From Salminus brasiliensis (lineage: Eukaryota > Chordata > Actinopteri > Characiformes > Bryconidae), in assembly GCF_030463535.1 (NCBI RefSeq), contig NC_132881.1, forward strand, positions 4,494,026 to 4,558,025: a stretch of 64,000 bases of DNA. The letters are read 5' to 3'. Made by a program: the position numbers and the translations under genes. Below are positions 1 to 64,000 of the stretch, in pieces; position 1 is the stretch's first letter, and each line of letters opens with the position of its first letter. A model generated the notes under the pieces. The model did not search any database. It had not been told where the DNA came from and was given only the letters and a program-made list of their open reading frames with translations.

Positions 1-133
1 ATAATTAGGAATATTTAGCCAGTAGAGATTGTATTTACAAACGGCCGCTTTACATAAGAAGGAAATAGAAGTCCATATTTATTCATTTTAGTAATTAATT
101 AATTAAGTAATTTTACAGAAGTGGCTCAGCAGG

Positions 134-223
134 TGGGGCAGTAAGGGCTCAGCTGTTAAAGCACTGGGTTGTGGGTTTGACACCCGGGCGTAACAAGCTT
201 CCACAGTTGCACCATTGACTTTG

Positions 224-275
<52 letters not shown>

Positions 276-325
276 CACTGCACGTATAGGTTAAATAAAG
301 GCGGAGGCCGAATTTCATCGGTGTC
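134..325 (+). repeat. Degenerate tRNA-derived SINE with internal (TG)n
   Basis: A tRNA-like head is visible: a GGCTCAGCTG-type A box near 150 and a GGTTTGACACCC-type degraded B box near 174. The same body-tail order as the better copies at 47192-47492 and 62863-63140 follows, including a tail resembling GGTTAAATAAAGGCGGAGG. A pure TG run occupies about 226-274, where the better copies have shorter TG/CA runs. The B box is mutated, so this is an old, inactive insertion and not a tRNA gene. Confidence 0.6.
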
Positions 326-1740
326 CGACACTACTGGTGAACATGGGTGTCTTGTTTGTATTCTTCTATTGGTCCATTCATCATGAAATTTGAACTCAAT
401 GCAAAGAACTACAGCCAAAACTGAAGACACGAGGTTTTTGCGTGACAGTGACAATATATTAGCTGCAGCTTCATTCCACCTCCATTGACCACTGACCCCC
501 ACTTCATTAAGGTTCTGCAGTATAATGGAGCTCGGGAGGGACAATTACCACCGACGTGACCTCGGGATACAGCGAAGGAGCCGTCTCAGCAGAGTCGTGC
601 ACATTTTAGCGGCGTGTTTACTTTCTATAGCATCTGGTAGTGGTGGTGCTTTGTGGCCCACTACAAATATTTGGCCATTAGGTTTCGGAGGAGGTGTGCG
701 GGGCAGGAGGAGAACCCAGCGCCGGCTACATGCAAATGAGACCAGCTGAAAGTTTTTTTTATCCCTTTTTTTTCTCCTGCATGTAATTTAAGATGGCATT
801 TAAGCCTCTTACCCCCGATCTTATCTGCTAAATGAATTCATCAGGTAATATTTCCCATTATTCAAAGGCATTATTTTATGTCAGAGAAGGTAATGGAATG
901 ATTACAGGGCCATGCTCACAAATTAGCGGCGAAAAAAAAGGAAAAAAGAAAACCGCGACTCGTCGTTCCTGTGAAAACGATAGCGGCTCGGAATTAATCG
1001 TTTTTTTCCCCTCTTTCTTTTAAACTCCTTTTAAAGTCTCGGGACGGTCGGTTGCAAAATTCGCCACAATATATACTAACAAGTCTTGGAGGCCAATTCA
1101 ATTTGCGATCTGCTTTCATCTTTAATGATACATATCTCCCTCCTGCCCCTATTTTGATTTGGCAGCCATGAAGGAAGAGTGTGTGCGGGGGTCTGGAATT
1201 AATATTTCAGATTTTTCATATGAAGGGAAAGCCGGAATGGTGTGAAGAAAGAAAGCGGGGAAGAAAGAGCTGAAAGAATGGCCACCTCCTATCACCTGGT
1301 TTAAAATCAGGCATGTAAGTGGAGTCTCATCCGGGCAGCCCCTTTCCGGCGGCCATGCCGCCTTTCCTCGCTCCGATTAAATCTGCTCCCGTCTGATCGG
1401 AGCGTGGAAGGCAGATTCGAGGCCCGAGCGCAGAAATTTCACACTAATCTACGAGAGGGTTTCCGACGGGCGAGAGATGAACGCGGTCCGCATAAAGAAA
1501 CAGAAAACAGATAATTGGCGGGAGGCTCCCGCTCCACAGACAGAGAAGAAATGTTTCAATTTAAATGTATGATTTTATCAGAATGTGATCCAGCTGTGGT
1601 GGTCTGCGATTAGACCACTTACACGCCGACGATAGCGAAGCACAAGGCCCACACAGGATGTACTTCAATGCACTGTATACTGTACACGCACTGTATCTGG
1701 CCGGACAGCGCCCAGCGACACTGCACGCTTTCTGCTAACG
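326..1740. other. Gene-free stretch; CNE-like from about 640 to 1640
   Basis: No convincing reading frame is present. About 340-420 carries a short dispersed motif (TCTATTGGTCCATTCAT) that recurs near 28045. From about 640 to 1640 the DNA is repeat-poor and mixed AT/GC, with several homeodomain-like ATTA/TAAT cores and no long homopolymers apart from short A and T runs. This texture resembles vertebrate conserved non-coding elements. Conservation itself cannot be seen from one sequence. Confidence 0.3.
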
Positions 1741-2071
1741 AACACTGGCCACTTTATTAGAAACACCCACCTTTCTGCTAACAAACACTGGCCACTTTAT
1801 TAGAAACACCCACCTCTCTGCTAACAAACACTGGCCACTTTATTAGAAACACCCACCTCTCTGCTAACAAACACTGGCCACTTTATTAGAAACACCCACC
1901 TTTCTGCTAACAAACACTGGCCACTTTATTAGAAACACCCACCTTTCTGCTAACAAACACTGGCCACTTTATTAGAAACATCTACCGTCTACTTTCATAC
2001 ACTGGCCACTTTATTAGAAACACCTACCGTCTACTTTCATACACTGGCCACTTTATTAGAAACCCCAACCT
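1741..2071 (+). repeat. Left arm of mirror-image array: 43/42-bp Tc1-TIR repeats
   Basis: Eight copies of GGCCACTTTATTAGAAACAC plus a linker recur at about 1744, 1787, 1830, 1873, 1916, 1959, 2001 and 2043. The first six have a 43-bp period. The inner units are 42 bp with a different linker (TCTACTTTCATAC). The core closely resembles the terminal inverted repeat of a common fish Tc1/mariner family that ends in CACTTTATTAG. The array faces an opposite-orientation array immediately to its right. Confidence 0.85.
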
Positions 2072-2634
2072 TCTACTTTCACATGTTTCTAATAAAGTGA
2101 CCAGCGAGTGAATATACATGGTAAGTGTTTCTAATAAAGTGGCCAGTCAATGGGAGAACAGGGTAGGTATTTCTAATAAAGTGGCCAGTGAGTGAACATA
2201 CAAGGTAGGTGTTTCTAATAAAGTGGCCAGCGAGTGAACATACAAGGTAGGTGTTTCTAATAAAGTGGCCAGCGAGTGAACATACAAGGTAGGTGTTTCT
2301 AATAAAGTGGCCAGCGAGTGAACATACAAGGTAGGTGTTTCTAATAAAGTGGCCAGCGAGTGAACATACAAGGTAGGTGTTTCTAATAAAGTGGCCAGCG
2401 AGTGAACATACAAGGTAGGTGTTTCTAATAAAGTGGCCAGCGAGTGGAAGTACAAGGTAGGTGTTTCTAATAAAGTGGCCAGCGAGTGAACATACAAGGT
2501 GGGTGTTTCTAATAAAGTGGCCAGCGAGTGGACATACAAGGTAGGTGTTTCTAATAAAGTGGCCAGCGAGTGGACATACAAGGTAGGTGTTTCTAATAAA
2601 GTGGCCAGTGAGTGAACATACAAGGTAGGTGTGC
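2072..2634 (-). repeat. Right arm of mirror-image array: 42-bp Tc1-TIR repeats
   Basis: About thirteen copies of a 42-bp unit containing GGTGTTTCTAATAAAGTGGC, with a CAGCGAGTGAACATACAAGG linker, run to the end of the array. The core is the reverse complement of the left-arm core, and the inner left units pair with it over most of their 42 bp. Because 42 is divisible by 3, the minus strand stays open for 163 codons as a 14-residue repeat. That is a by-product of the array and not a gene. Confidence 0.88.
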
Positions 2635-3040
2635 TCACTAATAAAGGCTCAGTGTTGAGGTTTCCTACAGATTTCCTCCTGTGGGTGGAAGCAGGATGTT
2701 CTACACATGTGGTCCTGTCAGGCCTGGGAGAAGAATCAGGTCAGTGAAGGCCTGGGTGGATGTTTGTATGTGTGTTGTGATGCTCGTTCTCTAAAAGGTA
2801 AGTGTGATGAGCGCTGCGGGTGCGTAATGACGGCCTGAGAAACAAAGCAGCGTTTAGAGGGAGTGTGCTGCAGATTTGTGCGGGTGCGGGCTGCTGAGCG
2901 TCTGGCATGAGCTGTTGTTGAGATTTGCCCATGGGCACTGTGGATTTGACACTAGAGTGCTGATGAATCTCATCTGTTTAATGTGTTTATGCTTGCTAAG
3001 CCTACAAAGCTTATTGCTGTTCAATGGAGTGTCTCAAATT

Positions 3041-3085
<45 letters not shown>

Positions 3086-3429
3086 CTTGCTCACACTCCC
3101 TTTTCCCCTCTCTCCTAATTCTTGGCCTTGTTTGCGTTTTACTTGAACAGAGATTTGTCCCATTTTGGAAAAACATGGCTAGATTTCCTCTTTACATGAA
3201 AGTACAGCTGCTGTAAATCAGCGGGCAGATTTGAATAAATGTACTCTATTACATTAAACGTCTAAACATCAGGCTTTTACTCTTATCCTGTTGTTAGATA
3301 CGTTTCTCACTAACCAGTATGAATTAGTTAGAGTTAATTAACTCGTAATTGCAATTTTTTAAATTTGTGAAAATCAGTGGTTACATATGAATGAATTGTC
3401 TCTTAAACATCATTAACTTCCATCATTTT
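2635..3429. other. Unassigned spacer with (CT)n microsatellite at about 3043-3082
   Basis: No gene is visible. The only clear feature is a CT run of about 40 bp starting near 3043. Open frames across it are low-complexity artefacts. Confidence 0.6.
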
Positions 3430-5170
3430 AAGCTTCGTATTCTGTTATTCAACATGTTACTCCAGTATGAATTATTCAGTAATTGCGATTTTCAACATTT
3501 GTGTTAGATTTGAATGAATTGTCTCTTAAACATCATTAACATCCAAAGTTTCAGGCTTCCTATTATGTTAAAATATGTATTTCTCCAGCATGACCAGTAT
3601 GAATTATTCGGTAATTATAATTTTCAGTTATATCATCTGGAATTTTGACACCCTAAAATTTAACTACTCCATAAGCAGTATGAATTATTCAGTAATTATA
3701 ATTTTCAGTTATATCATCTGGAATTTTGACACCCTAAAATGTAACTACTCCATAATCAGTATGAATTATTCAGTAATTACTATGGAACTAATATGTAATT
3801 TATGTTGCTATGAGAGTGCAATATTGAGTCTGGTAATTACTGAGTAGTAAAAAATATCTCATATAGAATAGAAGTTTATTGTAATTAAATCCAGTATGTA
3901 TTCAATGTTAGATACTGACTCATTTTTCCAGCTAGTTGTTCAATTGCTAACACCCTCCCAGTTGTATTCAGTGTTTGGAAACCCACTCATTATCAACAGA
4001 GCATTATTCAAGGGAACGTTACTGAGATGCTAGTGGTTTTGTTGCATTTCCAGTATGTATTAATGGTAAACACCTCTCCCATTACTAACACTGTATTATT
4101 AGTTTTTCAATTGCTAACCCTCTTACTTTCATCCAGGATGTATTGGAATTTAACATCTTAGCTATTATGAACACTGCATTATTCCCGGAGGATGCTTTCC
4201 AGTATGTATTGAGGGTTACTAGCTCTCCCATGACTAATAATGGATTATTAGTTTTCCACTTGCTAATCGTCTTTGAACCTTCTTGATGATGAGGAATTTA
4301 GCTAGTCAACCATTATCAATGCTGCATTAGCCCGGGGATGTTAGTGGTTTTGTTGCTTACACATTTCCAGTATGTATTGACTGTTGCTAGCTCTTCTATG
4401 ACTAACACTGCATTATTATTTTCCACTTGCTGAACCTCTTACCTTATTCAGGATGTATTAGATTGCAGCTACTCAACCTTTACCAATGCTGTATTATCCT
4501 AGGAGATGCTAGTAGTTCGGTTGCTAACACATTCCAGTATGTATTGAGAGTTACTGAATTGTATCTCTGAATTGTTAGTTTGCCTATTCCTTGCTAACCT
4601 TCATCCAGGATGTATTTGAATTTAGCACCACAACATTGTATTACTTCAATATTGTATTATCCCAAGCATGCTAATGGTTCTATTACTAACACACTTCCGG
4701 TATGTGTTGAGCCTTACTAGCTTTAGCATTACCTATAATGTATTATTCCTGTATTATAACGTGTTCCATTTCCTAACCTTCATCCAGTATGTACTGAAAA
4801 TATTGTATTATCCTAAGCATGCTAATGGTTCTACTACTAACACACTTCCGGTATGTGTTGAGCCTTCTTCTAGCTTTAGCATTACCTATAATGTATTATT
4901 CCTTGACAACATGTGTTCCTTTTCCTAACCGTCACCCAGTATGTATTGAAAATATTGTATTATCCCAAGCATGCTAATGGTTCTACTACTAACACACTTC
5001 CGGTATGTGTTGAGCCTCACTAGCTTTAGCATTACCTATAATGTATTATTCATGTGACAACATGTGTTCCATTTCCTAACCCTCATCCAGTATGTATTGA
5101 AAATATATATATTTTTCCAGAGGTGTTAATGGTTCCTCTGCGGGCACATTTCCGGTATGTATTCTAAGTC
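3430..5170. repeat. Decayed long-period tandem repeat field
   Basis: The motif CCAGTATGTATTGA and relatives (CCAGTATGAATTA, CCGGTATGTGTTGAGCC) recur every 70-150 bp. Two better-preserved subsets are visible. One is a pair of about 90-bp units at 3598-3770. The other is three units of about 151-153 bp beginning near 4664, 4815 and 4968 that share AAGCATGCTAATGGTTC. The CCAGTATGTA core also heads the 75-bp units at 5870-8400, so this looks like the older part of one repeat field. Confidence 0.65.
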
Positions 5171-5869
5171 GGAATATGATGTATATTGGATAAACAAACA
5201 TACTAATGGGAATAAATGCCTAATGGCATGGTGGAATATACAGAGTAGACTTATTTTTGCCCATAAAATCATCCTCAGTGTCTTTTTATCATTGAATGTC
5301 AGTGCTAGTTTGCCCGTACCCTCAACTTCTAACGCCTCCCCTGCTTATCCTAATAACGGTGCTAGTTGACTTCAAACAGCATGTATGAATTAAAACGTCA
5401 TGCTGGCAAACCATTAAAGTATAATGGCTCAAAAACGGCTTCACATTACTGCCACGATAAGTAGTCCTGGCTGACAGGTGAGTCCGCCAAATAAATAGTT
5501 GAAAGTGGCGTGATGGAATTATCCAGTGAGAACATGTGCCATTAAAATGTATGACCCCCCATGAGATGCCTCCTCTCGCACAATTACAAATTAGCCACAC
5601 TGTCACGTTCAGTGCCGCGCTCCACCAGCAGATCCACAACTCAGCGCCCTCGTGCTGGAGGAATACGTAAGCTGGAGAATGAGAAGGTGTATAATGGGAG
5701 AGCGGCTGCATGGAGCCTTTGCTGGAGCTGTACTGGGTTAATGGTGAGGCCTTTTCCAGCAGGACATGCCCACATATAAGCAGTTAAGTGAGGTGTCTCC
5801 TCAAAGGCCTTAACATATTCAAAGATATATAATATCTACTTCAGGGGCTAGGGTTAGAAGGCCATTAGT
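5171..5869. other. Unassigned spacer between repeat fields
   Basis: No gene or clear repeat is seen. A 129-codon minus-strand frame at 5322-5711 has no recognisable domain, and its composition is that of non-coding DNA. Confidence 0.5.
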
Positions 5870-8400
5870 CGGTATGTATTCTTTCAGTATAACTTTCAGT
5901 ATGTATGCAACGTTTTCAACACACATGAAAAACATTCCATTATTCCAGGGTATGCTAACACACATCCAGTATGTACTGAATATCAGAAGCGCAACAGTTA
6001 GCAACATTGTAGAAACTTGTGTCCCATTTTCATACCCTCATCCAGTATGTACTGACATATAGCAGCACACCCACAACACTGTATTATGCCTGTGATGCAA
6101 ACAAACATCCAGTATGTACTAAAAGTTAGAAACTCAACAGTTGGAGATGCTGGTGATTCAGTTGCTCAAACACTTTCAGTATGTATTTCAGTGTTTTTAG
6201 TATGTTTCTGTTTATTTTATCACACATTAAAAACATTGAATTTTTCCGAGGAATGTTAACACACATCCAGTATGTACTGAATTAATGTCAGAAACCAACA
6301 GTTAGCAACATTATAGAAACTTTAATTTTCGAACCCTCATCCAGTATGTACTGACAAAGTCAGAAACCCAACAGTTAGTAACATTATAGAAACTTCCACT
6401 TTCGAACCCTCATTCAGTATGTACTGAATTAATGTCAGAAACCCAACAGTTAGCAACATTATAGAAACTTCCACTTTCGAACCCTCATTCAGTATGTACT
6501 GAATTAATGTCAGAAACCCAACAGTTAGCAACATTATAGAAACTTCCACTTTCGAACCCTCATTCAGTATGTACTGAATTAATGTCAGAAACCCAACAGT
6601 TAGCAACATTATAGAAACTTTAATTTTCGAACCCTCATCCAGTATGTACTGACAAAGTCAGAAACCCAACATTTAGCAACATTATAGAAACTTCCAATTT
6701 TCGAACCCTCATCCAGTATCTACTGAATTAATGTCAGAAACCCAACAGTTAGCAACATTATAGAAACTTTAATTTTCAAACCCTCATCCAGTATGTACTG
6801 ACAAAGTCAGAAACCCAACAGTTAGCAACATTATAGAAACTTCCATTTTCGAATCCTCATCCAGTATGTACTGAATTAATGTCAGAAACCCAACATTTAG
6901 CAACATTATAGAAACTTCCATTTTCGAACCCTCATCCAGTATGTACTGAATTAATGTCAGAAACCAACAGTTAGCAACATTATAGAAACTTTAATTTTCG
7001 AACCCTCATCCAGTATGTACTGAATTAATGTCAGAAACCCAACAGTTAGCAACATTATAGAAACTTCCACTTTCTAACCCTCATCCAGTATGTACTGAAT
7101 TAATGTCAGAAACCCAACATTTAGCAACATTATAGAAACTTTAATTTTCGAACCCTCATCCAGTATGTACTGAATTAATGTCAGAAACCCAACAGTTAGC
7201 AACATTATAGAAACTTTAATTTTCGAACCCTCATCCAGTATGTACTGAATTAATGTCAGAAACCCAACAGTTAGCAACATTATAGAAACTTTAATTTTCG
7301 AACCCTCATCCAGTATGTACTGACAAAGTCAGAAACCCAACATTTAGCAACATTATAGAAACTTCCAATTTTCGAACCCTCATCCAGTATCTACTGAATT
7401 AATGTCAGAAACCCAACAGTTAGCAACATTATAGAAACTTTAATTTTCAAACCCTCATCCAGTATGTACTGACAAAGTCAGAAACCCAACAGTTAGCAAC
7501 ATTATAGAAACTTCCATTTTCGAATCCTCATCCAGTATGTACTGAATTAATGTCAGAAACCCAACATTTAGCAACATTATAGAAACTTCCATTTTCGAAC
7601 CCTCATCCAGTATGTACTGAATTAATGTCAGAAACCAACAGTTAGCAACATTATAGAAACTTTAATTTTCGAACCCTCATCCAGTATGTACTGAATTAAT
7701 GTCAGAAACCCAACAGTTAGCAACATTATAGAAACTTCCACTTTCTAACCCTCATCCAGTATGTACTGAATTAATGTCAGAAACCCAACATTTAGCAACA
7801 TTATAGAAACTTTAATTTTCGAACCCTCATCCAGTATGTACTGAATTAATGTCAGAAACCCAACAGTTAGCAACATTATAGAAACTTTAATTTTCGAACC
7901 CTCATCCAGTATGTACTGAATTAATGTCAGAAACCCAACAGTTAGCAACATTATAGAAACTTCCACTTTCTAACCCTCATCCAGTATGTACTGAATTAAT
8001 GTCAGAAACCCAACAGTTAGCAACATTATAGAAACTTTAATTTTCGAACCCTCATCCAGTATGTACTGAATTAATGTCAGAAACCCAACAGTTAGCAACA
8101 TTATAGAAACTTTAATTTTCGAACCCTCATCCAGTATGTACTGAATTAATGTCAGAAACCCAACAGTTAGCAACATTATAGAAACTTCCATTTTCGAACC
8201 CTCATCCAGTATGTACTGACAAAGTTAGAAACCCAACAGTTAGCAACATTATAGAAACTTCCATTTTCGAACCCTCATCCAGTATGTACTGACAAAGTTA
8301 GAAACCCAACAGTTAGCAACATTATAGAAACTTTAATTTTCGAACCCTCATCCAGTATGTACTGACAAAGTTAGAAACCCAACAGTTAGCAACACTGTGT
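5870..8400. repeat. 75-bp satellite array with higher-order repeat
   Basis: Units of the form CCAGTATGTACTGAATTAAT, then GTCAGAAACCCAACAGTTAG and a tail ending CGAACCCTCAT, repeat with a period near 75 bp. Some units carry the shorter CTGACAAAG variant. Divergent copies occupy about 5870-6340 and tight copies about 6340-8390. The minus strand reads as a 25-residue repeat because 75 is divisible by 3. The array ends abruptly at about 8395, where GTGTCGCTCTCGGGACGC interrupts the unit. Confidence 0.9.
6611..7952. repeat. 671-bp higher-order tandem duplication inside the 75-bp array
   Basis: A block of about nine units starting near 6611 is repeated at an offset of 671 bp. The rare variants CCAGTATCTACTG (6713 and 7384), TTCAAACCC, GAATCCTCAT and CAACATTTAG recur in the same order. 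No difference was seen in the stretches compared by eye. This implies a recent unequal exchange. Exact block edges are approximate. Confidence 0.82.
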
Positions 8401-8640
8401 CGCTCTCGGGACGCTAGCGGTCCAATTTCGAACACAATTCCAGTATGAATTCAAAGTTAGCAACACACCCATTATTCCAGAGGCTGTTAGTGATTCATTT
8501 GCTAACACTTATCCGTTGTGTACTCAAAAGTTAGCAACACGACCATTAAGAAAACAATGCAATTATACCAGGGGGTGCTAGTGGTTCCGTTGCTAAGGAT
8601 GTTAGCAGCACACCCATTAACAGCCTTGCTGGTGTGAGGC
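8401..8640. other. Edge of repeat field
   Basis: Degenerate copies of the CCAGTATGAATT-type motif continue to about 8600, with TGCTAACAC/GCTAGTGGTTC phrases like those in the 3430-5170 field. No gene is seen. Confidence 0.45.
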
Positions 8641-10260
8641 TGCGGCCCAAGGTTAATCCAAAGCCATTTAAGCCTTTGTTTCCCTTAGCTTAAAGAGCGT
8701 CAGAGAGAGAACAAATCTGCCTAAAATCATCATTAAAGACGGCGGGCGCGGACGACGGGCTACAATGTGACATTCTGTCAGAGTAAATATGGTTTAATAA
8801 ATGAATTAGCTCCATAAATAATGGCTGTAATGACATTTTAGGGGACAATAAGTCTGAGCGTTGTCAGGAAATAGTTGATGTATGAGTTTCATGCCTCAGC
8901 AGTTCCTCAAAATGAATAGGCTCTGGAAGATAGCTGGGGCATTGCGACTAGCCTATTTCCCCCAGAATTATCTACTTGTTGTCAATTTGCACAGTGGAAT
9001 TACACATGCAAATTGCGCTGCCTGCACAAACACCACTTGGAGATGATAAAAACAAATTAACAAAGGCTATAGAAGGAGGATTTATTTCACTCGCTCACCC
9101 AGGTCAAGCAATACATGTATTTGACGATTGTGTGTACCCAATTTTGGTGTAATTATATCTGCAAATTATTCTTTGTAATCTTATTATTCTTTCCCCCAAC
9201 CTTCTCCTTACACTCATAATTAGCTTCTTTCGCGCCCCCCTCAAAAACAATTCAGCCGGCTGCCCCCGCACCCAACACCCCCCTCTCCCACCACGTCGGA
9301 CTGGTGATGAACAATCTGATCCAGGCGTTGTCCCGCCTGGATCAGATTGGAGCTCCTACGTGCAAAGGGGCAAGGGTCAAGGGTTCTTAAACAAATAGGA
9401 ACAACAAGAGGCCGGGCGTACGACCTGGCGAGCGCAGGGTCGGTCAGATAGGCCGACCCGTGCGCAGTCGGCGCGGCAAGGCGATTCATCATTTTCCGAG
9501 CTAAATGAGGAGTCCGCGGACCTCCGAGTTGGCTATTAGATATCTCATTTACTTTGTACACACTCAGCTAATCTGCTCTAATGAATTCCGCCACCCCGAG
9601 CCAGATCCAGATGACTTAAAATTATTACCATTTCCTCAGATGTGCTTTTTCTCATTTGAGGCTCAGCTCGGCTGGCTGGCGAAACCCAGCCTGTCACACT
9701 AAGATACTAATAATTAGGGGTTTAAGATGATTAGTTTATCTCGCCGCACTTACTGCCTCTTATCCGCCACAGCCAAAACTTAATAAGGGGGCTCCAAGTT
9801 TTAAACAGCCAACTCGAAATTACCAAGAAATGACAGAAATAATGAACTGGAGCCCGAGCCAAAGGAAAAAGTGCCACCGCGAGACAACAATAATTCAACT
9901 GTGAAATAGGAACACAATGTCTGGTAATCAATAAGAAAAATAATTTAGAAGTGGCCGTAAAAAGGGGCGCGGGGCTTGATGTAGCATGACCAATGACACT
10001 GGGTCACCAAATTACCTTAAAAAGTTCATGCTGCCATTCAGTTGTCACATATGTAATTAAATTGGTATTAGGCATAAGGGGAAGCAGCGGGCTATCGGTT
10101 TGCAGTGCAGGGGACGTGGCGCAACAATCCCGCTGACATTTTTTAATATATCCGGGTGACTTAAGCGCATCAAATGCAGTTTAGGTCGGGCCATTGTAGA
10201 TGAAATTGATCTTTAGACGGGTGAAATTTACATAAGCTCACACAAGGTCAGGCAAAGTTG
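8641..10260. promoter_or_regulatory. Candidate conserved non-coding cluster
   Basis: About 1.6 kb is free of recognisable mobile elements, with even base composition and many homeodomain-like cores (AATTAG, TAATTA, ATTTA). The stretches 8650-8900, 9500-9760 and 9960-10250 look most CNE-like. A strong 16-bp hairpin sits at 9312-9349. Function is inferred from texture only; enhancer activity for a neighbouring developmental gene is one possibility. Confidence 0.35.
9312..9349. other. Perfect 16-bp stem, 6-nt loop hairpin
   Basis: CAATCTGATCCAGGCG at 9312-9327 and its exact reverse complement at 9334-9349 flank a TTGTCC loop. The stem is too short for a typical pre-miRNA, and the loop is not followed by a T run. 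It could be a protein-binding palindrome or a small structured RNA element. Confidence 0.7.
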
Positions 10261-10979
10261 GAGGACTCCTCTGGGCCTAGGCCGGGACTTCTGGGACTTT
10301 CAGTTCTGGTCATTCAATTTGGACTCGACAAAAGGTCTGAAAAGAACCGACAGATTTAACTTTTACTGTAAAAGTGCAAACGGTATTAGTGCTCCAGTAC
10401 TGAACTATGCGTAGTGTGCATCTGCAAAATGAGGGACTACCATATATACAACATGAACATAAGCCTAACAGCAGGTAACCGTGTGAATGGTCGTACAGAT
10501 GCTACCAATATATGCAGATATCTGCTATGTGCATTTAGATAGAGAGATATATATATATATTGTACATACAAGCTAATATAGTCCCTATGCTATTGCACAT
10601 TCTCACAACCCCTAGTGTTTATATACTGTACATAGGCCACTGTTTCCAATAATAGCCAATTCTACATTGGGCTGCTAGAATTAGGCACCCACAAACACAG
10701 AGAATAACAGACAAATAATAACTAATAATAATAGATGAAAAAGGCTAAGATGTAAAAACAGCCTATATAAAGTGCACCCCTGGTCAAACATCCTGTTACT
10801 GTGAATAGGTCAGTGAGTGGAAGATGAACTAATCTGCAAAGGTCATGACGTTAAGGAGATTAAATGTTCACTTCAACATTTTAGCATTCAGCAAATTCAC
10901 GTATTATTATCATTATAATTATACTGTACATTATAACAATACAATTATACAGCATCAAATTCAAGACAACTGCTCATAA
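10261..10979. other. AT-rich spacer without a gene
   Basis: AT-rich DNA with a short (TA)n near 10544-10560 and an AATAATAAT patch near 10716. Nothing coding is seen. Confidence 0.5.
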
Positions 10980-11700
10980 GATTGCTAGAGTGGTAAATCA
11001 AGACCCCTGCTTGACTGCAAAAGTGCAGAAGACCTTGGATTTAGCAGACTGTGGAGTGGTGGTGCACTGTTCTACTGTGCAGCGACTCCTGCACTAATAC
11101 GACCTTCATCGGAAAAAAAATTCTTCACCACGAAATTCAGAATTAGTGGTTTTCATAAGAATGTTTAAACAAGCCTAGGGCTCGTAAAATTGTGGGGTGT
11201 AAATATCACAAGTCAAGACAGTTTTGGGTTTTCAGGGTTTTGGTTTTGGCCTGTTTTACAGCTCTGCTTTCGTACCACTGTATTTCCCTCTGAAAAAAGG
11301 GTGTTTGAGGTTCTCGGATTATCACTTCCATATACCATGATCTCTCATTATTAAAAAATTCCATTGCAGGGCACCGATGAAGTTAAAGTAGAGCTCAGTT
11401 ACGGCAATGAGCAGAGGTAGGTTTGGAGAAAACGGTGCTGAATTTCATGAAAAGAACACCTCTCCAACTGTGAAGCACAGGGGTGGATTGATTGTGCTTT
11501 GGGCTTGTGTTGCAGCCAGTGGCACAGGTGGAAGCAAACACCAAACATTTGTATAAAAAAATAACAAAAATGAAAAATATAAGGCTTCTACAGCAGGATA
11601 AAGATCCTTATGCCCTTATGCCCATGGCCTTACACTCCCCCGACCTAAACATCATTGAAAAACTGTGAATAGACGCAGTGCAGAAGTACAAGCTGTGATA
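10980..11700 (+). pseudogene. Dead Tc1/mariner-type transposase
   Basis: Three pieces of a Tc1-like transposase can be read in shifted frames on the + strand. A DNA-binding-domain part near 11035-11110 reads roughly QKTLDLADCGVVVHCSTVQR. The catalytic core near 11449-11525 reads SPTVKHRGGLIVLWACVAAS, matching the family's PTVKHGGGSVMVWGC motif. The third, SPDLNIIENL with a stop after it near 11635-11670, matches the family's SPDLNPIENLW. Stops, frameshifts and lost sequence between the pieces show it is inactive. No clear terminal repeats were found. Confidence 0.78.
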
Positions 11701-12639
11701 CTTGCCTTAAATACCTGCTATGTACATTCGCATAAAGGGTTTATATTAGAATACATGCATATATGCGTGTATTGTAATCTAAACTATATGTATTGTTCAG
11801 TCCAATTAAAACGTGACAACCTTAGGCATTTTTCAGGCAATTAAGACAATGAACGCGAGCATTTTCCTGTGCATCAGCGCAAGCCAAGCGGCAGAAGTAA
11901 ATAGCATTTGCAGTCGGACCATTTAAGCACATAAACACTAAAGCGCACTGAAGGTAGTGGATCTAAATGAGCATGTTAAGCAGCAGGGTTTGCCGCCACA
12001 GGCTACGCCACATTTGCATACTAATCACGTGAGCGATAAGGTGACGCCCTCAGCTGTTTGAATAAATTGAACCAATCATTTTGCAAAAGGGTGGGGGTGT
12101 TTGGGGGGCGGTTGGGTGGTTGGAGGGGAGGGTGTGGGCGCTTAATTATCAACTGCCGAACAAACACTGAAGCTGAGCTGTTGTTCGTTTATTTCTGCTA
12201 TGAATGAATGGAAAAATGCAGCCTCATGCTTCTACCAAGAAAAAGCAGAAGCGGGAGCGAAAAGAAATGTAGGTTATAGTCGTCAAAGTCAGGTGATAGC
12301 ATAAGCTTTTAACATGCTTTTATTTAGATTCATGATTTTGCAGGCAATCATAGTCTATCATGTCACGATATTCCTCAACAGATATGTTTAATGTGTTTTG
12401 TAATGGATGGTAATTACAAAACACTGCTTTTTATATAAAAGCCATTAACTAGCAATTGAATATTTCCTTTATTTTGATTCATTTAAGGAACCATATCATG
12501 GACAAGTGGGTTTTCACCGCTTTCCACCTGTTTTTCCCACAGTAGCTTTTAGGTTAAGCTAAGCTAATGCTGTGTCGAAGTGCTCATAGGAAGGTTGTAG
12601 ATAACAGATAGTTAGCTAGTAAATACAGCTTCCCTCCAT
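11701..12639. other. Gene-free stretch; CNE-like part at about 11820-12200
   Basis: About 11820-12200 is repeat-poor and includes ATTTGCATACTAATCACGTG, an octamer-like motif with an E-box. A G-rich stretch follows at about 12088-12138. The remainder is AT-rich spacer. No coding signal. Confidence 0.35.
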
Positions 12640-13275
12640 TCGAGTGGTTGTCGGAAGATCCGTCAACGAAGCATGGAGATGGGAGATCGTAGGATATCCC
12701 AAAACAATGACAATGAGTCGTCCACAGACACTGCGAAATACCAAGCGAAGAGCCGCCAATGAAGCATGGAGATGGGAGATTGTAAGATATCCCAAAACAA
12801 CGACATTGAGTTGTTGCCGAAACTGCAAGATACCAAGGGAAGATCCGCCAACGAAGCATGGAGATAAAAGATCGTAGGAGATACCGAAACGACGTCAATA
12901 AGTCGTAAACAAACACTACGAAATACTAAGCGAAGATCCATCAACGAAGCATGGAGATGGGAGATTGTAAGATATCCCAAAACAACGACATTGAGTAGTT
13001 GCCGAAACTGCAAGATACCAAGGGAAGATCCATCAACGAAGCATGGAGATAAAAGATCGTAGGAGATACCGAAACAACGTCAATAAGTCGTAAACAAACA
13101 CTACGAAATACTAAGCGAAGATCCGCCAACGAAGCATGGAGATAAAAGATTGTAGGATATCCCAAAACAACGTCAATAAGTCGTAAACAAACACTACGAA
13201 ATACTAAGCGAAGATCCGCCCATAAAGCATGGAGATGGGAGATTGTAGGATATCCCAAAACAATGACAATGAATC
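12640..13275. repeat. 93-bp minisatellite array, seven units
   Basis: GCATGGAGAT recurs at 12671, 12764, 12856, 12949, 13041, 13134 and 13227, spacing 92-93 bp. Two linker types appear in a partly ordered pattern. One contains CGACATTGAGT and CGAAACTGCAAGATACCAAG. The other contains GTCAATAAGTCGTAAACAAA and CTACGAAATACTAAGCG. Long frames on both strands come from the period being a multiple of three and are not genes. Confidence 0.9.
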
Positions 13276-13278
13276 GTA

Positions 13279-13330
13279 AAACAAACACTGCGAATATATA
13301 TATATATATATATATTCGCAGTGTTTGTTT
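13279..13330. repeat. Perfect 52-bp palindrome at the array end
   Basis: AAACAAACACTGCG at 13279-13292 and its exact reverse complement at 13317-13330 flank a (TA)n core that is itself self-complementary. The outer arms match the linker of the adjacent 93-bp array, so the array's last unit is followed by an inverted piece of itself. It can extrude as a cruciform. Confidence 0.88.
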
Positions 13331-13694
13331 ATTTATATATATAAATATTAACGGCAGAGCGAGTTTGTTAAAAGGTGCCTTAGTTACAATTCAGTTAGTC
13401 AAGGTTGGTTCTTTTGCCCTATGGCGGACTATGGGACTGGTTTACGGCACTGCAACGGCTCACAGGAGCCTCATGGCTTAGCCTAGCCTAGCTTTTACCA
13501 CTGTAACAGGGAAATTGTAATAATATCTTTATAATATCTATATATCTTACCAGATAGCGTTGCTGTCCTCTTGTCCTGTCCTCTCGGTGTGATGTGCTGT
13601 TAGCTAGCAGACAGAACGCAGTCAGGTTAGCTTTTAGCATAGCACAGTACCAGCTCGCTTCCCTGGGTTTGGCTTTCTAGAGTCTTACAGGTAA

Positions 13695-13725
<31 letters not shown>

Positions 13726-14118
13726 TTCTTTACCTTCTGGTGTGCGTTGAGCTCCAGTTTGGATCAGCTGAGGTAGCCAGTCTGTTTTAAGGAGAGGAAG
13801 CGATGGCAAACGTTAGCTAGCTAGCTGTTAGCCTAGCATAAATACCCGCTGAACTCGCAAGGCCTGGTAGAGTCTGGAGGTGATGAGCTGCTCTCTAGTA
13901 TCAACAACACCATATTCTCCTGAAACTGGCTTCACATGTTAGCATTTTGCTAGCTAGCTTTGGGTGTTTACAAGCTTTCTGCAGAGGGTTGGGTTTGTTT
14001 ACACTATTAAATAAATTAAATTAATTAATTAAATTAATTAAATTAAATTAAATGACTCAATGCTGTTATGTCTTGTTATTTAACTATGCTAATATAAATA
14101 TATTTTTTATATATTTTT
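13331..14118. other. Spacer upstream of fam204a with simple repeats
   Basis: Contains an (AAT)n microsatellite at about 13697-13724 and an AATTA-type low-complexity patch at about 14004-14053. Several GCTAGCTAG/TTAGCTAGC phrases occur near 13605 and 13814-13830. No coding region was recognised. Confidence 0.55.
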
Positions 14119-14470
14119 TGACGTCATGGGCCCTTTAATAACCGTGAGGCCGAATAGTTTCCTTGAATTTCCTTCAATTGCTGATCTAGGATCAGCTGCG
14201 CTGCCCACGCCGTCGTCTGCAGGGCAGCAGCGAGCAGCGTCAACACTGATTACAGATCAGGCACTCTCCAGCTCCAGCCAGCCAATGACAGCGCATTGGC
14301 TTCGCAGGTCATCTCCTCCCGGCGAATCAGCGCCGGCCTTCATTCGGAGTCCAGCGCTGCTCTGTCCAATAGCAGGAGCCGTTTCTCCAACAACAACAAC
14401 AGCAGTCCGCCGTGTGAGGCTGTGGACTCGTGTGGCGAGCGCTGAAACGTCTGAAACGTCGCTGTAAATG
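14119..14470 (+). promoter_or_regulatory. fam204a: Likely fam204a promoter
   Basis: This is a GC- and CpG-rich island directly upstream of the first coding exon, in contrast to the AT-rich DNA before it. It has a perfect CRE (TGACGTCA, 14119-14126), CCAAT at 14282-14286 and 14366-14370, and an inverted CCAAT (ATTGG) at 14295-14299. There is no TATA box at a convincing position. This is the usual layout of a housekeeping-type vertebrate promoter bound by NF-Y and CREB/ATF factors. A very short upstream frame (ATG at 14468, stop at 14477-14479) could fall in the 5' UTR if transcription starts upstream of it. The transcription start itself cannot be read from sequence. Confidence 0.6.
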
Positions 14471-14586
14471 TCGATATAACGTTTTTATTGTCGAATAAAA
14501 CGTTTAATGTAATTATGTAGCTTCTGAGAAATATAATAGGTTATCAGAGAGAGTCCTGGAGGTTGTCTCCACCGGTCCGGAGCGAT

Positions 14587-14844
14587 ATGTACAGCGGGCT
14601 TCTGCCTCAGGGGCTCAGCGAGGCTGATGTCAGTGCCGGTGAGGAGGAGGAGGAGGAGGAGGAGGAGGAGGAGGATGATGATGGCGCCGAGCCGGACCAC
14701 CGCTCACCCTCTCAGTCAGCCTCGGTCCTGCCGTGCCAAACAGAGCCCGAGTCCACCTGTCTTAGCTGTGAGACCGAGCCTAGCGTGCAGGCAGAGCGCC
14801 TCTCCAATGGCTGTCTACCCGGGGTTCCCCCACAGCTGTGGCAG
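14587..14844 (+). CDS. fam204a: fam204a coding exon 1 (residues 1-86)
   Basis: The start is the ATG at 14587, chosen because MYSGLLPQGL aligns with the family N-terminus and no ATG lies upstream in the same frame. The -3 base is G, a fair Kozak context. A (GAG)11 tract at 14641-14673 encodes eleven glutamates, followed by three aspartates. The repeat is nearly pure DNA, so its length may vary between individuals. The exon ends with PGVPPQLWQ, equivalent to the family's short PSGIP..MW segment. Donor CAG/GTACGC at 14845, phase 0. Confidence 0.92.
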
Positions 14845-17800
14845 GTACGCAGGTACTCCTCCGGTCGTGTGTTAAAGGGAAATTTCACCTAAATATCAAA
14901 TTATTCACATAAATACATCTTGAAGAGATGAACACAGGCATCCATCGCGTTTTGGTGTAAAGCGATGCGTTTTGGAGAATCTTACCAAAACAGATTTGTG
15001 CATAGTGGTGGTGAATGGAACCAGACGTCGGTAGACTCCCAACAGCTACATTAATAAATAATAATACATAAATAATATATAAAAAAGCCAGCAATTTCCC
15101 ACACCCACTCCTATGTTACAAATTTCTGTGTATATACATGTAAAGTGTTAAAGGGGCAAATAGGACGGGGTGACATATTGGTGGTTAACAGTTATATTAT
15201 AATACTGACGATATTGCGATATTCTGGTATGACAGAAAGCTGTATTGTAATATTGTGAGCAAATCTCGGACACAGTCATGAGTCTTCCAGTGGGGTAAAT
15301 CGTAGGACTGAGCGATGTGGTAAAAATATGACTATTATTATGATATTTATTGTGATATTTTAAGACCAATCAAATAAACCTAACAAATGTCCCGTCAGAT
15401 TTTAAACCCCGCTGTTCCCATAACTAGTACAATGATGTGCTCAGTATTTGCTGCACTCCCTCGGGTTAGACTATGTATTGCCATGTTGCCCACCTCTCAG
15501 AAATCTGTAAATTGAAACATTTAAATTTGATAAATGTTGTTATACCTATCATGAGATATCATCTAGTAACATTATGTAGAAAATATGCTTAATAAATAGC
15601 AGCTTAATAATCCGGTTGATGCTCCACTGACTGCATTAAGGAGAATGGCAGCTCTGTCATTGCCATTCCAGGCTGGAACGCCGCTGCGGCCCTATTGAAC
15701 TGTGTAACGCCGTGTAACCCAAATCATAGTAGGGTCAAATCCTGTAATTCTACTCCACCGTCTCAGTCCACATACTTCTCTACCTTTAGATACCAGTTCT
15801 GGATCTCTCAGCTTGTCAAGAAATGCTTGAGAACAGCTGTCCATGAAGGGGCGCTTGTAGCATGATTTGTATTTACTGCAGTGGAGTAAAAGTGAAATAA
15901 ACCATCCTCAGCAAAAAATACCAATTCTTATATAACGCTGCTTTAAAGAACCATGGTGTATTTTGTTTTACCATATCATCCACCCTTATATATAGCTTTA
16001 TTCAGCAAGTCTGATTAAAAAAGGTTTGTCCAGTATATAAAAGAGAAGAGATGAGTTGAAATTGAAGTGAATCACCTGTTTTGTCTTGGATTCACTTTCA
16101 GTTTTGCCACATTTGTTTGTTGCAGAAATTTAAAGACCTCCAAAAGGAAAGACAGGTTCAGAAGTTGGATCAACCTCACAGAAAACGGCGGAGAAAAACA
16201 CGCCACCGCAAAGGTATGGTAGAATTTCTAAGCTATATTAGATATACGATGTGCTGTCCTGTGACATATGAGGAGGCCTTCATTCATCGTTTCATTCATT
16301 TTTCTTCTTTGACAAACAGACAGAGCTCAAGTTGAGGACGGTGATTTGGAGGAGAAGAGGTAAAAAACACACATTCAAATACTATCAACACAGCAAATAC
16401 TATCAACCGTGCTGGTCAGGTTGGGTTCAGCTTTGAATCCAATCTGTGCTAGCTTCTGTCTTTCTAACATCTAGCCAGATGCAGACACACATGATAAGGA
16501 GGAGTGGGGAATTAATTGGATAAAGAACCGGGAAGGGGAACAATTACTGTGCATGGTGTCCCTGTGTAAGGCAAGCTCCTGTTACTGTTGACCCCATAAT
16601 CAGGGAAGAAAATTCACCTCCCTTTTTTTTAATGTTCAATTCACTGGCTTTAATAAATAGATTATATAAGTATAAGCAGAAATGAGTGGATTTGGCTTCA
16701 TTGTAGCTTTGGATTTGTTCCATTTATTCCATATAGAGCTGTTGTTTATGAATCATTGGCCGTTTCAATATTGATGTTTCAGAAGGCGGCGATACACAAA
16801 CAAGCCTTCGTGTCAATCACTAAGTGTTTTACTCTGTAATGTACTCTGTAATGAGGGTCCCAGTGAGTTTCAGTGAGAGTTTGGATAAATTGAGGAGTGT
16901 AAAATCACTTTATTTTTCATATACATGTAAATAATAAAAGATTTTAGACTTGCACATTATAGTTTCAAGTTAAACACCTAAAAATGCTGAATGTTGCATA
17001 ATATTACACAAACAAAGAGACCATAATGGGCTTAATGTAGCTGATACCAGATCCACTGATGGACCTACGTTATGTAAAACTGAAATTTCTATGAGTTAAA
17101 AAAAAAATAGTCAAAAGTGGGCTGGCGGTATTAGTCACACTAGCCGCTTTTCTTCACGTCTCCATTCAAATAACACTTGCTTTTCCTCATTAGCACTGTG
17201 TAACTGCTCCATGAGGTCAGTCCTTTCCGGCTCTGTTTTAAGCAGCTGGTGCTGCAGCAGATCACACTCCGACTCGGCTGTGATTTAGATTTTTAAAAGT
17301 TTCCAAAGACCCAAAGCATCAAAAGTATGACCGATTCCCTTGAACCCTGAATCTGCTGCCTTAGATTTTCCATTCAAAATGTGTCTAAGGGAAAAGGTGA
17401 AGGCTAGAATCTGGGCTTTTGCGATGATTGGCGGTGCCAGTGTGTGTGTTTGTGCGCTTTGGACTTGACTGGATATAAACCATATCTAAATTCTCTGTCC
17501 GGTCATTATTTTAAGCACATTTCTTAATGTAGGGAACAGCAAAAACACAGCAGATCACATACACTTTGATAAGGGGTATAAATACCCCACTGCACTGCTG
17601 ACTGTTCTGCTGACGTTCTTGTTTTAACATATAGTTTAATATGTAAACCTTTATTTACAGTTTGTTCTTAAAAATAAAGGTGCTACGAAGGGTTCTTTGA
17701 GCAGTGCCACAGAAGAACCATGTGTGTAAAGGGACGCATGTGTGTGGGATCTTTATTTTAGTTTTAAAGTTGTAAAGAAGTCAATGCCAGGTTATTTTCC

Positions 17801-20800
17801 TAATGGAAGGTTTTTCACACTCATCAAAATAGCTCCATAAAGCTCATAACCAGGGTAGCTCAAAGAACCCTTTTACTTTTCAAAAGTGGACTTCAGACCC
17901 AAGTACAATGTAGAATATTCTAAGTCTAAAATCCTAAAGATCGGCCTGATCTCCCTCCGTAATTTCTAGGTAAGTGGCAGTCACATTATCCGGCAGTGTA
18001 ATTGAGCCCTGTTTAGTACGGAAGTAACGACTCCACTGACTCCACAAGTGAGAAGGCAGAAGCGCTGTAGCTCTTCTTTACCTTTCTTGTAGAACAGATA
18101 GCAGTATAGACCGCGGCTGAGGGGGAGCGAGTCAGGATAAAGCCGAAATATGAAAGCCCAATGCCTACATTAGCTGAATAACTGGCCCGGCTCTGCGGCG
18201 GCGCTGTCAGAAATGGGCAAATATAGAAAGGTTCTAATCTAACAGAGCGTTCAAGGTGGTCTCGCGCTGAACTGATAATGAACACAAACAGCTGTCACTG
18301 TGGTCTGCTTTTGCAGGGAGCGCGAAGAGGAGCGCACGAAGCGCACGAAGCGCTGGGAGGAGCTAACGCAGTATTTTGGCGCCAACGAGCGATTCCAGCC
18401 CCCTGCCTGTAGCAGGCCTCCGCTCAAGGTAACAATGCTCACTGCCGTCTTAATGTGGCAGCAGTCTGTGGGTGTTCTAATTCCACCCCGATGCCGCAGA
18501 AGCATTTCTGTTTTTACCTCCCTACTCTGCTCTGTTGCATGCCTACTGTACGGGTATCGCGATTGTTCTCCATGTGAAATGTGAGCGACAGTCTGAAGAG
18601 GCATCCTTTCTTCAGCGTGGCACTGAGAAGAACTGAATGGGAATGATTATATTTAATGATGAGATTACCTTAATCTTGACACGGGGATGTTGCTGCACTG
18701 TCTGTTCTCCGGTTGAGCTTTAAGACTGCGAGCGCGAGGTGGCTTTTTCGAAAGGGGCTACGACTGTAGTGGAAACCCTCAGCACACAAAAGTTAATAGC
18801 TCTTGTAAAACGCTGTAATTCGATGATGAGAAGGAGAATAGAAGATTCCATGCCTGGGATGTGAGATACTACATGCAGAATGGGGGACACGCGTAGCTCG
18901 TGAGACTTGCTCTTTTAAGGTCCCACACATGCTGATCATCTTCTGATTGGTCCAAACCTTCTTTTTTTGAAGGGATGCTCAATTTGTCATGTTTTTATCA
19001 TTGTTGCAGTTTTGACCAATACAAGTACAAATACCAGTCAGCCATAACATTAGTACCCCTGACGTGAAAAACATGGATTACCTTTGTCTGCAGTGCCGTC
19101 TGGCAAAAGGTGGGATATGTTAGGCAGCAGTTGAACAGTCACTTCTTGAAGGTGACGTGTTGGAGGTAGAAAAACGGGCAAACGGGAAAACGGGCAACAA
19201 GAGCCCTGATGGCTAGATAATAACTGGAGGGTTATAGCATCTCCAAAACATCAGGCGGATCTCGTGGGGTCTTCCAGTATTCAGTGGTCAGTACCTACCA
19301 AAAGTGCTCTAAAATGCGGCTCATTGCATCGATCCATGGAGGCCCCAACACCTCCAAACTTGCAGGACTTACAGGTGTCCATGAGACACCGCTTTCAGAG
19401 GTCTTGTGGAGTCTAGGCCTCGAACGGTCAGATCTATTGTGGCAGCACAAGGGGTACCTACTCAGTATTAAGGAGGTGGTAATGTGGTAAGGCTAATGTT
19501 ATGGCTGATTGGTGTATGCTGTCGCTGTCATACAAAAAACTTAACTCATAGATTTTTTTTTTATGTACATCTATCAGGTGTTCTTCCAAATTTCATGATC
19601 AATAAAAATGATTAAAAATGACTTAATAAAATCATTATCAAAGTGTTCTGTAAAGTTGCAGTTTTGGAGGTGCGAGGTTTTGATCCGACTGTGAGGGTAC
19701 TGTGAAAAATGTCAGAGAATGCCATGTTGCACCACCTTGAAGAAAATACCAGCAGGTTCTCTAACAAGGTCCCACATTTGATCCCCTAAACCGCACCGTT
19801 TCAGATGCACTATGTGTTGTCAGTGCTGTTGTCAGATATTTGAACATGCTGACTTTGTCCTTTCATATTTTACCTTTTAGTTACAGGCTAATGCTCCTGA
19901 TTAATAGCTGTCCTCAGTGCAAAGCCTGGTAAACAGTTCATTTAATGCAATGGCATGTTGAAGTTGTTAGGTAAGCAGAATGTAACAGCGAATGTAATTT
20001 GTTGGAAGTAGGGTAATGTCTCTAGTTCCACTGACCATATCCACTCTTAAACTGCGCTGGGAACAGGGTTTTATCTCGTAGCCAGCGCCGTTCAATTACG
20101 AGGTGTGTTAGCCTTAGTTTCAAAGAGCGGGGCTGTTGAGTGGGAGTAAAGAGTGAATATTAACGGCCCTGTGTGTACGTTAGGGGATGTTTAAGTGACG
20201 TGGGAAGTCAGGCTCTTTGGTCTTCTCTTCTCTAAATGTGACAGTGTGTACATTCTTCTAAATAATTATGTATAATGGTAGTTTTAGTTTGGTGGGATTA
20301 AAATTGTATGGAGAAGGAATGAGGGTGATTGATTATAAATCATGGTTTTAATGTAACATGTCGTCGCTGTCATGCAAGAAACTCTCAAAATCTCCAAAAT
20401 GGCAACGCTACAAAACCTTTATAGCAAAAAGATTTAATTCCAAGCTATTTTCTAGCATTTCTAATAGTCGATTTATCATAAAATCTTTGATCTTTGATTA
20501 GCTAGAGAACAGCCAGATTCATATTTTGTAATAAAAAATCACAAAAACAGCAAAAATGGAGATATAAGATACCTCTGTTTTGAGTTACAGCGACGATGTG
20601 ATGAATAACAATTGTTTAATTGTAGATTTGAGTTGATTTAGCTGCTGTGTTGTGCTTGGAGTGCTCGGAGAGTCCCGTCTAGATGCACCAATCCACCAGC
20701 CATTGAGCAGGCTGCTTGTAAATATGGTAATATGTAATTGGAGACTTACGTCCATGTTGATTAATCTCCGGTCATACTCTGGAAAGATTCCCCGTTTTTG

Positions 20801-23800
20801 ACCTAATATTTAATCAAGTGACAATTTTCATTTGTGAGAAGAAATCTCCATATTTGTTGTAATGGCAATCATATTAAAACGAGAGCCAGGGGGACTTTTT
20901 AAGTTACTCTTTGATTTTTTTTTCTTCTTCTCTTCTATTTCTATTTAAAAATCACTTCATTTTACACCCCCCCCCCTTTTCTCATCTCCAGTCAGGCCTG
21001 GAAAAGAGCATGGAGAGCGCCATCGCTGAAGGGGACTACGCAAAGGCAGAGGAGCTGAGTGACAGGCTGGCTACTCGCGAGGTATGTCACGCCGATAAGC
21101 CATCTTGGAGGGGGGGGGGATGCTCCGACTGTGACAAATCGAGCTAATGGGTCTGCGACCACTTTGCCCGCCAAAGACACAGACATGACAAACACACACA
21201 CTCACTCGTGCACGGGAGCAAGAGCGAGCACGAGCAGTCGCTCTGCACCCCCAAATGCACGTGCCCCATTGAGCACACAGGCAGAACGTCCTGCAGGCCT
21301 TTTCCATTGGAGTTAATGGAAAGCCCTCCCCCCGCAGTTCTGAAGTGAGACAGTGTCTACCGCACTTTTGGCTCCTCGTTTTAATGACGGGCACAATGCT
21401 CTCAAGCCAAGTGCTAAAACGTTTTTTTTTTTGAGGTGCGAGTTTGCACCTTTGAAGTGTGCTCGTACCTAAACGCAGGGCCCGCAGTTTCGTAAAAACG
21501 GCACATCTTCGGAACGGTGCCCAGGATCAAGCGGGTTGAAGCTAATTTGGCAGAAAATGTAACACTTGCACACGTGTAATTGCTGTTAAAAAGACATTCT
21601 ACTTTCCCCAGAGGTTTTTTTTTTTTATGTCTCAGAACTTCACTTCAGCGGCCTGTAAAATGACACGGCATCCCCCCGCATCGTAGGGTACTTTGATACT
21701 GTTAGGACAGCGCGGCATGAGCATTCAGCCAGATCAACTCGATGGAGCCTCCCGAAGTTCTGAACACGTACTCTTACTTTTAGTCAACTGAGGCAAGCTT
21801 AAACACACACGATCGATATTTAGTGTTTTTGTATATTAGGATCTTTTTCCCCCAATTTTAGATTTTAGCCAGTTACCCGGTCCAGTGCGTTTCTTCCTAT
21901 TACTTATAATGCCCCCGACACCGGGATGGTGAGGACTGACAGATGCTTCCGCCTCTTTTTGAACTGCCGCTGATAGATTGGCTAGCAGATGCCTGTGCTA
22001 GCCACCTTGCGGGGAAAGAGAGCCATCTACACACCCGGAGAGAGCAAAGGCAGTTGTGCTCTCTCTGGCTCCGGCTGCTGATGGCATGCTGCATTACCTG
22101 GGATTCGAACCCAGCATAGTTGCTTTTTAACTTTGAATGAAAGTCCATGTATAAAGATTTTATTCCAGGTCATTTTTGAGCATTTCTATTTGTCCTCATC
22201 ATGATAATTCATTTTGGCCAGCTTCACATTATGTCCAAAAACAGCAGATACAGCAGGAGATACAGCAAAAAAATGATGCAGGGTTTGCGTGATAGACTGA
22301 ATAACTGTACTACATTAGTAATAGATAGCTGTTGTGCTGCGTGTGTTTCAACACAGTCATTCATTTTCAAATGAGTCAGATCAAATGTTCAGTGTTAGCT
22401 GTTTGGTGAATTGTTAAGAAGCAAGAATGCAATGATAATTAGGGCTGAGTGATGGCTGCAGCATCACAGTACCATATGTATTCTGACATTATGCTACAGT
22501 ACAATACATCAATAACACGTAACAGAAGTATAGCAGACATTTTTTGCCAATATTTACCCTAAAGCGTGATTTTAAAAGTCCCATATCCTGCATTTTCCCC
22601 CTTTTTGTTTGTGCAGCTTCATGTCCAAACAAGGGTTGATCATTTTTACATGACCAGTATATGGCCAGCAGTTTCTGTTACTGCACCTTTACGACATTAA
22701 GATTAATTAGAGTTAATCAAGCTGTGATCTGAATGACTGTCCCGTATTCTGCCTCATTCAAAAATGAGTGGGCATGGCTAATCTATGATAGGCTGAACTG
22801 GAAGAGATATGAGATGTAAATATGGACAATATGGGTTTTGAAGTGAGTGAGTGCACACTGTACCCACATACGTATTGTAGCTAGTATTGCTGCTAGTACA
22901 TATATACTAAACACAGCCCTGGTGATGAGTAGCTCGAGGTGACGACCCAGTAGACTACGAAGTTTTTGCAGCCATGCGAACAACAGCAGTTGTAAATATC
23001 CTCAAATTAAAGCTGCCGTTCTGCTCTTTAACCTCGTCCCCATTGTTGCATTTCAGATCCACAACCAGAAATGATCAGCGCCGAATTCCTTGTCGACTAC
23101 ATTGTATGTTGTTCATAAACAACACCCCGGATCCTCTAGGTAGCTGCCGCGGTGCGCTGTGTCGCAATGCCACGTTACAGATGATTTCTTTCTCAAGCTG
23201 ATTATTTTTGAATGCGCTTTTCAATATTGCAATTTCAGTGCTAATTCATTTCCAACTAAGCCAAATTTGCAACAATTTGTGGCTGAAGCAATCTCGGGTC
23301 ACGCTTCCGTAAAGTGCTCCGTCTGAATAATTTACCCATCTAATTGGGTGGAGCAACGGTAATCTCGTTAACCTCAAATGGTAAGTTCCCCTTCCGTAAT
23401 CAATTACGGCCCATATTTCCTCCAAAAAGAGTGTGAAAATGCCACTGTTTGCTTGGCACTAATGAATTCCCATTGTGATCATATTGAGGGTAGGTTTATT
23501 TTTGTTCTAAGGAGAGGTGATAATCATGTTCCTAACAGCCATGCCACCGTGAGAACAAGCATTAAATGGCTCCAGAATGCAGACAACATGCTCACAATTC
23601 AGGCAATTTCCCTTTCAGGTACTCTTTACGGCGATAATCCGTGCCGTTGTCACTGGGGCTTATCTGTGGCGCATCTCGAAGGGTCTTATCTTTTCTTTTC
23701 TAGGTAGATCTAGACAGTTTATGCAGAAAGCATTCCAAGAAACAAGGAGATTTCATCGCCTGATGCTTTCTAAGCACGCTTGTGCAGACTAGCGTCTACA

Positions 23801-26800
23801 GAATGCGCTAGATGCTGTTGTTTTTTGGGAAGTTGCTGGTATACGGGGCTTCTTACAAGGGTGTTTACTTCTGTATCCAAGATCAAGGAGATCCGACTCT
23901 TCTTCTCTACCGTCTGTGATGTTCTGTCTGTGCGGATTCTGCTTTGTTGTACTTCACTGTTAAAGCTGTTCACGTTCTAACTAACCTTGTTAAAACTAAC
24001 CTAACTAGCCTCGACGAATCAGACCCCCTTCCCCACAATGCCGGGAGGCACCTTGGCAGAGTGAGCGGGTAAAATGTTGGGCAACCCAAAAAACGAGTGG
24101 CTTTTCTCTTTGATTGACATACTAGGACCGCGTTGCCTCAGAAAGCTTCTTATAGCACTAGTGGATTTGAGCAGACTTAGCGGAGTCTTCCCCCTCTCTC
24201 ACCTGCCCCTCTCTTGCGCTCTCGTAGCCAGACAGCTGAGGCCTGGGCCTGACAGAAGCCTGGCACCCGCTGCACACAAGTGTGTTATTGCTAGCTCCCT
24301 TAAGCGCTCTCGGCTAGGGCCATGCTGTTAAAGGCAGACGCTGCCGCTTGTAAGAGTGGCGCCCTTCCCTGTGTAGGGCCTTTTACTGTGAAATAGGTCG
24401 ATATTAAGGCTGCGTGGAGCAGTCAGTATCTAAGGAAATTCCTCCAATGAAGCACCCAGGCAGTGAAGTTTTGTATGTTTGGTGAACAGAATCCACTGGC
24501 GGTTCAGAGGAGTTTAAGAGGTCAAAGCATTTACAGTGTTTAGAGACACTGGATCCTGTCCTGCTCTGTTCAGTGGCGAGGCTTCATGCTGATGCTGTGA
24601 ACAGTCATAACCAGGGTGAGTAATACGACAAAAAGAATGACCTCATGATACTTGACATTTTCACGCTAATGTATTTTTGTGGTTTGACGCCAGATAAGAA
24701 AAGCTTCAATAGAGGTGCATTACTAAAATGACATTGATGAAACTATGAATTCAGCCATTTTTTAAATATGCAATATTTCAAATATTACTGATATACTGAT
24801 CGAAATATGACCATATTACCCTTCTCTAGCATGAAACCTCAATACTTTGCAGACATCTGGTCGTGCAAATAACCATACTGGCTGTCGGTTTCAGGACTGC
24901 AGACTACAGACTGGACTGCAGACTTTTAAGACTGCAGTACTAGAGTACGAATAAAAGTGTAACAAAAGGAGAAGCAAAAGCTGAAGACTTTCTGAGAAGC
25001 TTCACTTGATGTAAAAGTTCTTTAACAGTTTAAAGTTATGGCCTGGGAGTCACAAGCTCAAATTCTAAGCCCTGCCATCAGTCGCCGGAATCTGAGAGAG
25101 CACAATTAGCTGTGGTCTCACACAGTTAGCTGTGAAATATGATCATATTACCCTCCTCTTGCATGAAACCTCAATACTTTTCAGGCATCTGGTCGTGCAA
25201 ATAACCATACTGGCTGTAGGTTTCAGGACTGCATTACGCTCAGTACTAGAGTACGAATGAAAGTGCTACAAAAGGAGCAGCAAATAACATCTATGGTTAG
25301 GTTTGGAGAAGCTTCACTTGATGTAAAAGTTCTTCAACAGTTCTTTAAAAGTTATGGCCCGCTACGGCCTGGGAGTCACAAGCTCAAATTCTAAGCTCTG
25401 CCATCAGTCGCCGGAATCTGAGAGAGCACAGTTAGCTGTGGTCTCTCCGGGTGGGTAGATGGCGCTCTCTCTCTCTCTCCCCTCATCACTCCTATGTGAT
25501 GTTGTCCGGCACAGGCGTCTGTTAGCTGGTGCGGTCCTTACCCTCCGAGCGTAGGGAGCATTGCTAGTGCTAGGGGGAGCTATGAACAGGTGGGTTAATT
25601 GGCAGTATCAGTTTGGGGAAGGAAGAGGAACAGTTGCATAAAAATTATTCTAATAAAATTTTAAGTTTATTTATATTTTACACTTTTCTTTTACAAAATG
25701 TTTTTTTATATAATAAAATGTGATTGTTCTGTGCCATTATTCAAAGAACCATCTTCCAGCTGTGCTCTAGAAATGTGCTTTCATGATTTTTGTATTGAGG
25801 GTGCCCTGAATAAGTGAAGTTTCCCTGAGCACAAGCAAAATACTGGTGGTCTGTTTGCTTGCAGTTCATATTAGCCCGTGCTTTGCTAATTGTCATATTG
25901 GTCCTACACTATTAAAAATGTAGTGCTGCAAAGTGTTTTTCACGCTCTTAATAATGCTTAATCTTTCTTTTTGAGAGCTTCATTAATACCATACCATACT
26001 GTCCCTTCTGCTTCACGCAGAATGACCTTAATAGTTTGCTGTTCTTTAGGTTCCCATAACACTGCGTCGCTCTTCATCTGCTCCTTCAGTCGTGACAATT
26101 CAGCCCAGCCTCACGTTGATGCGCCGCCAGTGCTCCAACCGCGAGCCGGAGATAAACAGAGAGAAACATGTTGCCTGTACGGCGAATCCTCGGGGGCAGT
26201 GTGGGTGTTAGCGCAGCATTTTACGCCCTAATTTCTAATCCGGCTAGCTCCGATTATCACAGCTCTCTCTCTCTGCACTCACCCGGCACCCCGGCCAGCC
26301 CGAACGGCGCTGGAGACGCCGCTGTTTCAAAGCGGCACGACGAGCCTCTAAATAATCAGTAATCCCAACTGTGGCGAGCCTCAATTTCAAGGTCTTAATA
26401 ACGTTTGTATCTGTGGACATATGGAATATCGTACGTTCCGTAATATGTTTATATACTAACGCAGCGTTAAATTAAGGTGTTTAGTTGCGAGCGAAACAAT
26501 GAGATAGCAGGAGGACTCGTGCCTTTGGAGCACTGGTGTTTTAACGTGAGCGTCGGGTTAAGCGTCTGACTGGTCCTGTGTGAATAGCGTATGGATTAAA
26601 GCTGGTGCAATTTCAGACATAACCTGCTCATCCTCAAAGAGTCCTATATTTCTTGTATCACTTTAAAGAGGCACTGTCTCCAGATGTAAAGCGGCTGGCG
26701 AAATTCTCTGGCGCGTGAAGCGATTGTTTGTTGCTCTCATGTTTTAGCCTCTTTAATCAATTAATAAGGTTTTGCTTTCTTCCCTTAATCTGTACGTTAA

Positions 26801-27648
26801 CGCAGTTTGGTAAAACCACGTTTGAAGCCTTCCTACAAATTGCAGCGATACGTGGGCTTTCATCTCTGTCCAAGTATTGAAGACACAAAACTGCGGATAA
26901 TACAGGTTTCTTTGAGATTGCGCGCTCGCCGAAGTGTATTCAAATGTTCCGCGGGAGCTTTAACTCTTTTGTTTTAGATTTACAAAGCGCTTTTAAAGCC
27001 TGCCTCCGTCCGAGAGTTACTACGGAAGTTTCACGTCCACCGAAACAAACAACAAACGCTAGCAAATGTTTACCGGTTAGCAGGTTGCAGCTCGTAACCT
27101 CATCGCCATTAACAGGTCTGTTTAAATCGCAACTAAATAAAGTCCTGCTTTGGTGTGAGAAAGGATCCGTAAATATCCGGCAGGAAAGTTCTCACGTTGT
27201 TTTTTTTTTTTCCCCCCCTTCCCCTTCCCTCAAAAGCCTCACGAGTCCCTCTGTACTGGGAATAGCTTCCAGCCCCTAATGCGCTCTGTTATATTAGTTT
27301 GGTAGATTAACTGCTGTGCACATTCCAATTAAGGAACACACATGTCTTCATTCTTTGATTACTGTACATTCTTTGACACAGCTTTAAGTTTCATAAGGGG
27401 TAATTAATTTCACTAATTAGCATAACATTAAGTGACTGCTAAATATAACTGACTCACCCAGTGTCAGGAGATTTCATATGATCCTGCTTGACTCAAAAGA
27501 AGTGGATTTCTAGGCTCAAACACGCAGCACAACTTGCATTTCACATTTTTTCATCTTCAGGCAAGAACAGTGACGCTGCGGATAAAGGATCTGAAGGTGT
27601 TCATCAGCCAGTTTTGACTATGTTGTATGTTATATGTATGGCATAAGG

Positions 27649-27679
<31 letters not shown>

Positions 27680-30600
27680 CCCAATAATAATAATAATAAT
27701 CATAATAATAATATAGCATTTTCAGGCTATAAAGTCTATAAATAGCCTCTTGACCTAAGGTTGGAAAATGGTTTATGGTTTCTGAATTATGTTTGTTTTA
27801 GTAGCTAAATTAACCCAAATGTCATAAGTACAAACCATGAAGATGCCCCCCAAACCCCTTTAGTCCCTTGAACTCTTGAAGGTCTGTTATTCAGTTATTA
27901 TTTCTAATGCAGAGACTGTGATTTATTCTGGAACTATTTGGTTCAGCACATTGTCGCGGTCCAATGAAAAATGCACATCTCCCAAATAGCGAAACTCTGA
28001 ATGGAAGTCAATGTAACGTAAGTTTTTACAATAAATAAATTAAGAGCATTTCTATTGGTCCATTCATCCAGAATTACTACACACAGTGTACCGAGCAGCT
28101 ACAGGGTTCCAATGATGGAAATAACTATAAAAGGACAAAATTGGAGATGCTTGTTTTGCACTGGACAGCAGCGATATCGTCTGGAGTCCCACAAGGTTCT
28201 ATTTTAGGGCCTACAAAACTGATGTTAATGTAATAGTAATGTGGTCTTAAGTGTGAAGAACTGAAGGGTGGGCTTGGATACAGGGTCTAAGGGATTAAGC
28301 GCAAGTATCCAGTGTAGTTTATCCCAGGCCAGGTCTGACTTTATTCAACAGTTAGCTGAACTGCTTCTCTACTAAAGTTTGAAGATGCGTTTGGAAAGCG
28401 CTCCACTCTTTGTAAGAGGTTTCGTTATTTCCCCCCCAATAAGGAGAGGATAATAATAAAGCGAGGTGCTGTGTGAGCTGGGCTGCTGTAGACGCACAAA
28501 GCAGCGCTAAACAAAGCACTGTCACACTGCGTTATTTCCCACTGTTAGCCTCTGCTGTGATCACCTTTATTAGCCTTACATTACCACTTCAAAACACAGA
28601 GGCTTTGGTGGGACTCCGCAGGGGGTGTCATGTCCATTTCATGTGCTCCAGGAGCCCGAGAATATGAGAAATGATTAAAGACGGAGACTTGGAGGGAATG
28701 GGGAGAAAGGCTAATGGAGAAAGAGGAACAGGACGAGGGGCAGAAGCAAAAAAAGAAGGGGACATCAAGGACGTGTAAAAATATACGCAAGGGGATCCAG
28801 CTATATTTTAATGGGAGGATATTGATGGTAAAGTTCTGATACAGCGAAAATATCTATTCCGATGGGCATGGTGGTCTCAAAATGAGGTGTGTTCAGGTAA
28901 ATTTCTATCGTATTGCTATTGTCAACTGAAAACACAACCCGCCAAAGTCAGACCTGGCTCTTAAGGGGAATGCCCAGTGACACGCTGATTGGTTTATTGC
29001 ATGTTACACCCAAAGCACACCCAAGATTAATCAAGAAACACGTTTCTAGCAGCACAAGGTGTACTTTTCCTGTTGTTACGATAGCAGAGACACACAGACA
29101 CGCCCTAAATCAAGCTTCGGGGTGTGCGGTTGACGGCTTGCCTATTGATCACTAACACAGGGCCCATAGTTGTTGTTCTGAAAGGTGAATTTTCTCACTC
29201 CTCGTTCTGTTAAAGGGCCCATAAAGTCCACCGGTGACATTTGTATGTTTTAAGGTGACCCCATTCCAACGTCCCTCTAAACTCGTCTGTAGAGATAGTA
29301 GTAATACACTAAATACGGTTTATTTATGGCCTACAGTATGTTACCAAGTACAGTTTTCACAGGTTAAATGTCCTTATTATGACTCTCTTGTTAGTACAAA
29401 AGTGCACCACCACCACTACCACCACCTTGACTTGGGGTTACCAGCACACACGAGCAGTTCTCTCCGAGAGTTTTCTAGAGCTTAGTCCGAAACGATGCCC
29501 TATTCACTATATTCCCCCACACGAATAAACCAAGTCACTATATACAGCACTATGTACACGATATTTTTTATACGGTACAATATGGGATTGTTACAGTGCT
29601 CTAAAAATGTCTGCACTACGTTTTTGCCCCCTACCACCCTACCAATGGGGTGAAATCCCATTTATATATCGCATTATATAGTGAATAGGGCACAGTTTTG
29701 GACGCAGCTTTGATATCCAGAGTAGAAATACACTAAATACGGTTTATTTATGGCCTTCAGTATGTCACTAAGTACAGTTTTTACAGGTTAAATGTCCTTA
29801 TTATGACTCTCTTGTTAGTAGAAAAGTGCACCACCACCACTACCACCACCTTGACTTGGGGTTACCAGCACACACGAGCTGTTCTCTCCGAGAGTTTTCT
29901 AGAGCTTTGTCCGTAATTATGCCCTATTCACTATATTCCCCTACGTGGAAAAATCCAGGTCACTATATACAGCACTATATGCACTATATTTTTATACAGT
30001 GCATTGTGGGATTGTTACAGTGCTCTAAAAAATTCTGCACTACATTTTCACCCCCTAAAACAAAATAGTGGAACCCCATTTATATATTTCATTATATAGT
30101 GAATGGGGCACAGTTTTGGACGCAGCTTTGGTATTCCAGAGCTCATCCTGACCCCCACAGTTCTTTGACCTGTCTATTTCTAATAAGCAGTGTGTTCTGT
30201 AGAAACCACAAGCTGAATCTTCCTAAAGCCTTCCATCGAATCCTTTTTATTTGTGTTAAAAAGTAATGCTAGGTGTCTTTAAACTCGACTAACCGTGTAG
30301 AGACTGTCTGTCTCTTGCAGTGGAGACAGGATCACCCATCAGTGGCTTCCCAGCTTTGACAGAATTGATGATGGCTTGCTATGACTAATGGATATGAGGT
30401 CACACTCTTCCCCTTTGACTGGAGGTTATTGATAGTCGCGTGAGTAGTCCCTGCCACCTGTTCCTCACCCTTTACAAGAAGTGATAGCTGTTATCACGCC
30501 AAGCTTTCTTTGTACGTGACCTGTAATCTTCTACGGGACACGTTCAGAAGCAGATACCTTGGACTTCAAGCACCCACTGCCGGTCCTGGGGCACTTCTTG

Positions 30601-33600
30601 ATGAGCGGTCCAATAGAAATGATCCAAAATACAAATGTTTTCACAATGGCTTGGATTGTTGGTAGTATTTTGTGTGATGCGTTTATCCATTTTACGGCGT
30701 TTTTGGTTTAAAGCAGCTGTATCAAATGTTTCAGATCCTTTACTGCCTCTTCATCCTTCATCCCGTTCCTCCATAGAAATGCAAGACCCTCTCTGATTTC
30801 TGCGCCGGGCCCCTCCGGCGACATGAAAACTGTTAAGGAAAAGTCTCCTCTTTGTTCCTTTTTCCTTCAGCATAAGCAATTTATCACCGAATGAACTTTT
30901 ATTATATCTCTGGATGAGTCACATTAATTTTTTTTTTTTTTTGCCCATTAATTTTGAAATGGGTTTAAAATGGGCACTAAGCTTTTATCAAATGCTGGGG
31001 AATCTCATTTGGATTATTGTATTTCATTAATTACTTGATAGACAAAGCATACTTTTCAATGTAGATTTTTTTGTGCTGTTTAATTAATTAGCATGTTTTC
31101 TCTTTTAATTAAAGCTTTTTTTTTTAAATTAAAGCCCACAGCAAAACACATATATAATTTGTTTGTAATTAGCCCTTAATTGGTGGTAGTGGAAGCTTAG
31201 CACCCTCGGTTTCTTTTTTCCTGATTGCCATTTTATTGCCAGTCAGTCATTAATTAAACTGTTTTTCTAATTAGCTTATAAAACTGTTGATGGCACATTA
31301 TTGTAAGTGTGAGTTCAAAGCTCGCTAATAAGCCTTGCCTACTCAGAAGAGGGAAGATAATGGAACACGTACAAAGCCGACGAACTTTCCGACTTTTTTT
31401 TTTTTTTTTCTACACCCCCCCCCCCAACGCGCACACACCCCCTCACCACACCACCCCTTCCTTCCCTTTCTCCCTCGTTCCCCGAAGATGACAGTCTTGT
31501 GTATCTGGAATCAGATTATTGGGCCTGAAACACAGACAAGAGCATTATACCAAAGGCTTTTCCACTAGATCCCCCTCTGAGAGACTGCCTCTATTGCTTG
31601 TCTTGTAATGCTGTTTGTCAAGTTGGTGGCAAGATTACAGGAATCTCTTGTCTTTTCCCTTCCGCATCCTCCCTCACGACACTCCGCACCACCCCCCACC
31701 CCCCCGAGACTGATAACCTACGTTAACTACATCTTTCCACATGCCCAAGAAAATCAAGCGTACGACAGTCGATTTGTAGGCTTTTTGCTAAAAGCTTGTG
31801 GCGTGTGCTTTATTTCGGTGTCATATGGAGATTTGAAGGCTCCATTGATTGACGTTTGCAATGAGATTTGCTGATAGTCTGATAGAGATGCTGTTAGACA
31901 GGTTTAGCTGTAAAGTCTGCGCACCAGGGGTCTACCGATTTTAGGGTGAAATTTAAAACCATCTCTGATCTCGTCCGAGCATCTCTCAATTGCGATCGCT
32001 CATGGAAACCCCGGTCAGCAATCAAAACTTCAGGGTACACTTGTGGTCAAAACCAGGCTTCTTATACATTTGGTGCTGCCATATTTAACCCATTGTTTTG
32101 TATCTCCACCCATCACTAGCACTAGCAAGGTAAGGACCCCCCTGCCGATTCAGCACTGGGCAGCCAACACACTCAGCTCCACCGCACCAGCTAATATACT
32201 CACGTCCACTTCAAGAGTGATCGTGGGGAGAGAGCGCCCTCTTTCCACCCAGAGAGTTTGGTCTCCAGCTGCCGATGGCAAAGCAGCATGGCTCGGGATT
32301 CGAACTTGCGTCTCCCTGGCCATAGCTTAGACCCGGCGGGCCAAATATGGGCATAATGAGGACCACAGAATTCTTTCCACAAGTGTATCATACCGAGACA
32401 CCACCGTATCATATCCATATGTCAAGTCAAGTCCATATGTGGTAACATACTGTTATCTGAACCTAGTCTCTAGCTATGGACTATAAACTGTACTAAGTAA
32501 GTGGTCTGTGACTACTAGTGAAAATAAATTCCTTGGTATTTGGGTGTGTGAATGCATTCAGACTGCACAGATTCTACAAGCAGATCCTTTAAACTTCTGG
32601 TTTATTGTCAGGTTCAAATGGACGAAATCGTAGATGTTCAGTGTGGTCTGAGACGTTTGGACTTCTCTGTAGGCCAGTGGTCTCCAGCCCTTCTCCTGGA
32701 GGCCTCCTTTCCCACTGACTTAAGCTCTGTCTGTGCTCGTTTACCCTTGATTAGCCTAAGTTGGCTGTTAAATGTGGGCTGGTGAAATCTAAAGGATGAC
32801 TGTATTATTTGACATGTACCGTAGTCTGTTTTGCAGAAGTTCAACACAGCATGACGTGGAAATCTGTGTAATTTAAAGTTAGACGACCTAACCAGAAACA
32901 CCGAAGTGCCTCGTATGGACAGCGCGATGAGAAAAGGGAGAAGGAAAACAGCTGTGAGCTTGGGGTGGTTAATAGTGTTGCAGGATTTTGATAAAAATGA
33001 TAATTGCTTCATTATTTTAGGCAGCATTGTGGTTCTGATTATCAACCGCAATTAAAACGAAGAGAAAAGAGCAGAAATATCCCTGTCCGCATAATCTGGA
33101 AGTTTGCCTTTATCTTCACCTTGGCACAAAAAAAATAAAACTTTCCAGTGTCCGAGCCTGAGCAGTACACTCGCAGCACAATAGATGGTAGAAAGCTCAT
33201 TAATGAATAGCTCCATTTGTTGCTAGAATTGCTTAATTGTCATGCAGTAATGAAACATAATAATTGTGGCCTTTTTTCATTTTAATTTCAGTTAATGTAT
33301 CTGTTATCACAGTATTTCTGTCCTCACAACATTTCCTGAACTGAATGTGATTGAGAACATTATAGGTTGACAAGTGTATGGAGTCAGACAGATGTAGTGG
33401 ATATGCTGATATGCAAAAATGTTGGCACCCCTGGTGAAATTCCATCTGTTAGTAAGTACACATCCTTTTTCTGTTTATTTGATTCATTTAACGTTCTCGG
33501 TAAAGCGGGTGTACCCAAGGGTATGGTACATTTTAATGTTTTTTTTTTTTCTCCCCGCTCTGTTAAAATCAGATAATCAATAAAAATTGTGCTGTAGAAT

Positions 33601-35861
33601 ATGCTGAAAAATGTCATATTTAGGTTTGTTTAATGGAGAGGATTTCATCACTTATTTACACTCAATCAACAAAACGCATCATTTGTACGTGAGCGTTTGT
33701 GGGCAGCTAGCACTACATCTATAATATTAGCTGGTTTTCTTTATGAATAATATGAAATCTTATTAAAATACTGCAGATCAAGTGTAAGTGTTTGTACAAT
33801 CTGCCTATATGTCCAGATTGTTTATAGTTAAATGGATCAGCCTGTGGAATTGGAGCTTTCCAGTGTTTCCGTCACTGTAGAAAAGAAGCCCTGTGTTGTC
33901 TTTGTTGTTGGATGCACTGCAGTGTGTTGTTTAAGGGGGCTCTGAATGCAGTTGGGGCTTATTATTGATTGGTTTGATGAGAGAAACAATAGATGGCAGC
34001 GTGATGTGTATTTATGTCCATATGCTGCCATGATCAAAACATAAATATGATTTAATTTGATACATTTTTACTTTGATTCTGTTCTTTCAGAAGAATTCAG
34101 AGCATGTTATTAAAGGGGATACTAGATTAACTAGAAATGTGACCTGCCTGGTTGTGTTGCATTGAATTAAAATGCAGATAAACATGTTTTTGCATGTATT
34201 ATACAGCTGCCTTGCAAGTCTGATCTTCAGCCTCCGATTGTGACCTAGCCAGATATGTGATTTGCATTGCACTGCATCGTGAGCAGTGTTATATAGCCTG
34301 GGAAAATGTGCGCTACTAAAGCAGTGACCATTGTCTGCAGCATTTAGGCCCTTTTAATAAACTCACACACAGTCCAGAGAAATTATGACCCAAGAAACAG
34401 TCAAATTAGGCAAAATATGAGAGGCTAGTTTTCTCAGAGTGCCAAACGGGCCGCCCCAACCTGATACCCGTGCCGGTTTGTATGTGGGTCTGCTTTCCGG
34501 AGTTGACTAAGGGCACATTATTTAGGCATTAAGGTGGTGTGATAAGGGAATTAGGCCGGTCATTAATCGTGCGCGCGTCAAACGCAGCGGAGCGGCTCTG
34601 CGAGGTGATTTAGCCAGCCGGAGCCATGCTAGCCTTGCTAATCCACTTCTCACACGTTTTAATTGGAAGGCGCTTCACTGGGAGAGGGAAATTTATGAAT
34701 GGATTTCGGGCTATTTTGCAGTAAAAGCAAAAAACTAGAGGGTTTGTGCGCTTGCTTGCATGCGTTGGTCTTTTTATATTTTTGATACGAATCAATCAAT
34801 CAATCAATAAATAAATAAATAGGAGCTTACTTTAAAGGGAACCCTGATTGTGGACTTGCGTGGTTTTAAAACAGTGCTCTGTCCCAGTACTTCTAAAATA
34901 TGCATGTTTTCTTTTGTTTATTGTAAAATATATATAACAAATAACAATCGAGGTTCCCTTGAACCCTAGGCCCATCTGCTACTAATTACTCACAACTACC
35001 AATTACTCAGTAGCCACCATAAATAACAACCTAACTCCTATTAAGACTCATCTGTAACTTGTACGTGTCATTGAGGGCCAGGAACAGAGGTATGGACCCC
35101 CATACAGTTTCTTAGAGTTCAAGGTTTAAGAAGTAACGCTGTATGTTTAGGTTTTGGTCCTAATGCCCGATGCTTGTGTTAAGCGCTCTGGCCTAGTCCA
35201 GCTGCACGCTAGCTGTCCATCGCTGGAGGTCCCCAGATCATCACACCCAGGAGCGAATCCCCGCAGCCAGGCATGAGGATAGAGGACTGTGCCCTGGACG
35301 CTTTCACCCACCTAGTGGTGCTGGGTTGCAGCTGCACAGACACACGCGTACGTTCCCGTACCTCTCAGACCTTTCAAAGGTCACGTCAGTAATCCCTCTG
35401 AATAAAGCTAATGCTGACAGAAAATGCTGCACAGTGCCTTAAAAACAGGGGCCCAGAAGAAAGGCGGCGGGCGCTTAATGAAGAATGCGGTTCTCACAGA
35501 AATAAGGGACAGGCGGCCTAGAACAAAGCACGCACCTTCAAATGTATAATATAGTTTTCTAGCCGCTTTGTTGATCTTTATTTATTTCATTCTTTATTTC
35601 CGCCCGTGCCGCTCTCTCCCTCGGCGCCCGCGTCTGATGTGAAAGGATTTGGCAGTAAGTCGCGGATTGAGGGGAGGGGTGGTGGCAGTTCTGGATGGTT
35701 GGGAAAGGGGGGGTGGGTGGGGGGGTGGGAAAGGGGCAAAAAAAGAGAGAGAAATCCTGAAAAGTGGATCAAAAAAAAGTAAATGAAAAATAATGTCACA
35801 TTACGGCAAATATGAGAGGCTAATTTGTGGCGACTTTTTTTTTTTCTTTTTCTCTCCCTCT

Positions 35862-35936
<75 letters not shown>

Positions 35937-37095
35937 CTCCCTGCTAATTTCGCTCTCTCGCCCTGCGCCCGAAAGAGGAGCCGACACCTGCTCGGCTCCG
36001 CAGCGATGACAGCGGCAGTGATCCATGAAATAAGCTGCCGCCGGCTTTGTTCCGATAAGAATGAACAAATCTGCACAATGTACTTGCTCCCCGAATCTCA
36101 TTTTCATACTTGCATGCGGGCTAAAAAGAAATAAGCTGTTTGCAAGGCTTGATTAATCAGACGTTTGAGGGCTTCCCCCCCCCCCATTCCAACCCCCCCC
36201 CCCCCCCCCCCACCTTTTTCTTTTTTCTATTTTTTTTTTTGTCTCTCTTTGATCTGCGCCGTCTCCTAGGTAACTTGGTTGACATTAACGCCGAGCCTCG
36301 GCAAAGACAATCAGGGATTGTCGACTGGACCGATTATAGAAGGGGAAAAAGCTTTAATGCCTTAAATGTAGCACCGGTTTGGCTGCGCGTTTGAAATAGG
36401 AGGGGTCTAGAGGAACTGGGGGTGGTGGTTGGACGGGAGGGGAGCAGGGTGGGGTTTTAATTTTTGGTATTTTCAGAAAGGGGGGGCGGGTGGTTGGGTG
36501 GTTTTTAGTAAGGCTGGGTTTGATAGACCTTTCTGCATTTTGAAATTCTCCCCACAGGAGAGGAGGCTAATGTAGGTAATCCGTGTGTCGAGGAAACACA
36601 GATAAATCTCGGGGTGTAAACCTCAAAAGGAGCCATTTAGTGTCCCCCACCCATACCCACCCCTTCGCTCGGCTTGTTCCCTCTGTTGCGGAACGCAGAC
36701 GACTTACTATCTATCTGTTTATTTCTTTGTTTGTTTGTTTATTTATTTATTTATTTGTTAGGAGACATGAAAGCCAGAGCCGTGCCGTGATTTGTCAACA
36801 ATTTAATAAAGGTGCGATTGGGGATCGCAGCAGGCCGCACCCCGTTTAGCACCTAGCCCCTCTCAAAACCCACCCCCTACCACGCCCGCGCCTTATCTCC
36901 AACTGCATCTCCACTAACCACAAGCATGATCGCCCATTATAGCGTCCCCTTTCCTTTCTCCACTCGCCTGACAAGAAAACATGATTTAAACCTCGAGAGC
37001 AAAGAAGAAGAAGGGGGGGGGAACACGGCGAGGAATTTAAAAAACTGTCATAGTGCGTTAGCTTCAGGTTATGCAGACGCTTCGGCTTTTTTCCC

Positions 37096-37126
<31 letters not shown>

Positions 37127-39339
37127 ACAAATCTTCCAAGTGACTGTATAGATGAATGCCTCGAGGGCCCCGGCTAGAGCCCGCGCTCTCTCTCAGCCCT
37201 GCTAAAGGCCTTATCGTAAATCCAAGCAAAGTACCATTAATCTTTTTGAAAGACCTTTATGGCTTTTAATGTATCCCAAATTAGAACATTTTACACCCTT
37301 GGTTCCTGAAATATGGCGATAAAAAGCCTTTAGAGTTTAATTTCTCCTGCCTGCTCGCTCTGACCTTCCTAATCCCGGCATGCATTAGGAGATATTTTAG
37401 TTTCAGTCTTTCTAATAAAGTTTATCCCACTTAATTATAATTGAAACATTTTTTTTTTTCTCCCCCCTGTCTACTACTTCTGCTCCTGCTACTTCTTCTT
37501 CTCCTCCTGCGTCTGTCCTCTCTCCAGGTTTTTTCAACTCCAGAAACGGTGGCACATTTCTTCATTACCTAACGGCCTTTTTTTTTCTCCCCCTCCCTTT
37601 CTTTCTCTTTTCCCCCTCCTCTTTCTCTGTTCTCCCTGATTGTATTCTTCAGTAGTATTATAAGGAATTACCTCCCCCGCCCTCCACCTTCCACCATAAA
37701 GAAAGAGAGAAAAGGGTTTTTTGGTGATTTATTCGAAAGTGTTTATCAAAGTTTCGCATGGTTCAATAATAAGCCCGTCTCGAGAGGGCACGCTTCTCCT
37801 TTTGTTTCCCGAACCTGATGTTTTTTTTCTTTTCCGTTCCTGCCTCCCGGGATTATTCCGTATTACACGTCGTCTCTCCCGACCACAATAAAAATGTGGC
37901 GGCTTCTCCTTTCTCCGTTCTCCTTTCCCTTTCATTCCTGGTGCAAACCTCAGTTTGCAGCAGTGGCATTCCGTAGATGAAGCGGTGTAGATGATTAGCC
38001 GAGATAATGTCATTAATATTTCTTTTCTCATCCATGTTAAAAAAAACAATGGTTTTGGCTGCAGCGCTCTCTGAGTGTGGCGTGAGTAATGCCGTCTTAT
38101 TTACAAACCTATGCGCTACTATTCATAGCTGCAGTGTAGTATAGGATCCAGCCTGTTTGGCGTCGACACAAGAGGACCGCAGGCATTTCGGGAGGAGCCA
38201 CTGAGCCGCCCTGCCGCTATTTGCCGAGGTTTTGCCAAGCAGGCCGCTAATTTTCCAGCTAACGGAGCTCATCTTCTCTCCTTCTCTCTTTCTCAATAGC
38301 TGGCCGTGAAGATTGCGGAAGCCACGGACTGCCGCGACTTCGCCCTCAAGAGGAGGCAAGAGGAGGCTTCTCGGGACGCCCGCAAGAAGAGAAAGCAGTT
38401 GGCCTGGGGGTCTGTTGATTATTTACATCCTCTTCTGCCCTCTGCTATAACGACCTGCAGTTTCATAAATTTCTTTTTTTTTTTTAAATCCATGAAATTT
38501 CCCCAATTTATTTTAGAATTGACCATGAAAAACAGTAGAAAGGGTCTAGATATATTTGTTTTATTTATTTATTTTTTGTTTTAAATTAAGTTGCATAAAC
38601 AACCCAATTTACAATAGTTTGAATTTGCGATGTCACAAAAATCAACCCATTTACAGCCCGATGTAGATTAGCCACACCCATTCAAGGTTCAAATGAGGCA
38701 CAAATGAGATACAAAGCAAGGCAGCCAATCAGAACTGAGGTCGTTTGCATAGATCCGCCTTAAAGGCACAGTAACCACAGTAACAGCCTGTTTTAGTTGT
38801 AAGGCATAAAGAGAGCTTAGAAATCGGTCGTGTAAAAATGATAATCCCACACAAACATCAAAAGTGGACCTCAGGGGAAGAGAAAGGGATAAAATGTAGA
38901 GTATGGACTCTTTAAACCGCTGCAGATTTCACACTTTGCCCCCCCCCCCAATCTCTAGTCTGGAAATCCTCCCCTGTATCTGATCCTCTGGGCCGTAATC
39001 AGTGTATAGAATGAGGCCTTTTGAAGTACCACTCCACGCCATCAAAGGCCCAAGTGTGAGCAGTTTTCCGAACTGTGCGTGGACCCGCTGCCCTCATCGC
39101 ACTTCGCTAGCTTTCAGTGACTGCAGTATCGTCCAACACGCTGTAATTTGCTTTGTTGCTTGACCTATATAAGCCTTGTTCCAAGTTCCACATGTTTTCC
39201 ACTCCACCGTGGAGCGGTTTGTACAGCACACATGCATACGCTGCTTCGTATGTGCTTATTAAAACACTTCTCATTTCTCTCTTTCAGCTTCGAGGCGAAG
39301 AAAAGGTGGGAAACCAAAAGCAACATGGGCTACATGTGA
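14587..39339 (+). CDS. fam204a: fam204a, whole gene span (7 coding exons, 249 aa)
   Basis: Joining the seven exons gives 750 nt: 249 codons plus TGA. The product matches vertebrate FAM204A (human about 233 residues) at its start (MYSGLLPQGL), in the middle (WEELTQYFGANERF, then SGLEK with AKAEELSDRLATRE) and at its end (FEAKKRWETKSNMGYM). The order is an acidic, low-complexity N-terminus (E19-E29 then D30-D32), a basic patch at about 105-115 that could be a nuclear signal, the WEELTQYFG segment at 142-150, a predicted helical part at 167-230 with charged residues, and the conserved tail at 233-249. The molecular function of this family is not established; no enzyme motif, signal peptide or membrane segment is seen. 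Intron phases agree at every junction. The gene appears intact. It is the only gene in the window. Confidence 0.93.
14845..16125 (+). other. fam204a: fam204a intron 1
   Basis: 1281 bp, AT-rich, phase 0. No clear mobile element with both ends is visible, and no other gene. Confidence 0.8.
16126..16213 (+). CDS. fam204a: fam204a coding exon 2 (residues 87-115)
   Basis: Acceptor TTTGTTTGTTGCAG ends at 16125 and donor AAAG/GTATGG starts at 16214. The exon encodes KFKDLQKERQ and then the basic run RKRRRKTRHRK (105-115), a plausible nuclear or nucleolar targeting signal. It leaves one base for the next codon. The 106-bp intron that follows is the shortest in the gene. Confidence 0.9.
16320..16359 (+). 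CDS. fam204a: fam204a coding exon 3 (40-nt micro-exon)
   Basis: This 40-nt exon encodes D116 (split codon) RAQVEDGDLEEK and part of R129. Acceptor GACAAACAG ends at 16319 and donor AGAG/GTAAAA starts at 16360. A competing acceptor four bases downstream would break the frame into exon 4, whereas this one joins both neighbours in phase. The residues are poorly conserved in the family, as expected for a linker. Confidence 0.85.
16360..18316 (+). other. fam204a: fam204a intron 3
   Basis: 1957 bp. Holds one degraded MITE (about 17655-17890) and otherwise unassigned DNA. The minus-strand frames near 18013-18604 have no family resemblance and partly overlap exon 4 antisense. Confidence 0.8.
17655..17890. 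mobile_element. Degraded MITE of the GGTTCTTTGAG type
   Basis: The left end reads AAAAATAAAGGTGCTACGAA followed by GGGTTCTTTGAGCAGTGCCA. The right end has CTCAAAGAACCCTTTTACTT. Similar ends recur at 50415-50590 and, as a fragment, at 53815-53840. This matches a widespread short inverted-repeat element seen in fish genomes. It has no coding capacity. Confidence 0.6.
18317..18428 (+). CDS. fam204a: fam204a coding exon 4 (residues 130-166)
   Basis: Acceptor GCTTTTGCAG ends at 18316; donor CAAG/GTAACA starts at 18429, phase 0. It encodes the family hallmark WEELTQYFGANERFQPP (142-158). Just before it, a 9-bp tandem duplication (CGCACGAAG twice, about 18334-18351) gives RTKRTK, a small lineage-specific insertion in a basic stretch. 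Confidence 0.93.
19032..19516 (+). mobile_element. Internally deleted Tc1/mariner copy with both TIRs and TA sites
   Basis: The left end TACCAGTCAGCCATAACATT and the right end (reverse complement TACACCAATCAGCCATAACA) are inverted repeats flanked by TA, the canonical Tc1/mariner target. Inside are shreds of the transposase gene: CAGTGGTCAGTACCTACCAA, then a jump to a 3' part containing TCCATGGAGGCCCCAACACC. Most of the catalytic domain is missing, so it is a non-autonomous relic inserted in intron 4. Confidence 0.85.
20357..20604. mobile_element. MITE-like element with short inverted ends
   Basis: It begins TGTCGTCGCTGTCATGCAAG and ends TTACAGCGACGATG, so CGTCGCTGT is inverted as ACAGCGACG. 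A related left end (GTCGCTGTCATACAAAAAAC) lies next to the Tc1 relic at about 19520. Related inner motifs (GAGCATTTCTATTGGTCC type) occur near 350, 22170 and 28045. It is non-coding. Confidence 0.5.
20992..21081 (+). CDS. fam204a: fam204a coding exon 5 (residues 167-196)
   Basis: Acceptor CTCATCTCCAG follows a C-rich pyrimidine tract and ends at 20991; donor CGAG/GTATGT starts at 21082, phase 0. It encodes SGLEKSMESAIAEGDYAKAE and then ELSDRLATRE. The SGLEK...KAEELS..LATRE pattern is shared with mammalian FAM204A and should form an amphipathic helix. The 17.2-kb intron 5 follows. Confidence 0.94.
21897..22140 (-). repeat. tRNA-derived SINE, family 2
   Basis: Read on the minus strand it starts with a tRNA-like head whose B box is GGGTTCGAATCCCAGG (about 22100-22115). 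A body GCCATCAGCAGCCGGAGCCA then GAGAGAGCACAACTGCC follows. The same body occurs at 25350-25615, 32115-32330 and 53845-53965. The head is no longer a foldable tRNA gene. Confidence 0.68.
22560..22980. other. Unassigned intron DNA
   Basis: No gene. Phrases such as GTCCCATATCCTGCATTTTC and AAATGAGTGGGCATGGCTAA resemble a dispersed fish repeat also seen at 38600-38900, but copy edges are not clear. Confidence 0.35.
22981..24330. promoter_or_regulatory. Candidate conserved non-coding region in intron 5
   Basis: Repeat-poor DNA with phrases such as TTCAGTGCTAATTCATTTCC and TAATGAATTCCCATTGTGAT. The most CNE-like part is about 23180-23480. Regulatory function is inferred only. Confidence 0.3.
24801..25450. 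repeat. Tandem duplication of about 330 bp
   Basis: Two diverged copies start near 24801 and 25133. Shared phrases include GCATGAAACCTCAATACTTT, CATCTGGTCGTGCAAATAAC, GAAGCTTCACTTGATGTAAA and GGGAGTCACAAGCTCAAATT. The second copy runs on into a longer SINE at 25350-25615, while the SINE in the first is cut off. The duplication therefore included part of the SINE. Confidence 0.85.
25350..25615 (+). repeat. tRNA-derived SINE, family 2
   Basis: The degraded head (GGCCTGGGAGTCACAAGCTC) is followed by GCCATCAGTCGCCGGAATCT and then by GTGGGTAGATGGCGCTCTCT and GCACAGGCGTCTGTTAGCTG. The order matches the copies at 21897, 32115 and 53845. It is old and non-coding. Confidence 0.65.
25616..27300. other. 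Intron 5 DNA, partly CNE-like (about 26380-27300)
   Basis: No gene. From about 26380 to 27300 the DNA is repeat-poor with no mobile-element signatures; a T/C homopolymer patch sits at about 27200-27220. Conservation is not testable here. Confidence 0.3.
27301..29298. other. Intron 5 DNA without a gene
   Basis: Apart from the low-complexity tract at 27643-27712, it holds a partial dispersed element near 27950-28170 containing GAGCATTTCTATTGGTCCAT. Nothing else is recognised. Confidence 0.45.
27643..27712. repeat. Poly(T) and (AAT)n low-complexity tract
   Basis: A T run of nearly 30 bases at about 27650 is followed by AATAATAATAATAATCATAA. It lies in an AT-rich stretch and has no coding meaning. 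Confidence 0.8.
29488..29706. mobile_element. Short MITE with 26-bp imperfect inverted ends (copy 1)
   Basis: Left end GTCCGAAACGATGCCCTATT and right end (reverse complement GTCCAAAACTGTGCCCTATT) are imperfect inverted repeats around a TA-rich centre containing CACTATATACAGCACTATGT. This matches the common vertebrate-fish MITE type with CCCTATTCACTATAT ends. It has no coding capacity. Confidence 0.78.
29911..30127. mobile_element. Short MITE with inverted ends (copy 2)
   Basis: Second copy of the element at 29488-29706, carried by the 423-bp duplication. The ends are GTCCGTAATTATGCCCTATT and the reverse complement of ATAGTGAATGGGGCACAGTT. Confidence 0.75.
30141..32110. promoter_or_regulatory. 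Intron 5 DNA with a CNE-like core at about 30770-31330
   Basis: The core is dense in homeodomain-like sites (TAATTAATTAGC, TTAATTAAAGC, GTCATTAATTAAAC) separated by T runs, and free of known repeats. A poly(T)/poly(C) patch occurs at about 31395-31425. This looks like an enhancer-type element; its target is unknown. Confidence 0.4.
32115..32330 (-). repeat. tRNA-derived SINE, family 2
   Basis: On the minus strand the head carries AAGTTCGAATCCCGAGCC (B box, about 32293-32310), then GCCATCGGCAGCTGGAGACC and GGGCGCTCTCTCC. It is the same family as at 21897 and 25350. Confidence 0.65.
32331..35400. other. Intron 5 DNA, mostly unassigned
   Basis: A short fragment CCAGTGGTCTCCAGCCCTTC at about 32673 is one end of the repeat found at 54585-54830. 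About 34370-34640 is repeat-poor and CNE-like (GGTGATTTAGCCAGCCGGAG, CATTAATCGTGCGCGCGTCA). An AATC/AATA simple repeat lies at 34789-34820. No gene. Confidence 0.4.
35401..38299. promoter_or_regulatory. CNE-like end of intron 5 with pyrimidine-rich tracts
   Basis: Repeat-poor blocks such as 35400-35660, 35990-36160, 36240-36400, 37190-37440 and 37960-38140 are separated by simple tracts. The tracts are (CT)n at about 35856-35934, poly(C) patches at about 36174-36212, (TTTA)n near 36735-36758 and (TTC)n at 37096-37125. Low mobile-element content over nearly 3 kb is unusual for this window and suggests constraint. Open frames over the tracts are artefacts. Confidence 0.4.
38300..38409 (+). CDS. 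fam204a: fam204a coding exon 6 (residues 197-232)
   Basis: Acceptor TCTTTCTCAATAG ends at 38299; donor TGGGG/GTCTGT starts at 38410, leaving two bases of a glycine codon. It encodes LAVKIAEATDCRDFALKRRQ and then a lysine/arginine-rich part ending RKKRKQLAW. The upstream DNA is unusually pyrimidine-rich for several hundred bases. Confidence 0.93.
38410..39287 (+). other. fam204a: fam204a intron 6, with a dispersed repeat at about 38600-38900
   Basis: The intron is 878 bp with phase 2. The part with ATTAGCCACACCCATTCAAG and GGCAGCCAATCAGAACTGAG resembles a short interspersed fish repeat, but its ends are not defined. A T run lies at 38471-38484 and a C run at about 38939-38949. Confidence 0.55.
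39288..39339 (+). CDS. fam204a: fam204a coding exon 7 with stop (residues 233-249)
   Basis: Acceptor CTCTCTTTCAG ends at 39287. The split glycine codon is completed, followed by FEAKKRWETKSNMGYM and TGA at 39337-39339. This tail is essentially identical to the mammalian one and is the best-conserved part of the protein. Confidence 0.95.
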
Positions 39340-39442
39340 CGTTTTCCTAGCAGACCAGATGACTTGAGGACTGTTTACGATGCAAAAAATCCCATTTTGC
39401 AGATTTCTCTTTTTTTTCCTTCTATATATTTTTTGTTTTTCA

Positions 39443-39525
39443 AATAAATCATTGCATTTTTTGTTGGAAATTTGAGGAAAGCACTGGCAGCGGCAGCAGC
39501 ATTTGCTGCTGGTTGCTCAAATAAA
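39443..39525 (+). terminator. fam204a: Candidate fam204a polyadenylation signals
   Basis: Two AATAAA hexamers lie 104 and 181 bp past the stop, at 39443-39448 and 39520-39525. Each is followed within about 30 bp by T-rich DNA. They would give short 3' UTRs of roughly 130 and 210 bases. Which one is used cannot be told from sequence. Confidence 0.6.
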
Positions 39526-40700
39526 CAACCTTCCCCTTTCCCATTCTGCTCTAAATGTTCGTTTTGAGTTCACTCGCACTGTTTTTCTCCCTAATTAAAT
39601 CTGGTCCACATTAGCGCGTGCCTGCGTTCAGTTCCCAGAATTAACTGGGTTAATCAGCAGCCTCTCCTTTCTTCCATGGAGGTATGGAGCAGAGGAAGAG
39701 AAAGGAAAGATTAGAGGCCTAATGCAATGTACAGGATAATGTGCAATAGGATTTGCCTGAGCAAAATGAAATTTGTTGGCTGTAAGGAGGTTTGAGCAGG
39801 CGTAAACGAGGAGTTTAGCACTGGGTGAGTGTGTAAGGTGTGTGTGTGCATGTTTGCACAATAGTGATTGTGTGTAAAGCTGGCCTTTTACGCATGATTC
39901 AACGGGAACCCTAAGATTAAAATAAATGAAAAAAAGAAGACTTTAAATATTCAGGAGTAATTGTATATTTAAAATCAGGAGCGTTTTCTGCAGGGCAGAT
40001 TCAGCCTCATTTCTACAGATTCATTCGCCTTATCTTTGCATGGCATATCAGTTTCAGGCACTGTGGCTGGGACACAACCTGTCTGCCGTCTAGCTTGTTG
40101 CCATGCAAAGGTCAGAGACAACAGCGCCTTTAAGCGCCTCATATTTTGCCGTGCAGAGTGTGATCACTTACGTTCACTGAGGCTTAGTGTGGAAAGGCCT
40201 TTAGACTGATGGCACGGAAGCTGTGAACACCGTCTGTTAGTCCATGCAGTGTTTCTGTGCTTTCAGACACCGAGGCAGAAGATGTGGGTGAAATGTGGAG
40301 GGCTTTTTGAGGACATCTAGACTCATTAGGAAATCTCTTGCAGCATCAGTGAGGAAATGGCCAACCGAACAATGCAAGGTTAGAAAGCGCTGCTCTCAGA
40401 AGGGTGACGGTTTATCCTGACATCTGTAGAAAACACAGAATTGTATAACAAATATATCATGCTATAGATTTGTTCTTAGCCTATATAACAAAATAGGGTG
40501 CAATATGAGCCAAAGTGTATTAAGTATATATCTAATCAGTATTATGTGGATTACGTTTATACATGATCAGCATGTATAACCTAAAAATATCATTTCCTCT
40601 CCAGTCTGTATAGCCTGTATATTATCATTTATCTGCACGGTAAGTCTGTTTTCCCACAAAACCCAGGACTTATACATAAACTCTCCAAGCACGTAATGAC
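39526..40700. other. Intergenic DNA downstream of fam204a
   Basis: No gene seen. AT-rich with no clear mobile element. An ordinary spacer after the candidate polyadenylation sites. Confidence 0.5.
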
Positions 40701-41040
40701 TAGGGCCTCCTTTTCCTTTTAAAACAGCTTCTACCAAAAAAACAGGCCAAGAAAACCTTTTCCCCACACCATTACACCACCTCCACCAGCCCAAGGCTGA
40801 CCCCATTATGTGTGTGCCTTAATCAGACCATGCTACATTTCTGCAGTCGTCAACTGTAGCCGCTGCAGCCTCAGCCTTCTGTTCTTGGCTGACAGAAGTG
40901 AAACCTGCCGTGGGTTTGGAACCTGCTTAGGGTTGGACGTGGTGGTGTGTAGTCTGAGCTGCTTTTCTGCTCACCACAGTTGTACAGAGTGGTTATCTGA
41001 GTTACCACACTGGTGTGGTTGGTGTGCCATCCCTCATTTA
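40700..41040 (-). mobile_element. Tc1/mariner fragment, minus strand, internally deleted
   Basis: Minus-strand reading near 40735-40805 gives GGCTGGTGGAGGTGGTGTAA then TGGTGTGGGG and TTTTCTTGGC, matching the catalytic-core DNA of the fish Tc1 family that ends in CACTTTATTAG. It is directly followed (40829-41040) by a 5'-transposase part: CTGCAGCCTCAGCCTTCTGT, TTCTTGGCTGACAGAAGTGA and TTTTCTGCTCACCACAGTTG. The parts between are missing, so it is dead. Confidence 0.72.
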
Positions 41041-42386
41041 AGACAACAGCGCAGATTAGCAAGTTCATGTTTTTGTGTTTGTCTGGTCGGGAGTGTTTTA
41101 GCCTGGACTGAAGCGGAGGTCATTTATCTATAGCAAAAACATCCTGTTTAATTCTAAGGGCCTATCAGGTCCGTATCGGAGCGGTATCGGTATCAGAGGA
41201 GGGAGGGGGGAAGAAAGGGTATTGTGCCTTCTCTATACATACAGAGATAAATGCATTCGCTTCACACCACACATGCTTTCCGTGGCGTCTCCGTTTAACA
41301 CCATCTTCCGTCTCGGCAGGAGTGAGGTCATCACTCACAGCTCTTGAGTCAGAATGCAGATAGACGGAGCCGGAGCTTCTGATTTATGCTCCGCTGGCCC
41401 GAGGCTCAGCTATCTGCAAATAGCAATTTTAGAGCTTTAAACTACCCACCCTGACAACAGCCGTTTGACAACTGTGGCACAAACTAGCCGGTGTAGCCCG
41501 GAGGCATGTGCTTGGCACTGGCGGTTCCAGAGACAGCTCGCTAAAGAGGTGTAAAAGAGAAGGAGAGCCAAGCTTTACCCAGTTGTCATCAAGACCATCT
41601 GCAACGTATCAGACAAGTGGCGCTTCTTGGCAGGACGGCGGGCCGGCGTGTCCCGCTCGCTCTCGCAAGGCGTCTTTCCGCAGAGAGATAATCTGAAGAA
41701 GTCCCGCTGATGGTTTGCTTTGATTAAAGCCATGAATGCGGCTAATGTGGATCTACGCCACCGCTTTAGAAAAAGCTGTCAGTTAGTGTATGTAAATGAG
41801 GTAATTAAACTCACTTAGCATTCTTTAATAAGAGGGTTATTTGGCAGCGCTTAGCACTGTTTTAGACTTTACTTTGATGACACATCTCAAGCGCTGTCAT
41901 AACATTGGATGCAAGTCACTGTTTGTTTTTGTTTTGTTTTTTTGGGGGGGGCTAATGTGTCACTTGTTTGTGGTGGGCAAACATCTCTGGGTGCACCGGT
42001 TCCAGCGCTGAGGCACCAACCTATGCAAACACGTGGGGTTTCGTACATCCCATCTGCCTCATTTTTGGACATAAACAGGAGAACTTTAAGGCTATGGCCA
42101 GATTTGGACAGACCTGACCCATCAGACCTGCACATTAAGTAGCACCGTGGATTTTGCCTTGAATGCATAAATAAATGATCCAGTTGGGAAGGTTGCTATT
42201 GGTTGGTATTTCACACATCTGACAGTGGCCTTAACAAAGGTCCTGCTGGTCTGTCTGGTGACCAGCATCAGCTTCCCTTGCTGTTTCAAGCAGCATTCAG
42301 ACCTCACTATACATGCTTCTACTGGTGACCAGTTTTGGTCACTTTATTTATTTATTTTTGTCCGACTTACTTTATTTTAGACCAGG
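41041..42386. other. Intergenic DNA between two Tc1 fragments
   Basis: No gene. About 41330-41470 and 41690-41880 are repeat-poor. The rest is unassigned. Confidence 0.45.
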
Positions 42387-42575
42387 CTACATTTCTGCAG
42401 TCGTCAACTGTAGCCACTGCAGCCTCAGCTTTCTGTTCTTGGCTGACAGAAGTGAAACCTGCCGTGGTCTTCTGCTGTTGAAGCTCATCTGCTTTAGGGT
42501 TGGACAAGGTGGTGTGTAGTCTGAGCTGCTTTTCTGCTCACCACAGTTGTCTGAGTTACCACACACCAACTGGAC
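42387..42575 (-). mobile_element. Second copy of the same Tc1 fragment
   Basis: Repeats 40829-41040 with few differences, starting GCTACATTTCTGCAGTCGTC. It keeps an internal part (GTCTTCTGCTGTTGAAGCTC) altered in the first copy, and lacks the piece around ACAGAGTGGTTATCTGAG. The copies are about 1.56 kb apart in direct orientation. Confidence 0.75.
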
Positions 42576-42699
42576 CCTTCTTGGTAGCAGTGATCTAGCA
42601 TCGTTTGAAGCATGTAAGTAACTCTCAGTGAACGCTAGCCAGGCTAAACAGCAAAAAAAAAGTAGACGGACCAGCCAAACTATTGTAATCACCATCAGA

Positions 42700-43245
42700 T
42701 CTTGCAACAATGGCACGAACCAAGCTCTATGACATCTAATAGATGGTAGTGATAGATGCAGGAGAAATAGTCAGACGTGAAGATCTGAGCAACTATGAGA
42801 AGGGCCAGATTGCCGTGGGCAGACGTCTGGATCTGGGTATCTCCAAATCGGCAAGGCTTAGACGGCTTTTGGTCAGCTGTGGGCCGAGGGTGTGTACCAG
42901 GCACGAACCGATCGACAGGGCGTTGGGCTTCCGAAGCTTAGGAATGCAAAAGGTAGTAAGGGCTATCTCATCTAGGCCCAAGCACCAGAAAGGCTACAGT
43001 CACTGAATTGTTGTATGATGCTCACAGAACCTTTAGAAGCACCTACAATCAACTGGACCGATGGAAGATGGCCTCCTGGTCCACAGGGTCCTGTTTTCTC
43101 TTAACTTACGTGGCAACTAACAGTACTTGACAGATCTGCTGTAACGTCTTGCTGCCAAATACCCCAGGGCACCTTCAGGGATCTTGTAGAGGGAGCTGTG
43201 TTGGTGGCACACGGAGGACCAACAGGATCTCTGATACCACTCAAT
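42700..43245 (+). pseudogene. Tc1/mariner relic, plus strand
   Basis: Collinear with the 19032-19516 family. The 5' part carries GAGCAACTATGAGAAGGGCC, GCAGACGTCTGGATCTGGGT and ATCTCCAAATCGGCAAGGC. After a deletion come CAACTGGACCGATGGAAGAT and ACGTCTTGCTGCCAAATACC. The protein is destroyed by deletions and frameshifts, and terminal repeats were not seen. Confidence 0.78.
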
Positions 43246-45500
43246 ATTCAATGACTCCGATCTGGGCCAAAGAAATTTGATCAGAACGTGGTCTGCTGTC
43301 AGCACTTGCTGCTTCGTCTTCTGGATGTCTGTTGTGTACGCTCGGCCTCACACAGTGGTGTACGGTAGTCATCATGGACTCCGCTCTTCTTATGTTGCTG
43401 TTTTGGCAGTTCTACGGCACTCTCGAGAGGATGCTTTCTGAAGTATTTTCCAAACACTTCGCTCCGTTGCCCTGCTGATGTCCGCTAGAATTTCTTCATC
43501 GTATTCGTAGACGCATCATAACTCAGACCACCCAGCCATGGTAGTTATAAGTTATAAGGGAAGAAATGGAGACCATGCTAGACAATTTTGTCTTTCCCTT
43601 TCGGTGTTCCTTTCGGAGTTCTGTAATTTATATCACCTGCGCCGAAAGGCCTTGAGACGCTGACGCTCATCCTGGCCAGCTTGTTTTATGCTCTTCGGCA
43701 TTTTTGAAGGCTGACCTGTTCATCATTTGTGGTAATCTCTTACTGAACCATCTGGAAGGAATGCGGAAAGCCTCTCCCAGGCGGCGTACATAAACCATTT
43801 CACGAGCCGCGGAACGTTTGTGCGAACACGAGCGTCCTTCCGCTCGGAGCGCCGGCCGCCGGCTCCGTCCCACCCCTATCAATAGCATCTCAGCCTATTA
43901 ATCTCTTTGAACGCAGTGCAGCGCCTCAAGCCCAGTAGATGCGGCATTAAAAAAAGAAAAGCGGAGAAATCCACTTTGTGGCGTCCTCGTGTGGAGAGGC
44001 GGCTCGCCCGCTCACTGGCTCTCTTTCTGCAGGCCAGGCTTGACCCCTGACCCGTGCTGATTTGTTGTGAAGCGCGGAGGCAGAGCTCTCCGGAGCATGT
44101 GTTGAAGCACTTAAGGGAAAAGCGGGTATTGTTGGAAAGAGAATGACGAAGGAAAAAAACGCCCCTCCGCAAAACTCAATCCTATTAAATGCCTGAACGA
44201 GGACGCGGTGCATGAAAACGCAGGGGTTTTTTTGCCGTGAAAAACAGGGACACATGTACTTTGTAATCCTACTTCAGTGGAAACCTGCATCACTTGAGGA
44301 CAAAGAACAACCAGCTTTAATACAAGAGGAACCTGAAGGAGATCTGCACAGCAGAGCAGATGAAGTTGATAAGTGTTCCTTACTTAACTTAAAGCTGTTT
44401 AAGCAGCAGATCATGGCCGTAAGAAAAACCCTGCATTCACGACTAAATTTGTTCATGGAACTCAACATATCCTACATTTTTCTTATTATTCCCCCCTGAG
44501 GTCATATAGGCTTATAACTTATATGTACCAAAAACAGTCATAGTTTATTACTCTATTACTTTTTCCTATAGAAAACAGGCTATTTCTTTTTAGGCCTCTA
44601 AGACTGGTATATGTAAATGAGCCCTGTAGCCTAAATTAGTAGATATATGTAAATCAGATTTTCACAAAGTACTGTTTTTTCCAAATGCACTTCTCCACTG
44701 CATGGTACCTAAACTACTTGTTGTTTTACACCACCACAGCTCAACCCCGGACATGTAGCTGGTGATCAGTGGACCATCGCTAAATGCCTTAATCTTAGCA
44801 GGTTTCCAGATATAAAATGATTATTGTGTTTAAAGCATTCCTATTAAAAGAATAAAGGATTTGTGGTAAATTAATCGGTTTTGGTAGCTAGCTGTGTTCG
44901 CATCAAGCTTGGCAGGTTAGTGCGGCACAGTTTATTATTTGTAAGTTAGCTCTATTAAAAAAAGGCCTTATAGCTCATCACAGGCACACAGGTACTGTAA
45001 ATTCCCTTCCATGTCTCAGTTGTTAGATTACACTTTATTTAAAGGCTTAAACTAGGTGGGTTTTATTATTGTAGCGTTAGCCAGTTAGTTGGCTAGCCGG
45101 CTAGGAGTCTTTTAGGAGCGAATAGTGATGTTCAATTGGCAGCTTCACAATACGACAGCAACCTAAACAGTATACACACAAAAGCACATAGCACAAAAGT
45201 AGTGCAAGCTAATGTAGCTACTCTGTAGGCCCATAGTCTGCATCAGTGAAATTCTACTATACAATGGAAAAGCAATAAAGCCAAGTAGAGGCGAGTAGAG
45301 TAGTGTAGGTACCATGCAGTGGAAAAGTGTCACGTGGCAAAGTGATTCATTTTTTCCAGTTTTTAGAACTTTAGAGAACTTAGCAACGAAAATATCGTAT
45401 TCCTAGATTTCCCGATTACGTTAATATCAGGAAACTTTCAGCTTCAGCTTGTGCTTCTTGGGTCCTTTGTGGATTTTAAGGTGTGTTCAGGATGTTCTGA
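43246..45500. other. Intergenic DNA without a recognised gene
   Basis: GC-rich, CNE-like DNA occupies about 43780-44170. One plus-strand frame at 44274-44460 (WKPASLEDKEQPALIQEEPE...) is open and not simple-sequence but resembles no family I know. It is discussed as a finding. Confidence 0.35.
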
Positions 45501-45930
45501 TGTGGAAGTCATCCTCTTTTGTCATCAGCTCTTGTCACTGGCTGCAGCACAAGCCCAAAAGCATGAGCAGTCCAACCAGGTGCTTAACAGTTGGTAAGGT
45601 GTTCTCCTCATGACGTTCTGTAAACATATCTTTTCTCATTGCAGCCAAAAAGTTTACTCCATCAGTCCACAGGACTTGTCTCCAGACTGCAACCGGCTTA
45701 CTTTGTAAACGCCAGATGCTGACCTTTGTGGTGAGACACATGAAAGGTTTTCTTCTGATGACTCATACTTGAAGTATGGGTTCATACTTGTGAGGGTATC
45801 GCTGCACAGTAGAACAGTGCACCACCACTCCAGAAGCATTTCACAGTCAAACAGAGGCTTGAATTGTCCTTTTTAGCTGCTAGGCAGCTGCTTAGAGGAG
45901 TCCATGGCTGCTGATTGTTGGGACAAGGTT
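45500..45930 (-). pseudogene. Tc1-like transposase fragment, minus strand
   Basis: The minus-strand frame at 45535-45741 reads WRQVLWTDGVNFLAAMRKDM then LPTVKHLVGLLMLLGLC. This lines up with the Tc1 catalytic core W..VLWSDE..F...PTVKHGGGSVMVWGC. The first catalytic aspartate survives in WTD. The block is truncated and frameshifted upstream (45742-45930). Confidence 0.78.
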
Positions 45931-46620
45931 GGAGGAGTCATAACTTATTATAGTATTTAATTTATATAACAAATATATAATTTAGGCGGTATATAATTTA
46001 TATCACAAATATATAATGTAGGTCTGAGACCTTGGTAAACGTTATCTGAGAGTTAAAATCTCTTCCACTAAAATAATGTTTCATACATCAACTTCATAAG
46101 CTTTGACTAACTTAATTATTCAGACTTTTTTACATTAGTTTTTGAATTTATCTTATTTATTATTTTCTTTGTATCTTTTTCTGAAATAATTTATATATAT
46201 ATATAATATTATGTTCTATATATTTTTACATTATTTAAAAATAAGTTTTATTTCTGGGGTTCATTACTTTATTTTCTTGTAATTGTGACGTATTTTGTCA
46301 AAATAATGACTGGCTTTGGCTTTATTATTTTAGATTTTATGAACTTGATGAGACCTTAAATGATTCTGTGACCATAGATTAGGGTCTATAGTCGATTAAT
46401 GCAATAGTAGCCGATGCTAAATCGATTGTTTACGCATATTTTAGTAGCCTGAACGATCACACAATATACAGGCAAGCTAGTGTTTTCAAATTGTGCCATA
46501 AAAAACCCTTCATTATAAACACAAATAATGATGTTACCATGTTTCCTTGGGATATATTCAACACGTAGTGCTCCACTGTGCCTAGAAAAGCACCACTGAG
46601 TCGCGGTGTATGTGTCGGCC
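45931..46620. other. AT-rich intergenic spacer
   Basis: TA-rich DNA with a short tandem phrase (TATAATTTATATAACAAATA type) at about 45955-46018 and a (TA)n near 46192. No gene. Confidence 0.55.
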
Positions 46621-46990
46621 AAACCTGGCCTCGAATATTGCCTGCATATGGGCTTGTGTTCACATGGCGGCGAGGCAGGAAAAGAGGAGCTGCCTGTCTG
46701 CGAGGATGTTGACATTTTCCTCGCCTGATTTAATGACCTGCTTAATTCCGCCACGTCGGCAGCCCCGCGCAGATGTTTTGCCGCTTTAATTAGTGTAATC
46801 ATCGCTCTTGAGAGAGGCCGACGGGTCACTCGGCAGGGCCTGTTTGTCAAGATGCGCCGAGTAATAACACAAAAGATGTCATTTATTCTGACGCCGCGTT
46901 CATTAAATAATGATGTGTCGAGACAAAAAGATTGTTAATCAGATGAGGGGGAAACAGATTCATTACAGAGCCAAAATTAACCTCTAGTCT
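46620..46990. promoter_or_regulatory. Candidate conserved non-coding element
   Basis: About 370 bp is repeat-poor and of mixed composition, with homeodomain-like sites (GCTTTAATTAGTGTAATCAT, CATTAAATAATGATG). A 154-codon minus-strand frame crosses it but shows no domain. It is probably regulatory DNA. Confidence 0.4.
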
Positions 46991-47191
46991 CTCAGGAAAA
47001 TGAGTTGGAATAGTGGAATAGTTCTGTTGTGGCTTCGTCCATGGTTTTCGTGCCGTTTTGGAGAGAGCTCGTTTATGTAAATCTTAGACGGCCTGCAGAA
47101 GGCCTGTGGTGGTGTTGCAGTTTGGCCAACTCTACCTAAGGAACATGATGGCCAAAGGTGCCTGTATGCAGTACTGCGCCAACGTTGTAAA

Positions 47192-47492
47192 AAGGTAAAG
47201 GTAAAGGTGCACGTATTTGTCACTGTACAGTGTGGACTGTACAGCGAAATGTGTCCTCCGCATTTAACCCATCTGGTAGTGAACACACACTCACACACAC
47301 ACATGTGTTAGGGGCAGTGAGTACACACACACACCCAGAGCGGTGGGCAGCCAACTCCAGCGCCCGGGGAGCAGAGAGGGTAAAGGGCCTTGCTCAAGGA
47401 CCCAACAGTGGCAGCTTGCCGAGCCCGGGAATCGAACCCACAACCCTGTTATCGATATCCCGGCGCTCTAACCGCTGAGCCACCACTGCCCC
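47192..47492 (-). repeat. tRNA-derived SINE, family 1
   Basis: On the minus strand it reads GGTGGCTCAGCGGTTAGAGC (A box), then GTTGTGGGTTCGATTCCCGG (B box), a body with CTTGAGCAAGGCCC, CA/TG runs, and a tail GGTTAAATGCGGAGGACACA ending in (CTTTAC)n. It is nearly the same as 62863-63140. The intact boxes suggest it is fairly young. Confidence 0.85.
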
Positions 47493-47532
47493 ACTGTAGT
47501 CACTGGTAGGAAAATTAGCCTGAAAATCTGCG

Positions 47533-48200
47533 TATCTGGACAGTAAGTGTTTATCTCCTCAGTAAAACACTGATATTCCTACAGAAAGTGGTGGTGGTGG
47601 TGGTTCTCCATCACTGTGTTCATCATCAGAACATCTCCAAAGTTCTCCTCTCTCATGGAGTCTAGTATTATTTAGAGTTCTCCTCAGATCAACACCTGGT
47701 TTGGTGGTAAATTAGGGCTTAATGATGGTAAATCAGGTGAGCTGCTGCTGCTGCTGCTGATGGAGTTGAACCGATCCTCCATGCTGTGCTGAAAAAAGAG
47801 AAACAAGAGCTTCTCATTCTGAAGAAATAAAGTAGTGAGATCTTGTCGGTGAGCTAGTCTGAAGAACAGAGCTCGGTTCCTCCAGGTTTCTCCTGGACGC
47901 CCCCCAGTCCAGCCAGCACAGCGTGGAGGATGTGTTCAATCAACTCCAGCAGCAGCAGCAGCAGCAGCTCACCTGATTTACCATCATTAAGCCCTGATTT
48001 ACCACCAAACCAGGTGTTGATCTGAGGAGAACTCTAAATAACACTAGACTCCATGAGAGAGGAGAACTTTGGAGATGTTCTAATGATGAACACAGTGATG
48101 GAGAACCACCACTACCACTTTCTGTAGGAATGTTATTAATATTAGTGTTTATTCTAATATCAGTGATTTACTGAGGAGATAAACACTTACTGTCCAGATA
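47533..48200. mobile_element. Foldback element with arms of about 260-290 bp
   Basis: Left end TATCTGGACAGTAAGTGTTT and right end AAACACTTACTGTCCAGATA are exact inverted repeats. Pairing continues inward through GGTTCTCCATCACTGTGTTC, TCTCATGGAGTCTAGTATTA and a (CTG)n/(CAG)n tract to about 47793 and 47913, with a few mismatches and one indel region. The loop of about 120 bp has no coding capacity. No clear target-site duplication was identified, so the superfamily is open. Confidence 0.88.
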
Positions 48201-49680
48201 AGCAGCTTTTGACTAAAATATCCGCACAGTACTGTACTCGTCACTGTCATATTAAACCCAAGGCTTTTATTTAGTCTTTATTTCCCCACATCATTTAAAC
48301 ACCGTAAAAGCAGCGAGAGCGCTACAGCACTACAGCAGTCATACGTGGTGCCTCAGTCTCACGCTTGCAGTTTGAACGGGGACGGCGAGTCTCCTGGGCT
48401 CTTGGCGTGCTTCAGATCGAATTATGAACCTATGTTATTTCAAATTTATTTTCATTAATTAAAGTTGAGGACGTCTTGATAAATTCCAATACCCGGGTCG
48501 CCAAGAATCAGACAGGCGAAATTCCCAGTGTATCTCACTTCAATTAGTTACATTTAAAACCCTCTCCCAAGTTTTTTCCTCGAACCATTCAACTCACTCC
48601 GAGCTGCAGGAACGAGGTCAAGCAGGCGACGCGCTCGGCAATCTGATGAAAAACAAGCGGCGTCTCCGAATAATTTCAGAGTTGAAACGTATGTACGCCA
48701 TATACTGGCTTGATGGGCGTGTTGCATCAGATTCAGATAGAAAAACTGTGTTTTGCTTGGAGAGCACTTTTAAATACACTGCTTATTAGCCTCTAAAAAT
48801 AACTGCAGAGAAGCGAATCACGGAAATGAGCTTCCAATTAAAACTATGGCAACTTTTAAATGAAATAAATGTTCCCAAGAACAAATATGCTGAATACGCA
48901 CTCATAATGCTTTCTCATCTGAAAGGAGCAAAGACATAACGCGCTTTTATCTGGACGTGTTATTAATTAATCCAATGAATATTTCATTTTCTGGTCATAG
49001 AGACGTTGCAGTATGTTTAAGGAGAATCGTCCTCAAGTTCTTCGTTAGGCCTCAGCTATGTTTGCCACCTCATTTATTGCTGCATTACAACCTGCTGGTG
49101 ATTCTGTTTGTCCTGCAGCTGTATTGCAAGGCTCCCAGGCTCCCAAATGGACCTTAGGCTGGACGTATGATCTTATAGATGTTTGAAACCAATGGAGAAT
49201 AATGGTTTGGTGTGGAATGCTCCATCCTAGAAAGCTTTCTGGGTCAGAAATGTTCACAGTGGCAGTGAATGCAACCAGCCGTCTGAAAAGTGTAACGCCT
49301 CTGAAAGCTGCACTATTAAAACACACGGTTCTTCAGTGGATCTTTCTGACCACTCAGAGAACCATTTCAAAGCTTTAATAGTTCTGATATATGATGGAAG
49401 ACTTTTGTAGGTGCTTCTATAAAGCATCATATAGGCTTCCATGATTAGTGTTACTATGTGTGCTCACAGCCTTGTTACCTGATACCTGAGGTATTGATTT
49501 TTGTCAGGCACATATATTTAAACTAGTTTAAGTGGCGGAAGAGTACAAGCAGGCGCTGGCAGGCAGAAAAGACCCCCAATAAAACCTGTTTTTTAGATTT
49601 AGTACTATTTATCATCATCAACGTTACATATGAAACTCAGATGATGCATGTAGATTTACTGATGGCTTTGAATAGTAAGT
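48201..49680. other. Intergenic DNA with CNE-like part at about 48440-48960
   Basis: About 48440-48960 is repeat-poor with phrases such as TTCATTAATTAAAGTTGAGG and CACTTCAATTAGTTACATTT. No gene in the rest. Confidence 0.38.
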
Positions 49681-49683
49681 ATG

Positions 49684-49687
49684 TATG

Positions 49688-49773
<86 letters not shown>

Positions 49774-49774
49774 C

Positions 49775-49814
<40 letters not shown>
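49684..49814. repeat. Compound (TA)n-(TG)n microsatellite
   Basis: ATGTATGTATG leads into about 75 bp of TA, a TATACATATA interruption and then about 22 bp of TG. Any open frame here is simple-sequence artefact. Confidence 0.95.
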
Positions 49815-50414
49815 TGTAGCCACCAAAACCCCTGTTTCCTATCAGTACCATTGTAAAAAATGCAAATTTTATTTTTAATAAAATAAAACTTTAACAGCCT
49901 GAATTTCTCAACAGTTGCATTATGTTGAAAATTTGAGAAGTCAGTGGGAATCCCTTTTAAAAAATATTTTCACTCCCTTTTGGCACCTTTTCTTTTTAAA
50001 AGTGCAGTTATTTTGTTGTCTGATTTTTTTAAAATAAAAAATAAATGTGTGACAAATTATTTATCCCTTAATACGTTTGTACATTATAAGGGTAGCCATC
50101 CACAAACAGTCACATACCTGATTAAAAAAAAAGAAGATTGAAAAAAAAAAATTTGTTGAATAAAAGACATTGTTTCTGTGTAGTAATGGTATCCATTACA
50201 GTGGAGTCCAGAACGCTGAGACTACTGGTGAAAATGCATCTATTTTGAATCTTGTAATATTTACTTTTTGTGTTATACATTTTCATAATTCTCAAACCTT
50301 CTTTTCTTTACTTCCAGGTTTAAATGCAAACAAACAAACAGATTTTTTAAGTGACCTCAGGCGTCTGAAGGCTACTGTAGTAGTTTTAAGGACTGTGTAC
50401 AAAAGACTCTAGGA

Positions 50415-50590
50415 CTCGAAAATGTGCTACAAAGGGTTCTTTGAGTGATGCCATAGAGGAACCACTTTTTTTAGTTCCTTAAAAAACATTTGTGAAAGAA
50501 TATAAAGAACCTTATAATTTGTGAACCAGGTTCTTTAAATATTTAAAAGGTCTCTTTAGAAGAACCATTTGTAAACCCAGTGTCTTTAGC
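50415..50590. mobile_element. MITE of the GGTTCTTTGAG type
   Basis: It begins AAAATGTGCTACAAAGGGTT, then CTTTGAGTGATGCCATAGAG and GAACCACTTTTTTTAGTTCC. The centre has GTGAACCAGGTTCTTTAAAT. It is related to the copy at 17655-17890; the right end is lost. Confidence 0.65.
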
Positions 50591-51590
50591 CCTCCCTAAA
50601 ACATATTTTGAATTTTTATTTATTTATTTGTTTTCTTATATGTATTTTTAGATTAATTGTCAGTTAAATTATAGTAAGATAATAATATATAAGCAAAAAA
50701 ACTTTATATAAATAAAGTATGACAAATAAATGATCACCATCTCAGTATTGTCCAAAATAATCGTGATTAGGGTTTTCTATAATCTATTTCTCTATAATCG
50801 AGCAGTCCTATTACATACACCTCTTTTTACCCCCCACTTCTGATTTCACCCCAATCCATCTTCAACGGCTGCCGGATTCAGTTGCAAAGCCTCAAACAAG
50901 ACAAACCGATGTGCACAGAAAGGCCAGTGTCTCGTTTCTTTTTGCACTGGGAGCGCTGGCACAGGCCACTGATCACAACGAATGGCCGAGAGGCCGCAGC
51001 GCGCTCGCTGTGTAAACACACCTGCGGTGGATGATTCACCACAGGCCTCGAGGTCCCGACACCCCACGACCCAGTCAGAGAAGCGCCCTCGTTTCTCCCC
51101 AATGGACACCAAGCGCTCATGAAAAACAGCCCGCGGGGCATTCTGGCCAAACAATCTTAAGTGACGTAATTAGCATTAGCTTGATTTGCCCGGTGAGCCG
51201 GTACTGTAAAGCCGACTGTGTGCGCCTCGCTGTAAAGAATGAACGCCGGACTCCGCATGGTCTCTTTTTTTGGGGGGGGGGTATTTATTGACGACTTCCT
51301 AAACGAAAAAAAAAGGCCTCAACTGGCAAATAATTACCCACGTTAGCTTGATTGGAAATTGCCCATTGAAAGGCCTGTGCTGTCGTAGGAGTAGTAATGC
51401 TGGACACGTTTCTTGGATGAACTCGTTATGACCTCATCTCCCAAACAAAATACCCACTAATGATGAAAGTTGGCTTTTGGAAGGACTTGAGCAGCACTAG
51501 TAATATGCCTGTACATTTCTACTGCACATGACAACGCAAACCTTGTTTCCAGCACCAACTGTTTATATTATGTGAAAGATCTTTAAACCT
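50591..51590. other. Intergenic DNA, CNE-like at about 50860-51400
   Basis: The GC-rich, repeat-poor stretch at about 50860-51400 (for example GACGTAATTAGCATTAGCTT) may be conserved. A G run lies near 51275. No gene. Confidence 0.35.
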
Positions 51591-52830
51591 TTACAGATTC
51601 TTTGCACTCATACAGGCCATGCAGTACCAAGAACCGTTTTGACGTATGAGCATGGAGTACCTCCACATAATACTATTATTAATAATAATAATGTAAAAAT
51701 ACAATGTGCAAAACCCCCCACATGTGCAATTAAGAGTCATTTGCAATTACCTGTAAATAATCTGTAAATAATATTGTTATTGTTTTTTTACTTTTATGAA
51801 TTATAGTGTGTATATAGTGGTAATTGATCTATGTTTTTGCATCTGAGTGTCTTGCTATCCCTTTTCTGCTGAGACACTGAGAATTTCCCCACTGTGGGAC
51901 TAATAATCTTATCTTATCTTAAGCTCCTAGGAATTACTTTTAAATTGGTGTACAATCTTTACATTACATGAAGGTTCTTCCAGCCTTTAAAGATTATTTG
52001 CACTTATACAGGTCCACTCTTGGCTCCATTAACAACCTTCCTGTAGCTCCTTTTCTGGAAAAATGAGAAGTGTAAATGGGAAGAACCTTGTTAAAGTTGA
52101 AAGGACCTGAACATTTTGTAAGTTCCTGCGAAGAACCCCTTAATTGGTGTGGGATCTTTACATTACATGAAGCTTCTTCCAAATGATAAGATCTACTTTT
52201 GGCTCCATAAATAACCTTTTGAAGAACCTCCTGAGAAGAACCTTTAAATTAGTATAGAACCTCCTGTAATACTTAAAAATGTAAAAGAGCTGTTTGAGGA
52301 ACCTTCTCTGTCACATATTGCTTATGTGCTATACCGGTTCTAAACAACGTCCTTCCTAGAAGCTTTACAATAAGTGGAGGTTCTTCAAACCTTTAAAGAC
52401 CCTTCCAGTAGTCAGTTCCTTACAAGAACCTGTGTGAAGAAGCATTTTAGAGTTTGAAGGACCTCCACATAGAACTGTTTACCTGGTATACAAGCAGTAA
52501 GGCCTGTAAAGGTTCTTTAACTCACACAGCTCATGGCTTAAGCTCAAGGCTCCCTAAAGAAACAGATGTTTCTTTTTGGTAAATGAGTGTGAAGAAGCAG
52601 TGAAGGGTTTAAAGATCACATGCTCTATTAATACCAGTTCCCACAACCTTTACATTAGGTCGAGGTTCTTCACACGTCCACAAATCCAACGTACAGAAAT
52701 GTCCTCCACAGAAACCAGCACATTTTATGCGTTTATTATTATTACGTGAAGGTTCTTCAAACCTTTGAGGGAGTCAAAAGTGCTTCTTCAATGGCATCAC
52801 CCAAGAAGAGCACCTTTAGCAGAACTAAAT
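51590..52830. repeat. Field of dispersed GGTTCTTC/GAAGAACC motifs
   Basis: More than fifteen occurrences of GGTTCTTC, GAAGAACC, GAACCTT and CTTTAAAG-type phrases appear at irregular spacing, many next to TTTACATTACATGAAG or CAAACCTTTAAAGA. Two near copies of GATCTTTACATTACATGAAG-like phrases lie at 51955 and 52150. This looks like old, stacked and partly amplified copies of the MITE at 50415. Confidence 0.6.
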
Positions 52831-53049
52831 AAGCTTCAGACCTCAGACGTCGCATTCGTCTTAACAGACCGACTGCATTTGGGTCTCTTTAAAGAAAACA
52901 GTGTTTCCCCAGCTGTAAGCAGGTCCATGTATCATTTTAATGACATCACTGGAACGTCCCGAGTAGGACCCTTTTGAAAAACAGCGCTTGGCAAGTTGTG
53001 AAACAGTGTCATTTATATCCATCATCATCAGTTCAGTAGTGGAGATGAT

Positions 53050-53480
53050 AATGCATTTGCTCGCGCAGTAAAAACAAGCACGTCGCCGGTGCTCGGGCTC
53101 GTCGGGTTGTGCGTGTCTCAGTGTTTTTTTTTTTTGTTTTTTTTTTCGCGTCGAGGGCAGAGCTGACTTTCCGAGCATGCCTGATGAGCGGCTGAACCAA
53201 TTTGTCTCCCCGAGCCCCCAGGAACTTTGCAGAACTCTCTAAAGTAATTCCCTCAATTCTGGCTGCCTAAAACCTTGTCCCGGCACAAACAATAGCATTG
53301 CTTTGTAAAAGCCATTCTAAAACCTCTGCCAAGCATAATTTATCATTTGAATTACAATAGGCCACTTAACACAGCTTAAATTATTTCTCTGCACTATCAG
53401 CTACTCGACTGGCTTGGTGTTGTAACAGCACACTATCATGAACGGGCGCGGGTTATGAGGTAGTCCCTTATCAAAGGCTC
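53050..53480. promoter_or_regulatory. Candidate conserved non-coding element
   Basis: From about 53160 to 53460 the DNA is repeat-free and of even composition (AACAATAGCATTGCTTTGTA, AAGCATAATTTATCATTTGA). A T run at 53124-53146 lies at its left edge. Function is inferred only. Confidence 0.35.
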
Positions 53481-53810
53481 AGCGCCGTAAGTTTCAGGGA
53501 AACAACTGCTCGCAACTTTCTTTCTTTCCTTCTTGCTGTAAGGTACGGACCAAATGACATGAGTTTCTAGCGGTGGCTTCGTGCGTGTTTGAGGAGTAGG
53601 TGAGCTTTACGTTGCTTACGTTGCTTTGAATAGATGGCGGAGGGGGCAGCGGCGGCCACTGACCCGATTGTTTCATCATACTCTCGCTCTTAAAGGAGGT
53701 CTGCTGGCAATGCTGGTCAAAACAACGACTTAAAAGTTAGTTAGGTATTAGCATACAGATGGGATTAGCATTATGGATTTATCATATTTATGATATCTTT
53801 TGCCTGGAAC

Positions 53811-53965
53811 CACCTACACTCTTAAAAACGAAGGTGCTACGCCGCTTTGCCATCAGCAGCCGGAGTCTGAGAGAGCACAATTGGCCGCGTTCTTTCCCCT
53901 CATACTGTTAAAGCGATGGTGTTCGGCACAGGCGTCTGTTGGCTGGTGTGTTGGTGCTGATGTCC
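53811..53965 (+). repeat. MITE end joined to SINE family 2
   Basis: The MITE terminal phrase ACACTCTTAAAAACGAAGGT ending GCTAC (53818-53842) runs directly into the SINE body GCCATCAGCAGCCGGAGTCT (53850), then GCACAGGCGTCTGTTGGCTG. One element has inserted into, or recombined with, the other. Confidence 0.65.
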
Positions 53966-54584
53966 CTGACGTCACTATATACAGGGCACTGATTTGTGGG
54001 TATACCCAGAATCCATTGTGTTGTTTGGTTTGCAGATTGGTGTGCAGCTTCTCTGAGGAAGACCAACGTTCAGACTGTCGCACAGCCGTGGGCTCCCACA
54101 CATATGTCCGAAATCGGTCACTACCTTGTTGAATTCTGTTCCCTATAATAGGCGCCGTCACTGAGCGCTAACATGACATGCTTTTTAGTATGATTATTCC
54201 ACGTCAAGGGGTCTGAAACATTACAGACATATTCTAGGCTTAATACTTAATACTTAATCCAGGTCAGTGGTTCCCAGTGGGCTTTTAGATGCGAATGTAA
54301 GAAGTCATCAATGTAGCAATATGAGGAGCTCAGTCGCTTGACTGAATTGAATAATTACACAACAAAACACACCAAAAAAATGATTTCAAATCTTATTGAT
54401 TGTATCCGTTAATCTGATGATAAAAGAATTCCATAAAACCAACAAGAGAAACTGTTTCCTTTGACTTGCACTGAAAATAGATACTCAGATACTCTGTATC
54501 AAAGTTTTGCAGAAAACAATTAAGAAATACTGACAGCCAGTGACCCCTCAGCAGGACCGCCATGGCCCACCAGTGGTCTAGATC
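53966..54584. other. Intergenic DNA without a gene
   Basis: No recognised repeat or coding signal. AT-rich after 54190. Confidence 0.45.
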
Positions 54585-54770
54585 AGAGATTTCCAACCCT
54601 GGCCCTGGAGAACCCCCTTTCAGTGCACACTGCCATGATGATCCGCTATAGCACATTACCTTCAACGCAGGAAGGGCTTATTAATTAGCAGATTACCTGG
54701 ATCAGGTACACTAAAATGCAAGGGACAGGGAGTCCTCCAGGACCAGGCTTAGGAATCTCCAGATTGCATT
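54585..54770. mobile_element. Short hAT-like MITE with inverted ends
   Basis: Left end AGAGATTTCCAACCCTGGCC then CTGGAGAA, right end GAGTCCTCCAGGACCAGGCT then TAGGAATCTCC. The two are imperfect inverted repeats, with a centre containing TTAATTAGCAGATTACCTGG. This is a common fish element type. A single related end starts at 54797 (CAGTGGTCTCCAGCCC). Confidence 0.7.
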
Positions 54771-55667
54771 GCATTATTGCATGCTAGCTCTACAGCAGTG
54801 GTCTCCAGCCCTACCTTCCTGCAGGTCTCTCAACTCCAACACAAAGTCTACCACAGCTCATTCAGCCCATTAAGAACTCCTGTCTTTGTCCAAGTCTTTG
54901 AGAAGGTAGCTCTCTCATTTCTACTATATGTAGAAGGTTGAGTCCCAAAACACACAGTGGGGTCCAAAGGTCTGAGAGCACTAGTGAATGGCCTCTGTTT
55001 TGCATTGTTTTGAGACTCTGATGAAAACTTCCATGGTGGAGATCGGACTCAAAACACGCCTGACCTTTTTTTTACAAAGGTGTAAACGAAGACGGTCAAT
55101 GGAGATGATCAGTGAAGATGGACAGCGCCATAAATATGCCTAAATTTGCCATCACCTTTCTCTGCTTTTAGCGTTTTCACGTTTTTTTAGAGTGGTCTCA
55201 GACTTTTGGACACGCTTCCATGTTCCTTGTGGGCAGGCCTGAGCATGCTGTGGCCTAAAGTTGATGGACACTTTAACAAGATAATGTAGATATGACACAC
55301 AATCCATTGAGCAGCCTATTATTGCTGGTTTTCCCAGACTGTGATACACTGTGTAACTCCAAAGAAGACATAATTAATGAAGGAGATTAAGGCCTCTGAC
55401 AAAAACGACCCGTTTTCTTTCCTTCCTCTGCTAGCGTTCGCTCAGGCTGAATGCTAGCTGCCTGACGTCATGTGGCTTAGCTGCATTAGGCCCGTGTTTG
55501 TGAATGCAGGACCGGGCAGCAGCGATTCCTTTGGAAAGCCCAGATTTAATTAGTCCATAAATCCCCTGAAAAATTCATGAATTTGTCTTGCCCCCTCATT
55601 GAAGTGACTTAGCCAGTGGTGTGAGGCCTTTTCAGGCCAGCTTGGTAAATCGGGGACCGCTCTTGCG

Positions 55668-55723
<56 letters not shown>

Positions 55724-57559
55724 GAAAGAGAAAAGAAACAACTGTTTATGTAAATAGGGGCTGTGTGTTTACTTGATGGAAGAATGGCGGAGCCGTGGTC
55801 TCTGCGCTCAGCTTAGCGAGGCCCAGCCAAAGGGGACCTCTCACCAGCAACTTCAGCCTTATTAAACTGATTACCAACTCCAGCTAATTAATCAGAGCCC
55901 AAAGAAGGAGCAGTGTGTGTCGCCCCCAGATTCTCTTCTCTCTCTCCTTTTCACTCTGTCTCTCTCTCTCTCTCTCTCTCTCTTTCACATACACTCTCTC
56001 TCTCTTTCTCGTCTAGTCCCCCCCCCCACCTCCTCCTTTCTTCTCTTCTTTCTTTTCTTTCCTCAGCTCCGATGGAAGGGAGGGGAGGTGGTTATTTTCA
56101 TGCATCATCAGAACTGGTGGGACGGGAGGACGAGTAGTAATTACCTTACACAAACAAGACTGAGATTGCCTGTGAAGCTGGCTCTTTATTTTAGCTGCTG
56201 AGGAAAAAAGGGGGGGGCGAATGTGGAGGGTGTGGGGGGGGGGGGGGGTGAGATGGGGGGTGTCGCAATGACTTCAAAACACAAGTACAAGTGTGCTTCC
56301 ACATGAATACGCTTATTCTTTTATTCGAAAACGACTCTTTCGGATCCTCGCATGTCACGCAACCTGTAAAGACTGGGCTTGGTGTCTGAACTCTGCATCT
56401 TTAGCATCGCGCTGTAGCTATGAGGCTAAGCGAGCAATCAAGGAGTGTGTGAGCCAATAGGGTTAAGCTGTTGAGAGATTTCTAACGGACGTAAATATGG
56501 GATTCTAGAGATTCTGACACTGTACAGAAGTAGGCTGACATGGACTGCAGTTAGCAGAGTTATAGCAACGGACGCTTTTGCAGTCAGTGGAGCGTCACAA
56601 TTATTTTGACGCTGTTGTTGTAAAGCCCCTATCTACTGTTTCAAATATTAACAAATATTTTAATATTTGCTGCAGCCCTCAGAACTCAGTCAGAGATCTT
56701 TACATGATCGGCTTTGGCCTCACAATAGCATCGTGAACAACTGCCGGTGTGGGGAATCAACGTGCAAGAACATGCAGACTAGATTAGATTATGGATCCAG
56801 TGTTTTTTTATTAATATTATTATTATTATTATTATTGCCATTTTTAGGCCGACAAAGTAAACAATTTCCATGCTGTTTTAGTGAAAGGAGCTAGAAACAA
56901 GGAAAATATATCACAGGGGTGTGTGCTGAGCACCCAGAGCTTAAACAAGCTAACACATGGTTGGTATGACTAGTAAATGTACTTTGATTAACCCCTTAAA
57001 CAGCCTATGGTCCGCCAGTGGGCCGAAAGTGCTACCAAGGAGTCCGCCAAGGAATAGCCCCACCAGTTTGCACAGAAGTGCGAAGTAGTTACTGAATAGT
57101 AACGACTTAGTGTGTGACTAGCCCTTCTGCATTAAAGGGTAAACACAGGTGATGGGGTCTTCTAGGTACATGCTGTTAGCTGGGGGAAGCAGGGTACGCC
57201 AGCCTTATGCCAAATACCTCCTTAAGCGATTGTACTGATGCAGACGAATTTCCAGGTGGATTTCTTTACATCCGGAATAGCTGTAGGGCCACAATACCCC
57301 AACATCTGGCACATAGAGTATGGTAGAAACTGTATGAGCAACTCAACCCCAGTGTCCAGTTTACCTTTACCTCCATTGTGTGTTAGTAGCATTAGCCTCA
57401 CAGCTCTAAAGAAGCAAGCTGCCGTCCCAAGCCCCATGTCTTGGCTGATGTACTACATTTGGGCTAAGGGGAGAATTTGACTTTCGGCCAAACCATCACT
57501 TTAAAATGTGTCATCAGTTTGACATTTTCTTTAATTCTAAACATTAGAGCGCAGTAATG
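54771..57559. other. Intergenic DNA with microsatellites
   Basis: Holds (CA)n at about 55677-55710, (CT)n at about 55959-55983 and a G-rich patch at about 56208-56260. About 55380-55620, 55790-55900 and 56070-56200 look CNE-like (GATTAATTAGTCC-like and TAATTAATCAGAGCC phrases). No gene. Confidence 0.4.
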
Positions 57560-58065
57560 CAGCGCACAGAAGCGGCCGTGCCCTCTCTGCTTCAGCCCCG
57601 GCCCGTTGTTCGCTGAGATGCCATTGTCTGTGCATTAGAATGATGCTCCGGCAGCCCCCCCAACCCCCACCCCCCCAGAGATGAGACTAACACAGTCTTT
57701 TCTTTTTTCCCGCCAATCTCTGAAAATGCCAAGTGGAACTGGGTGCCCTACTGTTCCTAATTACTGCATGATTAAAGAACGAAATCAGGGATTCTGCTAA
57801 AGATGTTTAGCGCTCTCTCTCTGTCTCTCTCTCTCTCTCTTTAAGGAGTTTGGATTAATCCCCTTTGGATCTAGCTGCACCATTTCTGCATTCCTCTTGT
57901 TCTGTTTATCAAATAAACCCAAGTAATTAGAGACTTTAGATAAGTAGGCTAAATGGGTGCCCGCCCTGTGTCGTCCTGGGCTTGATAGGAACTCCAGTGT
58001 GTTCAGTTAATATCTGCTGTTATCCTTGTCGGAGAACAATGGCGCCGTGTCTCGCATGCGTTTAT
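57560..58065. promoter_or_regulatory. Candidate conserved non-coding element
   Basis: Mostly repeat-poor DNA with TTCCTAATTACTGCATGATT and AACCCAAGTAATTAGAGACT, broken by a C-rich patch (57655-57677) and a short (CT)n (57812-57841). Confidence 0.38.
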
Positions 58066-59180
58066 TATGCGCAGGGGGGCTTCCTTGACCTTAACAAACA
58101 CTTTCAGTCTTCATTTAGATAAACGTATTGGACAATTACGCAAACCACAAAGCTCTGATTCACACAGTCAGTGTGGAATATGACCCCTTTAAGAGTTTTC
58201 CAGTGGGGGATGGGGGGGGTGGCAAAGAAATTACAGGTGTAACGATTTACAGAGTGAGGAATTTATTATAATACAGTGATACATTTTTCAACATCACAGA
58301 AATAAGGAAACACAGTGTCACTGATGCAGAGCACACAAAACCATTGAAATTGTTTGAAAGAGCTCCCCCTTGTGGAGAATCCTCGTGGGTGAGTATGTTG
58401 GCAACTTACTTGCCATTTGTGATGCATTGAGAAAGAACCACAACTCTTTTGCACTACACACCCCATCCACTGGGGGTCACTCTGTGTTCTGAGAGCCCTA
58501 TGAAGGCTCATGTTTTTTAGAAGATGGCCTCTGGATTTGAACCCAGAGCAGAAGCATGCGAAAGACTTCTCAAGGTGGTTCTCAAGGTGGCTGAAGAGCA
58601 CTCAGATCACTCTCCTAACAAACGGGGAACTTTTACACCTCTCTTCTTTAAACGTTATCCCAATGTTTTGGCTCTTAGGTTAGAAAACCAGTGCTTGGGT
58701 TTTCTGAGGATCCTCAGATGAGACGGGTCAATCTCCCACTTTAGCCTCAGACACCTCGCGTTCACGATTAGCAACTGCAACAGCTATTTAACTAGGGGCT
58801 CCTCTAAACTTCTCTATACCTGCCTGGACACTTGTGCTGTGTTGGTGGGTAGCCAGGGGTCTGTGACCTCAACACTAGCATCACTTTACTTAAAAAAAGA
58901 AATTCGGCATCACCAGAACTGTAACCAAAGCCGTAAAATGGGCCAATGCCAAACCCAAAGACAGCTGAGATGCAGTAAATGGCAACGGCCAATTTAGGAG
59001 AAGATGGTGCTGTTGATACTTGTATGCTGTGTTCCCTTTAAACTGGGAATGTTGGATTTTCTGAACTTCCAAGTATGAAATTTAAACTGGAACGCCTCCA
59101 CAAGCTGGACTTTCTACTCAAAAAGTTGTCTCAGAGTTTAAAATACAATATGGCCAAACCGCACATCAACAGTAGTAGGA
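58066..59180. other. Intergenic DNA without a gene
   Basis: No supported coding region or clear repeat. Frames at 58266-58601 and 58524-58721 overlap on opposite strands and have no domain. Confidence 0.45.
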
Positions 59181-59246
<66 letters not shown>

Positions 59247-59273
59247 TTATTTATTTATTTATTTATTTTTTGG
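59181..59273. repeat. (TA)n then (TTTA)n microsatellite
   Basis: About 58 bp of TA starting at 59181 pass into TTTATTTATTTA up to about 59270. Confidence 0.95.
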
Positions 59274-59990
59274 TTAGGTTTGCCATGAAACAGCTGTAAA
59301 AGATTTTTATGGTCAACTCTGAAGTCTTCAACTGTTGGAAATAGTGTACAATTATATTTTAAGTGTTTAAAATGGAACGCAGTCTTTGCATTCACCAGGC
59401 TTCCTGACCACCACTTTCCTTTGTCATTGTCCACAGAGGGGTAACTCAAACCCGGCAAGTGACCAAGCTGAAGTTGGAAAAGTAGGGGAAAGCTTACCAT
59501 ACACCAGCAGTGCAACTCAAAAGCTATGCACAAGAAAGCTAAATCCAGGGAAGCGTGAAAGTGCTGGGCTAGAACTGACTACAGTCTCTACTATGAGTGT
59601 CAGACAGTGACACTATCCAGTAAGACCTGCCACCATTTTCACTTTTCACCAAATGTTTGCATGTGACACTATTTTTTGGTTTATTATTGAACATTAGAAA
59701 CATTACCATGTCCCAGACTATCGCTCTAGCTGCAAGCTAGTCACAATACAGCGATACAGTGTGATGTGTTGTTGTGCCATTGTGCCCTGTTAGAAATGTT
59801 CTATTACAGTGTTCCTTTGTTGGAGACCTCAATGCTGAATGCCCGTAGGAGCAACTGTTCAAAATGGGGAAAATGTTAATGTGAAAACGTACGAGCCCAA
59901 GAGTACCTGAATCGGCCTCGTTGCCAACCCATGCACCCCCACCTCACAAAAGCGGGATTAGCGTTCTCCACTGTAAACGGCCAATGTGAA
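59274..59990. other. Intergenic DNA without a gene
   Basis: Nothing coding or clearly repetitive was recognised. Confidence 0.4.
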
Positions 59991-61080
59991 GTGAGACCAC
60001 ACAACAAAGGACGGTGGGATCAAGATCTTTCATGTGTCCAGCTTCTGAACACCACTCTCCTCTTCCACTTGAGTGTTTCAGAGCTTTCGAGTAGCGTCCG
60101 TCCCGACTCGCATGACCTCCCCTTGCTCGGCGTTCAATCAGCCATGAGCTAAACGTTATTGAAAGCCCAGAGACAGCAGAGTAAACCAATTTCGGCGAGC
60201 CCGACGCATTGTCTCTACTAGATAAACTGTCAAATCCCAGCGGAAATAGAAACGTCTTGAGGCGGCGTCCTGTTTGAGCCACTTTTTGGGATTGCGGAGA
60301 TTTGTGGAGAAATGCCTCTAATTGATTGCGTGATTGGCTTAATGGTTCTCCAGGAAAGGAGGACATTGAATCAGATCATTTTTTGGGGGGGGAATTAAAA
60401 GCGAGAGCCCACTATTGCTGGATTTAGCTCATCCTCTGAAATGACCCATTGTTCTCCTCGCATTATTCGAAGAAACAGGATTTTGCCTTCAAAGCTTGTT
60501 TGTCGACTGTTTTCCCTCTATTGTGTTTGCCTGCAGAAAATAGATAATCAGCCCAATAAAGCAGCGAGCCCGAGCCGCCGTATGCCATCGGTTCTACATC
60601 ACAGAGCGTCCTGTTACAGATAGGAAACTGGTGGTTTCAATGATGAGGTTTGATGAGGTACGATGAGCCAAATAATGCACTCGTTTAACTGACTCAACAC
60701 GTGAGCGCTGATGTCTCATTTTCCCCCAAAAAACCAAAAAAAACACTGTTTACGGGCCCCCCCAAAAAAGTGGCGCATTGTTTCATGAGGAGACGTGCTT
60801 TTAATACCCTCTCGGTGTAAAGGAAACGCCATCCGCAGAAGAAGAAACAGAGCTAAGTAGGTCAAAATATGATTACGCTCCGGTAAAGTGTTTTAAGCTG
60901 TTTCAATAATCCTGTTTTTGCAGCTCTCTCTTTATTTTAACAGCTCTGTCTTTGAATTATGTTAATTCTGGGCTTGATAGGCCTCCAATCCGGCATTCTG
61001 TGAGAGACAGTAGCTAATTGCGCTGAAATAAAACACACTCTCAAATGTAGCTGTTTGCTCTAATGCTCAACCACTCTCCA
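59990..61080. promoter_or_regulatory. Candidate conserved non-coding cluster
   Basis: Over 1 kb without a recognisable mobile element, with phrases like CCTCTAATTGATTGCGTGAT and TTCTGTGAGAGACAGTAGCT. Conservation was not tested. Confidence 0.38.
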
Positions 61081-61635
61081 TAAGTACACTTCAAAAACCT
61101 TGGCTTCAGCGGCGCGCTACAGCATAAAGAGTCGCTGCTGCTGCTGCTGCTGCTGGCTCAGTCCGACTGCGCGGGCTAGCCAGAGGATTAACATCACAAG
61201 AGTGATGCGTAGCTCGATACTTGACATCCGGCGAACGCTGCTGCTGCGGGAGGGGCGCTTCGTTCACATTTAGACATGTCGAGTAGATGTAGATGTAGAA
61301 GTCCCCATGTCAGTGTCCAGCAGACCCTTCTAATGAACGCATTCAGCAACTTTGCTGACTCAGATGTGCAAATGCACAGACACAGCTTGTCTAGTCCTGG
61401 AGGGGGGGTATAAAGCCCCCTAGCATTGAGCTTTGGAGCAGTGGAAGGACTGTGTTCTCTGGAATGATGGACGGTGCTTCAGCCAATACTTTTGAGATGA
61501 GTTGGGGATGATGAGGTGGGGTGGTGATCATCGAACATGCTGACCTCACTAACACTCTTGTCGCTGTGTCAATCAAATCCTCACAGCAATGCTCCTCCAA
61601 ACCCTTACTTTACATTGTGTACTTTTCATAGTTTC
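61081..61635. other. Intergenic DNA with a (CTG)n tract at about 61134-61155
   Basis: A short CTG run near 61134 and GGACGGTGCTTCAGCC-type DNA. No gene. Confidence 0.45.
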
Positions 61636-61639
61636 ATAG

Positions 61640-62010
61640 TCTTAAGAACAATAAGAACACCTGCCAAATATTGAGTAGATCACCCTCAGGCCACCAAAAC
61701 AGCTCTGACCCATTGAGAGTTGGACTCCACAAGATCTCTGAAGGTGTCCAGTGCTATCTGGCATCAAGACAGTAGATTCTTTAAGTGCTGTAAGTTGTGA
61801 GGTGGGTGGGGCCTCCATAATCATCACTGACCCTTAGGTGCCCATGACCCTGTTACCGGTTCACAGATTGTTCTTCCTTGGACCACTTTTGGTAGGTACT
61901 GACTACTGTGTACTGGGAACACCCCACAAGACCTGCCTGATGTTTAGGAGATATTCTGACCCAGTCGTCTAGACATCACAGTTTGACCCTTGTGGTTCAG
62001 ATTTTTACAT
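61640..62010 (-). mobile_element. Tc1/mariner relic, minus strand
   Basis: The minus-strand reading contains CAGTGGTCAGTACCTACCAA-like DNA, GGGTCATGGGCACC, and the end part ACAGCACTTAAAGAATCTAC then CAGATAGCACTGGACACCTT. This is the same family and internal-deletion style as 19032-19516, in the opposite orientation. The terminal repeats are degraded. Confidence 0.75.
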
Positions 62011-62039
62011 TTTTACATCACCTTCAAAAACAGAGAGGT

Positions 62040-62420
62040 CATTTACATTTACAGTACATTTAAGGCATTTAGCATTTCTTCACTCAGAAAATAACCTTAG
62101 CTAGTTTGTATAGGCTAGGATCCAAATTATCCCTCTGAGCTTAGATACTGCTAAATACACAAATCAATATGGAGACCCCAATACTCTACACTACACTTTA
62201 CCCCAGTGCTCTTTAAACCATTTACATTTATGGCATTCAGCTGACTCTCTTCTCCAGAGTGACTTACAGTGTTACTCGTATTACAGCATTAGGCCAATCG
62301 AACCCCGGTCTCTCACACGGTGTGGTAGCTTACTGGCAGGTAGTGGTGCTATCTGTTGCGCCGGGTCTTCAGTCGGCGTTTGAAGACAGCATGCGTTGAA
62401 GTTCGTTCCACCACTTTAGT
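62040..62420. repeat. Degraded teleost interspersed repeat
   Basis: Two pieces, TTTACAGTACATTTAAGGCA near 62048 and ACCATTTACATTTATGGCAT then TCTCTTCTCCAGAGTGACTT near 62218, resemble the common fish phrase of the type GGCATTTAGCAGACGC...CAGAGCGACTTACA. The remainder is degraded. Confidence 0.5.
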
Positions 62421-62862
62421 GCAGGACAGAAAAGGTCTGGACGCTTGTCAGTTTACTTATTTGCCTCACTTTTCTTTAATGAACCTTCCACTGCTCAAAC
62501 CCTAAATTGCTTACATCATTTACAGTGTACCTGAAGACACAGTCTAGACTGAAGGTTGGAGGGGGGACCGGCTCAACAGAGGGAGCCACCGCGACCCTCC
62601 AGAACTGGAATTCCTCACCCCAGAGGTACTTTTTTAATGCCGATTCCCTTTTCCTAACTTTCCATACCTTTAAGCCAGGAACCATTCAGGAGCCTTTAAT
62701 TCTAGATTCTGTGATTGAAATTTCTCCACAGTCTAGAGCGTTCTTTGACTCCCACCAATAGTAGAACCCTTTCTGCTGCTATGCAGAACCTTCTATGAAG
62801 GTGGTTGTTGTTTCCCACCAATCCGACGAACATTTTAACCAGGCAAAGAACCACTTAGGCAT
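62421..62862. other. Intergenic DNA with MITE-like scraps
   Basis: GTAGAACCCTTTCTGCTGCT and GCAAAGAACCACTTAGGCAT near 62760-62860 resemble the GGTTCTT MITE. No gene. Confidence 0.4.
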
Positions 62863-63140
62863 CCAGTGGTGGCTCAGCGGTTAGAGAGCCGGGATATCGA
62901 TAACAGGGTTGTGGGTTCGATTCCCGGGCTCGGCAAGCTGCAACCATTGGGCCCTTGCGCAAGGCCCTTTACCCTCTCTGCTCCCTGGGCGCTGGAGTTG
63001 GCTGCCCACCGCACTGGGTGTGTGTGTGTACTCACTGCCCCTAGTTCACTAATGTGTGTGTGTTCACTACCTTAGATGGGTTAAATGCGGAGGACACATT
63101 TCGCTGTACAGTGACAAATACGTGCACCTTTACCTTTACC
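62863..63140 (+). repeat. tRNA-derived SINE, family 1
   Basis: An A box (GGTGGCTCAGCGGTTAGAG, about 62868) and a B box (GTGGGTTCGATTCCCGGGC, about 62911) are intact as RNA polymerase III promoter elements. The body and the tail GACACATTTCGCTGTACAGT ending (CTTTAC)n match 47192-47492. It cannot fold as a tRNA beyond the head, so this is a SINE and not a tRNA gene. Confidence 0.87.
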
Positions 63141-64000
63141 AAAATACGATGGATCTGTTTAGGCCTGTACCTTTCCTGACGAACCCTTGAGGAAGCCCTG
63201 ATAAAAGCCCTTCTTTTATTTAAGCAGTGCTGCACTTGTACTTGTATATCAGGAATGCGCTGCAGGAAACGGTCGTTAACGTGCAGAGATTGTGAGCGTG
63301 AATCAGTGGGAAAGTGCAGAAAATGATGAAACCTAACGTCTGTGTTATTATTGGCGTGTTTTTTCTTCTGTTTTGTCAGCAGCGATGGCAGTCTGTACGG
63401 TTGCCAATGAGGAGCCTACATGTTGGGATTAAAGCTGCCACTTTGCTGGAGTGGATTTCAAGGTAATTTATTCAAATTTAGTGGCTTAGTTGGAAAATTA
63501 CATATCGCTGGTGCAACTCTGCATAGAACAGCAGACAAGGGAAGCATGCTTTATATGAATCACTCTCGCTCTCGCTCTCTCTCTCTCCCTCGCTCTGTCT
63601 TTCTCTTTCTCTCTCGCGCACACACACAGTTTGCAGGAGTTTCTCCAGCCCTGTTTTCACACAACTAATCTCTCCCTCTTTGAGTTGGGCCTGGTGTGTC
63701 GCTCCTTACTAATTAGATCAGGATTAGTTGATGGTGAGTTTTTTTATTTTTTATTATTATTTATTTATTTTCGCTCGCCGGGTTCCTCTGACCATGGTAG
63801 CTGTTTCAAATCACCATTTCAAACTTGACCGCACAAAAAACGCTTTCGCTGCTTCCCCCTCTTTCTCTCCCCTCCATGTTTTGCATTAGAAAACAGCTGC
63901 GGGAAGAATGACAAACACCGTTAATCTCTTGCTCGCTGGCAATACGTTACAAAAGGGGGGGTGGTGGTGGTGTTGGGCGGGTGGTGAGGGGCTGTGTGTT
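63141..64000. other. Window end: intergenic DNA with (CT)n
   Basis: A (CT)n-type tract lies at about 63560-63620. Repeat-poor, possibly conserved DNA occurs at about 63650-63730 and 63840-63950. The window ends in a G/T-rich run. No gene. Confidence 0.45.

Follow-up and report, generated by a model that had tools for sequence, protein, structure and literature searches.

A tandem array that reverses its direction is located at positions 1728 to 2632 of the analysed stretch of 64 kb (referred to as the window), which is free of N. Its left part (1728-2072, plus strand) comprises 8 units with the core GGCCACTTTATTAGAAACAC at a period of 43 (8.1 copies), as obtained from tandem-repeat and core searches, and its right part (2084-2632, minus strand) comprises 13 units with the same core on the opposite strand at a period of 42 (13.1 copies). 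When up to three mismatches were allowed, the core gave 21 matches in the window, 8 on the plus strand at 1747-2065 and 13 on the minus strand at 2083-2606, and none outside the two arrays; in 100 shuffles of the window no match was obtained. The locus thus presents two inverted ends facing each other, as in a MITE or foldback element (8 '>' followed by 13 '<', where '>' and '<' denote units on the plus and the minus strand), and the mirror-image order given in the preliminary description was confirmed. The junction, initially placed near 2072-2085, was mapped to 2066-2083 (C4:4496074-4496124 in genome coordinates), where one left-type spacer meets the first core of the right array at its inner side. 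A further, degenerate unit on the minus strand was read by eye at 2628-2654. The originally proposed unit length of 42 bp applies to the right array and to the last two left units, but not to the outer left units, which follow each other in five steps of 43 bp.

Folding of the mirror stretch as single-stranded DNA was predicted at -243 kcal/mol, compared to -104 for 20 shuffles (z -28). The one-way array L032, taken at equal length, gave -61 versus -59 in its shuffles (z -0.3), of which 6 of 20 were at least as stable. A strong foldback as suggested earlier is therefore predicted, but instead of one giant hairpin it would form a core-by-core ladder of stems with many unpaired spacers. The predicted effect of the mirror locus is structural, namely foldback DNA and local instability, and no present function is claimed for it.

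The window's own genome comprises 1.066 Gb in 103 contigs, and in it the unit forms a dispersed satellite. Head-to-tail pairs of a 15-mer at a distance of 12-42 bp amounted to 9,312 + 10,163 = 19,475, compared to 0 for the reversed control, and head-to-tail arrays of one unit, as expected of a satellite, were present at many loci. The common unit is TGGCCACTTTATTAGAAACACCTACCTTGTGCTTCCACTCAC. Eighteen clusters were read, all of them on contig C1 and representing all of the first 100 places listed. Twelve are one-way arrays with up to 67 units and four consist of a single unit, three of these being copies of one 10-kb duplication. L015 harbors 16 '>' units followed by about 185 bp and one degenerate '<', and L022 contains 29 '<' and 14 '>' units 1.6 kb apart. 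The middle of L015 was considered as a transposase remnant and rejected, being not significantly similar to Tc1 fossils. No shared carrier was found around the arrays, and sharing of flanks at a constant place was restricted to the three copies of one duplication. At 13 of the 14 testable loci (12 independent; 4 of the 14 are single units), no opposite tip was present over distances of up to 1 kb. The outer edges of the arrays are not sharply defined, differ between loci and are not fixed at the tip, and no target duplication was identified at the window. Two translated satellite units were matched by eye inside a Serrasalmus rhombeus protein, and the unit therefore probably occurs in a characiform fish as well. 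Searches of prokaryote and viral collections with the core or the transposase gave nothing, or phage coding sequence with a chance match to the core. At L081 (C11:1138607), an array of the satellite core with a period of 32 bp lies beside one opposed unit.

Pieces of a Tc1-like transposase relic are present on the minus strand of the window at 40693-41011 (E 2e-6) and 42379-42548 (E 1e-9). They were detected with a fish Tc1 transposase as query, which gave matches of 95% to P0002 and of at least 93% to fish-named proteins. The relic at 42379-42548 shows 87% DNA identity to the one at 40.8-41.0 kb and matches Pfam PF01498 below the cut-off of that family. Thirteen tip-like bases beside it (42336-42348) were set aside (E about 6). 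Among the 117 of 32,795 candidates in the genome that were scored, the closest copies of the P0002 family (L035-L042) are 50-62% identical and carry stops in eight of eight cases. The two best matches of this scored set, L033 and L034, are intact, but they are 45% identical and have no tip within 2 mismatches. Tip-like matches are present at L038, in the wrong orientation, and at L043, where the gene at a distance of about 1 kb is 35% identical. The arrays had been suggested to titrate Tc1 transposase; because the eight closest of the scored copies are broken, such titration is unlikely today, although an intact copy may exist elsewhere in the genome beyond these 117 of 32,795 candidates.

The preliminary description had proposed that the core derives from a Tc1-type terminal inverted repeat, and this resemblance was supported by the tails of transposase copies and by both ends of L040. 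Five of the copies L035-L042, all decayed, reach the C-terminus, and the 60 bases following it show similarity to the unit of the satellite, with the strand as expected. The tails scored 13, 14, 9, 12 and 10 against the unit, with shuffle means near 7, and gave single p values of 0.000 (L035), 0.002 (L037), 0.072 (L038), 0.006 (L040) and 0.038 (L042). Taken singly these values are modest, since random 60-mers from the window reach scores of 12 (99th percentile) to 16 (maximum) against the unit. The joint score of 58, with three clear and two weak tails, was reached by none of 500 shuffles, and it is the five tails taken together that make the core resemble a tip. L040 carries the core at each of its ends, at a distance of 1,112 bp; 15 consecutive bases in the core are common to the two ends, but only 19 of 34 overall. 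The sequence GGAACACC in L040 corresponds to GAAACACC in the satellite. Exact copies of the G-type 21-mer number 173 in the genome (33 + 140), many of them within one stretch of contig C6, versus 15,523 for the satellite-type 20-mer core. Judged from sequence, the core thus resembles the tip of a decayed Tc1-like family. Among the places listed, groups of G-type tips recur on one strand every ~35-60 kb at C6:29829429-30454569, as if a large segment had been tandemly duplicated.

Changes of direction were counted genome-wide with two patterns that both require exact 15-mers, which makes the counts lower bounds. Flips with the tips pointing outward, as at the window, were found 8 times at a gap of 0-30 and 24 times at a gap of 31-61, giving 29 after removal of 3 repeated ones, whereas tip-to-tip flips numbered 0 and 3, respectively, hence 3 in total, one of them in locus L064, which also has a tip-outward pair. 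Flips within 61 bp are rare, and their ratio corresponds to p 2.6e-6 in a sign test if all are independent. The arrays had been described as facing each other like transposon ends; this orientation holds at the window and is preferred 29 to 3 throughout the genome. On contigs C1-C29, 8 of 28 tip-outward flips lie less than 1 Mb from the contig start, versus 0.8 expected if uniform (flips alone counted). The array context was read for the eight tightest of the 29 tip-outward pairs, and long arrays on both sides were found only at the window. Of the other seven, four consist of one '>' facing 48, 14, 6 or 1 '<', two of one '>' embedded among '<', and one is complex. A tip-to-tip mirror is formed by L080, where 7 units and 10 units lie on either side of 47 bp. 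A second tip-outward flip on C4 (L064/L079, C4:4559355-4559456), situated 1.4 kb past the end of the window and 63 kb from the flip of the window itself, is palindromic, each arm measuring about 50 nt, and at L065, of 45 flanking bases beyond the satellite, 30 are inverted copies; at least these two flips, L064 and L065, have the appearance of local inverted duplications. At one listed convergent joint, C4:43235559, two spacers meet at a self-complementary GGCC, which is the form expected from a flip inside an array.

The polarity excess, the one-sided forms (one '>' facing 48, 14, 6 or 1 '<', and L015 with its lone degenerate '<') and the low similarity between the arms of the window favour an origin from two opposed ends that expanded separately. 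Compared to a flipped array or to the joining of two arrays, separate expansion of two opposed Tc1-remnant ends is the likeliest account, and we assign a probability of about 0.5 to the formation of the window locus from a small non-autonomous derivative of Tc1 whose two ends faced inward. Such a two-ended progenitor would have had each of its ends grown into a tandem array by slippage or unequal exchange, and its interior would have been lost. The earlier proposal that the ends of a MITE were amplified is retained for the Tc1-like core and the facing polarity; a MITE at the locus itself is no more than putative, given the variable edges, the opposite tips missing at 13 of 14 loci, the lack of an identified target duplication and the appearance of L064 and L065 as local inverted duplications. 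The two-ended origin is weakened because edges and opposite tips behave in this way and no carrier is shared, because mirrors of opposite polarity (L080, L022) and inverted duplications (L064, L065) occur, and because of the GGCC joint at C4:43235559, the middle of L015 that is unlike Tc1 fossils and the agreement of the L040 ends at only 19 of 34 positions.

Alternatively, snap-back template switching during replication might have inverted a one-way array, the arms of which were homogenised separately later on. The palindrome at L064, the inverted flank bases at L065 and the self-complementary convergent joint are in line with such an event, as is L080, whose arms are 5.8 edits apart: its '>' arm has the '<' arm of the same locus as closest match, although for the '<' arm L025 is closer. 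A flip should however produce both polarities, yet 29 to 3 were observed, and no inverted unique flank was present at the window among the 25 longest inverted repeats listed. Moreover, the arms of the window differ in period, spacer and unit type, and their mean spacer distance of 8.7 edits ranks 236 of 273 pairs from different loci (median 6.7), or 182 of 210 pairs in a smaller comparison set. A recent inverted duplication of one arm was rejected because most arrays from different loci resemble each other more than these arms do, and the same dissimilarity argues against the older flip, which we regard as rather doubtful for the window. Less probable still is that two separately arisen arrays were joined by insertion or deletion. 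The different periods and spacers of the arms would fit this, and at L022 arrays that differ in period oppose each other at a distance of 1.6 kb, but joining leaves the ratio of 29:3 unexplained, and a separation of 17 bp is improbable at a density of ~18 clusters per 3.8 Mb on C1. An assembly error is very improbable: although some other arrays (L021, L028, L031) meet stretches of N, the window has none, the differing unit types and periods show that neither arm is a misplaced copy of the other, and 28 other close tip-outward flips exist in the assembly.

It is conceivable, though tentative, that an undescribed foldback-like derivative of Tc1 exists, with expandable tandem arrays as its ends and the 29:3 excess of tip-outward flips as its genome-wide signature, and that the window is its fully two-armed member. 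If so, growth of end arrays would be a route from dying Tc1 elements to dispersed fish satellites. Through these observations, the tips of a decayed Tc1-like family are connected with a satellite that has nearly 20,000 tandem pairs in a single genome, and the orientation bias of 29 to 3 is a countable constraint that every explanation for the origin of satellites from transposon ends has to accommodate.

Expansion of terminal-inverted-repeat tandem repeats into satellite-like arrays was described for the Tetris foldback element and the TIR-220 satellite of Drosophila virilis (PMC4079207). The likeness lies in transposon-end repeats occurring as arrays, with at most 66 copies in Tetris versus 67 in the largest array read here. 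Tetris was assigned to Mutator by its authors, its unit measures ~220 bp, and it occurs in complete copies that show target duplications (PMC4079207), whereas the satellite described here has a 42 bp unit, a Tc1-like core and no complete element that was found. In Xenopus, the Xmix MITE and the Xstir satellite likewise combine a MITE and a tandem array with common sequence, a likeness drawn from review descriptions; these reviews give the source of Xstir as the TIR in the table of one, and as possibly internal MITE sequence in another. The Tc1/mariner MITE miDNA4 of Xenopus tropicalis, as described in reviews, is similar in its link to Tc1/mariner and in having single monomers as well as arrays, but there the MITE encloses the satellite, which is considered to have been captured, while the unit here contains the terminal repeat. 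The core sequence was not found in paper texts, and among the titles and abstract openings listed from openly licensed PMC papers there were general precedents, but no description of a fish satellite made of Tc1 tips. Satellites from transposon terminal repeats are already known, and the Tc1-like core in mirror form is a new member.

Other repeats are present in the window. The interval 3595-8394 holds some 4.8 kb of short, mutually related repeats centred on the motif CCAGTATGTA, and within this region a 75-bp unit with a higher-order period of 447 bp was found at 6264-8394. A tandem repeat with a period of 93 (185) and about 7 copies is located at 12654-13294. The inverted repeat at 47523-48210 has arms of 179 nt with 97% identity (47591-47769 and 47940-48118) and outer arms of 55 nt with 95% identity, and is by its sequence a putative foldback or MITE-like element.
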